From contig JAUPFP010000005.1 in NCBI GenBank assembly GCA_036925085.1, forward strand, positions 3,570,501-3,634,500: a stretch of 64,000 nt of DNA, in the 5' to 3' direction. This document shows, one piece after another, positions 1 to 64,000 of this stretch. The DNA is from Brachycybe producta (taxonomy: Eukaryota > Arthropoda > Diplopoda > Playtdesmida > Andrognathidae). The position numbers and the translations under genes were made by a program. Position 1 is the first letter of the stretch. Each line of letters starts with the position of its first letter. Below the pieces are notes generated by a model that saw only the letters and a list, made by a program, of their open reading frames with translations, did not search any database and was not told the DNA's origin.

Positions 1-609
1 AAAGGGGAAAAAAAGGATGTCTGTGTGTGTGTATGTGTGTGTGTGTGTCCGGAACCCGATTTAGTTCCTCAAACAACTCAAGAACGGAATGAGATAAAGA
101 CATGCAGTATTTTTTATTTGATTCCGTGGGTCAATATGAAGCTCCTGACAAAAAATTAGAAAATTTTACCCAGGGGTTATTTTTTTATGAATTTTTTAGA
201 AACAAATGTTGAGTTTTTGGTTATAATTTTTAGTGGGTCGAACAACTCGAAAACGGGGCCACCTACAATAAAATGTCATCAGACTTAAAATGATGTAAAC
301 ATTCTGACGATGAAACTGGAAAAAAATTGGAATTTTAGAGCGATTCGATATATAAAATTTCGATTTTTTAAAAACGTAATTTTTTTTTCAAAAAATCGAG
401 ATTCTTCCTCTTTCCAGTTGTAGCATTCGAAAGGGGGGACTTTTCTATTATTTAGGAGGGGTGTTCCTTTTTATGTTCTGTTATTATTTTTGTATATTAG
501 AATACATGTGACGTATTTTCATTTTAAACCCATATTATTACAAATGAATGACGCATGCGCATCACATGTAACTATGTCATGTACATGAGTACATACATGT
601 GTGATTATC
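1..609. other. AT-rich flank with short TG microsatellite
   Basis: Positions 21-48 hold a TG/GT dinucleotide run. The rest is AT-rich sequence with poly-A and poly-T tracts and no open frame or RNA fold that I recognise. It lies downstream of the Irx stop codon, which is on the minus strand at 2211. Confidence 0.6.
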
Positions 610-927
610 TATATACATATGCGCACACGTGTGTACATGTGCGTACACATGCGCACACGTGTGTACACGTGCGTACACATGCGCACACGTGTGTACACGT
701 GCGTACACATGCGCACACGTGTGTACACGTGCGTACACATGCGCACACGTGTGTACACGTGCGTACACATGCGCACACGTGTGTACACGTGCGTACACAT
801 GCGCACACGCGTGTACACGTGCGTACACATGCGCACACGCGTGTACATGTGCGTACACATGCGCACACGCGTGTACATGTGCGTACACATGCGCACACGC
901 GTGTACATGTGCGTACACATGCGCACA
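610..927. repeat. 30-bp minisatellite, alternating purine-pyrimidine
   Basis: A 30-bp unit (built from GTGTACACGTGCGTAC and ACATGCGCACAC) repeats about 10.5 times. Every base from 610 to 927 alternates purine and pyrimidine without a break, the pattern that favours left-handed Z-DNA. Most units contain one or two CACGTG palindromes (E-box cores). Later units replace one CACGTG with CATGTG and gain a CGCG. Because the unit is 30 bp and lacks stops, five of the six frames read open across it and a sixth for much of it; these are artefacts, not proteins. Confidence 0.95.
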
Positions 928-1013
928 ATGAAAAAAAGTTGGTTCTTTGATATATGAAAGCATATATTAAAGCAATGGAGGTCTATAGGGTTCCTTGAAT
1001 CCCTTGTTATATT
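926..1013. repeat. Dispersed repeat flank (inverted copy at 62097-62190)
   Basis: About 88 bp beginning at the end of the minisatellite match the reverse complement of 62097-62190 at roughly 85-90%. The distant copy also borders ACATG/GCGCAC-rich alternating sequence. The minisatellite is therefore part of a dispersed repeat that expanded at this locus. Confidence 0.85.
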
Positions 1014-1027
1014 AAGCATATATAGAG

Positions 1028-1610
1028 CCAATGTTAAAAAGTTTTAAAATACACACGGTGGCGGCAATATGTTTATTTTTCATATTTAAAGTTGTCCAAT
1101 TGTGATGGTTCAAAGTGCAATGTACGCTCTAAATATATGTTTATCTAGTGATAGAGCGTCAAAAAATTGGAAAGTGTGCTTCTATTTAAAAAAAATATTT
1201 AAAAATCGCGAGTTTTTAATTCAATGTAAGAAAACACCATTAAAATTTAAAAAAAATACCCAAACATAATTTAAAAAAAAATCAGCCCGTGCGCCAATGT
1301 GATTTCCTTTATAGCTTTTTTCTGCTTTTTTTAAATTATTTTTAGGTATTTTATGAATATTTTAATGGTTGTGTTTTTCTTGCTCAACGGAGTTTAACGT
1401 AAGAATTAAAAATTCGTGATTTTGAAATATTTTTTTTAAAAATAGTACACTTTCCAATTTTTTGACATTCTATCAGTCGATCAACATATATTTAAGGTGC
1501 ACATTGCACTTTGAACCATCAAAATTGGACAACTTTAAATATGAAAAATAGACATATTGCCGCGAATGTGCGTATTTTAAAAATTAACATTTTTCTTTTA
1601 ACATTGAGTC
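1028..1610. repeat. Fold-back element with arms of about 200 bp
   Basis: The left arm (about 1028-1225) and right arm (about 1400-1610) are imperfect reverse complements: a segment running from a CAATATG-type motif through a poly-A/T block on the left recurs inverted on the right. A second copy of the same fold-back is at 44219-44730. No coding capacity is seen, so this is probably a non-autonomous inverted-repeat transposon. Confidence 0.8.
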
Positions 1611-2210
1611 TATGGGCTCATTAGAAAAACGATGCTAGCGCTCTTTGTGTAGATTTTTCAAAGTAATTTTGCGATGTAGCCTCTTAAGTAAATAGCTTAA
1701 GTACACTGTACAAACACACTGTACAGAGGAATTCAAATTCTTTTCAATTTAACTACAGAAGGCGGTTGATTACAGCGTCTCCTAGACATTTCTTTAAAAG
1801 AAAATCATTTCCGGATGTGCTTCATTTTGTCATCCCATTTTGAATACACAGTCTTTTTTGTTTTAATTTTCATATTCTAGGTTACCATTATACAATTTAT
1901 AATTTTCAAGAAACAAAAGTATTGTAGACCTATATGAGGATTAGATGATTACTTTCTTGAGAAAGGCAGGTGGAGTTAGCCTCTTTTGCTTTAAAAAGCC
2001 CCGCCCACATGTGTTCTTTCTAGGCCCTAATTTTCTATTTTTTTTATAGATAATAGCTTTTTTTTTAGTTTCCAGAATCAGCCAGGAACAGTTTTAAAGG
2101 AAATTACTTTTAAACCTTCTTACTTAGTTGGGTTAATTAACCCTACAGACCTCAAGTCGGAATTGAATTAGAATCTAATTGGTTTTACAAAAAAAAAAAA
2201 AATAAGGGCA
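1611..2210 (-). other. Region downstream of the Irx stop (possible 3' UTR)
   Basis: This stretch follows the Irx stop codon on the minus strand. I see no canonical AATAAA on that strand here, so the 3' end of the transcript is not placed. It contains AT-rich sequence only. Confidence 0.4.
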
Positions 2211-3118
2211 CTAAATACCTTGATATTCATGTAGCCTAGAATTAACTGACGACAACAGAGCCCTCTGTCCACCATAAACATCTGCCGAACTATACCCAGT
2301 TCCTTGAGGGACAACAGGTCCATAGTTTCCCATGGTTGAGAACTTATGATTTGGTGGTGTCTGTGGAGGAGTGTCTGTCTGAAGTTCTGGATTAAAAGCC
2401 GTGTTTGGACACGGTCCAGACGATCGCCCACTGACACTCATATCACAGCCTCCAGGTGCCATTATCCCGTTTACATGAGATGTTGGCATGCCGTTTGGTA
2501 AAAGTCCTGTTTTGTCTGACGACATTCCACTGCCACCATTATTATGATAGTGGTGTGGATTTCTATATGAATTCATAGATGGTGGTGTCACCTGAAAAGG
2601 AGGCACTGGTGGTAACCCCATAACAGTTCGTTGAACTGTGTGCATCGAAGCCCAGTCGCCATTTGCAGTATGCCCGATTCCGCCACTTGCTCCATATCCG
2701 GAGGCATTTGTCGTAGCTGACATGCAGTTAACCCTTTGTGGACATGCCAGACTAATTGTTGGTGGCGTTTTACAAGTGGCTGTGTCGGCCAAAGACCAGA
2801 TTTTGGGTTTTGCACTTTGAGAATGAGACGGGTTTTCACTTGTTGCCATCATTGGCATATCTTTTAGTTTGTCGGGATGGTGAATTCCTTGAGGCAGATA
2901 CCGAGTATGTTGTTGTCCGTGGATGGAATGACCAAGGTTTGATGAACCAGACGAAGAGGAAGAAGATGGCGATGCTGCTGGAGACGTTGATGCAGAAGAA
3001 CTGCATGGTAAACGATGAGGAGGACCATGTAGTCCAAGAACTGGAGCAGAAGAGTTGCATCCTCCTGCTAGCCGGTCATGACCAAAATGCTTTAATTCGT
3101 TTGGTTTGTCACAATAGC
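2211..3118 (-). CDS. Irx: Irx coding exon 5: Ser-rich region, IRO box, C-terminus
   Basis: The exon opens after a TTTCTTTTTAG acceptor and completes the split Gly codon left by exon 4. It encodes about residues 251-552: a Ser/Ala/Pro-rich stretch (about 289-310), His/Gln-rich sequence, then the Iroquois-specific IRO box KPKIWSLADTA (about 354-364). A low-complexity Pro/Ser/Asn/Gly-rich C-terminus follows, ending with EYQGI and TAG at 2213-2211. The IRO box together with the TALE homeodomain upstream identifies the Iroquois class, which are nuclear DNA-binding transcription factors in patterning. One uncertainty: an AAG/GTATTT donor-like site overlaps the last codons (exon end 2219), so a further small 3' exon outside the window cannot be excluded. 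Confidence 0.93.
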
Positions 3119-3379
3119 CTAAAAAGAAATACAGAATAAGATCTTGTTATTGCTATGAAATATAGAGAATTTTATTTTGCACTCAAGATTACTGATTGGA
3201 TTATTTAAATGAGCTATTTCTGATTATTCTTGCAAAAAAAAATGCTCTTTCTGCCTTTGCTAAGCCCCCTTTTTATGCTTACATGCAAATACGAATGTAA
3301 CTTACATATGAAAAACTTTCATTTAGATATATAATCCAACCGGAAATCTTGAGATGACATGGGTTTGTGCGGTTTATGC

Positions 3380-3820
3380 ATCTTCTTTCATACGGTTCAT
3401 ATATTAAGGGAACGATGGAAGGTTCTTCTAAACCAACTTTAAGTAAACTGTGCTGGGCATCGCATATATTTGGGTAGGAGTCCAGGCTATGAAACAATTA
3501 GCGAGATTTTTTCGCAACACATCACTATGATATTATTGGTATTAAGTATGATATTACTGGTCTATGTTGTTCTTAGGGTTGTTTGACAATGTAACTAACT
3601 TGCAGGAGGATTTTGTGCATGAAAATCAAATTGTACTTATGGGCCTCCTAATTTTCCTACCAATGCCTTATTTGTTCTGCACCAAAACACATTGCAATTG
3701 TTGTTGCCTTACATGTTGGGTTCACATCTTTGGATTTTGACAGTGCATTTCGATGCTTTCTTGGCTGCTTGCAGAGTTACAGTATTTTCAAGTTAACATA
3801 CAAAGTACTGTAGTAGGCCG
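3380..3820. repeat. Diverged dispersed repeat (partner near 30560-31000)
   Basis: Blocks such as TGAAAATCAA, GGGCCTC and TTTTGACA...TGCATTT occur in the same order and orientation here and at about 30700-31000. Overall similarity is moderate, so this is an old repeat of unknown class. Confidence 0.5.
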
Positions 3821-4105
3821 AATGTAGATTTAAACTTAAAACGTTTATCAACTGCATGGAGACATTTGGATGTATGCATCATACATGTATTTGGCAACTC
3901 CTAAGAACTTTCTAGGCCTGTCACAATAGAAACCTACACAAAGCCCATGAACCCCATGGATTTTTGGGTCTGGTAGGCTTTGTAGACGTCATCAAAAAGT
4001 AAACTTGTGTTTTTAAATTTAAAGGGTAATTTTGGTTAAAATTCTTGCTCTTTTAAAGATTATTTTTATCGCTCTTTTTTCAAGTTCAAAGTTTTAACTT
4101 GAGTT

Positions 4106-4310
4106 TCATAGGTACTGGAATTGGCATGGAAGGGATGAACCTGATGATGGTCTTGTGAACCTCATAGGTCTCTGGGCTTCATAAGCTTTGTGGGTTTTGT
4201 AGGTCCCATAGGCTTGGTGAGCTTTGTGGGCCTTTTGGGATTTGTGGGCTCGGCACAGTTTAAAGTCTCGTGGGCTTGGCTTCAAATTTGTACACATGTA
4301 GGTCTCTATG
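4106..4310. repeat. Degenerate short tandem repeat (GGGCTTTGTGGG-like)
   Basis: Imperfect 9-12 bp units built around GGGCTT, CATAGG and TTTGTGGG recur for about 200 bp. On the minus strand they read as an open stretch rich in Lys-Ala-His, which I take as a by-product of the repeat. Confidence 0.45.
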
Positions 4311-4464
4311 TCATAGTATACTAGTACACTTTTCTGGACAACACTAGATTTTAAAGGAGGTCTGTATACAGATTTTGCCATGTCAAAATTGACAAATAGC
4401 CTTGAGTCTCAAGTGAATAAAACCTTCTTATGCGTAGAATATATTTTATAAAAAATATATATAT

Positions 4465-4586
4465 ACTAGTGGGGTAACCCGTCATAAATGACGGGAGCAT
4501 CTAGTTTCTTTTTGTGTGACTGTCCGGTTGTCATGAAGCAATTCGCCTTGACCACTTGTGTTTTTTATAAGCACCTTAATATTGTT
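4465..4586. repeat. Dispersed repeat starting ACTAGTGGGG
   Basis: The block ACTAGTGGGGTAACCCGTCA followed by TAAATGACG and a CTAGTTTC boundary recurs at 15671-15735, where the GTCATAAATGACG part is duplicated. That core is a short palindrome. The element class is unknown. Confidence 0.65.
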
Positions 4587-4831
4587 ACAGGTATGTGAAG
4601 ACAGGGAGATACAGTCGTGTGCCCCGCCCCTTTATGACTGTCAGACCAAATATTAACCAATTGGAAATTGAAAAGAACGGGGCATGTGACGTCAGACCAA
4701 ATAACAACCAATTCAAAATTGAAAAGAACGGGGCATGTGACATCAGACGACAGAACAAAATAATTAAAAGTTGCTGGCCCTCATAAAAAGGCGGGGAAAA
4801 CGACTGTATTTTACTGTCTTTACTTGCCTGT
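4587..4831. mobile_element. ACAGGCA-type MITE, copy 1
   Basis: An inverted-repeat element of 245 bp. The ends (ACAGGTA left, TGCCTGT right) begin arms that stay complementary through an ACAGTCG-type segment into CCCCGCC/GGCGGGG blocks. The core carries the family motifs GGGGCATGTGACRTCAGAC and ACCAAATATTAACCAATT-like blocks, here partly duplicated. No clean target duplication is visible at this copy. Confidence 0.75.
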
Positions 4832-4839
4832 CCTTACTA

Positions 4840-4925
4840 TTGTTTGGATTCTTGGATCGGGAGAGTGCAACATAAAGTTGACCATGAGAAAAAAGCAGTT
4901 CATTTAAATTTCAATCTGATTAAGT
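4840..4925. repeat. Dispersed repeat (direct copy at 5946-6040)
   Basis: The sequence GGATTCTTGGAT...GTGCAACATA...GTTGACC recurs at 5946-6040 in the same orientation, so the two copies flank the palindromic minisatellite between them. Confidence 0.75.
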
Positions 4926-4939
4926 TTTTGTCCTAAAAC

Positions 4940-5690
4940 AATTTACCCTAAAGAAACATTTGCCCTAATGGGAGATATTGCCCTAAAGGGAGATATTGCC
5001 CTAAAGGGAGATATTGCCCTAAAGGGAGATATTGCCCTAAAGGGACATTTGCCCTAAAGGGACATTTGCCCTAAAGGGACATTTGCCCTAAAGGGACATT
5101 TGCCCTAAAGGGACATTTGCCCTAAAGGGACATTTGCCCTAAAAAGACATTTGCCCTAAAGGGACATTTGCCCTAAAAAGACATTTGCCCTAAAAAGACA
5201 TTTGCCCTAAAAAGACATTTGCCCTAAAAAGACATTTGCCCTAAAAAGACATTTGCCCTAAAAAGACATTTGCCCTAAAAAGACATTTGCCCTAAAAAGA
5301 CATTTGCCCTAAAAAGACATTTGCCCTAAAAAGACATTTGCCCTAAAGGGACATTTGCCCTAAAGGGACATTTGCCCTAAAGGGACATTTGCCCTAAAGG
5401 GACATTTGCCCTAAAGGGACATTTGCCCTAAAAAACATTTGCCCTAAGGAGATGTTCCCCTAATGAGTAGTCTAAATATACAGTAATTGGTTTTAGGGCA
5501 TATGTTCTTTGAGGGCAAATAGTTTTAGGGCAAATGTTTTTAAGGGCAAGTGGTTGTAGGGCAAGTTGTTTTAGAGCAAATGTTCTATTAGGGTAAATAG
5601 TTTTAGGGTAAATGGTTTTAGGGCAAGTGTTCCTTGAGGGTAAATGGTTTTAAGGAAAATGTTCCATTAGGGTTAATTGTTTTTATGGCA
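4940..5690. repeat. Palindromic minisatellite (17-bp units, inverted arms)
   Basis: From about 4940 to 5460 a 17-bp unit (GCCCTAAAGGGACATTT, with TAAAAAGAC and 18-bp GGGAGATAT variants) repeats nearly 30 times. From about 5490 to 5690 the same motif runs in reverse complement (TTTAGGGCAAATG, more diverged). The whole structure is two inverted tandem arrays. The same family is at 28525-28830. Confidence 0.9.
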
Positions 5691-5945
5691 CAATTGCCTG
5701 TGATAAACTGTAGTTTAATTTTGCTACTATTATCCCCTCCCCTTTTTATATTTGAAATAGAAAATGTGTTTTTCATTTTCTCTGGTGTGCGCATGCGCGT
5801 CGTTTTTTTTTTTTTTTTTTTACTAATTTCATTTCAATTTCAGTCACCCCCTCCCACTTTTCCTCCCTCCACGTTTCTCTCTCGCCCCCCCCCCCCCTTC
5901 TACACTTTCCATCCAACCTTTCCCCCTCTCCAATTTAATATCATG

Positions 5946-6114
5946 GGGTTCTTGGATGGGAAGCGTGCAACATATAGTTGACCTTGAGAAAAAAAAAAAA
6001 AGCTGTTCATTTCTTCATTTATTTAAATTTATATAAATTCCGATGTGCTTCAATGGTTGTACAGCGTTATTTCAGACAGAAAGACAGACAGACAGACAGA
6101 TACACAGACCTGGG

Positions 6115-6177
<63 letters not shown>

Positions 6178-6190
6178 GTATATATTTATT
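5946..6190. repeat. Dispersed repeat ending in (AGAC)n and (TA)n
   Basis: The second copy of the 4840 repeat continues into TTGTACAGCGTTA, an AGAC microsatellite and a TA run of about 50 bp (6117-6170). A related series, TTGTACAGCGTTACACATA then a GAAAG/CAGAC tract then TATATATA, occurs at 15840-15900. The TA run therefore looks like the tail of the element rather than an independent microsatellite. Confidence 0.65.
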
Positions 6191-6408
6191 ACAAATTACT
6201 TCAACCAAAACTAATGTATCCTTTAGGTTGAAGATAACATTACAGTTGTCATAATTTATATGAGGACTACATACATGTCCAGACATTTTGACAACAATGG
6301 TAATAAGTGATGAAGAGAGAGAGAGGAAAACAATTTAATTCCGAAATTCACTTTGAGGATAAATCTCATCTTTAGCTTTAAAACAAACAAAAACAAAACG
6401 AGGATATA

Positions 6409-6792
6409 AGGGTAGCTTTATGCTCCAAACTTTGCTAAGATATGCAAGCTTTGAAGCTACTAAAAGTTAGCTCCCCAAAGCTTAGCTTCTTCACACAAAC
6501 ATGTGGTCTTGCAAAGTTTACCCTATTTTATAACCTTTATACCCTATAGAACAGATACATAAAACAATAGAACCCTTCCACTTCTGGAAGCAAAAAAGGT
6601 GTAACTTGTTCACCCCATTTGCGTATCCATTTTCTGATTGGTGCTTTGAATTGCTAAGCTTTAAAAAGTTGAACAATTTCAAAGCTAGCTTCATCGCTCT
6701 GTGAAAAAAAAAAAACCTGAAGCTCTGACGTCATTTTTTCAGAGCTTCGCAGGCTGCTTTGAAGCTTAGCAAGAGAGTATAAACCAACCCTA
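6409..6792. mobile_element. Inverted-repeat MITE (AAGCTT-rich), copy 1
   Basis: The left end GTAGCTTTATGCTCCAAACT with TTGCTAAG pairs with the right end CTTAGCAAGAGAGTATAAAC. The element is dense in AAGCTT-containing subrepeats. A related inverted copy is at 55463-55792, with a fragment at 54945-55022. No coding capacity. Confidence 0.7.
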
Positions 6793-7359
6793 ACTACGAT
6801 TTTATTTAAATCCAGAAAGAGAAATTTCTAAAACTAAAGGTTAAATTTTTTTTTTAAAAAAAATTCAAATAATCATTCTGATTGACATTATTAAAGCCAA
6901 AGTTTATTTTCACTTTCTTTTAAACTGAAATTAATCAACTTGTTTATAATGAGTGGGGGTGGCTGTCACTTTTATTGGTTTGTAAATATAATAAAAATTG
7001 TGAATTAGGTTCATAGGGGGCAAAAGTTACTTAAATAATATGGGGATAAGAAGAGAAAATGTTTTCAAACTAGAAACTTAAGTATCATTTTTTTTCTGCT
7101 TTTGCTTAGTTAGAAGAGAGTAGGTAGACCTTACTACTACATAGCTTTTTTGTTGTTGCAGTTTTCTTGTTCACACCCTCATTTCTCAAGAGACCTTTGA
7201 AATAAAAAGTTTACACAAGACTAATAAATATAAGTTACATTATGGCGTTTGGAAAACAAAAATTCAAAATGACAGTTTCTTTAAAACACTTAACTTTTGT
7301 AGAGACTGCCATTTTTTTTTCTCCACTATATATAGACATTGAAGGTGCTAAACGAGCTC

Positions 7360-8000
7360 TTGTGTTAAGCAGCTATTAAACTAGCAACGTTTGATGCAAT
7401 AAAACGTGCAATGTGACATGCAACTTCAATGTTTATTGTGTGCAAATATGACATGCAACTTGATAAAACTTTATTTTTAACTAGTGTGAGACTCACAGGT
7501 ACAACTTCTGACAGACTTTTCGTGTAATTTTCTGACAAACAACCAATCAGGCCGTTTGCCGGAAATGGCATATGTGACATTGAACGAATTCTCGGTTTCA
7601 TGACTTCCGGTTTATGAACTTCCCGTGAGTTGATCCACAATATGGACCCAGACCAAAGGGACAGACATTGAAGAAAATCATGTATACGATTTTCACGAAG
7701 ATTCACAGCAGAGATCGTGTGGATGGAAAGTCATTTTACTTTTTAGCTGCATTTTTACTGGATATCCAGAATAGAATTAAAATTTTAAAATTCAGTAAAA
7801 CGCGAATTGAAAGTAAAATGGCTTCCGATACTGTACGAGATTCACCCGAATGTCGGTCCCCTTGACATAAACGAAGTTTTGAAAACTTGACTGGGAACTA
7901 CTGTAGGTTGTATAGTGTGATATAGAAGTTTATTACAAAGTTCTAGTTGCAAGTCACATCGCGAGTTGCATCAAAAGTTGCTAGTGTAATAGGGGCTTTA
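7360..8000. mobile_element. TTACACTAGCAAC-end MITE, copy 1
   Basis: The right end reads GTTGCTAGTGTAATAGGGGC and the left end AGCTATTAAACTAGCAAC, an inverted pair. Internal blocks ATGACATGCAACT and ACTAGTGTGAGACTCA recur in the copies at 40192-40672 and 62767-63216. Frames within it are not conserved between copies. Confidence 0.8.
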
Positions 8001-8209
8001 AAGAAATAAGGCAGAAATGATGAAAGAAATTTAGAAAATCGTCTGCTTTTTTTAAAGGTAAATGAATGGCAACTACCATATCAAGCAGCTAGGGCCAGCA
8101 TCATATATCCTTCTGATCGAATAATTTAATTGTTTGGATTTTGACAAGCCAGGATGGATAGACCAGAATTTGTCGTGTGTACCTAGCCTATACCAGTTTA
8201 AACAATTCT

Positions 8210-8267
8210 AATTCGGAAGTGCATTTTGAAAATGTAGTATGACATTTTCAAAATGCACTTCCGAATT
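8210..8267. repeat. Near-perfect hairpin, 26-bp arms
   Basis: The arms at 8210-8235 and 8242-8267 are exact reverse complements around a 6-base loop. The 11-mer AATGTAGTATG occurs at the loop and again directly after the right arm, which is the footprint expected of a local template switch. Confidence 0.9.
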
Positions 8268-8329
8268 AATGTAGTATGCTCTCGTTAAGTTCGTGCAGCG
8301 AATGCGAATTGTCACTGAGACGAGGCATG

Positions 8330-8480
8330 GATACCATTGTCAAATTGAGCTCGTCCTAAAACAGAACTAGATGCTGGAAGAGCATTCCATAGTCTAAATA
8401 CATTTGGAAAGAAAGACCACAAAAATGCATCTAGTTCTAGATCCTATTTCTGTAATAACCTTTGGATGGCCATTTCTAAA
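8330..8480 (-). pseudogene. Relic of a non-LTR retrotransposon C-terminus
   Basis: On the minus strand this reads as SFFPNVFRLWNALP followed by SSSVLG, the conserved (R/D)(L/I)WN(S/A)LP block near the end of CR1/Jockey-like reverse transcriptase ORFs. A related relic at 59780-60019 has PNVVRLWNSLP. Only a short remnant survives. Confidence 0.75.
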
Positions 8481-8537
8481 TATACAGGGGGTTTCTAGGA
8501 AGAATTCCATTTAACAATGAAAAAAAAAAAATTATTC

Positions 8538-8609
8538 AGGTTCCACCGAGACTTGAACTCGGATCGCAGGATTCAGAGTCCTGAGTGCTAACCATTACAC
8601 CATGGAACC
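8538..8609 (-). tRNA. tRNA-Gln (CTG)
   Basis: This 72-nt gene begins GGTTCCATGGTGTAATGG and has anticodon loop ACTCTGAAT with anticodon CTG, followed by the T-arm GAGTTCAAGTC and acceptor GGAACC. All four stems pair, and it closely matches animal tRNA-Gln-CTG. A T-run terminator follows within 10 nt on the minus strand. It lies in Irx intron 4 on the same strand as Irx. Confidence 0.96.
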
Positions 8610-8619
8610 TCGTTGCTGT

Positions 8620-8765
8620 GAACAGTCTGTTCTGCCCAGCACTAACTTTTCGTTTGCCCAGCCCTTTTATGAGTATCATCAATTTTCAATTGGTTAGTTA
8701 CTTGGTCTGATGTCACATGCCCCGCCCTTTTCAGTTTTTAATTGGTTGATATTTGGTCCGACCGT
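8620..8765. mobile_element. Truncated ACAGGCA-type MITE
   Basis: It holds the left half and core of the family (GCCCAGCAC, GCCCTTTTATGAG, TTGGTCTGATGTCACATGCC, CCGCCCTTTT) but lacks the right arm. It starts only about 10 bp beyond the 5' end of tRNA-Gln. Confidence 0.7.
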
Positions 8766-9418
8766 TCTTCCCGTTAATCAAATTAGGAAACATTCGAACA
8801 ATGGACTAATTTGATTTAATAATTCTTTAAAAACTAGAGGCTGCGCCCCCAACCACCCTGCAACAAGCTTAATTTAACTAAACCTAACCTTCCGACTATG
8901 CCTGCCGTTGTTCCGACCGTTCTGCAGTGCCCATTGATCTCTATGAACATTTACTGGTACAAGTATGTAGTTTTTAAAAGTAAATATTAAATGAAAGTCG
9001 ATCTTTTTTCGAAATTAACTGAATAAATTAAGCGAGCAATTCGGAATCACTCGCTTAATTTATTCAATTATTTTTGAAAATACATAACTTTCATTTCATT
9101 TTTTGCGCCCCCAAACCTCCTGCGCCGCCTCCCCCTGCCCACAGTTGCGGGTCTTGCAGTTGCCCCTACGCCCCTGTGTACATGTACTTGTAAATTCAGT
9201 ATCTGTCATACACGTATCCTAGTGTGAAACCAACCTAAGAGAAATTGGGATAGCGTACCTGGTGGGGGGGGGGGGTGTTTTCAAAATGGAAATTGTGTAG
9301 TGATTGGCGAAATTGCCCTATTCAACATTTAACAGACATGTCTATAAAAAGCTAAAGTTAAGGTTCATCAAAAGGGAACGTGTTTGAACCAATTTAAGAA
9401 ATGTAATAAAACAGCAAT

Positions 9419-9490
9419 TAGCAGAGCGTGGTTTCGATCCACGGACCTCTGGGTTATGGGCCCAGCACGCTTCCACTGCGCCAGTCTGCT
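9419..9490 (-). tRNA. tRNA-iMet (CAT), array unit 1
   Basis: Anticodon loop CCCATAA, with the initiator GGG/CCC anticodon stem and T-loop ATCGAAA. It keeps the standard T-stem ending CCACG, unlike the inner units. The base at position 7 is C instead of G, mispairing the last acceptor pair. A TTTT terminator follows. Confidence 0.9.
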
Positions 9491-9613
9491 TCCATGTTCG
9501 TGGCGCAGTAATACTGAAAATTCATTGCAAAATGGAAGCTTCCTTTGTAAAAACTAACCACCTTTTTGATGACCTTGTTGTTTATTTATGGAAACATAAA
9601 AGTAAAATAAACT

Positions 9614-9685
9614 TAGCAGAGCATGGTTTCGATCCACTGACCTCTGGGTTATGGGCCCAGCACGCTTCCACTGCGCCACTCTGCT
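9614..9685 (-). tRNA. tRNA-iMet (CAT), array unit 2
   Basis: Acceptor, D and anticodon stems are intact, with A1:U72. T-stem position 49 is A (from CACTG), leaving an A-G mismatch at the base of the stem. A TTTT terminator lies about 8 nt downstream. Confidence 0.9.
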
Positions 9686-9808
9686 TACATGTACGTGGTG
9701 CGGTAATACTGAAAATTCATTGCAAAATGAAAGCTTCCTTTGTAAAAACTAACCACTTTTTTGATGACCTTGTTGTTTATTAATGGAAACATAAAAGTAA
9801 AATAAACT

Positions 9809-9880
9809 TAGCAGAGCATGGTTTCGATCCACGGACCTCTGGGTTATGGGCCCAGCACGCTTCCACTGCACCACTCTGCT
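9809..9880 (-). tRNA. tRNA-iMet (CAT), array unit 3
   Basis: Intact, with a T in the D-stem (GTGC) that still pairs as G-U, and a G-U in the T-stem (CGTGG/CCATG). Confidence 0.93.
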
Positions 9881-10003
9881 TCCATGTTCGTGGTGCAGTA
9901 ATACTGAAAATTCATTGCAAAATGGAAGCTTCCTTTGTAAAAACTAACCACTTTTTTGATGACCTTGTTGTTTATTTATGGAAACATAAAAGTAAAATAA
10001 ACT

Positions 10004-10075
10004 TAGCAGAGCATGGTTTCGATCCACGGACCTCTGGGTTATGGGCCCAGCACGCTTCCACTGCGCCACTCTGCT
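10004..10075 (-). tRNA. tRNA-iMet (CAT), array unit 4
   Basis: A consensus array copy. All stems pair; the only difference from the plus-strand copies is a G-U in the T-stem. Confidence 0.95.
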
Positions 10076-10198
10076 TCCATGTTCGTGGTGCAGTAATACT
10101 GAAAATTCATTGCAAAATGGAAGCTTCCTTTGTAAAAACTAACCACTTTTTTGATGACCTTGTTGTTTATTTATGGAAACATAAAAGTAAAATAAACT

Positions 10199-10270
10199 TA
10201 GCAGAGCATGGTTTCAATCCACAGACCTCTGGGTTATGGACCCAGCACGCTTCCACTGCACCACTCTGCT
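10199..10270 (-). tRNA. tRNA-iMet (CAT), array unit 5, variant
   Basis: Anticodon CAT is kept. Loop base 32 is T, the T-loop reads ATTGAAA, and a T-stem base is also changed (CACAG). It is the most diverged inner unit and may not be functional. Confidence 0.8.
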
Positions 10271-10393
10271 TCCATGTTCCTGGTGCAGTAATACTGAAAA
10301 TTCATTGCAAAATGGAAGCTTCCTTTGTAAAAACTAACCACTTTTTTGATGACCTTGTTGTTTATTTATGGAAACATAAAAGTAAAATAAACT

Positions 10394-10465
10394 TAGCAGA
10401 GCATGGTTTCGATCCACGGACCTCTGGGTTATGGGCCCAGCACGCTTCCACTGCGCCACTCTGCT
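10394..10465 (-). tRNA. tRNA-iMet (CAT), array unit 6
   Basis: A consensus array copy, identical to unit 4 within the gene. A poly-T terminator follows. Confidence 0.95.
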
Positions 10466-10588
10466 TCCATGTTTGTGGTGCAGTAATACTGAAAATTCAT
10501 TGCAAAATGGAAGCTTCCTTTGTAAAAACTAACCACCTTTTTGATGACCTTGTTGTTTATTTATGGAAACATAAAAGTAAAATAAACT

Positions 10589-10660
10589 TAGCAGAGCATG
10601 GTTTCGATCCACTGACCTCTGGGTTATGGGCCCAGCACGCTTCCACTGCGCCACTCTGCT
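10589..10660 (-). tRNA. tRNA-iMet (CAT), array unit 7
   Basis: Carries the A49 T-stem variant shared with units 2 and 10; otherwise intact. Confidence 0.9.
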
Positions 10661-10783
10661 TCCATGTTCGTGGTGCAGTAATACTGAAAATTCATTGCAA
10701 AATGGAAGCTTCCTTTGTAAAAACTAACCACTTTTTTGATGACCTTGTTGTTTATTTATGGAAACATAAAAGTAAAATAAACT

Positions 10784-10855
10784 TAGCAGAGCATGGTTTC
10801 GATCCACGGACCTCTGGGTTATGGGCCCAGCACGCTTCCACTGCGCCACTCTGCT
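10784..10855 (-). tRNA. tRNA-iMet (CAT), array unit 8
   Basis: A consensus array copy. The spacer on its right has GCTAAATGG in place of GCAAAATGG, which makes the only stop in the spurious plus-strand ORF. Confidence 0.95.
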
Positions 10856-10978
10856 TCCATGTTCGTGGTGCAGTAATACTGAAAATTCATTGCTAAATGG
10901 AAGCTTCCTTTGTAAAAACTAACCACTTTTTTGATGACCTTGTTGTTTATTTATGGAAACATAAAAGTAAAATAAACT

Positions 10979-11050
10979 TAGCAGAGCATGGTTTCAATCC
11001 ACGGACCTCTGGGTTATGGGCCCAGCACGCTTCCACTGCGCCACTCTGCT
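10979..11050 (-). tRNA. tRNA-iMet (CAT), array unit 9
   Basis: The T-loop variant ATTGAAA replaces the initiator-typical ATCGAAA. Stems are otherwise intact. Confidence 0.88.
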
Positions 11051-11173
11051 TCCATGTTTGTGGTGCAGTAATACTGAAAATTCATTGCAAAATGGAAGCT
11101 TCCTTTGTAAAAACTAACCACCTTTTTGATGACCTTGTTGTTTATTTATGGAAACATAAAAGTAAAATAAACT

Positions 11174-11245
11174 TAGCAGAGCATGGTTTCAATCCACTGA
11201 CCTCTGGGTTATGGGCCCAGCACGCTTCCACTGCACCACTCTGCT
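11174..11245 (-). tRNA. tRNA-iMet (CAT), array unit 10
   Basis: Combines three variants seen singly elsewhere: T-loop ATTGAAA, the A49 mismatch and the D-stem GTGC. This mosaic suggests exchange between units; function is doubtful. Confidence 0.82.
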
Positions 11246-11368
11246 TCCATGTTCGTGGTGCAGTAATACTGAAAATTCATTGCAAAATGGAAGCTTCCTT
11301 TGTAAAAACTAACCACTTTTTTGATGACCTTGTTGTTTATTTATGGAAACATAAAAGTAAAATAAACT

Positions 11369-11440
11369 TAGCAGAGCATGGTTTCGATCCACGGACCTCT
11401 GGGTTATGGGCCCAGCACGCTTCCACTGCGCCACTCTGCT
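11369..11440 (-). tRNA. tRNA-iMet (CAT), array unit 11
   Basis: A consensus array copy with all stems paired. Confidence 0.95.
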
Positions 11441-11563
11441 TCCATGTTCGTGGTGCAGTAATACTGAAAATTCATTGCAAAATGGAAGCTTCCTTTGTAA
11501 AAACTAACCACTTTTTTGATGACCTTGTTGTTTATTTATGGAAACATAAAAGTAAAATAAACT

Positions 11564-11635
11564 TAGCAGAGCATGGTTTCGATCCACGGACCTCTGGGTT
11601 ATGGGCCCAGCACGCTTCCACTGCACCACTCTGCT
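11564..11635 (-). tRNA. tRNA-iMet (CAT), array unit 12
   Basis: The D-stem GTGC variant, otherwise consensus. Confidence 0.93.
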
Positions 11636-11758
11636 TCCATGTTCGTGGTGCAGTAATACTGAAAATTCATTGCAAAATGGAAGCTTCCTTTGTAAAAACT
11701 AACCACTTTTTTGATGACCTTGTTGTTTATTTATGTAAACATAAAAGTAAAATAAACT

Positions 11759-11830
11759 TAGCAGAGCATGGTTTCGATCCACGGACCTCTGGGTTATGGG
11801 CCCAGCACGCTTCCACTGCGCCACTCTGCT
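11759..11830 (-). tRNA. tRNA-iMet (CAT), array unit 13
   Basis: A consensus gene sequence. The flanking spacer carries small changes (TTATGTAAAC; GGCACAATAAT). Confidence 0.94.
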
Positions 11831-11953
11831 TCCATGTTCGTGGCACAATAATACTGAAAATTCATTGCAAAATGGAAGCTTCCTTTGTAAAAACTAACCA
11901 CTTTTTTGATGACCTTGTTGTTTATTTATGGAAACATAAAAGTAAAATAAACT

Positions 11954-12023
11954 TAGCAGAGCATGGTTTCGATCCACGGACCTCTGGGTTATGGGCCCAG
12001 CACACTTCCACTGCACCAGTGCT
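11954..12023 (-). pseudogene. tRNA-iMet pseudogene, array unit 14 (truncated)
   Basis: The right end of the array. The T-arm and anticodon arm are intact, but the 5' acceptor side is AGCACTGG instead of AGCAGAGTGG, so the acceptor stem no longer pairs. The spacer after it is lost. Confidence 0.85.
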
Positions 12024-12249
12024 ACCATGTGCTCATTGCAAAAGTTCATAAAAGCCCTCCTACGTAGACTCTAATACCCGATTTATGACCGTTTTCTCCA
12101 GACAGCAAATGTTCAAATATCCGGTGTGGATCCTCCTTAGAGGTTTTTTTATCAACACTTCTTTCAAAATAGTCATTCTGTTTGGGAATTACTTCTTTTA
12201 CCAAATACTTTTCTCTTTGGAAAAAAATGATAAAATGTTGTGTATTAGT

Positions 12250-12321
12250 AGCAGAGTGGCGCAGTGGAAGCGTGCTGGGCCCATAACCCAGAGGTCCGTG
12301 GATCGAAACCACGCTCTGCTA
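12250..12321 (+). tRNA. tRNA-iMet (CAT), plus-strand copy 1
   Basis: AGCAGAGTGGCGCAGTGG to CCACGCTCTGCTA: A1:U72, GGG/CCC anticodon stem, A54 and A60 in the T-loop, all hallmarks of the eukaryotic initiator. All stems pair without wobble in the T-stem, making this the most canonical copy in the window. A run of six T follows about 13 nt downstream. Confidence 0.97.
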
Positions 12322-12438
12322 AGTTGTTTATACTTTTTTGTTTCCATAAATAAACAACAAGATAAAAAGTGGTTGACAATTCAAAGGAAGCTTCCATTTG
12401 GCATAGAATTTTCTGGATTACTGCACCCAAAATGTACG
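12322..12438 (+). repeat. Inverted, diverged copy of the tRNA array spacer
   Basis: Between the two plus-strand tRNAs, TTTCCATAAATAAACAACAA, AAAGTGGTT and GGAAGCTTCCATTT match the reverse complement of the array spacer at reduced identity. The plus-strand pair is thus an older inverted piece of the same repeat unit. Confidence 0.9.
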
Positions 12439-12510
12439 AACAGAGTGGCGCAGTGGAAGCGTGCTGGGCCCATAACCCAGAGGTCCGTGGATCGAAACCA
12501 CGCTCTGCTA
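12439..12510 (+). tRNA. tRNA-iMet (CAT), plus-strand copy 2
   Basis: Same body as copy 1, but the first bases are AACAGAG, so pair 2-71 is mismatched. The spacing from copy 1 is 189 bp, close to the 195-bp array unit. TTTT tracts follow further downstream. Confidence 0.88.
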
Positions 12511-13009
12511 GGTTAGCCTAGGTATAAAATGTGGTTATTTTGTAGCCATTTTTTTAATGGAATCCAGACTTGGTTAGCCATTTATAGATGTCATTTTATG
12601 ACAAGGCTTTAATAGGGTTTCAACCAAATATCAATCTTTTTGTTCCTGATCTATTCATCCATACTTAAAATTAACTGAAATTATGATTGTGCTGTAAAGG
12701 ACCTTTATGAACTTTTTGAAATTTTTTTATCTTCCCAATTTGGGTCAATGGTTCATTACGTGTGACACCAAAGTGGACTTATTCACTTTTAAAAAAAAAC
12801 ATGGAATGTTTGTTTATTTACTAAAAAAAAGTGACTTGCCACTAACTGCCACCTGAATTATCTGCCAGTGCAGAAGCTTCAGGTCGCAATAGTGTGTTAG
12901 AGGCTTTTATTGGCTTTTTTTAAATAAAACTACATTTGCTCATGATTTGAATCCAAGTCTTCCTAAACTACAAGCTAGAAGGTCAACTCTACTGTATGTT
13001 GGTTATTAT

Positions 13010-13921
13010 TAGGGTCAACGGTTTCATGTGCTAAAAATCAAAGAAATATGCATGCAAATATGCTGTCAAAAATCCTAAAATATGCCCACAAAATATGCAC
13101 TATTGGATATCATTTGCACAATAATTTTTTTTTGGATTGAAATACACAACAAAAAACATTCTCAATTTTTCAAATTTAAAATAATGCAGATTGTTATTTA
13201 GTAGAGCTTTATACACAGGCATTTAGAAATCGGGACGAACACAAGTTGGCTCCGCCCTTTTTATGACGACCGGGAACTTCTAATTGGTTTGTTGTGTGGT
13301 TCGATGTTGAAATGGGCGGAGACATCAGACGTCAGACTACATAACAACCAATTAGAAGTTGCATTTGTCATAAAAAAGGGCGGAGCCAACTTGTGTTCGT
13401 CCCGACTTCTAAATGCCTGTGCTTTATACTTCGAGAAAGTACGTTCTACATCACAAGATGTAACTGGTGTCGCTTAAAATGAGCAATATCAGAAATAGAC
13501 AAACTGATATCTTCTTTAAGATTTTCACTATTCAAAACTGCACAAATCTTCTGGAACTCTTTATAGCCTTTATTTTTCTCTAATACAGTGGTCAATTTCT
13601 TTCTTGCTTCTTTGGAAGTATTCCCAGTAGCACATTTTAAATTGTCTTGCAGTTCTTGAATGACTGAAAATTTGTTCAGTTTTTTGAACTAAAATAGAAA
13701 AATCCTAATTTTTCTAGAAAAAAAAGTGTTAAATATGCCCTTAACATATAAAATTCCCAAAATATGCATGCAAAATACAAATACCCTTAAATATGCAATT
13801 ATATGCAAAATAAAACTAGTGTTATTCGACTTCATATCACATGAATCGTGCTTAAATCTGACACAGCATGAAATATAAAGCAGCAAAAATAATATGCATT
13901 TTCATAAAACCGTTGACCCTA
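13010..13921. mobile_element. hAT-type element with 8-bp TSD (GTTATTAT)
   Basis: The terminal inverted repeats TAGGGTCAACGGTTT and AAACCGTTGACCCTA are flanked by GTTATTAT at 13002-13009 and 13922-13929. An 8-bp duplication is the hAT hallmark. Subterminal regions repeat ATATGCA motifs, a usual site of transposase binding. No intact transposase is seen; the interior (13480-13690) may be a remnant. An ACAGGCA MITE is nested inside. Confidence 0.9.
13215..13420. mobile_element. ACAGGCA-type MITE, nested, 9-bp TSD
   Basis: The arms ACAGGCATTTAGAA... through GGCTCCGCCC are nearly perfect reverse complements for about 50 bp. The flanks carry the 9-bp duplication GCTTTATAC (13206-13214 and 13421-13429). 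A 9-bp TSD suits Mutator-like (MULE) elements. The core includes TTCTAATTGGTTTGTT and a GACATCAGACGTCAGAC block. Confidence 0.9.
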
Positions 13922-14566
13922 GTTATTATGAAGTAGGTTATTTGGGAAGTTGGGCTTAGAGAAGCCATCCCCCCATCCATATTTTTTACACTCTTCGGCG
14001 ATTTCCCAATAAAATTCGGCGGAAGTCAGACTTAGCCGTATTTTTTTTTTCGGCTGAGCTAAAATTCGGCAGATATTTACTGATATGGGGCTTTCAAGTT
14101 CTGAGCAGTTACAAATAAAATGAATAAAAAAATTTAACAAAGAAACTAATTTCATTTATTAAGACACTGGACTAAATTCCAAATTTTCAAGTTAGAATAA
14201 TTAAAAAAATATCGTGAATAAAAAAAAATCCTGTTTAGTTTCTTAGGTCTCAACGAGGAACGATGGACATTGCATAAAAGTAAAGTTATCAGGAACATGC
14301 TCTCAACTGCATTTGACCCAGAGGACATTCCCAAATATAATTATGCAATTTTATTAAATATTAAACTTTTTTTTTGCTGATCGAAATTATTTTCGGCAGC
14401 TGAATAACGGCTAGCTAGCCATAAAATTATTCGGCCGGATTTGGGCTGCACGAAAAAAAAATCGTCTAAGAACGGATAACCGCTTCGGATGGGAGGAATG
14501 GCACAAGAAACGTTTTCTCGTCTTAAACCTCCCAATGAATAACTGTGGCAATATAAACACACAAAC

Positions 14567-14919
14567 CTAGATTGTTAGGTTTTAGACCAGTTCCATCTTC
14601 CTTATCAGAATCCAATCGATCTGAAGTTGTATCTTTATCTTCATCCACATCACTCAGTTTTCCATCATCATCGTCATCCTCATCTTCTTTTCCTTTTGTA
14701 TCCCACGTGATCTTGTTGTCCTTTTTTAAACGCCGCCTCGCGTTCGCAAACCAAGTTGACACCTGAGTCAATGTCATTTTGGTGATAATGGCCAACATGA
14801 TTTTTTCTCCTTTTGTCGGATAGGGATTCTTTTTGTGCTCGTTGAGCCAAGCTTTAAGTGTGGCCGTCGCTTCTCGAGTTGCATTTTTACGACGGGCACC
14901 ATTTAAATCATAACCATAC
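14567..14919 (-). CDS. Irx: Irx coding exon 4: TALE homeodomain
   Basis: After a TTTGTTTCAG acceptor the exon completes a Gly codon and encodes [16 protein letters not shown], then the homeodomain (about residues 141-203). The three-residue loop extension segment NPYPTKGEK and helix 3 with [11 protein letters not shown] (including the invariant Asn) mark a TALE-class Iroquois protein. The homeodomain binds DNA in the nucleus. An acidic region with EDEDDDDD and DVDEDKD follows (about 211-242). The donor is CTAG/GTTTGT, ending in phase 1. This is the most conserved part of the gene and anchors the exon model. Confidence 0.98.
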
Positions 14920-15328
14920 CTGAAACAAAAAAACAAAACAAAATTGAAACAAATAGGACTTTTTAATTTCTTGCAATAAACACTTGAAACCCTGAGGCTT
15001 CTTTTATATTGGCTATTTTATATTGGCACACAATGGTAGTTGCTGCCAACTGCTTATATTTTGTATACATCTTATATTATCTGTATATTGCAGCCATTAC
15101 AAAATGCTTATAGCCTCAAGACATAAGGTGGCTTAAAAAAAAAGTAATTTTTATTTGTATAAAACTAAGATGTAAATGTAAACATTTTTTGACGGTGGCA
15201 ACGTTAAGAATGGAAGTTCATTATGTCGGAATTTAGAATAGTAGACAATTAAACTAAAACCTTTTTTTATGACACTATATTAATAAACTTTTTAGGTCGG
15301 TTTGAAAATGATAAAAGTTTTTGGCTAG

Positions 15329-15450
15329 TACACACCAGGATGCTTTGTTGTGATACATTGTTGTTGGGCTGCTCCGATACAATGTTGCGGGACACACAAT
15401 CGCAAATGACGCGATTCAGACCTTCAACAAAGTATCCTGGTGTGTACTAC
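15329..15450. mobile_element. Small inverted-repeat element (GTACACACCAGGAT ends)
   Basis: The ends GTACACACCAGGATGCTTTG and CAAAGTATCCTGGTGTGTAC pair over 22 bp with one mismatch. Its first 9 bases match the end of the 300-bp MITE family at 45513 (GTACACACC). Confidence 0.75.
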
Positions 15451-15670
15451 TACCCTTTAGGTTTATTTTGCATCAACGTTTAGTAAAACGTTTGAAATTT
15501 TGACGTTTAACTAACTTTTAAACTTTAAAAATTACCAGATTATGTTTTTTTTTTAAAAATATGCCATCATGAAACTAATTTTACGATAATCTTAATAACT
15601 TTGTTTACGGATAATGATGACGTTGACTTTCATCTGACATGCACATTACAAATTTATGTTTTATTAAAAC

Positions 15671-15905
15671 ACTAGTGGGGTGACCAGTCATAAATGACGT
15701 GGGTAACCCGTCATAAATGACGCGGACATTCTAGTTTCACTATTTTATTCAAATAGTGAAGGTCACTCAATGAAGACGCTTCCTTCTCCCCTCTCCCTCA
15801 CCGCCTTCACATGTGTTTGCTTAAAGGTTTTTGTCCTTGTTTGTACAGCGTTACACATACACGGAAAGAAAGAAAGGCAGACGGGGCTTAATATATATAT
15901 TCTAA
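15671..15905. repeat. ACTAGTGGGG dispersed repeat, copy 2
   Basis: Two tandem GTCATAAATGACG palindromes follow ACTAGTGGGG. A TTGTACAGCGTTACACATA block, a purine-rich tract and a TATATATA tail come later. The order matches pieces seen at 4465 and 6055-6170, so these probably belong to one longer element. Confidence 0.6.
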
Positions 15906-16450
15906 TAATCTTTTAAAACAGTTCATATAGTAAGTTTCCACAAATGTAAACAGAACCAAGAAGCCATTTTATTAAAAAAAATAATAAGGATTAAAATTGA
16001 AATACAAGATGGCTGTGTATTTTTATTTTTGATGTCCATTTTCTAAATTTTGAAGTCAATTGTCTTTTCTGATATTACAGAGAACGGTGTCTCTTCTGTT
16101 AATGAGTTCAAAAAAAAATTATTGAAGGTGTGAAAAATTGAAAGTTCAACTTGATAAAAGAAAATTTTGTGTAATGAGAATATCTTAAAATAAGGACTGA
16201 AAATAGATCGAAATGCAATCAAAAAGTTTAGTAAAATTATTAAACTCTTTTGATTCAATGTGAAAATGTTAAATTAATTAACGCAATCAATGTAGCATCC
16301 AAAATTTCGTGGCACACTTAACAAAACTTACGGCCCCACCCTTCGAGAATCACTGATTTTATCGCACAAAATGGTTCCACTCTTGTGTGAGTCCCTTACT
16401 CTTCTAGTTTCTAAAGCACTAAATTAGTTGGCCTGATACCAATATAATAT

Positions 16451-16625
16451 ACAGGCATCTGTAGACAGCATCATAATTTCTTTGGCTCCGCCCTTTTATG
16501 AGCGTCGGACCAAATATCAACCAATTAGAAATAAAAAAGGGCGGGGGCATGTTACATCAGACCTAGTAACAAACCGATTATAGAAATTGATGACGCTCCT
16601 AATGAAGCTGTCTACAGATGCCTGT
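16451..16625. mobile_element. ACAGGCA-type MITE, copy with distinct arms
   Basis: The outer arms ACAGGCATCTGTAGACAGC pair exactly with the right end, but this arm sequence is unlike those of the copies at 13215 and 53708. The core (GGCTCCGCCCTTTTATGAGC, ACCAAATATCAACCAATTAG) is the shared one. The flanks ATATAATAT and ATATAATTA agree at 7 of 9 positions. Confidence 0.85.
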
Positions 16626-17471
16626 ATATAATTATACAGTGAATCTTGAGCCCTGGTGGTCAGTTAGTAGAGCATTTGATTTTGACCAGTTATTTTCCAC
16701 ACAAAAGGGTCCCATTGCCAATACAAAGCTCATTTTTCCATTTCATCAAATCCAATCACACTTTGTTTCATATTCAGAGTGTTTCTACGAATTTAAATTG
16801 ACATATTTCTACCCTCTAACTATTCTAATGACAAAAATAAGAGAAAAAAAAGATTAGAATCACATTTTTTTTTCTACGTCAGGAAGGTGATTGACATTTT
16901 TTAGGCAATGGTGAAAACAAGTTTAGATGATGAAAAAACACATAAAATTTACATATTTATAAAATATATATGTATATATTTTTTTCTTTAACAATATAAA
17001 ACAAACAAAATACAAAATGAATTCAATACAATATTTTAGTTGTTCATTGAACTGAAAACATTTCCAATATAGGACCCTAGCCTTTTAATTTTTTCTAAAA
17101 ATTTCATCTTCTTCTTCGTCGATAAATAGCAAAGTTTTTGCAGACCATTTTTTTTGTTAATTTATCTTAAAATTCAAGACTAAGGGAAGAATTACACGTG
17201 CGGAAAAACCAATAGAAAATAATAACTAGAAAAACAAAATTCTGTCTTTTGTTCTTTTGGCGCTCAAAAAAATATGGCGCTTCTGGTAAATTGCCTTACA
17301 AAGTGAAATTCAGTGGGATTTATTCAGCGTGTGTGATTCTTCCTTAAATCAGACTGTAGTCCAAGAAATATTTCATTTAGTAACCCAGATTTTTTTAGGA
17401 TAGTTTGGGCTTTGCTTGTCCGGAAAATATTTTACAACTATGGAGTGGATTTTGAAGCTGTATTTTTGCCT

Positions 17472-17790
17472 GCTTCACACGGACCACTTTCTAAAGCCAG
17501 ATAAGTGGGTGTTTTTAGCAGACCACTGATTACAAAGATGAGTTTTCACACGAGCCACAGCCACTGTTTCTGCACCACATTGCGTACTGCTACAAGTGGC
17601 GACCACTGCCTGTGTGTCGTTGGTAATGTGGAATTATACTAAGTGGCCCATACTGTCAGCTGGCCACAGTGTTACATATTTTTTGTTTCACACTAGAAAC
17701 TTGAATGGTCGTGTGAAGCATGCCGCGTCAACCACTTCGTGACGCTACCTTGTTGCAGCACAAAAGTGGTTTGGGTGAAGCTATAGCGTT
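17472..17790. repeat. Inverted-repeat element rich in CCACTT/GTGGCC
   Basis: The left end GCTTCACACGGACCACTTT resembles the complement of the right end (AAAAGTGGTTTGGGTGAAGC). CCACTG, AGTGG and GGCCAC motifs recur inside. Probably a MITE; boundaries approximate. Confidence 0.55.
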
Positions 17791-18184
17791 AAGATCTCTG
17801 TCTTTGGTACGCACATGTTATGTATTGTATTGAATTAAGAAACTTCTAACTTGACAAAGTTAATTGCTACTAAAAGGATTTAGCTAAATGAGTAACTAAT
17901 TATTTAACTTGTAAACAGAGTTTTTTTTTAAAAAAACGCACCAAATCCGCCCAGTAGATGTTTTTTGTTTTGTTTTTTTTTTCAAAATATTCCCTAGTTG
18001 GTTGAAATTGCCCTTTTGAAAGTCATTCGGTCAGAGTCAGATGGAAATTTTTCGAAACAGAAATTTGAGTATCTTGTACAATATTCCCCTTCGGATGGCG
18101 TGCCTCCTTGGATATTATGTTCTATAAGAGGCCTGGTGAAGCGAACGTTTTTTCAGGAAGAAACATTATGAAATAATTCAAAGT

Positions 18185-18425
18185 TTTTTTTTAGAAACTA
18201 GAATAGTTGGTGATAATGCTAAATGTTTTTTCATGATGATGACACCTTTAAAAATAGACTTTTTATGACAGTTTGACAAAAGTCCAAAATAGTTTTTCAT
18301 GAAATGTCAATGGAAAAAAAAACCCCAAAACAGGTTATTTTCAAACTTATATAAAATGTTTATTTTTTAAGATATTGGCCATGAAAAACTTTTAACATAA
18401 TCAATGTTTTACCATTCTAGTTTTG
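18185..18425. repeat. AGAAACTAGAA-bounded repeat
   Basis: TTTTTTTAGAAACTAGAATA near the left end and CATTCTAGTTTTGAAAA at the right are inverted. Similar bounded segments are at 44116-45200 and 51363-51640. A family of AT-rich non-autonomous elements is likely. Confidence 0.5.
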
Positions 18426-18693
18426 AAAATCATTCTAATCTTTTATTCATAATGTTGTTTCTAAAAAAACGTTAGCTTGATGTTTTTGCGTCGAAACTGT
18501 ACAAAAGCATTAGTCACTAGGCATTAGCCACTGCAGTGGCGGGACAAAAGCAAAATAAATATCTATTCAGCCACCTTAAATTATGTTTCTAGTTCAAATA
18601 CTAAAAAAAACTATTCCACATTGCTACCGGGTATATACTTTTCTATATGTGGTTAAGTCTTTTTTGTTGCAATGATCCCGGTGTAGTCTAATC

Positions 18694-19128
18694 CAGCGGT
18701 CGCCAACCGGTGGTCCGCGAGAAATTTTTGGTGGTCCGCTGACGAATCTGGACAATATTTGCATTTTTAATTTATATTCTTAATAAATTCTTCTATTCTG
18801 AATAACAATTTTCGCCTTTCTATTGCAGTAAATTCACGAAATGTACTAGAGTTTAGTATAGTTCTCGTCAAATACGGCACGCGAGAGAGCAACATTTCGT
18901 TCAGTTTCCCCATAAGCTTCAATTATTTTTGTAATAATTAAACTAACTTTAATAATTTTGTGACAATTAAACAACCTTTAAAGATTTTCTATTAATAAAA
19001 TGGAAGTTTTCTGATCATTATTTGACAAACGTATTTATCTTTTTTTAAAAAAATTCATATTAGTGGTCCGCGGGATTTAAAATTTTAAATTTAGTGGTCA
19101 GTGAGGTCCGAAAAGTTGGCGACCGCTG
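18694..19128. mobile_element. hAT-type element with 8-bp TSD (GTCTAATC)
   Basis: The terminal inverted repeat CAGCGGTCGCCAAC is matched exactly at the right end, with GTCTAATC at 18686-18693 and 19129-19136. GTGGTCCGC subterminal repeats occur on both sides. At 435 bp it has no coding capacity. Confidence 0.95.
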
Positions 19129-20238
19129 GTCTAATCCACATGATTTTATGCACAGAGAGCACGCGAATCATAAAAGAAAATGTCTTGTTTTGGTAATTTG
19201 GAAGCAAAGATTTGCAAGCAAGCTTGTAAAACTAAACATAGAAATAGGAAGGATCCTATAGCGTTGAGTTTCGCCTGCTTCTTGGGGCTCAATAAAATCT
19301 GTTTTTTGAGGCCCCATGGGTGAAATTAACTTCATCTACACAAACCCCTCTATAGGCTTGATACATTATAACAATTTTCCCTATCCTTGATGAGACACAC
19401 ACTTTAAAATCAATTTTAAGCTGTTTAGAAGAGTAATTTTTTGTAAGACAGTTTAATGAAACATTCCGTAATATGCTTACAGAATAATAATTTTCTTTTT
19501 GTTGTTGCTGTTAAAAGATAAATTGATAATAACAATATCCATTCATTATACTAACTACAATGGCCGTATATCGGGTTTAAGCTGACAGGAATGAATATTT
19601 ATTGTGTCTTCTTGACCACTTCAAAAGAACCACAGATGTGGACCAATAGTGACTGTTACTCGTATATTCTTTAATAGATATATATAGTAGTAGACTAAAC
19701 ATTTTAGTCGTTCATATATATACACATTTACTAGCTCTTATCAATGTATTGTTATCAGTTTTTACTAAAAGAAATGCTATTCAAATTTATGGTCCATTCA
19801 AACAAACTCAGTTGAAATAGGTACAAATTTCTTCTCATGTTCTAATGACAATTAAAGTGTATTTTAGAAAGCTTTTTTTTATAACCGATTTTGTCTGAGA
19901 AAACTTTAAAAATAAATTTAATGTTAGAAATTAAATTTTTTAAAAAAATTGCATGTTAGAAACTAGAAAGAAAAAAATTGAAATAGTTTGAGAAAAAAAA
20001 AAGTCAAATTCAACTTTTCTTAACGTGAAAAAAAAAAAAGAAAATAAGACATTTTCAAACTTCCATAAATGTTTATTTTTATGTACTGCAATTACATGTA
20101 TGTTATATATTTATTTTTCGTTTTTATTTATATTTTTTGACATAACATGATAACAAAATACCTTTAACCTATTTATTTACTATTCTAGTTTTTTTTATAA
20201 CAAACTTTAAATTTATTTTAAAATTTAAAAAAAAAAAA

Positions 20239-20626
20239 GTATGCCTGCCTCATCGTAAAAAGAAGCTGCTTTTGACGTCAGATGGGGGTTGATGTAAAAT
20301 TTAGGATTGTGCCATTCATGAGCTGATAAAAGTTGATAACATTTAAAAATCTATAAATCCCGTAAAACTATGTTATTTTTTGGAGATTGCCTCAACATAG
20401 AAAAAAAGCTCGTGACGTCAGAGGGGTTGAGAAAAAAAATTTAGGATTCCGTTAGTCTGATAGAAAAGGGGTGATATTAAACGTTCTCAACAGTTTAAAC
20501 AAAAGGGTTCCTGTATTATATTTGTTAGTAACCCTTTTTTTTTAATCAGACAAAATCACACAAGACCCAACTTTTCGTCAACCCCCTCTGACGTCACAAA
20601 CTTCTTCTTACGATGACGCAGGTATA
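20239..20626. mobile_element. Inverted-repeat MITE (TGACGTCAGA-containing)
   Basis: The left end TATGCCTGCCTCATCGTAA and right end TTACGATGACGCAGGTATA pair. Inside both arms is GACGTCAGA followed by a GGGGTTGA block. A partial relative with the same right end is at 42700-42838. Confidence 0.75.
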
Positions 20627-21294
20627 AGTTCACCATTGAATCCCTCACTAGTCTAAGGTAATGGAAAACTCACGAACTTTTGATAAGAAGTTTCATGTAA
20701 AAAAAAAGTTGAGTTTGAGCAATAGCTTTTACTTTGCCATCATTAAGAATACGACCCCCCTTATATACAGTACTACTTGATCAAATGCTCAAATATTAGT
20801 TCTAAACTAAATTATTATCACAAGGGACGATTTGAATAATAAGAAAAGAATCAAGTTTCATAAAATTAAAAAAATGTCTCCATTCATCATGAAAAAAAGA
20901 GCTTTCAACAACTAAACCACTCTTATGAAATTTATGACAGTTTTTAGATAAGAAAGCTTAATAACAATATTAACAACATACATTGAAACGAACAATAAAT
21001 TTTAAAAGACATTTTTGAACATTTTTTGGTTTTAATTTTTTTTTTTAGAGTAAGGCTTAGACTATAACATAAAACATACTCAAATAACGAAAAACCAAAT
21101 AGAAAATGAAGAAAAATGTGAATGGAGGTGAGGGGTGGGGGTGGGGAGACTCTGAAGGAGACTAAAATAATGACCATTATTCGATAAAAAAAAAGGTTGA
21201 AAAGAAGTTGTTTCAATGATAAACTGTTTATAATGTTAGTAAACTCGTTTTATTTTGTTTGAAATTGTTGGTTGTAATTTATTTTATTTTCTTA

Positions 21295-21527
21295 AAGATG
21301 GTTTATGAACAGCTGATTTTCGACAACTGATTATTCTGTCTTTTGCAGGAATAAGAAGTTTAAGAAGAAACTAGAAACTTGTGTTTTCGAAAATAAAAGG
21401 GTAGCAAGCTCAATCAATTGCAGGTATTTTCATTTTGATTTATTTCAAAATAAACTGTTTATTATTAAAAAAAATATCGTATTCTAAGCGTTGTCCGTCC
21501 GCTTAAAGTTGGGTCATTTTCAAACCC

Positions 21528-21534
<7 letters not shown>
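21295..21534. repeat. AGAAACTAGAA-family repeat (host of the RTE-derived insert)
   Basis: AAGATGGTTTATGAACAGCTG...AAACTAGAAACT and TTAAAGTTGGGTCATTTTCA also occur, in order, around 44116-45130 and 51363-51560. The RTE-derived element at 21535 inserted into it. Confidence 0.6.
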
Positions 21535-21558
<24 letters not shown>

Positions 21559-22020
21559 TTCCTGTACCTTATCCCGCAAGCAGCAGGGTCGGCCTTGCTG
21601 GTTCTAACTCTCCACTCGTTCCGATTTTGCACCAAGCCCCCAGTGACCCCACATGCCACCCTTGTTGTTGATGCTGGACTCGCTTCTTTAGCCCCACCCG
21701 TCCACTGTGGGGTAGCCCTTGCCAATTTGTCACAGCCACCGGGCGTTGCAGCTGCGCGTCGCTTATGGCGGGGGACGCCCTAGCCATATTCGGAAAACTA
21801 TTTCGAACCAACATCATATGTTTTGGCAAATCTTTACAACCGGCTGCCAACCTGACGTCGACCCTCCACTTTTGCACCCGGGCTGGGGGACCGGCAATGG
21901 CGTGGTTTGGTTTTGGTCTGCCCTGAGTATTTTATGCCCTCAGTACCCTCCATATCTGGCGGGCATTCCCCTATCCGCCACCTGGGGAGGCACCCGATAG
22001 GGGACCAACTACCCCCTGTT
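21535..22020 (-). mobile_element. Short RTE-derived retroposon with 14-bp TSD
   Basis: The minus-strand 3' end (GGCCGACCCTGCTGCTTGC, then GATAAGGTACAGG and a (ATG)n tail) is nearly identical to the RTE 3' end at 63391. The 5' part (GGTGCCTCCCCAGGTGGCGG) is not in that copy. It is flanked by CAAACCCTGTTCAT at 21521-21534 and 22021-22034. It is 486 bp long, either an internally deleted RTE or a SINE that uses its tail. Its open frames are incidental. Confidence 0.9.
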
Positions 22021-23553
22021 CAAACCCTGTTCATGTTCTATATTAGTTATCTCCACCATGTGCCTATATTTAGAATAATTATTATTGTTATAATTAATAA
22101 ACTTCAAGTCTGCCTTTTTCACCTAAAATGTTTTTTATAATCGAAATTCAGAGAATATTCAAAGTTTGATTCAAACAAAAAAACAAACACTTATTTACAA
22201 TGTAGGTGATGATGATTAATTAATAATAATAATTATTGATGATGCTAATTTGAATTTGAATAACTATTTTTCGAGCAGTCGAGAGAGTGCCTGTGCCAGA
22301 GGTACTTATTAGTCGAAAAGCAGCATTAAAAAAAACATTGTCAATGTAATCTTTTAATATCTATTATAAATAATTCCTCCATGCAAATGTAAAATCTAAG
22401 AAGCCTTTTGTCTAAATAGCACCCTGATGAATCCCGCCTAAATCATAAGTTTCTCCATAAACAAAATCCTCTGGAAGTAAATTCCATTGTAGAATGGACC
22501 CTTAGATACAAACGACCAAAAATACTAGTCTGTTCGTGAAAAAATGTCTCTTTAATTTTTTTTTTTTAAAAGTGGTAATCATTACCCATATATACACACA
22601 GCTTTGCACAGCATACTAGCAGTTGACTTAAGACAAGACCCTAATGATATTTTTTTAAGGAATGTTAATGCTGAAGTTAACCCTACGAACTCCTAACATG
22701 TCCCATACAAGTTCTGATAAAAATAAATTTCTAGCCACGCATTTCGAGTACCAAGTAAACATTATTTCTCAGAAACAAACTTTGCTATTCTGCGTTGAAT
22801 GAACCATTTCAACGGCATAAACTATATCAGCAGCCGTATGGTGTGGGGTTGTATGGAGTGGAGGGGGCGGGGGGCTCCACACCAATACACACCAAATATT
22901 TGTAACCTATACATTTTACAATACTGGGACGCCCCCCCTTCTATATAATATTTATATGAGTAATTATTTTGTGGTGGTTTTCAGTTATTTTTCACAAAAA
23001 AAGAAAACATTGATGCAAAAACAACATAAAATTTGATCATTTTTTTTTTTGTAATTTCGATAGAAGTTTGTTTTTTAAAGTTATATCATGAAAATAATTT
23101 TTACGAGCTTAACAAGTTTAATTTCTAACAACAATTAACAACAAATGTTTAGTGAGAATAATAATTATTGGTTTTAACATGTGTGTTCCCTATTGATGCC
23201 TCGAGATGCCAATAATTAATTTATTTTATATTTTCTAATTTTTCTTATATTAATTTATTTTAGAATTTTCCTTATATTAATTTGCTTATTTTAGAATTTT
23301 TCTTATATTAATTTGCTTATTTTATAATAGAAACAATTGTCAATTTACCCCTTATAATAAATTTGGCGGATTTTTATCATATTTTTAAATTTATTGTATC
23401 GATATATCGATTCATGATACCACCACCACCACCACCACCCCCAACTAATATCATTTTTATTACGTATATCATTTTTTAAATTAAATTATGAAGAAAAAAA
23501 AATTATCTAAATTTTAATTAATGAAAAATAAAAACAGGAAAATCTAACGTTAC

Positions 23554-23663
23554 CCATAAGCTGCCAACGATGGGTCATATGGGTAATACCCAGTTGGTTG
23601 TGCCATAGACTGCCAACCAGATACATCTGAACTACCGCCTTCTTTGAGAACATATGGACCACC
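23554..23663 (-). CDS. Irx: Irx coding exon 3
   Basis: This 110-nt exon starts after CTTTTTTTTAG and encodes GGPYVLKEGG then WQSMAQPTGYYPYDPSLAAY, ending in phase 2 at a GG/GTAACG donor. The YYPYDPSLAAY segment resembles the aromatic-rich stretch before the homeodomain in invertebrate Iroquois proteins. The frame joins exon 2 without residue loss and exon 4 by completing Gly. Confidence 0.92.
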
Positions 23664-23742
23664 CTAAAAAAAAGCAACCATAAATTCAAATCAGTTATAA
23701 TTTATATCAAATAGAAAGAAAAATCCCATTATATATCATGAT

Positions 23743-24000
23743 GTGCCTCAGAGGTAAACGGTGTTAAGTCACATTTTTTTAAAAAAAAATACACAATTTT
23801 TTTTATTTTTTATGAATCAGCTTGTCAAGTTCTATCAACGGTAAACAGTGTTAAGTCCACAGTTTTACATATTGGCCGCTCAATGATGGTATATCATGTT
23901 AAGTCCTATTCCCTTCAATGAAGAGAAAAAAATTTCAAATGAATTCCTCTGTAAAAAAAATTTAGATTTGGTGACTTAACACAGTTTACCTCTGAGGCAC
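23743..24000. mobile_element. Inverted-repeat MITE in Irx intron 2
   Basis: The left end GTGCCTCAGAGGTAAACGGT and its inverted right partner pair for about 30 bp (one mismatch near GTAAACNGTGTTAAGTCAC). The motif GTAAACAGTGTTAAGTC recurs inside. It fills most of the 366-bp intron, with its right end about 30 bp from the exon 2 donor. Confidence 0.85.
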
Positions 24001-24029
24001 TGATATTATATTTAATAAAAAAAAGCTAC

Positions 24030-24272
24030 CAAAGAAGAATAAAAAGCCGAAGATTCCATTGAGACTGGTGGGTACGTTTGTTCGGAATATGGAGCATAGG
24101 GACTCGATGGAACCGAAGATCCCAATCGAGGATATACCAAGGAATGTGTGTCACACTGTTGGCATGAAAAAACAGTCTGTCCTGTTACGGGATCAGTCAC
24201 GACCGTACGGCCGGACTCACAGCATGGGCTTGGCGCCACTGGACTGTTTCCTGTCTGTCCACTAACCAACAA
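24030..24272 (-). CDS. Irx: Irx coding exon 2: conserved N-terminal region
   Basis: 243 nt, 81 codons, phase 0 at both ends, acceptor TTCTCTTAG, donor TTG/GTAGCT. It encodes LLVSGQTGNSP, then CCESGRTVVTDPVTGQTVFS, a YPRLG segment and MESSAFYSSL. The CCESGR...TDP.TGQTV block and the AFYS segment are typical of invertebrate Iroquois N-termini. It joins exon 1 (ending Ser-Gln) in frame. Confidence 0.92.
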
Positions 24273-25492
24273 CTAAGAGAAGAAGAAAAAAAAAAAATAC
24301 ATAAAAAAAATACCAACTTAAAAAAAGGGGAGAAAAATAAAATAAATAAAAAGTAAAAAATTTACAAAATAAATTTTATATTTTATTATTATTGTTGTTG
24401 TTGTTGTTTAAATTTTTAACTATAATTTATGGTGAATTTTTTGTGGTTTTCTTGTTGGTTTTTAGAAACAATTTCAATTTATAAAAGTTGATTGTTTCAA
24501 AACTAAAGATGGTTTATAAAAAAACAAAAAATTGTTATTATGAGTGACCATTGGTCAAGTTCATAGATTAACCATGGGTCAAAGAGATAAAAAGTTTTAG
24601 GTGACCAATGTATCATTTGGGAGCTGGTAAGACCTACTTGAAGTATTTTTTTTTGTTTGGCCCTTTGTGGTTCTACGAGCCAGTCAGTGTGGAAAACATT
24701 TGCCATCATATAATTAATTATTTTGTATTTATTTCATAAGAGTCCTCCTATACCAGCTACTTAATAGTTGATGTCCCAAATGATTATCTCATTCTTTTCA
24801 AAGTTATCAATCATTCTGATTTAAACCATGAACTGACCATCACTTGTTGTTGCTGGAAATATTTTTTTTAACATTATTATATTTTAAATTCCGCCATTTG
24901 TAATAAGAAAAATGGCATTTGATCCTTTATTTTATCCAATAAATCTTCCAACCAAAAAACAAAACATCAGCAAATGAGCAACTTAATATGAGAGATGAAA
25001 TAATAATTAATTAATCTGAAGTGGTCACTACAGACAAGTGGTCACTTCTTTCTGATTGGCATTTTTTTTTCTCTCTTTCAAGTGCCATGTTTTTTTGTGT
25101 TTGAATCTTTCTTACCAAATTTCGATCATGCGTCAAAAAATCAAAATGATGAAGTCAATTAATCATTTGAACATTTAAAACTAACTAATAATATTAACTA
25201 TAAGAGATTTATTACATATAATTTGTATATATAAAAAGAGAGGCCTATACTTAAATCTCTTAAAAAATGGATAAAGAAAAATAATATTTGTTTACAAGTG
25301 CAAAGGTTTTAAAGAATCAAAATTCAATATTATATTGCTGGCAGATATCTCTCATGTTGTGTATCGTTTATTAACTTGTATTTATTTGTGTGTGTGTTTC
25401 TGTATGCACACATTTTAACCATGTGTGCGTTTTGTGTGGTTTTTTTTTTCTTTTGACATTCAAAGTGCAAGGATTTTTTTTTTTACTTTTAT

Positions 25493-25559
25493 GGCCTTGT
25501 TTCCAACAGTTCAAATTTTCGTAAAAAGTTCAAATTTTCGCCCCAATGGAAACAAGGCC
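25493..25559. repeat. Short inverted repeat (GGCCTTGTTTCCA)
   Basis: GGCCTTGTTTCCA at the left is matched inverted at the right (TGGAAACAAGGCC), enclosing two GTTCAAATTTTCG copies. A related end (AGGCCTTGTTTCCACTGGGG) is at 28293. Confidence 0.8.
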
Positions 25560-25701
25560 TAACGCAAACAAATTGAATCCAAGTATAAAATATTTCGTAC
25601 ATTATGGTTACTCAAACAACCGGAAAATGAATGACATTTTTAAATCATAACATAAGAATTTTTTTTAGAAAGAAACGACTTGATGAAAGTACTCACAAGC
25701 A

Positions 25702-26058
25702 TGTGATAAAATCGGTAATTATGAATAAATTACCAGTTATTATGCATATTTACAAAGAACATAAAGTTCTTTGGGCAATAGGCAAAAGTGATAAATTCTT
25801 TTCATAATATAATATAATTATCCTCATTTCTTCATACTTACCAGTTAGGTTAATTTATAGGTTCTGTTCGGTTTGTTTAGGTTAGATTAGTTATAAAAAT
25901 GAAATGATTTATTACTTTTTATGAGCGTGTCTTGAAAATTATTCATAATTACCGGTAGATTAGGTATGAAAAAATGAAAATATAAGAACAGAATTTATCT
26001 TCTTGGTAAATATGCTTAATAACTGGTAATTATTCATTATTACCGAATTTATCACATT
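25702..26058. mobile_element. Inverted-repeat MITE (GTGATAAAATCGGTAATTAT ends)
   Basis: Arms of about 50 bp (GTGATAAA.TCGGTAATNATG ... TACCAGTTATTA.GCATATTTAC) pair between 25702-25755 and 26005-26058. The interior is AT-rich with a TAGGTTA cluster. Confidence 0.85.
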
Positions 26059-27530
26059 TAGGCCTACAGTTAAGTTAGTTAACACATGCAACATATAACA
26101 GGTTGAATTTTTTTTTTTATTTAAATGATATTTTTAATTAAGTTTATTTAAAATGTAGGCCTAGCTGTGCGATTATGTTCAGATTTGAGGTGAAAAACTG
26201 ATTTTGTATTCTAATGGAAACATGCCAACATCAATTGAAAATTTGTGGTTAATAAAATATTCCTATTGTTGTCAGTTGGTTGACTTGAGTGGCCATGCAA
26301 CTCAACCCTTATGCACAACTAATAAGTCAATCGCTTAGTAAGCTATAATTCTATACTCTCTCTTCAAGGTCCTCTCTTTATTTCTCGTACCCTCCGCTTC
26401 TCCCCCTTTTTTAATCTTTCTATATTTCTCTTTATAAAAAGAACCTTGTATCTCTCTTCTACAAGGCCATGCCACTGTTTAATTAATTCAAGCTCGTTGC
26501 TCAATGCTGTTTCTAGCTACGCGACGTAATCGGGCACCCATGCAGCATCCATCTGTCTTTGCTAAATATTTTACTTTTTGCTGCTGCTGCTGCTGTTCGC
26601 TGTAATGTTTGTACTTATATAAGGGGGAAGCCACGTCTCTTTTTTAAGAGCCTAAATACAGCATTTAATTCAAAATGTCTCCGAATGCAGGCGCAGCGAT
26701 CGTTTTTTGATTTAAAAATGGTTTTGTTAACATTTTTTTCTCCCGGTTTGAAGTCACATAATAATTAATTAGAATTTCACGTGCTATAAGCTTTTAAAAA
26801 GGAAACATCGTGAAGCCAATAGATTAATGCACCTGCTAATTATTTTGTTATTGTTCTGAATCGTTTTTAACGAGAGTTCTTCAAACATTTGTGGGACAGT
26901 TTTTTTTTGTTCCAATGGGATTTAACATGGAGTTCAAAAAAACGTACGATTTTGAACCTTGTTTAAAAATAGAAGGACCTTTTCAAAATCTATATAAAGC
27001 GAGCACGTAAAGAACAATACTTTTTATTGCATTTTGCACTTTACGGTGTTTTAATTGAGCGATTGTGAGGCAATTTCTCGCAGTTTTAGTTAACACCATA
27101 TAATAACACTCATTTGTTTCATTGTCGTCTGCTTAAAACAACAAGCTGGAGGACACGTGTAACTAGGCTCTTAATGCAATACGATTTATACAAAGTGCCA
27201 AACCCATCCTCAAGGTTATGACTGCCATCGAAGGCAAACATGTCCTCCAACAAAATAAGTTGTATAAAAACTTAAATACGTTCGTAGAGGATGGTCCTGG
27301 TCGGAGGACAGTTCTTCTTCCGAATGGAGGAGGACTGTCCTCCACAGGTGGAAAGCCTACGTACAAGTTGCCAACACTTTCAAACTTATTTGTTTTGAAT
27401 TAATTCATTTTTAAGGCAACTGCTAGACTTTGCTAGTTTTTGAAATGTAGTTATAGTCAGAATCATGCTTTGTAGTCAATAAAATACTCATTTGCTTTGT
27501 AAAAAATATAAAAACATATTATCTGAAGTT

Positions 27531-27540
27531 CTCTCTCTCG

Positions 27541-27620
<80 letters not shown>
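27531..27620. repeat. (CT)n microsatellite
   Basis: About 80 bp of CT repeats. The minus-strand Arg-Glu open frame through it is an artefact. Confidence 0.95.
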
Positions 27621-28292
27621 TCACATTTTCTTGTACATTTAATGAAAAATAGACGATAGATATGTCTGTTGCCAGTTTCATTTTACAACTGTTAATAAAC
27701 AGTACATTAAGCGAGAGTCCAATATCGAACATGATGGTGTGTGTGTGAGTTGACTGATGTGTTTGAGAAAGAGATAAGATTTATCAACAAAAAAAAAACC
27801 AACATCTAGCAAATAATGAACATGGGTTCAGAAAGAAGTGTATATTTCATGGGTCAGCTGTCATCTGCTGCCATGTCATAGCATATATGTATCATTACAC
27901 AGCCCCCCCAAAAAATCACTGCAATAGCAAATAGAGCCATCCCTAATAATAAGTGAATACAACCGAAAAAAAAAAAAAAAGATTACACTTTATTTCTATC
28001 TCTTCATTTTTTTGCAAATAAAAAAAAATAGTAATTGATGTTTAGTGCAAAGGACATGAAAGATACAAGTTATACTTGGTTGCTACATAAGTTTAAATGT
28101 GTATGTGCCAATAGTGTTTAAGTCTACATTTGTACATGTAGATTTAATAAAGTGACCTCTGTAGATAATTGACCTCCTTGCCTCCCCCTCCACATCATAT
28201 CACTTATCACCACCCCATATATATTTTTTTACTTTCTTGCAAACTTTTCTTGTTCAATTAAATGGGTTCACTTATCATTTTCTGAAAATTAC

Positions 28293-28430
28293 TTTTAGGC
28301 CTTGTTTCCACTGGGGGTCGAAAATTTCAACTTTTTCAAAATTCAACTGGTGAAAAATGGAAGACACGTGGCCCCCGCCCACTCATTATCATAGGCCGGG
28401 GGGGGGGGCCACGTGTCTTCTATTTTTCTC
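28293..28430. repeat. GGCCTTGTTTCCACT end plus GC-rich hairpin
   Basis: AGGCCTTGTTTCCACTGGGG resembles the element ends at 25493. It is followed by a hairpin (AAGACACGTGGCCCCC paired with GGGGGCCACGTGTCTT, 28361-28428) in otherwise AT-rich DNA. Confidence 0.7.
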
Positions 28431-29095
28431 GAATCTGAATCCGAATCCTAAAAGGTTCTCGAATCCTTTGAATCTCTCGAATCCTTCATATAAGAATCCT
28501 ACAGTATATTAATCATGGGTGTGGGACATTTGCCCTAAATGAACATTTGCCCTAAATGGACATTTGCCCTAAAGGGACATTTGCCCTAAAGGGACATTTG
28601 CCCTAAATGGACATTTGCCCTAAAGGGACATTTGCCCTAAATGGACATTTGCAATAAAACCACTTGCTCTAAAAGGACATTTGCCCTAATCACTTCTGTA
28701 AATTTACATCATTTGGCATTTTTGGCAGAACCTATTTTAACATACTCCACTGAAAGACACTAAACTGTATGAAAAAGAGAGAACAAAAAAGTGGTTTTAG
28801 GGCAAGTGTCTATAGGGCAAATGTCTATATCCCATTATTCATTAAGAAGATACAAATAAATGAAATAATAATAAATATTAAATTATTATTAATAAAAATG
28901 TGTGGCACTCAGGATCTCCACAAGGTGATATTGGTGATCCGGGTATACCAACGAAATGGCAACAATCGCCGTTTACAGTTTTGTTTAAGGTTAGGATTCG
29001 AAAGATTCGAAAGACTTTTTGTCGATTCAAGTTTTCGAATCTCGAATATTTTTTAAGATTCGAGGGAATTCGAGGATTCGAATGGCCCATCATTA
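28430..29095. repeat. Inverted GAATC/GATTCGAG repeat with nested minisatellite
   Basis: The left part repeats CTCGAATC (28430-28500) and the right part repeats GATTCGA (28990-29095), as inverted arms. A second repeat structure sits between them at 28525-28830. A similar GATTCGAG tract is at 35345-35400. Confidence 0.65.
28525..28830. repeat. Palindromic minisatellite, ATTTGCCCTAAA family, copy 2
   Basis: About nine 17-bp units (ACATTTGCCCTAAAKGG) at 28525-28690 are followed after about 100 bp by inverted units (TTTTAGGGCAAGTGTCTATA) at 28791-28830. This is the same family as 4940-5690. Confidence 0.88.
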
Positions 29096-30197
29096 GTTAA
29101 AACATTCAATATATAGACATCGAAAATATCGTGGCACACCTAGGAAAAACTCATAGAACGATACCTTTTTGGAAATAACTCTCTAAATTGAATTGATTCA
29201 AATATCGGCGGTTACTTTCTTTACAAGAAAAACATTTAAACGACATTCAATTTGTAATAAACTTGACTGTTGTTGTTTTGCTTATCTATATAAAATCAAT
29301 GGTCATATTCAGGTGAGATAATTTCATCATAGATATCAATCTCATATAATATATTTCATTTTTTTTTAATAAGAAATATGACAAAGGTGATTGCGCAATA
29401 ATTTCATTGCATATTGTTTTGTTTAGACTTTTTTTTTTTTTAAAATTCATTGAAGTTTTTTTTTTTTAAATCTGAGAATTAAAATATCAAAGATTCAAAA
29501 TGAACTTTTTCTAACAATTTGAAAAAGTTTTCTTGAAAATATACAGATATAATAAAAGTAGACATTTATAAACTGAAAATTAATATATTATTTTAAAAGA
29601 TAATGTAGATCAATGTAAATGTATTCTCATGGACCATGCATGGTGAGTTCATGAGAATAGATTATTTACATGTAGATCGATCTATTCGATTTTTGTAGGC
29701 TGTTTTCACGATTATTATTTGGCCACATTTTTAAGGGTTATTAATATTATTATGTTAGGACTCGCCCCAGCTGAAAGTGTAACCGTAAAGTAGGCTTTTT
29801 TTTAAATGTTAATATCTTTAAAAATTAACTTTTTATGGCCTTTTAAAAATCACCCAATATTTAGCTGTTCTTCCAACTTTTATTTAATTTTTTTTTTTAA
29901 TTTTTTTCAAAAAGGCCCTATGAAGTTTACTTTTAACTTTTTCTTTACTCTTCTACGTTTTATAACAATATCAGTTTTTTTTTTAATTACATGTAAAGTT
30001 ACTTTGAGCAGTCTATTGATAATTCAAACACTGGAACAAAAAAGCGTTGCCACAATATTTTTCAAGCTAAAAAAAACTTAAAATTCAGCCAATCCAATCA
30101 ACTTTGAAGTTGAACATCAGCTTAGGATCCATCTCTATATTTTATATAATCTGATCTTCAACATAGAATCTTAGCTTGGACTTAACTTCGTATTGAA

Positions 30198-30504
30198 TAC
30201 CTAGTACATACCTGATAATTTAAATGCATTTAAATTATAAACGTGTTCTACAGAGCCCCGTGAAGGACAAACAAACAATATGTCGAATTCATTTTATTCA
30301 GTTAATAATCTCAAATTATTGAGTTAATTACTTAAATATAATTCTATAAACTATTGACAAAATATTGATTTAGTATTTCAATTTAAAATATTAATAATAA
30401 AGTCAATTTTTATTTGGTTCATATGTCCTTAACTGGATTCCGTATAAATTCACCTAAACACATTTAATTTGAATTCATTTAAATCATGTGTGTGTATAAA
30501 GGTA
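30198..30504. mobile_element. TACCTAGTACACAC MITE, copy 1
   Basis: A 307-bp element with ends TACCTAGTACATACC and GTGTATAAAGGTA. The interior has a TTTAAATGCATTTAAAT palindrome near one end and AACTGGATTCCGTATAA near the other. Closely related copies lie at 44776, 45513 and 50166. Confidence 0.88.
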
Positions 30505-30559
30505 TAACGTAGGCACTTGAAAATCAGCATGAACCTTTTGAGCAAAGTTCAGGCAAACA

Positions 30560-31000
30560 CTTAAAAGTGGAAGGCTCTTGTCCTATACCACCAACTTTTG
30601 AGTAAGTTGTGTATAGGGGCATTATATTTTGGTATTGGTGACCAATCTTAACGAAATTAGTTAGATTATCGCACAGAACGATTCATGTTACTTGGTCATT
30701 TGTTGCTATAGGGTGGGTAAGACAATGGGAATTCTCTTGCAGAGGATTTTAAGCATGAAAATCAACTTGCATTATGGGGCCTCTTAGTTTTCTGACAATG
30801 CATTATTTCAGCTGCAACTCAGAACAGTGAACACATTACAGTTGTTATTGGGTTTGTACCTTTGGAAGTGTTTTGACAATGCATTTTGCATGCAGCAATT
30901 GGACATTTGTCCTTCTGTCACAAGCCTTCATATGGCTGTTTGCAGGGTAACTTTTTTAATTTCAAATTTCATGTCAAGTTGAAGTACAAGTGGTAAGTTT
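30560..31000. repeat. Diverged dispersed repeat (partner at 3380-3820)
   Basis: Shares ordered blocks with 3380-3820, including GAGGATTTT..GCATGAAAATC and GGGCCTC. Class unknown. Confidence 0.5.
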
Positions 31001-31333
31001 ACTTTTTTGAAAGAACTTTTACGTGGAACTGATCTTATAGGGGCCTACTGCATAAAGCGGTGATTCCATCACCTTTTTTTTTGATCATGGTGAAGTATTT
31101 TTCTTTATTTTAAGTAGTTGTGGCACACCTTGCAAATCTCATGGCAAACTATTGGCGCTGTGGCACACCCTTTGGAAACCACTGGTTTAATGCATACACA
31201 TAATTTTTCCTCCTCTTAAGGCTTTGCTAGAGCTTAATGAAACACTCAGATATGATAGTTTGGGGAAGTTTTTTTCTTCCAAAAACTGCTGTTTCAGAGT
31301 GGACAATTTGAGTATACTCTGAATATTTCAGAG

Positions 31334-31991
31334 CAGTAGCGGATCTAATGGGGGGCAGGGGGGCGAATGGCCCCTCGCGCCCTTTATATTGCTCCATGGC
31401 GCCCTTCAGTTTTAAAATTTTCAAATTCCCAAATTTAAAAAAAAATTCGTTCTGTCCTGTTTCTTATACTAAAATTTGTTTGTAAATATATTATTTTTAA
31501 TGTTAAAATTATTATTGGTGACTTATTTTTTAAACAATGTTGCCCTTTTAATGGCTGCACATTACAACACAGTGCCTTTAGCTATAGAAAGAGCAACAAT
31601 TCCAATATATACCATAATGTGACCCCCCCTTTTAGTTCTCACCAAACTCACACAAAATTTTAGATTGCCCTTTTATTTTATAGTGTTGAATCTGAGGCAT
31701 GTATTGTGTCATCAAGTATAGGCTCTATAGGCAGGGAAAACCAAATTTATTTTTGTCAAAGGGCTATTTTCGCAGAAATGAAAAAGAGACGAAAGAAGTT
31801 TTAAAAGTGAAATTAATGCATGCAGTGGTAAAAACTGGTAATTATTGTGGTATACAGAGCAATGTAAATAATAAATCTGTAACATACAGCCAGATAATAA
31901 TTGTCTTTTGTACAAATTATTTTAAATTGGGCGCCCCTCTTTTTATAAATGCCCCCCCCCCCCCACACCCAATACCCTAGATCCACCACTG
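31334..31991. mobile_element. hAT-type element with 8-bp TSD (TTTCAGAG)
   Basis: The ends CAGTAGCGGATCTA and TAGATCCACCACTG are inverted with one mismatch, and TTTCAGAG lies on both sides (31326-31333 and 31992-31999). G-rich and C-rich blocks follow the ends. No transposase is seen. Confidence 0.93.
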
Positions 31992-32866
31992 TTTCAGAGT
32001 ATAGATCTGTTCTGAAATCAAAAGCTCTGAAATACGATAGGGAATCTAGAGGAAATGCAACACTGCAATGGTCAGGGTGACCACGTGCAGACAGCAGCAT
32101 AGGGATTTCACACAATTGCTTTTGTTTTCAGAGTTTGCATTATGCTACTGTATGTATAAGGCTACAAATTATTTTCTGAGTTCCATTTTGTGGAATTTAT
32201 GTATTTTGGAATGTTTTTTTCGAGAGTTCTTTTTCATTGAGTTCTAGCAATGCCTTTATAAAGTTGAATTATATTATTATATATATTCAGGGCACATCAT
32301 TTGGGAACCACTATAGTACATGTATAAATTACATGACTTAGGTCTATTTCGAGTTCTCAACTATAAATGTATTCCACACACTTGTAAATAAGTTTTGAAT
32401 CCTCAACAAACTACAGTGCACACAATTATACAACATTACTCAATTGTGGTCTGTTAGAATGTCAGTGCTTGAATGTTGTTATGCGTTATTTTTCTTCATT
32501 AGTAAACTTGAAAGGTTTTTTTTTTGGTTGGATACAATTTTATGTGTTGAATGTTTGTCTTTAGGATGTTTTATGACGTTTACAGATAATTAAAATAATG
32601 TTTAGTTTGATTTTGTTTTTGTTTTTTGGCTTATATATCTTCTTTTTTATTTCTGTTTGATATGATCCTCTTAATGAGTTCTATTTATAATAAAACCGAT
32701 CCCAGGTGTGCTTCATCTGGGTTGTAATAGTCGCTTGTTGCTATGCAGACGAAAAGGTCCCAGAACTGTAATCCAAATCTAAAGAACTTTTCGATTTGTT
32801 GGAATGTTTCCTTCGAAACTTCAAAAATTGTGTTAACCATTTTGTACCTATTTATAGGCCTACAAT

Positions 32867-33171
32867 TAGGGACGTCATTTGGGGGGGGGGGGGGGTGCAA
32901 GGGGGCATTTGCCCCCCCCCCCCCCTCCCTTTAATAACAATTGTGTTATTACAATTAGTATGTACATATGTCAGAACTATAGAGTTTGTGCATATTTTTT
33001 TTCAAATTTCTTGCAAATATAATTAAATCCAACAAGACCAAATTTATAATAAATGGCAATATGCACACATCTTGCAGCACTGGCCTATACCTATATACAA
33101 AAATTAGCAAGCCGGTCAAATTTCCCCCCCCCCCCCTTTTTTTCCTGAAAAGAACTGAAATGACGGCCCTG
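32867..33171. mobile_element. hAT-type element with 8-bp TSD (CCTACAAT)
   Basis: The ends TAGGGACGTCATTT and AAATGACGGCCCTG pair except for two positions. CCTACAAT is duplicated (32859-32866 and 33172-33179). Poly-G and poly-C tracts lie just inside the ends. Only 305 bp. Confidence 0.92.
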
Positions 33172-33304
33172 CCTACAATAGAAATAGCTATAGGGACCAG
33201 TGAAACCTTTTTGGCACGGCCATTTTCATTTGAAAGAATGTGTGTTCTTCTCATAAATCTCTTGATTCAGTGTGGCAGTTTACACCTTATTTTTCTTCTT
33301 CTTA

Positions 33305-33625
33305 AGTTGGCTGAATAGATGATATTTATTTTGTATTTGTCTCGCCGAATGGGGCCACTGCGGTCGCTATTACGTTCGATTTGAGATCTCTTTCTCAAGC
33401 GAATGATTTTTTTTAGAAGAAACATTACGAAAAAAAAAAAATTCTTATATAATTTCTTATATTTTAATCTTATATTTTTATTATAAATTCTTATATAAAT
33501 TTTTTTTTTTTCGAAATGTTGTTTGTTTTTCTTTTTAAAAAAAGTTTGCTTGACATTTGTTTCGCCCAAATTTTCGAAAAACATCTCTGGAGCTTAGTGT
33601 TAGCCACTGCAGTGTCTTTTTAAAA
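33305..33625. repeat. Dispersed repeat (GGCTGAATAGAT...TATTTATTTTG)
   Basis: The block TTGGCTGAATAGATGATATT at this locus is the complement of fragments at 18525-18585 and 39465-39485 (AATATATATTTATTCAGCCACC). The right end AGCCACTGCAGTG also occurs at 18528. Confidence 0.5.
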
Positions 33626-33979
33626 TGATTTCTTAGAATTTTTCATTCACATTTGCTGCTTGTTTTGTCTTCAATTATCGATGTCGGAATTTAGGGTTGA
33701 GGGCCCCAAACTGGAGCACTTTTTTTGGAGGCCCTGGTGCAAGTGCTGTAATGTTATTTTTCAAAATAAACTTGAATTGTTCTTTATCAAACTTTTGTCT
33801 TCTATATTCGTTTAAACGGAGTCCTAACGAGACTAGTTATAGCGATCACAACATCTATAAATTTGGGACCAAACATTTGAGACAGACGGATAAAGGAGGC
33901 CATCCACCCGATTCCTTGACCCTTTCGAGGCCTTGTTTGATATTTTAAGAGTGGATATGGGTAGAGTTTATGTGAAAAC

Positions 33980-34079
33980 AGTGGGACCAGTGGGCCAGGG
34001 TCAAGTTGAACCCTTTTGGTTCATGTGTTTAACATGAACTAAAAGAGGTTCAGCTTGACCCTGGCCCACTTGGTCCCCC
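33980..34079. repeat. Hairpin with arms of about 47 bp
   Basis: The left arm (GTGGGCCAGGGTCAAG...) and right arm (...CTTGACCCTGGCCCAC) pair over about 47 bp with a few mismatches and a 5-base loop, within Irx intron 1. It could be a small palindromic transposon or a hairpin RNA source; the arms are longer than usual for a microRNA precursor. Confidence 0.8.
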
Positions 34080-34966
34080 TTCTTATGAGTTGGTCAAGAG
34101 GGACGAGAGGATGCCATCGAAAGTCGCAAACATCTGTTTAGAATGTTTGCAAGAATAAAATTTTGTTGGTTGTTTTATTATTTATCATTTCAAATCCATA
34201 ACTTTTTGTTTTACAGTTAATTTAAAACAGATTTTAAATTTTGACAAAGTTTAAAAGACTACAGAAATGGAATCATTTTGAAAAAGTTGAAAAGAAACTT
34301 TTTTGTTGGTCTTATTTTTGTTTCCTTGAAAAATCGGAAACGAGTGACAAGACTTTTAAAAAAAAACTCTTCTATACGAGCGTATTTCATCTATTTCTGC
34401 ATTGAAATAGTTCATTTTGAACGATATCTTACTTAAAATAGAATTCATTTAATTTCAAGTACCCTTCTAAAAACTTTACAAAACTTTGTATTTGCAAATT
34501 CTTATTCAAAATAATTAATCAGTAATTTAATGAGTACAATTTTGAATAATGAAGATTCTAAATAAATTAATTAATTTAAATATTTTAAAGAACAACTCTG
34601 ATTTTTTGCAGCATTTTACAAAGGAACTTTTTAAAGCAGATTTCAGGAATTTTATATATTAAAAAAAAACTAGAAAAGCTGACATTTTGAAAATAAATAA
34701 TGACTCAAATTGTAAAAAAAAAAAATTTCAAGTTGCACTTTTATTTTACGGCTTTTCAAAGTGAAACCTGCGACTAAAAATCAATGGAATGGGTATTAGA
34801 ATTGGAATCGGAATTTAATCGATAATTTTTTCCCATGTATCAGAATTGGTGGTATCGAAAATATTTTCTGAAAAAAAGTAAATTACAATTATTGGAATCG
34901 GTATTCCCAAAAAATATTGGAAATCGAAATCGAAAATATTCAATTTATTGGTCTATTGGAATCGAA

Positions 34967-34969
<3 letters not shown>

Positions 34970-35049
<80 letters not shown>
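34970..35049. repeat. (TA)n microsatellite
   Basis: About 80 bp of pure TA, preceded by GAATCGAAAT/GGAATCGG hexamer-like repeats (34800-34965) resembling the arms of hAT-type elements. No matching right end was found. Confidence 0.95.
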
Positions 35050-35050
<1 letters not shown>

Positions 35051-35791
35051 TGCTAAAAAAAATTATTTAAAAAAAAAAATTGTCGAAATAAAATTATGCT
35101 TATGTGATTCATTTTACTCTTCTAGTTTCTAAAACGCCTTATAACAAATATAGTTTTAACTGCATTGTTTTCTGCAATTGGCGGCCATTGTTGTTAAATG
35201 TAGGACTTCTCTGACAATGTATGGACGCTTATAAGTTTTTTTTTTTTTAAAAAGTAATATCAGGCGGCGCTTTTGGTTTATATCTAGTTAGGCAACTAAG
35301 ACCCTAGTTAGACCTACCTTCCCTGGTTTTTTTGGTTTTTTTTTTAAGGTTAGGATTCGCAAAGATTCAAAAAACGAAGATTCGAGTTTTTTGAATAGCC
35401 CATCCCTACTTTCTACCTATAACTTTCTAATTTCTTTTAACGCGCATCCATCCTATCATTGCTTTGCTTTCACGTTGTGTCTATAAAAAGGCTTCAATTT
35501 GGTCTCTCTTTTTTGTTTTATTCGAACTGGGATAAAGCCGAACCACGGGGGCATCGTCGCAATGTTGATTGAAAAAAAAGTTTAGATAAAATTGTAAAAA
35601 ATAAACAAGAAACATGTTCAGTAATTACAATGAGCACGCGTTTATATTAATTAAATCATCATCATCATATTTTGAATCGTAGATTGCAAAAGGAATTACA
35701 TTTTTTTTTAAAAAAAAATGTGAAAAGTCTTTTAGTTTTCGAAACGTGTTTTTTCACGTGGCAATAATATCTTAATCGTATCTATTCATAT

Positions 35792-36272
35792 CAGGATTGG
35801 CAAAGTTTTTCCCAAGGGTGGTATTTACCGGATATTACCACGGTATTTATACCTTCTGAGAATAATGGCTTTTTTCCCCCCCCCCCCCCCAGTTTTAGAC
35901 AATTTCAATTTTTGAAGCCATTTTTTTCTTTTCCTCATACAGTCTGCATGTATGCTTTTGCGTTTACACTTTCTTTCCGTATACAGTTAATTTTCCACCG
36001 TCCATCGCGATGTTTTTCAAATTGATCAATGTGATCATGAATAAGATCTATTGGTCTCCCACTCCTAGTTGTCATTTGACTATAGTGAGACAATGCATCC
36101 TAAGATAATATTAACAATAGCTTATAGTAGGCCTACTATAGATGAAAAGAGCATAATACTAGTTTCCCCCCCCCCCCCCGGTTTTAGTGGTAAAAATCGG
36201 TTGTATAACTGGTATTTACCAGTGCCCTGTCCTTTCCTGGTTTTTTTTTTCCAGGGATTTTACCAACTCTTG
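35792..36272. mobile_element. hAT-type element with 8-bp TSD (ATTCATAT)
   Basis: The ends CAGGATTGGCAAAGTTTTTC and CCAGGGATTTTACCAACTC (then TTG) are imperfectly inverted. ATTCATAT is duplicated exactly (35784-35791 and 36273-36280). GGTATTTACC motifs recur on both sides inside the element. Confidence 0.88.
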
Positions 36273-36972
36273 ATTCATATACATGTCAGTGTATATAGAA
36301 ATAACTATTTGGAGACGTGAGTTTATAACTAACTATGAAACAGACTGTATGAGAGGCCAGTGTGGAACTTGGGCCCAAATATTCTGTTTTTCTAAACCCC
36401 CCCCCCCCCCCTAGAGGATTCATGTAAGGACTATGAATTTGATTGTTACCTAATCTATTTACCTAATATTAATTTATTAGGGTCTAATATTGTCAAATCT
36501 GCAGAGATGGTATGCAGTTGCTTCTGAGCCTCTATAATAGCGACCACGTTCGGGTCCTATATGTAAAAACAAAAGTCACTTTTATAGCCTCTCTATACAA
36601 AACACAAGACACTTATTTGTCACTGTGTCATGCAGTATATAGTTTTCTAACCTTGTGACAGAATATAGAAAAAAAAAAGAGGGACAATTTGGAGCGCCCC
36701 TCCCCCATATGAAGTTGTTTTGCAAAGTTATAAGGTTTTTTTTTAATGGTTCCTTTGACAAATTTTGCATATATACATAAGATACGATCAAGGGTGTTGA
36801 AATGGGTGGTAGGCTTCTAATACAGATGGAATTGTGGGGGTGATGGGGAAGGTTGTTGGAGAGAACAAAAAAAAAAAAGGGTGTTGTTCATCAATTGTGT
36901 GAAGAAGGATTAGTTTGGCAAACGTATCATCTCCATGCACCTATTTATATTTGGTATATCCTCGATGCAAAA

Positions 36973-37028
36973 GGCTAAACTTGCAACACCTGTAGTCGTA
37001 CACGACTACAGGTGTTGCAAGTTTAGCC
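36973..37028. repeat. Perfect 27-bp-arm hairpin in Irx intron 1
   Basis: GGCTAAACTTGCAACACC... and its exact reverse complement are separated by only two bases. No related copy is obvious elsewhere in the window. Confidence 0.95.
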
Positions 37029-37785
37029 GTTTTCAGGCCAACTTAATAATTTTTAAAGCCACTCTTTTTTTTTTTAAAAAAAACTTGTTCAGGTTGTCAC
37101 AGCTATAGCCTCTCAAGAAGGGCTTTTTGGACAACTTTAAACTTTTGATCAACTTGTGGGAACTGCAAAAAAATTTGACCGTGTCTCATTTGCACGTGAA
37201 ACTCTGCATGAATGCCTATATATATACTATGTAAGCTCTTAAGCCTTAAGCAATATGTATATATAAAGGACAGGCGTATGAACTGTTTTTGTACGAGAAA
37301 TAGAGGGGCAAGAAGTTCCAGAAATTGTCGTTATTGATATAAACGAATAACGACAATTTATGGAACTTGTTGCCCTCAGAAAGATCTTCTTCGAAAGTGG
37401 GCCACTGAGCCCCATGAGACCCCTTTTATCCATGCTATATATAACGTTTCTCTGCCAATAACACTGTGATTAACTTGGCTGTAAACACTTGAGACACCTT
37501 AGGCCTATATATTTATTTTAACTTTTGCATGTCTGTAATATTAAAATATGAAGGGTCCCGATGGGCGAAAATATGGTCCTTAAAGAGATTACAAGCTCAG
37601 ATGCGCGTTTTTCAAAAAAAAAAAAAAAAAAGGCACCGAGGTACAGGCCCACCTATATTCAGACAACTGTCTCTTATGCCTAATGCGCCTCTTGAGAGCG
37701 TTGAATGTAGAGAGATGCCCTTATAAAGTTTAATATATTTCCCCATTTAAAAATAAAATATAAATGCCAAATAAAAAATTACTAC

Positions 37786-37830
37786 CTGAGATGCAGGGTG
37801 ATAAGGATATCCAAATTGCGCATACGACAT
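37786..37830 (-). CDS. Irx: Irx coding exon 1: start codon
   Basis: This 45-nt coding part encodes MSYAQFGYPYHPASQ, matching the MSYPQ(F)GYPY start common to Iroquois proteins, and ends at a CAG/GTAGTA donor in phase 0. A TAA lies in frame 12 nt upstream of the ATG, so no longer N-terminus is possible on this exon. The length is too short for ordinary ORF calling; it was found from the family's known N-terminus. The 5' UTR extent is unknown. Confidence 0.88.
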
Positions 37831-40191
37831 TTCTGGATTTTAGGACCTAAACATGCAGTAGTCTATATAGGGAAGAGGGGATTATAGCCGTTAACAGATG
37901 CCGCATTTAAGCCGTGTATAAATCCACCGTAGAAAAAAAAAATAAGTTTAGAATAATCGGGGGTTTCAGACGGCAAAAGTCACACTCTCTCTCTGGCGAC
38001 GGCCGACGAAAACAATGTTTACATAGATTAAGAGCGCTTAGCACAGATGCATCAACCATACGTGAACGGCCGGCACAACCACTATAGGAAAGAAGAGAAG
38101 AGAAAAAAGTCCGACTGTTTCAAAAGTTGATGCCGTATCTCAAGTAGACGTAAACGGTTAAAATTAAAACGAAATCAACGGACTAGTTAGAAAAAATAAA
38201 CCAATGTATATTATATATATATATATATATTTTTAACGGTACAAGTACATTGAAAAATCCACGGCGTTAATGTTGTAAAGCCACGGCATTCAGTGATAAC
38301 GATCCCCGCGTGCGCTATCAGTTATCGCGTACACATGATAACAACCAAAAAAAAAGAAAAAGTCCAACACACACACACTCACGTGTCCAGTAACTTGACC
38401 ACGGGTGGGACGGAAGGAAAGGGGGCAAAAAGAAGGGGGTTGAGGGTTAAAAAAAAAAACAGATGATGAAACTCTTGTGACCCCTCCCTTTTTAACAGTT
38501 CAATAAAACAGTGATTCAAATGTTATCCAACTTTTTCTCCTGCTGCTGCTGCTCCTCCTGCTGTATAACAATTTGTATACACTCTCTCTCTCTCTCTCTT
38601 ATGTGTGTATATCGATTGAGTATGTTTACTTAGCGGGGGCCTTCACAAAAGCTGACCGGACTCTGAATAGGTTTTGACCGCATGGTTCATCCACATACTT
38701 TTTTTCCCCCCACCCTTCCTTTTTTGGCGCTCAAGCTTTAACACTATTATAAGCCTTACACATAGCCTACACGCATATTATTTTTGCAGAAAAAAAAAAA
38801 AAACATTAGCCAAGCTTCAGGTCAATGATGAAAACCAAAGGAAGAGATAAACCAATAGAATAGCGCTATAAACTTAGTGACTAGTTATTTGTAAAAGGGA
38901 TGATAATTGGCCGAGGGAGTGGAGAGGAAGGACGTCGTCCATTTCAATGGGTTTTATATATATATATATATGTCTATGGCCACGGCCATCACCTGCTTAT
39001 TGATGGGCATTTTCATTTATATACACTGTATATAATGCTCCTCCTCTTTCGATCGGAAAAAAAAAACAAACAAACAGATGCTTCTTACGTTTATACGTGA
39101 CGTAGTATAAATATTATAAGATCACGTTACGTGGTGGACATACGAATTAAATTTTCCCGCGCTTTTTTTTAAATTTATTTTGCGCGCAACATTGCATCTT
39201 ATGCCAGTTCCACACGATGTGCATGTTTGGCACATATTATTCTTTACATTGAATCCTTTGTATAAAGTTCCAACACGGAAGAAAAAAAACTTTATAAATG
39301 AATTCGTATCCAGATGAGGGCTCAAGATTTAATTATGGTGGTTGAATAGATATTTTTTTTTCCCCACAATGGCGTAACTAGATTTTGGCGCCCAGGAGCA
39401 AAAAAAAGCCCATGACTTCAGCCACTTCAGTGAGGCGCACCATCCGAGGGTTTGCAAAAGCAAAATATATATTTATTCAGCCACCTCTTATGTGACAAGT
39501 GCACACATCGTGCAAACCCGCCTAATCGATATTAAAAACATATGAAAAACAGGTGTTGTTGGTTGTTGTTAGTTTTTATTTTGTCTGTTCTAAACAAAAA
39601 AAAAACATAATAGGTACTTGTACGGGACCTACTTTGGCGTCTGTGTGTATGCATATAGGCTTACGCGTATACGTACACGTGGTTTTGTTCTCACCGTATA
39701 TATAAACAAACAATCTGTAACAGGATTACAGAGCAAAAATAAAAAGTGTAGACCACCTGTAATTTATTACTTATTGCGGACAAATAATATTATTCAGATG
39801 CGTATACAGCACGAAAACATACACATTTGAATATGAATCAAATATACAATGATCAAAAGTGCACTATATTATGGTACGTTTCCACTCATATAAGTCTGTA
39901 TAGATCTACAGGAGTCTGCAACATAACCTTGACCTTAACTTTTAACAAAAAAAATATTGCAAAAGCAATTAAAATGTTTATGTGCTAATGTTGCAATATT
40001 GCTCGCTTCAAGTTTAAAAACTTATTTATTCATAAATAAAATTTAAAAACTCAGTGTGTAGCATACATAGAGAAGAAAAAGAACTCGCATATACCCCCCC
40101 CCCCCCCCCCACACACACACACAAGTGACACACATACAAATTTGATGACTTCACTAAAATATGCATTTGATTATGGTTGCAACATGTTGCC
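37831..40191. other. Irx upstream region
   Basis: This is the region 5' of the Irx start on the minus strand, presumably with its promoter. It includes several simple repeats ((CT)n near 38580-38600) and, at about 40100, a poly-C/CA run. A TATATAG string lies about 35 nt upstream of the ATG, but no transcription start can be fixed. Confidence 0.5.
38290..38361. promoter_or_regulatory. Possible GATA-type motif cluster upstream of Irx
   Basis: Three WGATAR matches (TGATAA at 38294, CTATCA at 38315, TGATAA at 38356) lie within 70 bp around a GC-rich GCGTGCGC segment, about 460-530 bp upstream of the Irx ATG. The motif is short and the DNA AT-rich, so this is only suggestive. Confidence 0.25.
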
Positions 40192-40672
40192 TAAAGCCGC
40201 TATTACACTAGCAACTTTTAATGCAATAAAATGTGCAATGCGACATGCAACACCCTTGTTTATAGTGTGCAAATATGACATGCAACTGAATAAAACTTTT
40301 CTTTTAACTAGTGTCAAACTCAGTCTCATTGAGTTGCACATGTTCAACTCTGAGAGACTTTTCAAGAAAACTTTCTGACAAACAACCAATCAGGCTTTTT
40401 GCCAGAAATGACATCAGACCTTTGAATGAATTTCCGGTTTTATGACTTCCGGTTTAAGAACTTCCTGTTAGTATAATGGTATCCGGAAATTAATTTCTGC
40501 CTGTTGTCTGGATGCCATTTTATTTTTCAAAGAAGTTTTAAAAAATTGATTGCAACTAGGTTGTATATAGTGTGATATAGAAGTTTATTACAAAGTTCTA
40601 GTTGCAAGTCACATCACAGGTTGCATTGCAAGTTGAATTGCATTGGCGGTTGCTAGTGTGTTAGGGGCTTTA
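40192..40672. mobile_element. TTACACTAGCAAC-end MITE, copy 2
   Basis: The left end TAAAGCCGCTATTACACTAG and right end CTAGTGTGTTAGGGGCTTTA are inverted. Internal blocks match the copy at 7360. Full-length, about 480 bp. Confidence 0.88.
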
Positions 40673-41679
40673 GACCATGGATAGAGGTAGACGGAGCACT
40701 TGCAATAAATATTGGGACCAACATGACACGAGGTACTTGTCACGTGACTGTGGGAAAAACTCTCAATGTGAAACATGACATTCCTGGGATAAACTGCTGA
40801 GTCATCTTGGATCCACTGTTTTTCTTAGCAGCTCCTGTATGGTTCATGTAACGTATAGGGGTAGCCGGAACGTGACTCATATTCCGTCTACCCCTATACA
40901 TGGCCTAAGCATGTTGCTGTGGAAATGCACAAAATCATCTGGACTCAATGACTCACGTATATTTTGATGAAATTTTTTACAGACTAATGAGTCTGAGTGG
41001 AAACAAGGACTTAACGGGCAGTACAAGTCCAGATTGTCCCCATGTTTCTTTTTCTGGGAGGAATCGAAACGTTTTTTTGTGCAGAATAGGCAGACCAGAA
41101 CAGAGGGAGTCAGGTGGGCCACTTGGCATGTATCTACGATTTTTAGCGGGTCTACTTCTCCTCGTATTAAGTAAAGCTGTACCTAGAGCTCAATAAAACT
41201 TTTGAAATGATGGTTTTCAGAAGTTTTTTTTTCTAAAAAGGTGTCATTTTCAGAAGTTTCTACATGTATTGTAAACGCTATGCTTTTTACAGGGCAATTT
41301 GCTTGTCATGAATATGAATATGTATTGTTGTGCAAGTCATAACGTTGTAACAGCCAATAGCAATTTGAGTGGCAATCTGGCCAGTTACTTAGTGACTATA
41401 ATTATAATGAGGTTGTAAATGCCACTATAGTGTCACTATAGTGACAACTTGTCAGCATAGGTTGCATGTTGGCATTTACAACGTTTTAGAAGTGAAGTTT
41501 AAATTTTTTTTTAAAAAAATATTCTACTTACTGATTAATAATTTTTAATATATTTAATACATTTAAATTTTGGCATCTACAACGTTTTGGAAATGCATGC
41601 TTCATTTATAGCAAGATTCGATGTAAGAAATGAGACAAATGTTGCTGTGAATTTTGTCAGTGACTCAGTGTGTGTATAC

Positions 41680-42212
41680 CAGCATATTGGATTTGGGATT
41701 TGATTTGGATTTTGAACAAATGTAGCAGATTTGGATTTCTATGTAATGTAAATGATAGGATTTGGATTTATTCTGTTTTAATAATTTGGATTTGTTAGTT
41801 TTATATATTTTGTGGCTTTGTGCTGTGCACAAAATTTACAAAATTACAAGACATTGCACAAAAAGTAGTTTGCATTCCTGTCTCATCTGGAAATGTGGTA
41901 ATGGCGTTTTCAAATGTGGTAAGGGCGTTTTCATCGGCTGGGAATATACTTAGTGAACAATGGACAAATTTAAAACCAAAAATATTTGAAAAACTGCTGT
42001 TCATTAAGAATAATTATGGTTACCTATAGGAAAACAAATGTAGTAAAAAATGATGACAAATAAAAAATGACTGGATTTTGATTTTGATTTGGATGATAAA
42101 TGTTATGTTTGGATTTGGATTTACGGAACTGTGTGAATGTGGGATTTGGATTTGTCCAATGATGATTTGGATTTGATTCGATCAGGTTAAATTCACCAAA
42201 TCCAATACCCTG
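41680..42212. mobile_element. hAT-type element with 8-bp TSD (GTGTATAC)
   Basis: The ends CAGCATATTGGATTTGG and CCAAATCCAATACCCTG are inverted, and GTGTATAC is duplicated (41672-41679 and 42213-42220). GGATTTGGATTT hexamer repeats crowd both subterminal regions. The open frames inside are not conserved and no transposase is seen. Confidence 0.93.
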
Positions 42213-42429
42213 GTGTATACTATCGATGTTCACGAAATTTTGACAAGTAATGTAGTACAAGACAGTTATCACAATAGTAATATTATAATTTATTGCAGGA
42301 AATAAGGCAATGAAGCCTATGTGCATCCTTGCTAAAAATTGCATGATTATGTATAGGTAATAATTGCAAAACATATAAACGAAATTGAAAAATGGACAGC
42401 AACTTATCATCCCAGACTTTGCTTAAGGG

Positions 42430-42622
42430 GCTGGGATCGCACTCCTATAGGATCGTCCTCGATGAACCACTGGGTGGCGTCGGTCCACGGCTGACCCATC
42501 TTGTTGCATTGTGCTACCTCGCTGCGGCTTCGTCGTTCGTTGCCGATTTGCCGAGAGAGACTCCGTGGTTGATCCGACGCCACTCAGTGGTTCACCGAGG
42601 GTGCTACGAGTGCGATCCCAGC
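42430..42622. mobile_element. Inverted-repeat element (GCTGGGATCGCACTC ends)
   Basis: A 15-bp perfect terminal repeat extends imperfectly through GATGAACCACTGGGTGGCGTC on the left (GGTGAACCACTGAGTGGCGTC on the right). It is GC-rich against the AT-rich surroundings, and its open frames on both strands reflect the inverted structure. Confidence 0.85.
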
Positions 42623-42699
42623 TTCCGAAGCTCAGTATAGTACAGTAAGTTGCCTTCCAGTTTGAAATATGTTTCGAACCGTATGTTCGACCGTTACGG

Positions 42700-42838
42700 T
42701 GATTAGGCAAAAAAAAATTAGAATTGTGCCATTTACTCTTGTCTGATAAAAGAGATAATATGACAAAATGACACAATTCTAAATTTTTCCTCAAATTCTA
42801 TGACGTCAGAAACTTCGTCTTAAGATGAGGCAGGTATA
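42700..42838. mobile_element. Partial copy of the 20239-type MITE
   Basis: It has AATTGTGCCATTTACTCTTG, TGACGTCAGAAACTTCGTC and the right end GATGAGGCAGGTATA, matching the right arm at 20575-20626. The left end is missing. Confidence 0.65.
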
Positions 42839-43557
42839 TCAACTCGAAATTCCCTTTACATTATTGCAGTCACTATTTCCAAATGCAGAGTGACGTTTTG
42901 ACTTTGAAAGTGAGCTTCATTCTAATTATGGTATATCTTATGTATATCTGCTTCTTATATGATTTATATCTAACATCATATTAGTAACACACATGTGAAA
43001 TTGCATGCATCATATATTTGGACAGTGTTTTTTTTTTCTTCTTTCAGCGTCATCAATTAGGAACTTTTAAAGTACTTTATATAGGGATTTATTCTGAGTT
43101 GTGATCATTTGGTTCACTGAAAAATGAGCTTCATTTTGAACTCTTTCAAATGAACCCTCACGCAATTAGGATCACATAATTCTCTGTAGAATTTATGTTG
43201 TTATTTTACATTTTTTAAGTTTTCATCATCAAATATTGGCTTTATTGAGTCATTTATGATTGGTTTATTACGAATGATATAATAATAAATGAAATATGGA
43301 CGTATTTTTTATGTGTGTTGAATTTTAGGGTTGATTTTAGGTATAATCTACAACGATTGTGGACTGTTAGGACAGATGCGATTTGTGACAACTGACAAGT
43401 TGATCGATCCACAGTATACTGTAATTTATATTTTGTCCTATTTGTAGGTCTACTTCGAAGAAAAGTATGCTTTTATATGATTCTCTTTTTATGAAAGCCG
43501 CCAACGCTCACTACAGCCACCCCGGGTAACCTTTTAATTTCTATTAAGACGTGTATT

Positions 43558-43761
43558 ATGTTACTGTCAATCTGCGGAATTAGTCAATCTGCAGATTGCC
43601 TAGGAAATCTGCAAAACAACCAACCTGCTATAGTGAATCTGCAAAATATACAACGCCTAAAATGTATTGAATTTTGCAGATTCACTATAGCAGGTTGGTT
43701 AGTTTGGCAGATCGCCTAGGCAATCTGCAGATTGACTGATTCCGCAGATTGACAGTAACAT
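43558..43761. mobile_element. Long near-perfect palindrome (TATGTTACTGTCAATCTG ends)
   Basis: Arms of about 90-95 bp pair almost completely around a short centre near 43660. AATCTGCAGATTG and CTGCAAAA motifs are repeated inside each arm. No coding potential. Probably a fold-back MITE; its low divergence between arms suggests recent origin or conversion. Confidence 0.9.
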
Positions 43762-44115
43762 ATACATTTCATACGCGGCCTTTTTTGCGCTCATATGGCG
43801 TGGCGACATTACGCGCCACTATATATGCTTATGCAATAGAAATTGCATTACTTCGGACACACCAGGTGACAGTACTATTTTTTTATGTCACTCATGTCTC
43901 CATATAAGGCCTAAATATATAGAGTTGTGTGTTTCTAATATTATGCATTTTGCTCTTAGTCACATTTCATTCGTATGAATGTGTATATGTGTGTGTCACA
44001 GTGCGTGTTTCAAATATGTTGTTGGCAATGACACTGTTTGTAGACTTTGCATACTGTATTAGCTTTTTTTTTCTCTTAATCAGAACACTACATTATTTTC
44101 AAATTTGAGTGAAGT

Positions 44116-44218
44116 TTAAGATGGATTTATGAACAGCTGATTTTCGAACTCTGCTTATTTCGTGTTACAGGAACAAAATTAAGAGAAACAAGAAAGTCTT
44201 TTAGAAACTAGAAGTGTA
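44116..44218. repeat. AGAAACTAGAAG-ended repeat, left piece
   Basis: AAGATGGATTTATGAACAGC through GTCTTTTAGAAACTAGAAG matches 51363-51470 and 21295-21375. Together with 45090-45200 it may be the ends of one element split by later insertions (44219-45077). Confidence 0.6.
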
Positions 44219-44730
44219 ACGTTAGTTTTTAAAATACGCAGTCGCGTGGCAATATGTTTATTTTTCATATTTAAAGTTGTCCAATTTTAAGTTTTCAAAA
44301 TGTAATGTGCACCTTAAATATATGCTGATCGAGTGATAGAATGACAAAAAATTGGTAAGTGCGGTTCTATTTTTAGAAACTATTTCAAAATCGCAAATTT
44401 CTAACTCTTAGGTTAAAACTCCATTGAGTACGTGTTCGTAAATACTAAAACATCCATTAAATTTGCTCGTAAAAATACCTAAAAATAATTTTTAAAAAAC
44501 CACAAGTAAACCACAGTGAAGCCAACACATTGGTGCACGTGTTGATTTTTTTTTTCTGGTTTTTTAAATTTATTTTACAAGCATTTTAATGGATGTTTTT
44601 TTCTTCTTACGAGCGCGTACATAATTGAATTTAACATAAGAGTTAAAAATTCGCGATTTTGAAATAGTTTTTTTAAAAATAGAACCGCACTTGCCAATTT
44701 TTTGTCATTCTATCACTAGATGAACATAAA
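44219..44730. repeat. Fold-back element, copy 2
   Basis: Arms match the element at 1028-1610, including TGGCAATATGTTTATTTTTC and AAAAATTGGTAAGTGCGGTT on the left, and the inverted series on the right. The outermost right arm is truncated. Confidence 0.8.
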
Positions 44731-44775
44731 AAAAACTTTTTATAAACCAAACTTTACAAAAATATCATTTGCTAA

Positions 44776-45077
44776 TATCTTGTACACACATGAGTTAAAT
44801 GAAGTCCAATAAAATGTGTTTAGGTGAATGATACGGAATCCAGTTAAGGACATGAGAACCAAATAAAAATTGACTTCATTATTAATATTTTAAATTGAAA
44901 TACTAAATCAATATTTTGCCAATAGTTTCTATATTATATTTAAGTATTAACTCAATATTTTGAGATTATTAACTGAATAAATTGAACGCGACATATTGTT
45001 TGTTTGTCCTTTACAGGGCTCCTGTAGAACGCATTTATTATTTAAATACATTTAAATTATCAGGTGTGTACTAGGTA
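44776..45077. mobile_element. TACCTAGTACACAC MITE, copy 2 (inverted)
   Basis: The reverse orientation of 30198 and 45513. It starts TATCTTGTACACAC and ends GTGTGTACTAGGTA followed by TA. About 302 bp. Confidence 0.88.
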
Positions 45078-45089
45078 TAAGCGTCGTCT

Positions 45090-45200
45090 ACTTAAAGTTT
45101 GTTCATTTTCAAACTCACATAAAAAGCTTATTTTTGAAAGATATCAACATGAAATTATCTTTAATTAACTAAGCTAACCTACTAGTTTCTAAAACACAGT
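45090..45200. repeat. AGAAACTAGAAG-family repeat, right piece
   Basis: CTTAAAGTTTGTTCATTTTC ... ACTAGTTTCTAAAACAC corresponds to 51525-51640. It is probably the right end of the element begun at 44116. Confidence 0.6.
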
Positions 45201-45512
45201 CCAGTTTCTCTTTATTTTGCATTTGAAAGAGGTCTATTGTAAATCTATTAAGAAAGTCAAATTCTTGTTCGGAAGATTTTTCTCAATGAATTCAATAATT
45301 TCCCCAAACTTCAATGTTTTTTTTTTTAAATTGAAACGTTGCTAATTAGTATAGCAATCAGAAAAATGCGTTTTTCATTTAAAGAACCTTCTTAGAGGCT
45401 GCAGTTTATTCTGAGCAATAAAAGTTTTAGATATTATCTTGGTCTTTTAGACTTTGAATTTATCCTCTGACAAGGTTTTTCGACTGTAAAACTCATTTTT
45501 CTAGTTGCCTTA

Positions 45513-45813
45513 TACCTAGTACACACCTGATAATTTAAATGCATTTAAATAATAAACTTGTTCTACAGAGCCCTGTGAAGGACAAGCAAACAATATGTCA
45601 AATTCAATTTATTTAGTTAATAATCTGAAAATATTGAGTTAATACTTAAATATAATATATAAACTATTGCCAAAATATTGATTTCGTATTTCAATTTAAA
45701 ATATTAATAATAAAGTCAATTTTTATTTGGTGTTTGTGTCCTTAACTGGATTCCGTATAATTCACCTAAACACATTTAATTTTAATTCATTTAACTCGTG
45801 TGTGTACAAGGTA
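45513..45813. mobile_element. TACCTAGTACACAC MITE, copy 3
   Basis: The ends TACCTAGTACACACC and GTGTGTACAAGGTA are flanked by TA on each side, consistent with a TA target. It lies 436 bp from the inverted copy 2, so the pair could form a stem. Confidence 0.9.
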
Positions 45814-46125
45814 TAACTAATTAGTAATTTTCATTTAAAAAAATGGATTGTAAAAAAAACGCCGCGAATTTCAAACTGTTTTAACTACTTATAGTTAATT
45901 ATTTTTCAAAAATTAAACGGATGTTGTTAGATATAATTTTTTTTTTTAAAAATAAATATTGCACAGTAGGAAATATGTTCATATTATATCCTGTGAATAA
46001 TAAAATTGTTTTCCATCATTAATAATTTAGGCAGAACGTGTCATTCATTAGTTTTGAGTTCCACATGAAATAGTATAAAGACAGTGGCGCCAGACTTCCT
46101 TTTTTTTAAATTTACTGTAGAATGC

Positions 46126-46154
46126 ACACCACACACACACACACACACACACAC
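46126..46154. repeat. (AC)n microsatellite
   Basis: About 14 AC units. The rest of 45814-47130 is AT-rich with no feature I can name. Confidence 0.95.
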
Positions 46155-47139
46155 TTGGAAGAAGAGGTCATTCAGTCCTATATAAGATGTGAATAAATGA
46201 AAGATGGGACTCGAATTGATATGAAGGCAGAAATGGAGTGGAGGTTGAGGATGAGGGTGGGAGGTCACAGAATGTCTTGCTCTTGGGGGTCGGACTCAAT
46301 ACACACCCCTTGTATAAGCTTTATACTATGCAGCATGAAAGTCTGTATTGACTGCATAATGCAATGGTTGTAAAACTCAAAAGTTTTGATTGACAACACA
46401 CAGTTGGTATTATCACGGTTTTAAGTTTTAAAACCTCCCTTTATTTTGCAAATGCCAAATTGGTTTTTCTTGAGGTTGAGGTTAGCACTTTAGCCAAAAT
46501 GTTAGTGTTAAACAAAAAAAAAAAGAAGAAACAGTAGCTTTTGTGATTGACACTGACTTATTCTTTTGTGGCACCAACACTTGTCATTAGGCTTTCTTTA
46601 TATAGAAACAAATGTTTTGGCAATTGACTCTTATTAAAGCCAGGATATACAATGAGGGTTCACTCTATAAGTAGGCTATATCTGGCTCCAGTCTTATAGA
46701 TATGGCTTTCATTTCTTTTTTTTTTCCTCCTTATCCTTAAATAAGGATAAGAAGTGGGGGGGATGGTGGAGGGGAGGAATTCAGTATTTAGAAAGAAAGA
46801 AAAAAAAAGAGAGGATAATCCCCTAGACGATAATTGGCAAACCCTTAATCTTGTTTATTATCCTTCCTAAAGACTTTCTTTTGTTTTGAAGATAGGCGAC
46901 GATTGTAATCCACCTGGCCCTTAGATATAAAGAGGATTAACATCACAAAACCAGTTGTATATGGGACCAAAAACTCAATTTTATTTTTCTTCTTTTCTTA
47001 GGGCTTATTTAGGACAGATATACAGAGTGTGGACAAATATTTTCAATTTATAATCCAAACAATTATTAAATCATATAAAGAAATTTCAAACCAGAAGACC
47101 CAATAATTATAGTGGCGATCACACTGATCAGATAAAAAA

Positions 47140-47530
47140 AATCGCACGTGAAAAAAGGCCACACGAAATGTGCACAAGAAAAATGCGCACAGGAAAAGTT
47201 GCCCATACGAAAAATTGCCCACATGGAAAATTGCTGACACCGAAAAATGCCTACATGAAAAATGCCCTCACAGAAAAATACATAATTTAGAGTTTATCAT
47301 TTTATAATACTGTATTGTGAGTATGAGAATTTTTATATGTACGTATTTTCTGTGTGGGCATTTTTCGGTGTGAGCAATTTTCCTTGTTGGCAATTTTCTG
47401 TGTAGGCATTTTTCCTTGTGAGCAATTTTCTTTGGGAGCATTTTTCCGTGTTGGCATTTTTCCGTGTCAGTATTTTTCAGTGGGTTTGTTTTTTTCTGAG
47501 CGCAATTTTCGTGTGGGCTTTTTTCATATG
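47140..47530. repeat. Palindromic minisatellite, GAAAAATTGCCCACA family
   Basis: The left half (47140-47275) repeats units of 16-17 bp like CGAAAAATTGCCCACATG. The right half (47345-47530) repeats the inverse (GTGGGCATTTTTCGGTGT, TGAGCAATTTTCC). The same inverted-array architecture as 4940 and 28525 but a different sequence family. Confidence 0.8.
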
Positions 47531-47756
47531 CGTTTTTTTTTCTCACCAAACTGAAGTTGTACTGTATTTTTACATAAAGGCTAAGTGATGGTTTAAAGAG
47601 TTGTTTATGTTTGTATGTATGAGTGCAAAGAAAGGGGGCTACCTATCCATGGGACTGATGGGACCCGTGGGACTGATGGGATGGGATAGGTCGGGATGGG
47701 ATGCATGGACCAAAATTTTTTTGCTACTTTCGGTCTGTAATATAGGTTACTTTTCT

Positions 47757-47823
47757 GGGTGAACTGAATTTGACTATATCCGAGTTGTTCTTGGTCCAAA
47801 TTATCTCGGATAATCGGGACTCA
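47757..47823. mobile_element. Possible pogo/Tigger-like element end
   Basis: On the minus strand this reads CAGTTGAGTCCCGATTATCC followed by GAGATAATTTGGACC, similar to the ends of Tigger-like DNA transposons. The other end was not found. Confidence 0.4.
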
Positions 47824-49189
47824 ACTGTATTCTAATTTTAGTTTTTGTTGGTTTTTATGCTTGTGTAATTAAACTTTTAATGTTGTTTCTGAAATGCAGA
47901 ATGTCAAGAATTCGATTTCTGTTTCCCTCTTTCAGTTTGCATATTTTGCAATAGTTGCCCAATGCCCATGCATGAACCACCTTAAATAATAAACCTAATA
48001 AAAAGTATTCCATGTAGCCTAATTTCGATAGGACAGTCCAAATGTCACATCATAGAATATGTTATTGTCCTATAGACACAGTAGGACACATGGCAAAATA
48101 TGAAAACAAATAGTTGTAAAAGTAGATACGCAAACGGAAAAAAAGGCGCCCACTTAAGGCCAAACGTTTCGCATAAATTGCACAAAACGCATAATTACGG
48201 TTACAACCCTTTTTTTTTGTGTGTGTACATCATAATACACATTTGAATGTCATATGTGTAAACCAAAAATAAAAATGCAAATAAATTAAAAAATCTTTGA
48301 ACATTTGCATAAAGTAACATAATTTTATATTTTAATTTTTTGACTTTTTTTGGTCATAAATAATTTCTGCAAAATGTTTTCTTAAACGATATTGTTTTAT
48401 GTATTTTTATTTGCACAAAACGAAAGATTTTCTTGGATATATTTTGCATTTTCTGTGGCTTATTTCTTATTTGTATTTTTTTTAAAAAAACCGCATAAAT
48501 TCTAAAAACAATTTGCAATTGGCCTTAGTAATGATATAACAGAAAGATAGTAACTGGAATTCCATTCTTGTATATATACTGTTTCTTTCATATAAGACAG
48601 TTGCTGACAGATGCATTTGGTGGATGTAGTGACAGTAGACATAATCCACATTGCCTCCATGTCCTAATCACTTCTAACAGTAACAAGATATCTTCAAACT
48701 AAACTAATACCAACAAGGCTTGTTAAAAAAAAACTTAACTTCTTTAGCTACTCTGCTATTTATTGAAGTAATCGTGCAGAAAAAGAGGGACAAATTCAGC
48801 ACTATGACGCGCCACTGAGTCTACTTTTTGCTCATTTATGTCACAAACTATTATTATTTTTTATTTCAAAACATAGGGCTCACAATTTAAATTAGTTAAC
48901 AGTTTGCCATATCTTAATATTTAGAACTGAAAGTAAGCAATACGAGAAGGGATGTTTGAAGGTACTTTGAGGTTTGTATTTTAGTATTTTACTTCCGGTC
49001 ACAAGAAAATATCTCCTGTCTTTTTGGTGTGTTCAACTGACCACTTTTCTTGCGCCAAAATTAAAATCTTAACTCATTTAGTTTAAGATTTCTAGAGAAT
49101 AGATTTATAAAGTTTTAAAACATTAGAAATATGCAAAAAAAAAAAAAAAGGAGCATAGGCCTACATAAAAATGTGTAATAATTTTTAAT
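47824..49189. other. AT-rich intergenic stretch
   Basis: Positions 48152-48530 have weak inverted ends (ACTTAAGGCC and GGCCTTAGT), possibly an old MITE. Otherwise no feature is seen. Confidence 0.4.
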
Positions 49190-49565
49190 TTCTACACATT
49201 TTTGAATTTTTGTAATTTTTTTAAAATTATTTTTAGAACAATTTTAAATTATTTTTAAAAGTATTTTTAGAACAATTTTAAATTATTTTAAAATTATTTT
49301 TTAAATTGCTTTTAAATTATTCTTAAACTATTTTAAAATTATTTTAAAACTATTTTTAAACTGTTTTTAAATTATTTTTATATTATTTTGAAATTATATC
49401 GTAGTTATTTTGAAATTATTTTGAAATTATGTTGAATTTATTTTGAAATTATTTTGAAATTATTTCTAAATTATTTTGAAATTATTTCTAAATTATTTTG
49501 AAATTATTTTTAAATTGTTTTTAAATTATGTTTATATTGTTTTTATATTATTTTTAAATTATTTT
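49190..49565. repeat. Degenerate AT repeat (TTTTGAAATTA / TTTTTAAATTA)
   Basis: About 370 bp of imperfect 11-12 bp units of the form ATTATTTTGAAA or TTATTTTTAAA. Confidence 0.85.
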
Positions 49566-49949
49566 CTTTTTGCAATTTGTCATACTTTACGTATGCATTA
49601 CACATTGCATTAGCATGTAAAATATGCCTTTATATGCTCAATAAGACTTTGCAAACTATAATTTACAGCCAACTGTTATGAAACATTTTTTTTGTTTCAA
49701 GCATCAATCTCCATATAAGCAATCAACACAAGCAATTGCAAATGTTATGTAAATTCTCTTCCAACTGATCACAGTTTCTGTATATTATGCAAATATAGAT
49801 TCCATTATATTGGTCTATGTCTCTCAAATCTGTCTACGTTCTGGTTTTTACTCTTGAAAAACGATTGTCTGACAGTGAAGAGTTAAATGGACACCGGGTT
49901 ATCTAATTTATCTACAAATAAAATGATTAAATACTTTTAAATATTAAAC

Positions 49950-50165
49950 AATTTATACATCTTCTAGAGTGTCTTGTTACATTAAAAAAGAAACATTATG
50001 TCGAATTCAATTTATTTAGTTAACATCTCATTATATTGATTTAATATATTAAATTTGTATTTCGATATACTATTTTAATAGTTTAATGAAATATTGATTT
50101 TAAGATTTCATTTTATTCAAATATTAAAATAATAAAGCCAAGTTTATCTTGTTCATGTTCTTAAT
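49950..50165. repeat. Diverged relative of the TACCTAGTACACAC MITE
   Basis: ACATTATGTCGAATTCAATTTATTTAGTTAA and AATAATAAAGCCAAGTTTAT resemble the middle of copies at 30198 and 45513 but are more diverged. It adjoins copy 4. Confidence 0.5.
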
Positions 50166-50450
50166 GCCTCATACACACATGAGTTAAATGAATTCAAATT
50201 AAATGTGTTTAGGTGAATTATACGGAATCCAGTTAAGGACATGAACCAAATAAAAATTGACTTAATTATTGATATTTTAAATTGAAATACTAAATCAATA
50301 TTTTGTCAATAGTTTAAGTATTAACTCAATATTTTCAGATTATTAACTGAATAAATTGAATTCGACATATTGTTTGTTTGCCCTTCACAGGGCTCTGTAG
50401 AACACATTTATTATTTAAATGCATTTAAATTATCAGATGTGTACTAGGTA
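50166..50450. mobile_element. TACCTAGTACACAC MITE, copy 4 (inverted)
   Basis: Matches copy 2 throughout (GTGTTTAGGTGAATTATACG, TTGTTTGCCCTTCACAGGGC) and ends GTGTACTAGGTA followed by TA. The left end is slightly degraded. Confidence 0.85.
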
Positions 50451-50956
50451 TAAGGTATATGGGGCCAACATGCAACTCGCGAGCCACATATTGTGTAACC
50501 ATGAAATTAATCCATTATCGTAAATTTTTAAATCCCCATTTGTTTGAGCGTTTGTTTGTTTTAAACTTTACATAAGAAAATTAACTTTGAAGTTTATATT
50601 TTTTTTTTTAAATGTATTTTTTTTTTGCTTTAAAAATAAAGTTTTCTTAAAGTTTAGTTTCAGTTTGTCTAGATCTACATATGTACAATACATGTATGTA
50701 AGAAGCCATGTGGCAAATTTTAAAAGTTAAATAAAGAACCTCAAAAACAAATTCTTTTTTGACGATAATATGAGTTTTGAGGTTTATTTTTTTTTTTTTA
50801 CTTCACTTGTAAGTGAAGAGGAGGAAATCTTATATTCCCTGCCATGACCTATTTTGTTTTATGGAAACCACTGTCTGCCTTTGGAACTTTATGAAGCTCA
50901 TCATTTTTTTTTTTTGCTTTTACTTTTACTGTCAATGGTTAACCATCATCGTGTTT

Positions 50957-51104
<148 letters not shown>

Positions 51105-51362
51105 ACTCTGGTCATTTGATATTTTACCAAAGTTAAATGATAATTTGCTTTATTATCTGTAAAGAGACAGTAAAATAAAGAAAAAAAGTATACTTTTCAA
51201 AAGATAAATTAATTATTCGTTTCACTCAATTTGGTTTTAAAGCTAATTTGTGTATAGATTATTTGTATGGCAAATTAATTTTTATACAGTTACATGAAAC
51301 TTTTTTAATTATGTTTGTGTGTCATGTTAACTAATTAAGTATTTTTTTTTATAATAAATTTA

Positions 51363-51640
51363 AAAGATGGGTTATGAACAAGCTCATTATCAAACTCTTG
51401 ATGATTCTTGGCTTTCAAAAGTAACAAAATTAAGAGAAACTATAGAAAGTTTTTTTTTTAGAAACTAGAAGGGTAGCTAAAGCCTCAAGGGGTATTTTAC
51501 ATGGTTATATAAGCTTCTGTTAGCTTCATCTGTTTAAAGTTTGGGTCATTTTCAAACGCACATAAAAAAGGCTTATTTTGAAAGATACCAACATGAAAAT
51601 GACCATAAGTGATTGAGCTTCCCTTCTAGTTTTTCTTTTT
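51363..51640. repeat. AGAAACTAGAAG-family repeat, fullest copy
   Basis: AAGATGGGTTATGAACAAGC ... TTTTTTTAGAAACTAGAAGG, then TTTAAAGTTTGGGTCATTTT and the right end CCTTCTAGTTTTTC. It shows the two halves seen separately at 44116 and 45090 side by side. Confidence 0.65.
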
Positions 51641-52724
51641 TAAAAAAAGAATGTTGAAGTTTTTCTTCATTTTGCACCTGAAAGACAAACTGATCAAGAG
51701 CTCGAGAGTCGTTTTTACTTATAAACCATCTTAGAAACTGGAATATTATTTGCAAAATATAAAAAAAACTCCTGACTTAATGTTGTATTTTATTTTAAAT
51801 TTAATGGTTGGCTTCAATATTTAATTAGAATCCAAGTAATATGTAGATTATTTAACTTTTATTTTTTATGTATCTGAACTAATGGTGTAGGCCTTCTGTT
51901 TCAAGCCAAAAACGCACAAAGAGCGCATGATTATTCTGAGTTTCATAATTTAATATCAAGAAGGAAAAAAAAAAAAAAAACTTGAAAAGTGCTTTCGAAA
52001 CTAGAATGGTAAATGAAACAATTAAAAGTAATTGTCGTTTCGATATGTTTAAAAATAAACTTGATTTATAATTTAAAATGAAGAAACATTAATTCTCATA
52101 TGTTTTTTTTGGATATTAGCAGACGAATTTTGTTTTGTTTTATTTCTGTTTCATACAAATTTATTTTTTGAAAATGATCGATTTTACTCTTCTAGTTTTT
52201 ATGTCAGTTTCAGTTTTTTTTTTTTTTTGCTTGTAAAATGAGATAATCAGAAATCGATTAGCAGCTGATTGTAAATCATCTTAAATGATTCAAAACTCAT
52301 TTCCGTAATTATTAATTAAATTAAATTGTTTTTGTCTTTTTCATCCTTATTAGAATTTTTTTTAAATGTTGTTTGTTTTTTATTCGTTTTAATTTTTTTT
52401 AACGTTTTAATATTAATTATATTTTATCTTTTAGAATTTAATTAATTTTTAAGTTTAACTTTCTTCTTATTTTTGATGTGCATATTTGTAATTTAATAAA
52501 TTAATGTTAAGTTGAAAATATAATTGAAAAAAGACACAATGGATGGATTATTATAATTTAATTTTTATGTAAATCTCATATAGATGAATTTTCATTATTT
52601 AAAATTTTAATTTTAACTTAATTTTACAAAATAATAAAATCCGTTTCGATTTTTTTTAAAATAGGAAAAACGAATGCAAGAGAAGAATTAAGATTATGAT
52701 CGAAACGGCGTCTAGTAGAATTGT

Positions 52725-52803
52725 GGTACTGCGCGTGCGCGACGTCTGGTCTTTTCCTTTTTTTCCGTTTCCGTTTCCGTTTCCGCTTTTTCTCTTTGCA
52801 AAA
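52725..52803 (+). promoter_or_regulatory. Sowah promoter-proximal region (NRF1-like, TTTCCG repeats)
   Basis: TGCGCGTGCGCG at 52730-52741 resembles the NRF1 palindrome (YGCGCAYGCGCR) except at one position. Four TTTCCG repeats (52762-52785) give CGGAAA cores like ETS sites. The DNA is GC-richer than its surroundings and no TATA box is near. It lies directly upstream of the Sowah ATG. Start-site position not established. Confidence 0.5.
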
Positions 52804-52933
52804 ATGGCCGCGCCCAGCGTTGTTTTTAGTGTCGAAGGTGTTCGCGCCTTTTTAATCGGTAAAGGAGGCAAAGTAAGCAACGCGGAATTGGCAAAACAGT
52901 TCAGAAACTATTTATTGGATCCTAAAGAACAAG
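52804..52933 (+). CDS. Sowah: Sowah coding exon 1: N-terminal domain
   Basis: The ATG in AAAATGG context opens MAAPSVVFSVEGVRAFLIGK, then GGKVSNAELAKQFRNYLLDP, ending in KEQ and a split codon at CAAG/GTGAGT (phase 1). The segment matches the conserved N-terminal domain of Sosondowah proteins (vertebrate SOWAHA-D), which are ankyrin-repeat proteins of poorly known function. A good splice donor and a promoter-like upstream region support this as the first coding exon. Confidence 0.92.
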
Positions 52934-53517
52934 GTGAGTTCTATTTGGCTTTCATTTTGACCGTCTTTAGAAGGCGAAACTTGTCCTGAATTAGGACAAG
53001 GTTCAACAAAAAACATAGAGTAGGCCAATTCAGCCTACTCTCCCTGTCTCTCTCTCTCTCTCTCTCTCGTTCTAAATCAACAGTTGGTTGTCATTCGTTT
53101 TGCGTTCATATTTATGTTTTACATGTAATAACAAGTGGTTTAATCAACTTTAAAGTTTATAAATTTCTTTTATTGCTCGTATGGATATGAATATGCGTTT
53201 TGTTGTTGTTGACGTCATCGACTCGATGTTTACATTCCAATTATTTTTAAGTTTCTCTTTTTATCAGTTACAGCACGTATGTTATTTACTCGACTAGCTT
53301 AAAAAAAAATACATTCCGACTCCCGGAAAGGGGGGGGGGGGGAGGGAGTGTACGGAAACGTTATTTAATGACGTCATAGTCGAACGAAATGGGAGGGAGC
53401 CGAATATTTTTTCGCGTTAACCGAATGTCGTGTTATTAAAAGAATATATTTAAACACAATTATTTTATATTTATTATTATATTATATTATTTTATATAAT
53501 TATTTGAAAATTCTTTC

Positions 53518-53630
53518 GATTAGCAGCCGGGTAGCCTCTATACAGGAGGTTTGTACAGCCTTTGGCGCATCTTATATATGGTAATAACTTCACAGGTATA
53601 GAGGCTAGTGGCTAGTGGCTGCTAATTTAT
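53518..53630. repeat. Small inverted repeat (AGCAGCC...TAGAGGCTA)
   Basis: ATTAGCAGCCGGGTAGCCTC and TATAGAGGCTAGTGGC ... GGCTGCTAAT form inverted ends of a roughly 110-bp element. Confidence 0.7.
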
Positions 53631-53707
53631 TTATTTTATTTTACATTTATTTTACTTCAATATAGTGATATACAGTTGATATAATGACAAAAGGGAGACA
53701 AATTTTA

Positions 53708-53904
53708 ACAGGCAAGTGTGCGCAGCAGTAAAATTTTGTTGGCCCTGCCCTTTTATGAGCGTCATCAATTTCTAATTGGGTTTGTTACTTGGTCTGATGT
53801 CACATGCCCCGCCCTTTTTAATTTTTAATTGGTTGATAATTGGTCTGACGCTCATCATAGGGCGGAGCCAGCAAATTCTTTTACGGCTGGGCACACTTGC
53901 CTGT
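53708..53904. mobile_element. ACAGGCA-type MITE with 9-bp TSD (CAAATTTTA)
   Basis: The arms ACAGGCAAGTGTGCGCAGCA and its inverted partner pair through GGGCGGAGCC. CAAATTTTA is duplicated (53699-53707 and 53905-53913). The core has TCATCAATTTCTAATTGG and GGTCTGATGTCACATGCC. Confidence 0.93.
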
Positions 53905-54199
53905 CAAATTTTATACTGCAAATATATATTTTTTTATTATTATTATTTAAAATCCACAATTTGACTTTATTGTTTATAAAAATCAGTGATTTTTTTTTTG
54001 TTTTAAATGATTTCTTTTACAATATTGCTATTGTACGTAATTATGGAGTACTAGAAGGATGTCGAAAGGAAACACAATTCGTGAAACCACTGATTAAATC
54101 GTATAATTGTGTTTATGTTAAAAGTGTCTACCTACTTTTAAAAAATGATGTTCACACAGGAAGTAGAGGTGCCACAGGTACCCAACGTATATCCGGATA

Positions 54200-54393
54200 A
54201 CAAGCAAGTGTGCCCAGCAGTAAAGTTATGTTTGCCCTGCCCTTTCATGAGCGTCAGACCAAATATCAACCAATTAGAAATAGAAAAGGGCGGGGCATGT
54301 GACATCAGACCCAGTAACAAACCAATTAGAAATTGATGACGCTCATAAAAGGGCGGAGCCAACAAAATATTACTGCTGGGCACACTTGCCTGT
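54200..54393. mobile_element. ACAGGCA-type MITE with 10-bp TSD (TATCCGGATA)
   Basis: The core is inverted relative to the copy at 53708, with the same arm type (AAGTGTGCCCAGCAGTAA). It is flanked by TATCCGGATA on both sides (54190-54199 and 54394-54403). Since that 10-mer is itself a palindrome, it could be target duplication or arm extension. Confidence 0.92.
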
Positions 54394-54557
54394 TATCCGG
54401 ATATCTGACAGTTTTTTTATGGTTATTCAATTTGATTGGATACAACGCACTATTCGGTCGGATTTTTCTTTCTATTCTGAGCCGCATGTTAGGCTCAGGA
54501 TAAAAGGATGAATATCATGGGTGATCCTAAAACCTGAAACAGAATGCATATAGAAAT

Positions 54558-54612
54558 GGATGAACACAAAAACCTTGGGATGAACACAAAAACCTTGGGA
54601 TGAACACACAAA
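54558..54612. repeat. Triple 23-bp repeat
   Basis: GGATGAACACAAAAACCTTG repeats, the third copy diverging (CACACAAATCG). Poly-G tracts follow at 54645-54670. Confidence 0.75.
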
Positions 54613-54944
54613 TCGTGTTTTAAATCGAATTATTTTTTACAGTCGGGGGGGGGGGGGGAGGGGGGGGGGCTATGTCCCAGACCCCTGCAACGATCTCAAT
54701 TAAACATAACCCGACCTAATAACCGATGTATAAAAAAAGTATAGTGTTCAACCAATTCTACACTACAGTATAATAAGCATTCAGTTTCGGGTTTTAAAGT
54801 TACCCCAAATGTTCATCCCAGAGACGTACTAGGCAAGGCGACAAATGACCAACAGACGTCTGAGGACCAGAAAAGCCCATAAATTCAAAAAAGTAAAAAA
54901 TGTTAAAAAATGAAAATCTTTCATGCTATCTCAGGCAAAGGCAA

Positions 54945-55022
54945 AAATCTGAAGCTTTAACATCATTTTTGAAGCTTCGCAGGCTGCTTTGCCGCTTGGC
55001 TATGGAGTATAAACCAAGCCTT
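54945..55022. repeat. Fragment of the AAGCTT-rich MITE
   Basis: GCTTCGCAGGCTGCTTTG and GGAGTATAAACCAAGCC match the right end of the element at 6409-6792. Confidence 0.7.
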
Positions 55023-55462
55023 ATGTCGCAGTCACACTAGGCTGGTTTCCCAGCCGCTGGTTGCTGCTGGCTGGTTGTAGCGCTCTAGCAGCATAGTCTG
55101 AACTGCTACCAGCAGCTGCTTTTCCCAGCATGCTAGTGATTTTAACAGCGGCTGGTGAAGTTGGACATGTCCAACTTTAGCAGCTACCAGCTGGTCATGT
55201 GACTCCCCTCCTGCTGCTGCCATCTAGTGTGAACTTTTTGTTGCTAGTAGTGGCACTAGTGGTAGTTGAAACTCCACTGCTTGGGTTGGTTGGTGTTGTT
55301 AGAGTTTGTGTTTTTGCAAGACGGTGATTGGATGGCTTGCACTGCTAATACCAGCAGTGACTGGACAAGTGTGAACCCAAAGCAGCTGCTGCTTGCTGTT
55401 GCTGCTAATAGCCAGCAGCAACCAGCATGTTGTAAACCAGCCTGGTGTGACTGCCGCTTTAG
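55021..55462. mobile_element. Inverted-repeat MITE (GCAGTCACACTAGGCTGG ends)
   Basis: The ends GTCGCAGTCACACTAGGCTG and CAGCCTGGTGTGACTGCCGC are inverted. The interior is packed with CAGC, CTGCTGG and CAGCTG motifs in both orientations, which create short open frames without support. Confidence 0.82.
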
Positions 55463-55792
55463 GGTTAGTTTATACTTCCTTGCTAAGCTTCAAAAATGAC
55501 GTCAGAGCTTCAGGTTTTTGCCTTCGCCAGAGCATGAAGCTAGCTTTGAAATTGTTCATCTTTTCAAAGCTTAGCAACTCAAAGCACCAATCATGAAACG
55601 GATACACAAATAGGGTTAACAATTGACACCTTTTTTGCTTCCAGAAGGGGAAGGGTTCTATATCTGTTTTATAGGGTAAGAAAGGTGAGAAAATATTGTG
55701 AAGTATGAACAAGCTAAGTTTTCGTGAGCTAATTTTTAGGAGCTTCAAAGCTTACGAATCTTAGCAAAGTTTGGAGTATAAACCTACGCTTA
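55463..55792. mobile_element. AAGCTT-rich MITE, copy 2 (inverted)
   Basis: AGGGTTAGTTTATACTTCCT, GCTAAGCTTC, CTTTTTTGCTTCCAGAAG and GGAGTATAAACCTACGC correspond inverted to 6409-6792. Confidence 0.75.
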
Positions 55793-55876
55793 TCTAGGCT
55801 TAGAAATTCGTTAACTAATAAAAATATCTACTAAATATCTAATAATGGAATTCACCTTTTTTTTTTTTCTTTTCAG

Positions 55877-55938
55877 AAAAGAACAAAGCTTTATTTAAGG
55901 AATTCATTAGTGCTGTCGGTTCTATTAAAAGAGAAGGA
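55877..55938 (+). CDS. Sowah: Sowah coding exon 2
   Basis: 62 nt, found by frame: it completes the split codon to Glu and encodes KNKALFKEFISAVGSIKREG, ending in phase 0 at GGA/GTAAGT. A polypyrimidine tract and CAG precede it. It is too short for ORF calling. It continues the conserved SOWAH N-terminal domain. Confidence 0.92.
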
Positions 55939-56886
55939 GTAAGTACCGGTATTAATATATTTCATTTTTGAATGCGAATAACTGATTTCGTAATCAGTTA
56001 TTCGCCGTAGATATGAATTACTCGATCCGGGATTTGTTTGTCAGCATTAACAACACAAAAGCATTTTTGGATAAATGGTGTTGTGACCAGTAAACCAACA
56101 CACATAACATTTCCATATGTATATACAAATGTGCATCAAGGATATCAATCAACATATGTATGAGCCTATAAGCACACATCTGAAATGACTACGAAACATT
56201 GAAAAACAATGATGATTTCAAAATAACTTTGGGTTGTGATTGATTTGTATGCTTGCCGGCTGCTGATTGTCTGCAAATGTTATTGCTCTTGGTTTTGTTG
56301 GACGAAATTACTATTCGATTTTTGTCCATTCTTATTGATTTGATTGGATGTTTAAAACTAGTATGTAACACTGTTTTATGCCAACACGCGTGATTTACGG
56401 TGTTGGTTACGACATACTGAACAGTTTATGTCCACTTTTATAGATTGGTACAAACTTGGCATTTAATGGCCAAAGTGTGGCTAAAACTCTTCTGTACTGT
56501 TTAATGTGACTGGCGTTCTTTACTCAATCATTGTCTGTCATTTCTGCAATAGGCCTACACGTATTTACATTTACGAGCATCTAAACAGGTGTTTGTTTGT
56601 TTTTGATGAGTTTTACCGACCCATAAGGGAAAGTTTTGTAGAAAAACTTAGCTTATATGGACGACTTGCGAGAGAATTATAAGCCTTTTGATAAAAAAAA
56701 ATGCATTGATATAAGTATTCGTTTAGTTTAGCTCATCGTAGATCAGAAATTAGTTCACGTATGTTTAAGAAAATTGCACGTGGTGAATGTCCCAAACCAG
56801 AGTCTAGTAATATATCATATATGTAAAGCATGGTATGAGGGAAGGGATGTGACCACGCAAGGAAAATTAGAGATTTTTGCCAAGAC

Positions 56887-57293
56887 TAAAGCCTCGTTTT
56901 CACGGCGATAGTTCTATTGTGAGAGTAGCTGTCATGAAAGTTGTGATAGTTCACTCTCACGATAGCAACTGTCTACACGTGTTGAAGTAACGTGATAGTT
57001 CTGTCACAACAGTGTGACGTCTACTTCACAGATATCACTGAGTCAACAACAGTGTTGCCTCTTTCTCCCTCCAGAAGCCAAATTTCCCTACAAAGTGGAT
57101 ATTTCCCTACAAAGCTGTCACTCGACAACTATTACTATTGCGACATTACTATCAACTATCTATAGTCAAACGAGATTGTGTGATAGTGCTATCGCAACAG
57201 TGCGATAGTGACTGTCATGTGGTTTTCACGATGATAGTTCTCGAGATAGTTGCTGTCATGACAACAACTATCATCGTGAAAACGGGTCTTAAC
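56887..57293. mobile_element. Inverted-repeat element (GATAGTT/AACTATC-rich)
   Basis: The left end AAAGCCTCGTTTTCACGGCG and right end TCATCGTGAAAACGGGTCTT are inverted. GATAGT and ACTATC motifs recur between them. Several overlapping small frames are by-products. Confidence 0.75.
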
Positions 57294-57479
57294 TCTTATT
57301 ATTGGTCTTTTTTCGCGGGGGTTATATGTATGACAGTGGAATGCTCTTTCCCATAACAGGCTATTGATGATGTCATTACTGAATTGTGGTTTTAAATTTT
57401 CAGACATTTCAATAAACTCTTAAGGGAGCCTGAAAAGTTTCAATGCATGAAAATTAAGTTGAAACTTTTCGTAGACAGA

Positions 57480-58845
57480 TCGCTGATCGTAATAATTATA
57501 ATAATAATAATTTATTAAGGGTTTTACTGGATGTACATTACAACAACACTTATGTCTAACCCTGGTCAATATAAAAGACAAAATAAAATAATAAACACAA
57601 AAATACATGGAGATATACAAGGAGGTGAAAACAATCATTTAATTATCATTCATTTTTTAATTTCCCCTTTCAGCCTGTCCGCACAACCAACAAGCTAGGT
57701 CCAATGATTTAACGTTAATATAAAAGCCATCAGATGATGGTCTACTACATATTATGGGAGTGAATTCCAAATAGGAATAACCCTATTAAAAAAGCAGTTT
57801 TGTTTACAGTTAATACGAGCGGCAGGTGACATGATACGCTTCGAGTGGGACCTAGTGATTGTTGGAGAAAATTTTAGAAAGGACTCCCACTCAGTGGGAA
57901 AAAAGACATCCTTAGCCAATATTTTGTATAACAATACTAAGTCAGTATGAAGCCGTCTGAGTTCAAGAGTGTGCATTCCAAGGGAATGTAATCGTTGTTT
58001 ATACAACATATTAGACAAGCCCTTCAAACGTTTAGTAAACCTACGCTGAACTGCCTCTATTGCGTTAATATCTCGTATGAGATATGGGGACCACACTGAA
58101 GAGGCATAACTCAGGATTGTGATTACAAACGCCTTAAAGGCCATAACTAATACTGTAATTGGACTATTGGGCAATACTTTAAATAATATGCCTACCCATT
58201 ACATTACATTACAATGTGATGAGAAATTTAGCTTATCATTAAATAAGACACCCAGATCTCGGGCTTCAGGAACCAATTTAATGGCGCTGCCCATACAGGA
58301 TAGACTTGATGCCAGCCCCTTGGTTTTAAAGTCCAGCACCATACACTTGTCAATTGACAGAGACATGCCATTAGTTTCTACCCAGTCTGATATGTTAGAT
58401 AGGGTTCCTTGCAGTTTCACAGGACAACTGGGTACACATTAAACATAATCGGCATAAAGCAGAGTCTTGCAGAGATTGTTTTGTGTTATATCATTAATAA
58501 ATATACCAAATAGGATTGGTCCCAATACGCTCCCTTGGATTACCCCACTACCAACTGAGCTAACACGCGAGAGGGTTGATACCACTTGGACTGACTGGAA
58601 GCGGTTAGTCAGAAAAGCCTGTATCCATCCATAGGCAGGGTTTGCTATACTTTATCTAGCAAACTTAGCCATCAGAATACAATGATCAACCTTGTCAAGT
58701 GCAGCTGTAAAATCCAGATAAGCCACAGTTACAGACTTCTTTTTATCTATGCAGTCCACAGTTTCCAGTAGACAGTCAAGAAGTTGTATCGTTGAAGAAC
58801 GAGTGGGAAGGAAACCATATTGGTTTGAGGCAAGCAAGTTCATTG
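57480..58845 (-). pseudogene. Non-LTR retrotransposon (CR1/Jockey-like RT), broken
   Basis: On the minus strand the pieces read in order: NQYGFLPTRSSTIQLL and AYLDFTAALDKVDH (reverse transcriptase palm), GVIQGSVLGPILFGIFINDI, then YADYV at the catalytic box (YADD expected). A later MVLDFKTKGL/ARDLGVLFNDKL segment and a thumb/C-terminal region with RVIPIWNSLP follow. Frames are separated by stops or shifts (for example at 58650 and 58440), so it is inactive. A (TTA)n-rich tail near 57485-57530 is the likely 3' end. The 5' part ends where the element at 58852 begins. Confidence 0.9.
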
Positions 58846-58851
58846 CAAGTT

Positions 58852-59588
58852 AATGCCCGTTCCACATCAAGCTGACAAAAGTGCAACATGAGTTTGAGAC
58901 AAAAAACACAACAAAAATGTTCAGAAAAAGAGAAGATTTTGAAAACAAAACGAAAATGAAACAACTGTCATGCAGTACTCAAGACAATTTGTGACACATC
59001 ACAAACAAATTGTTTTTTGTTTTTGTTTCTATACATGTAGATGTCCCACATAAACTATGCATCTGTTTTGTTGTTGTTAAAATACTAACTATCCACACTG
59101 CTGCGAGAAACTCATACATATGACACTACAACGGTACCTGATTTCTGCTGATCGTTGAATCGCGTACCTTCCTCCATCTTATGGTTACCATACGAGGAGG
59201 GATGGAGAGCTGAAAGACAGAAATGGACGTTGCACAAAGGAAAACGCCGTGCTTTTATAGACTTGGACCTATGTACCCCTCCGAGGTGCAACCAGGTCCA
59301 AGTGACCACGTTCCATGAGAGATCTCTTTGCTCTAAAACAGGGAGAGAGGGACAGTGAGGAGTCGTGTACCCGCATGCTTGCATTCTGAGGGGATTACGA
59401 ACTACTGGGTGTTACATGGCACAGACACAATTGACAAACCGACTAGTGATGGAATATGGAATAGTTTGTGAAATTATAGACAAAACAAAACACAGAAATG
59501 TTTTAGATTTGTCGTCAATTTGTCTTGAAACACTTGAGATTTCTGCTTTGTTTTTGTTCTGTCAGCTTTGTGTGGATCCGGGCATAAG
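58852..59588. mobile_element. TIR element with a GC-rich centre
   Basis: The ends TTAATGCCCGTTCCACATCA and TGTGTGGATCCGGGCATAA are inverted and both continue through AGCTGACA/TGTCAGCT. Flanking interior sequence is AT-rich, but 59140-59400 is markedly GC-richer and unlike the arms, as in TIR elements that have captured host DNA. Confidence 0.65.
59160..59300 (-). other. Promoter- and exon-like segment inside the TIR element
   Basis: On the minus strand a TATAAAAG box (59259-59252) is followed about 80 nt later by an ATG (59177-59175) that reads MEEGTRFNDQQKS to a GTACCG donor-like site. I do not recognise the sequence. It may be a captured gene fragment or chance. Confidence 0.2.
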
Positions 59589-59779
59589 GCAGCCTGAAAC
59601 GTTTTTATAGACACATCACTGATTATAAGAAATATGTTGGTGAATGGTCATTATTCAGTCAACAGAAGCATTCTATTGAATTAAAATTGAAATTACCCAT
59701 TGATACAACTTCAATTCAATTCAATTAGATACACCTGCAATCAGCTTGAAAGCCATGTGGCAGGGGGGATTGCTCCCAA

Positions 59780-60019
59780 TCATGAGTGATTGTCATTATT
59801 TAAAAATAAGACATCATCACGAAATTGAAATTGTCCTAACAAAGAACTATTCACAGGAAGAGAATTCCATAGTCTAACAACATTAGGAAGAAAAGACCAA
59901 AAATATGCATCAGTAATAGCCATTAATTCTTTGAAAGTCTTTGAATGCCCAAGTCTACCTTTACGAGGATTTCTAGTTAGTAAACCATTAAGCAGAGTAA
60001 TGTTATCATCAGACAGCAA
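59780..60019 (-). pseudogene. Relic of a non-LTR retrotransposon C-terminus
   Basis: Reads DAYFWSFLPNVVRLWNSLPV and downstream residues, the conserved RLWNSLP block. Related to the relic at 8330-8480 (DAFLWSFFPNVFRLWNALP). The rest of the element is absent. Confidence 0.8.
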
Positions 60020-60985
60020 ACGTCCCAGAAACTTAATAAAAAATGTTCAATTCCGATCACTCCTAGCGATCTCTTGCTGCTTATGTAACTAGAGGAGTGA
60101 TTGGACTCGATTTCAAACAAACTGCCCACTGTTTTCAAACTCCTTATGGGAAATTATTATTAGAGCAATTGTAATATTGTGTGATGTGTAGTGCATTTTG
60201 GCAAATGCAGTCATTGTCTAATTCACAGTCATTTATGATTCTGAGTAAATCCTCTCTTTGCCACCTGGCTCTGCAGCTGATTGCAGGTGTGTTGCTGCGT
60301 TGCTATTAGAAATTTTGAAACATGTAAATGTTATTTTAGCTGAAAAATTTCTGGAGATGAATTATTTTGTCTGAAATTTTACCAGTGTGTGTATTGATTT
60401 AAATCACGATTTAATACAAGAAAAAAGTGATTTAAATTGTGCTGTCCAAAGGGGGTCCTGCTCTGAATCTGTGATGTGACGTCATTACAGTGAGAGAAGC
60501 AATAAAAAAGAGCAAACAACCATTTGGATGGGAGTTGATATTTATGACGAAAATACTGTATGGATAGTAAATAATATCAGAACTGTACGAACATGGCGGT
60601 GGGCCGGTGGCCATTGTAGCGTCTTCTACGAATGAATTTTAGAATGTTATGTACAAAATGAACATGCTATTGAGGGGCTTTTTGCGTGCCGCCATGTTTG
60701 AGATCAAGTTCAGCTTTCTCTGCTCTTTCTTTTAAAAAGAGCAGCAGCTACAATATATCTCGGAGCTATATTGCTCTCTTCCAAATGGACACAGATACAG
60801 AGATACTCTCAAACTATTCTCATACAACCCTCAAATTTTCTCAGAGCAGGCCAACCGGACAGTTATTATAATATAAGAGCGATTTTATAAAATTTAAAAT
60901 AAGAAAAATCTGATTTTGTCTACCTGGTGGTTTACATTTCTAACAAATATGATTAAAACAGTGGTAAATGTATTTTTTTTTCTAG

Positions 60986-61261
60986 AATGATAAATTTGTG
61001 GTGCTGAAACCGGAGCACGAGAAAAGTGCAACAACGTCCAAAGATGTGTCTTCTTCGGCGTCCACCGAAACGGCACGTGTTAACATCGAAAATAACAAAC
61101 ACGGTAGTGAGTCAGTTAGAGAAACCGAATTCATCGAAGCAAATGATCAATTCATCGGAATACCTGTGGCACCACCTAGAAGGAAGCATCAGGACCAAGA
61201 CGAAGATAGGAAATCCTTTTCTTCGAAGGAACATTCCGAAGATAACAGCCAAGATTCACAG
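60986..61261 (+). CDS. Sowah: Sowah coding exon 3
   Basis: 276 nt, 92 codons, phase 0 at both ends; acceptor TTTTTTTTTCTAG, donor CAG/GTAAAA. It begins NDKFVVLKPEHEKSATTSKD, where DKFVVLK closes the conserved N-terminal domain. Then comes a long polar, low-complexity linker with APPRRK and many Ser/Glu/Asp residues. The plus-1 frame is also open over most of it but lacks splice continuity. Confidence 0.92.
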
Positions 61262-61374
61262 GTAAAACCAAGTTGTGATATGTTTTAATTTTTTTTTAGA
61301 GTTTGTTGAAGTTTTAAATTCAATTTCTTGATTACGGGTAACGCAAACTTAAAAGCACGATTCAATCATTTTAG

Positions 61375-61521
61375 AGTTCGAACAGCAACGATGAAAAAAC
61401 TGTTGATGCTCAAGTGATAAGTGTGAAAGAAAGGGCGCAAAAACTGAATAGAATGGCATCTGAGACGCAGCTTGTTCTCACTTCTAACACTCCAAATAAG
61501 AGACGTGAGCGGAACGATAAG
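61375..61521 (+). CDS. Sowah: Sowah coding exon 4 (last in window)
   Basis: 147 nt, 49 codons, phase 0; acceptor TCATTTTAG, donor AAG/GTAATT. It encodes SSNSNDEKTVDAQV, then VKERAQKLNRMASETQL, which matches the second conserved motif of SOWAH proteins, and PNKRRERNDK. Up to here 205 residues are encoded. The ankyrin repeats and C-terminus must lie beyond 64000 or in exons I could not find in 61522-64000. Confidence 0.9.
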
Positions 61522-62096
61522 GTAATTGGTTTTTTGTTGTTGTTATTTTTGTTCTATGTTGATTATAACAAGTTCAGAAAAAATGCTCAAGTGCAGTATA
61601 TTGAACGTCGGTAAAGTATGAGTTGTTAAAGCAGTTTGTAGTTACGGTTGCCTGAATAGGCATTATAATGCCAACAGCAAGCGAAGTGTGTTTATTCGTC
61701 AAATATGCAAATAATCGTCTCATTAATTTTGTCCTCAAGTGAATCCTTTTGTAACCATAATTCAGCACTACCCTACAGCTATTGGTTTAGTATTGCCTTT
61801 AGCTTTTTCACATTTAACAGCCTAGAAATTCCAGTGTGCACGTGCACGCCATAGTCGCAATTTAAGCGAAATTTGTTGTGCCCAAAAACATGGTCTCATT
61901 GGGCGCCCGCAGAAATTCTTGTAGGAGGGGGCAAAACACAATGGTGAAGGTTAATTTTTTTAGCAAGATCTTGAAAAATGTAAAACAGGAAATTAAGAAC
62001 GATGGTATTTTTCATCCAGGTTTTAAGTTAAAATTTCTGAGTTCGTCGTTCTGGATCTTTTGTGCCTTAATGCGAAGAAATTGGTTAAAAACCTGG
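61522..62096 (+). other. Start of Sowah intron 4; nothing recognised
   Basis: Follows the GTAATT donor. It has short open frames without splice or family support. The intron continues through repeats to the window end. Confidence 0.6.
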
Positions 62097-62270
62097 TAAA
62101 ACAAGGGATTCAAGGAACCCTATAGACCTCCATTGCTTTAATATACGCTTTCATATATCAAACAGCCAATTTTCTTTCATTGTTACATGCGTTTGCACAT
62201 GTACAAGAATGCGCACAATGTGTACGCACATGTACATGCGTGCACGCATGTGTACAGCATACTAGCACGG
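62097..62270. repeat. Inverted copy of the 926-1013 repeat plus ACATGCG tract
   Basis: The first 94 bp match 926-1013 inverted. An imperfect alternating purine-pyrimidine tract (TGTACGCACATGTACATGCG) follows at 62205-62255, probably the unexpanded form of the minisatellite at 610. Confidence 0.85.
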
Positions 62271-62685
62271 CGTATGCGGCGCATCTGAACTGCGTAACTT
62301 TTAAAGCGGGCAGTGCACACTGGAATTGAAGACATCAAAGCATTCCAGGCATCTCTGGGAATTTAGAGATTTCAACAGTTCTATTCCCGCTGTTCTGGTT
62401 CACATGCAAGGAATTTTCAAAGTTAGAAATCCATGAGGAATCATAGAAACACTTCAATGACGCCCACTCCGAACTGATGTAACTTTTGAAGCGTACATTG
62501 CACAAACGTTTCTGAGAATGCATCGATTCCAACAATTCCATTCCCGCTCGTCTGGTTCACTTGCAATGAATTCTCAAAGTTAAAATTTCTTGAAGAACCA
62601 TAGTTACACTTCAACTACGTCCACTCTGAACGGTGTAACTTTTGAAATTTTTGCGCAATGTGTACACACATGTACACATACCTTA

Positions 62686-63309
62686 GCATGTGTTGAGGTG
62701 GGAGTTGTACTTTTGTTGTCTAGTAGCAGAGTTGTTCTTTAAGGTAGATTGCGACGTGGTTGCCACCTAAAGCCCCTATTACACTAGACACCCCCAATGC
62801 AATTCAACTTGCAATGCAACCTGTGATGTGACTTGCAACTAGAACTTTGTAATAAACTTCTATATCACACTATGCAACCTAGTTGCCGATCAATTTTTTA
62901 AAACTTCGTTTATGTCAAGGGGCCGACATTCGGGTGAATCTCGTACGGTATCGGAAGCCATTTTACTTTTAATCCGCGTTTTAATGAATTTTAAACTTTC
63001 AATTTTATTCTGGATATTGTGTCCATATTGTGATCAACTAACAAGAAGTTCATAAACCGGAAGTCATGAAACCGGGAATTCGTTCAATGTTACATATGTC
63101 AGTCTTTTCCGACAAACGGCCTGATTGGTTGTTTGTCAGAAGTTGAACCTGTTCAACTCGGTGAGACTGAGTCTCACACTAGTTAAAAATAAAGTTTTAT
63201 CAAGTTGCATGTCATATCTCCCACCTCAGCACACGCTGAGGTGCGAGTTGTACTTTTGTTGTCTTAGTAGCATAGTTGTTCTTTGAGGTAAAATGCGACG
63301 TGGTTGCAG
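62686..63309. repeat. Direct repeat flanking a MITE
   Basis: About 80 bp (GAGGTGGGAGTTGTACTTTT ... TGCGACGTGGTTGC) at 62686-62766 recur at 63225-63309 at about 85-90%. The MITE copy lies exactly between. Confidence 0.8.
62767..63216. mobile_element. TTACACTAGCAAC-end MITE, copy 3 (inverted, truncated)
   Basis: Starts CTAAAGCCCCTATTACACTA and runs inverted relative to 7360 through AAACTTCGTTTATGTCAAGG to GCATGTCATAT, where it breaks off before the far end. Confidence 0.85.
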
Positions 63310-63390
63310 CCCAACTGTGGAATAAAGTTGTCTAGAACGTGTACAATTCCACGTGTACCAGCTGGCCAGTAGCAGCGCAGTGCCCCACGT

Positions 63391-64000
63391 CATCTCATCA
63401 TCATCATTTCCTGTACCTTATCCCGCAAGCAGCAGGGTCGGCCTTGCTGGTTCTAAGTCTCCACTCGTTCCGATTTTGCACCAAGCCCCCAGTGACCCCA
63501 CATGCCACCATATCCCGTTTTACTACCACATCCCAGGTTTGCTTGGGTCTTCCTCTACCCCGTTTTATTCCCAGGTCTAAGTTCATTGCCTGTCTCAGCA
63601 GCCCATCTTCTCCACTCCTGAGGACATGCCCAAACCACCGCAGCCTATTTTCCTGCATCTTTTCTACTATATTTGTTACCCCTACACTACCCCTAATAAA
63701 ATCATTTCTGATCCTATCCCTTCTGGTCACCCCACTCATAAACCTTAGCATTCTCATCTCAGCTACCTGCATTCTATCCTCATGCACCTTCTTGATTGCC
63801 CAACATTCTGACCCATACAACATAGCTGGTCTGACTACTGTTCTATAAAACTTTCCCTTCAATTTTATAGGTAACTTCCTGTCACATAAAACCCCACTAG
63901 CCTGCCTCCACCTAAACCAACCTGCTTTTATCCGGTTTGTGATGTCTAAGTCTAAGCTCCCATCATCTTGCAGCACAGATCCTAAATATTTGAAGTCATG
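63391..64000 (-). mobile_element. RTE-like non-LTR retrotransposon, 3' part, cut by window edge
   Basis: A single open frame on the minus strand (63404-63976) reads VVRPAMLYGSECWAIKK, EMRMLRFMSGVTRRDRIR, ENRLRWFGHVLR and KADPAACGIRYRK near the end. This is the conserved C-terminal region after the reverse transcriptase in RTE-type elements. The short 3' UTR ends in an (ATG)n tail. The frame is intact as far as visible, so this copy is younger than the other retroelements here. The N-terminal endonuclease and RT lie beyond the window. Confidence 0.93.

Follow-up and report, generated by a model that had tools for sequence, protein, structure and literature searches.

The tandem tRNA arrays of Entamoeba are composed of units that each combine several tRNA genes, and their units far outnumber those described here; a tandem tRNA repeat of Xenopus includes tRNA-Met genes in a longer unit with several tRNA species. 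The locus reported here is, like the former, a long head-to-tail tRNA array and, like the latter, an animal tandem repeat that includes tRNA-Met genes. Unlike the Entamoeba arrays, it holds one tRNA per unit, in tens of copies, and unlike the Xenopus repeat its unit measures 195 bp and carries initiator tRNA-Met (iMet) alone. Bermudez-Santana et al. 2010 (PMC2888827) mention the Entamoeba arrays and define eukaryotic tDNA clusters by distances below 1000 nt between successive tRNA genes or pseudogenes; such clusters show same-amino-acid neighbours, mostly parallel orientation, pseudogenes and fast turnover. According to PMC4226948, tRNA genes and TFIIIC sites in yeast, fly and mammals act as insulators or are associated with borders.

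The analysed window comprises 64,000 nucleotides of the Brachycybe producta genome (contig JAUPFP010000005.1), in which a sequence-only reading had reported a tandem array of iMet genes within an Irx intron. Our analysis confirmed that this array is real. It shares parallel same-type neighbours, pseudogenes included, with the tDNA clusters described in PMC2888827, and differs from them in its regular unit length and homogenised spacers and in the concentration of 36 of 41 genomic iMet core matches in one developmental cluster, partly intronic.

Anatomy of the iMet array

Tandem Repeats Finder resolved a single array with a period of 195, 13.3 copies, 97% matches and 0% indels (Table 1). Its 14 tRNA-bearing units lie head to tail on the minus strand, with starts at 9419 + 195 × i (i = 0 to 13), and both array ends fall at or within a tRNA gene. 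The previously proposed exact 195-bp spacing therefore holds for all 14 units, the fourteenth being a fragment. ARAGORN called tRNA-Met(CAT) in 12 of the 14, and 13 exceeded the Rfam tRNA cut-off of 29 bits (41.8–56.1 bits), the unit at 11174 being the additional one. The unit at 11954 was reported by neither program and is classed as a fragment because its 5' acceptor half is replaced. The two inverted copies noted earlier were recovered on the plus strand, 189 bp apart, with Rfam scores of 57.7 bits (12250) and 50.2 bits (12439).

The copies combine a CAT anticodon with a sequence that we take to be of initiator type, as marked by A1:U72, C33, A54, A60 and an anticodon stem with three G:C pairs (GGG:CCC). 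With spacers of 123 bp, and distances of 231 bp from the last unit to the copy at 12250 and 117 bp onward to that at 12439, the locus falls within the tDNA-cluster definition. Some 808 nt separate unit 0 from a tRNA-Gln gene, whose presence makes the maximal cluster formally mixed; the class is therefore tDNA cluster, not strictly the homogeneous subclass, which requires one amino acid throughout the maximal cluster. The 16 iMet copies by themselves form an unbroken run of one tRNA type.

As judged by reading the sequences, eight of the 16 copies look intact, and in the other eight a stem pair is mismatched, C56 of the B box is lost or the acceptor arm is broken; the copies are thus not nearly all pseudogenes. 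Five array units have no change besides a wobble at position 64, two more have just a second wobble, and C56 is lost (C56T) in 3/14. In each of the 13 minus-strand units examined, a four-T run begins 7 or 8 bases past the tRNA. The intact copies are predicted Pol III genes and may be active as such.

Table 1. Coordinates of the features in the window
Feature	Position	Strand	Remarks
Array of 14 tandem 195-bp units, each bearing iMet, with 13 spacers	9418..12018	-	
iMet unit 0	9419..9490	-	G7C (7:66 mismatch); 3' flank of tRNA differs from array spacer
iMet unit 1	9614..9685	-	C49A (49:65 mismatch)
iMet unit 2	9809..9880	-	C11T (wobble); intact-looking
iMet unit 3	10004..10075	-	array consensus; intact-looking
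iMet unit 4	10199..10270	-	C11T C32T C49T C56T; B box altered
iMet unit 5	10394..10465	-	array consensus
iMet unit 6	10589..10660	-	C49A
iMet unit 7	10784..10855	-	array consensus
iMet unit 8	10979..11050	-	C56T; B box altered
iMet unit 9	11174..11245	-	C11T C49A C56T; 41.8 bits (Rfam), no ARAGORN call
iMet unit 10	11369..11440	-	array consensus
iMet unit 11	11564..11635	-	C11T (wobble); intact-looking
iMet unit 12	11759..11830	-	array consensus
iMet unit 13	11954..12018	-	5' acceptor broken; pseudogene fragment
iMet copy	12250..12321	+	identical to commonest full-length iMet sequence of the genome; antisense to Irx
iMet copy	12439..12510	+	G2A (2:71 mismatch); antisense to Irx
tRNA-Gln(CTG), single, in the array's Irx intron	8537..8610	-	
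Last Irx coding exon, IRO-box-like motif and stop	2211..3118	-	
Last coding intron of Irx, predicted from sequence	3119..14566	-	11,448 bp
Irx homeobox exon	14567..14919	-	
Upstream Irx coding exon	24015..24272	-	limits are those of the open frame; splice sites approximate

The host gene and its neighbourhood

The host gene carries a KN homeodomain, and its downstream exon contains the motif KPKIWSLADTATCKTPP, presumably IRO-box-like; this motif and the Irx-type homeodomain together place the gene in the Irx family. The intron housing the array has the acceptor ...TTTTTAG and the donor GTTTGT, which is not of the commonest type. Since the reading frame continues across the exon joint (NNLG/YCDK) to a stop codon, it is predicted to be the last coding intron, where the array had been placed from the outset. 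The intron lies on the minus strand, so the minus-strand copies are sense to Irx, also in agreement with the first description. The tRNA-Gln gene in this intron was absent from that description.

The characterisation of the surroundings as a regulatory block fared less well, as the intron holds dispersed repeats found across the genome: two such repeats had 137 and 3,676 genome-wide candidates (40 of each scored). Three Irx-type homeobox exons lie within a 344-kb stretch of contig C5. For the other two genes the homeodomain alone was seen, and no IRO exons were found in the DNA around them; a genome-wide search with the window IRO exon returned itself and one insignificant match. Additional KN homeobox matches of similar score occur on contigs C33 and C13. 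Likeness of 87–94% near iMet copies in the three Irx neighbourhoods had suggested a segmental Irx duplication carrying the arrays; this reading was dropped because two of the alike stretches are dispersed repeats with many copies genome-wide.

Genome-wide distribution of iMet and other tRNA families

A 36-base iMet core (up to 2 mismatches) matched 41 times in the 295-Mb genome, against 0 matches for the reversed pattern, and 36 of these matches fall within the 344-kb stretch (C5:3239148-3582985). An independent search likewise placed 36 in this stretch among the best 40 of 51 candidates. All 27 relatives of the array spacer are on C5, between 3239210 and 3582923. Three perfect single copies (C41, C2 and C5:6067060) have flanks that differ from the array spacer. 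Most iMet genes of this animal therefore sit in a single developmental cluster, and the window array is one of several related iMet arrays within it. No description of iMet arrays in an Irx cluster was found in the literature searched, which left subscription journals mostly outside reach, so that absence is unproven.

The contrast drawn earlier with initiator genes encoded by few scattered copies loses its force beside this concentration and the comparable arrays of other tRNA families. Twelve tRNA-Lys(TTT) genes form an array on C3 with 153–173 bp spacing, 17/25 Lys matches lying within 67 kb, and tRNA-Arg(TCT) genes form a run on C18 at 165–166 bp, with 9/10 matches within 1.8 kb. The general tRNA search of the genome covered 63 scored loci out of 21,570 candidates. 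Residence in one place is not universal, because the 13 Gln matches are spread across five contigs, the largest group holding 6. The related iMet arrays have spacings of 191 bp and 194–197 bp. Since other tRNA arrays differ in period, 195 bp is one value among several, and the suggestion that it reflects a nucleosome repeat length was abandoned. As a separate observation, contig C442 (15,359 bp, 18.8% G+C) is mitochondrial, with the order cox1-cox2-atp6-cox3-nad3 and nad1 on the opposite strand (genes named from translations); it does not match the centipede Strigamia (PMC4368715), and an Rfam search of this contig gave no matches.

Divergence between and within arrays

Three main iMet arrays were compared, namely the window array (W), A2 and A3. 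tRNA and spacer divergence amounted to 2.86% v 18.51% for W-A3, 3.47% v 21.84% for W-A2 and 1.04% v 24.52% for A3-A2. This difference, 1.0–3.5% against 18.5–24.5%, indicates that the iMet genes are being kept, although gene conversion limited to the tRNA could mimic selection. The contrast is missing for the copy at 3362045 against A3 (tRNA 3.12%, spacer 6.09%) and for that at 3246776 against W (2.78% and 4.61%, over partial spacer).

Variable columns within arrays, counted without edge units (W 9419 and 11954; A3 3364512 and 3366232; A2 3247964), were rarer in tRNA than in spacer for A3 (2/72 v 17/119, p=0.011) and A2 (1/72 v 18/122, p=0.002). In W the counts were 4/72 v 11/123 (p=0.58), a test of low power because the array varies little, which leaves neutrality unproven. 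With its tRNA varying as much as its spacer, the W array is young and apparently relaxed. Units 1, 6 and 9 have C49A and a spacer change in common, and 6 and 9 share one further change, a pattern in favour of duplication by blocks.

These patterns bear on the possibility that the window array is an untranscribed, decaying remnant undergoing CpG mutation. In its favour are the equal variability of tRNA and spacer and the eight damaged copies. Of the five changes found in the tRNA of the 12 full units, three are C>T at CpG sites, though such counts are tiny; the array-wide C64T falls on a CpG of the other arrays, and CpG observed/expected is 0.52 in W v 0.83–1.18 in five other tRNA loci. Against it stand the seven units changed only at wobble positions, the perfect copy at 12250 and the retained T runs. 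We regard a dead array as unlikely.

A regulatory role, in which TFIIIC on the iMet B boxes would serve as an insulator or loop anchor partitioning Irx enhancers, appears decidedly improbable. The window copies resemble the elements described in PMC4226948 in having TFIIIC-type A and B boxes, and promoter and structure are apparently intact in half of them; iMet arrays also occur at several points along the Irx cluster. The array differs from those elements in that some of its B boxes are lost. Neither the loss of C56 nor a tRNA no more conserved than its spacer is expected under selection for TFIIIC sites; the Lys and Arg arrays require no Irx-specific reason, and no iMet was found in 8.5 kb around the middle homeobox exon.

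Near-identical repeats are a typical place of assembly failure, and the exact copy number of the window array could be wrong. It is nevertheless very unlikely that an assembler error produced the array or its copy number, given that the array is embedded in a 9.65-Mb contig whose adjacent 200 kb are free of N, that it has units with distinct variants in a block pattern, and that related arrays of diverged 191–197-bp units lie elsewhere in the cluster. A tRNA-derived SINE or transposon-borne unit, suggested by dispersed repeats close to some iMet copies, is scarcely credible, as no unit with its spacer was found at unlinked sites (27/27 spacer matches in one cluster, against nearby repeats on many contigs), the perfect single copies have unlike flanks and the units run head to tail.

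Origin of the array and its implications

Together, our results favour, with a probability of roughly 80%, a tandem iMet cluster that expanded through unequal exchange and is a passive passenger of Irx; this looks like ordinary tRNA-gene amplification at an unusual site. Each intact copy would be a self-contained Pol III gene with internal A and B boxes and a T run soon 3' of it. The array would have grown by repeated unequal exchange of multi-unit 195-bp blocks, and, because such arrays arise from neighbouring copies, the iMet pieces would have remained local. Long and repeat-rich Irx introns and flanks may tolerate the arrays as passengers, while the arrays would provide a supply of initiator tRNA. 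The window array is probably a recently amplified, partly decaying member, and selection that keeps iMet intact would apparently act to a large extent on the other arrays and on single dispersed copies. It is highly improbable that the Irx cluster houses the iMet genes for a function, whether through TFIIIC anchors that organise the Irx domain or through an Irx chromatin state that determines iMet output, so that the capacity for translation initiation would be linked to a patterning locus.

The cluster presents tRNA-gene amplification at different ages within one developmental locus, where the spacers of the conserved arrays and of a younger array that appears relaxed share a single origin. 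Should the residence of iMet in this cluster prove old, the effect of Pol III arrays on a patterning locus, whether disturbing or shaping, could be tested directly; a young residence would illustrate how freely tRNA families enter gene-desert introns.

Structure of the array and its host gene

In the 295.3 Mb source genome (442 contigs), the window (C5:3570501-3634500) carries a tandem array at 9418-12018 that repeats every 195 bp for 13.3 copies, free of indels and with 97% matches. On the minus strand it comprises 14 units bearing a tRNA, separated by 13 spacers. This confirms the sequence-only reading of a 195-bp array of initiator tRNA-Met (iMet) genes accompanied by two opposite-strand copies; its figure of fourteen genes holds for tRNA-bearing units, although the last, 11954 (units are named by start coordinate), is only a fragment. 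ARAGORN called tRNA-Met(CAT) in 12 of the 14 units, and Rfam tRNA matches were obtained for 13. The proposed location inside the last Irx intron agrees with the intron predicted from sequence, across which the reading frame is preserved and of which the iMet stretch occupies 3,093 bp. Since the upstream coding exon has no simple join to the homeobox exon, an additional small exon or a different splice site between them is likely.

Features of the window (plain coordinates) and Irx-type homeobox genes on contig C5
Feature	Position	Strand	Remark
Last Irx exon	2211-3118		IRO-box-like motif and stop
Predicted intron	3119-14566		11,448 bp
tRNA-Gln(CTG)	8537-8610		single, intact-looking; same intron; ARAGORN
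Damaged unit	9419	minus	G7C
Damaged units	9614, 10589	minus	C49A
Damaged unit	10199	minus	four changes including C56T
Damaged unit	10979	minus	C56T
Damaged unit	11174	minus	C11T, C49A, C56T
Damaged unit	11954	minus	acceptor broken
iMet copy	12250-12321	plus	after array
iMet copy	12439-12510	plus	after array
Homeobox exon	14567-14919	minus	KN homeodomain
Upstream coding exon	about 24015-24272		open frame
KN-homeobox match, first gene	C5:3245163-3245282	minus	
KN-homeobox match, middle gene	C5:3460563-3460682	minus	
KN-homeobox match, window gene	C5:3585230-3585349	minus	

Five units (10004, 10394, 10784, 11369, 11759) are unchanged relative to the array consensus, two (9809, 11564) carry the wobble C11T as their sole change, and seven are damaged. 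C56 is important for the B box. With plus-strand copy 12250 perfect and 12439 carrying G2A, 8 of 16 copies look intact by sequence (five unchanged, two C11T-only and 12250). T at position 64, forming a G50:U64 wobble, occurs in every array unit except 9419 and fragment 11954, and in 13 minus-strand units (all but fragment 11954) a four-T run begins 7 or 8 bases past the tRNA. The CpG observed/expected ratio is 0.52 in the array, 0.57 in the intron, 0.71 in the window and 0.83-1.18 at five other tRNA loci, and C>T at CpG accounts for three of the five tRNA changes in full units; this hints at germline methylation and decay of the array, though on small numbers.

Genome-dispersed repeats are present in the Irx intron and its surroundings. 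Those at 13031-13932 (94% identical to a copy beside the middle Irx-type gene) and 4455-6174 have searched parts on many contigs. Tandem repeats built on ATTTGCCCTAAA or on its reverse complement TTTAGGGCAAAT, with units of about 15-17 bp, occupy 4941-5447, 5488-5664 and 28524-28689 and recur close to the first Irx-type gene. An approximately 210-bp repeat at 13209-13421, matched at several places in both orientations, behaves as a fold-back element would. The minus-strand open frame at 57752-58198 looks like the terminal part of a LINE-type reverse transcriptase; no Pfam family passed the applied threshold. Outside the mitochondrial contig C442, cox1-like copies occur at C1:12697416-12698753 (almost full length, one TAA) and C17:4027703-4029047, and are probably nuclear mitochondrial DNA.

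Genomic distribution of iMet and other tRNA genes

A DNA search with a perfect copy placed 36 of 40 scored matches (51 candidates) on C5 at 3.239-3.583 Mb. A 36-base iMet core, with up to 2 mismatches allowed, gave 41 genome matches, 36 of them within the same 344-kb stretch (C5:3239137-3583010) and five on C2, C12, C41, C65 and at C5:6067071; the reversed-pattern control gave 0 matches in the same search. Blastn of the fetched DNA counted 43 copies or fragments, leaving out the C12 copy and eight weak matches to Arg/Lys tRNA genes in the fetched C18 DNA. C5:3230001-3430000 contributes 23 of them, the window 16 and other places 4; of these, 10, 1 and 3, respectively (14 in total), are perfect over 72 bases. 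All 20 tRNA genes called by ARAGORN in C5:3230001-3430000 are plus-strand Met(CAT).

The 344-kb stretch, whose right end is window 9419-12510, also contains three Irx-type homeobox exons. The homeodomains of the first and middle genes are clearly Irx-like; their IRO exons were not found in the fetched DNA or by searching the genome with the window exon. Six iMet copies (3246776-3248029) lie between the first gene's homeobox exon and its upstream exon (3249171-3249386). Two more, 3239137 and the fragment 3241722, are 3' of this homeobox exon, and fifteen (3315054-3366303) are located 5' of the upstream exon at a distance of 66-117 kb, in DNA that may be intergenic or part of a longer gene. No iMet was found in the 8.5 kb surrounding the middle gene's homeobox exon, and core matches number zero between 3366278 and 3579944.

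A general tRNA search of the genome scored only 63 of 21,570 candidates, too small a share to yield a genome-wide fraction. C3 carries 12 tandem tRNA-Lys(TTT) genes and C18 a tRNA-Arg(TCT) run; 17 of 25 tRNA-Lys matches fall inside 67 kb of C3 and 6 inside 12 kb of C8, and 9 of 10 tRNA-Arg matches fall inside 1.8 kb. Unlike these, tRNA-Gln gave 13 matches over five contigs, the largest group being 6. ARAGORN assigns one unit on C18 to Lys(TTT), yet that unit is 95% like the Arg gene, which suggests an anticodon switch. The expectation of few, scattered iMet copies fails for this genome, with 36 of 41 core matches in one stretch and Lys and Arg arrays besides.

Divergence of the arrays

The spacer search returned 27 matches, all in the C5 Irx cluster: 13 window-array matches at 94-100% identity and the remainder, some short, at 76-96%. 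Among the window array (W), A3 (3364704-3366041) and A2 (3247181-3247769), pairwise differences are 18.51-24.52% in spacers versus 1.04-3.47% in tRNA parts, and the spacers appear to share a single origin with differing ages. With edge units excluded, variable columns in tRNA versus spacer number 2/72 versus 17/119 in A3 (8 units; Fisher p=0.011), 1/72 versus 18/122 in A2 (4 units; p=0.002) and 4/72 versus 11/123 in W (12 units; p=0.58, low power). The contrast is weaker for 3362045 against A3 (tRNA 3.12%, spacer 6.09%) and 3246776 against W (2.78% and 4.61%, partial spacer). We read this pattern as selection on iMet genes across the cluster, W being young and its single copies weakly selected; gene conversion restricted to the tRNA is a possible alternative. 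W units 1, 6 and 9 (9614, 10589 and 11174) have variants in common, as block duplication by unequal exchange would predict.

Class and possible function

tRNA genes and TFIIIC sites can act as insulators in several organisms (PMC4226948). An Irx-specific insulator role for the array is nevertheless very doubtful, given that some B boxes are lost, W shows no extra conservation and similar arrays exist elsewhere in the genome. Also improbable is a functional coupling of initiator-tRNA supply to the Irx domain, for which location is the sole positive support. Under the strict definition of a homogeneous tDNA cluster in PMC2888827, the window cluster is excluded for one reason, the tRNA-Gln about 808 nt away.

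The Lys and Arg arrays indicate that the array habit is special neither to iMet nor to Irx. As far as we looked, residence in a developmental cluster may be an iMet peculiarity. The iMet array is confirmed; it is an instance of the known tDNA cluster, in a striking location.
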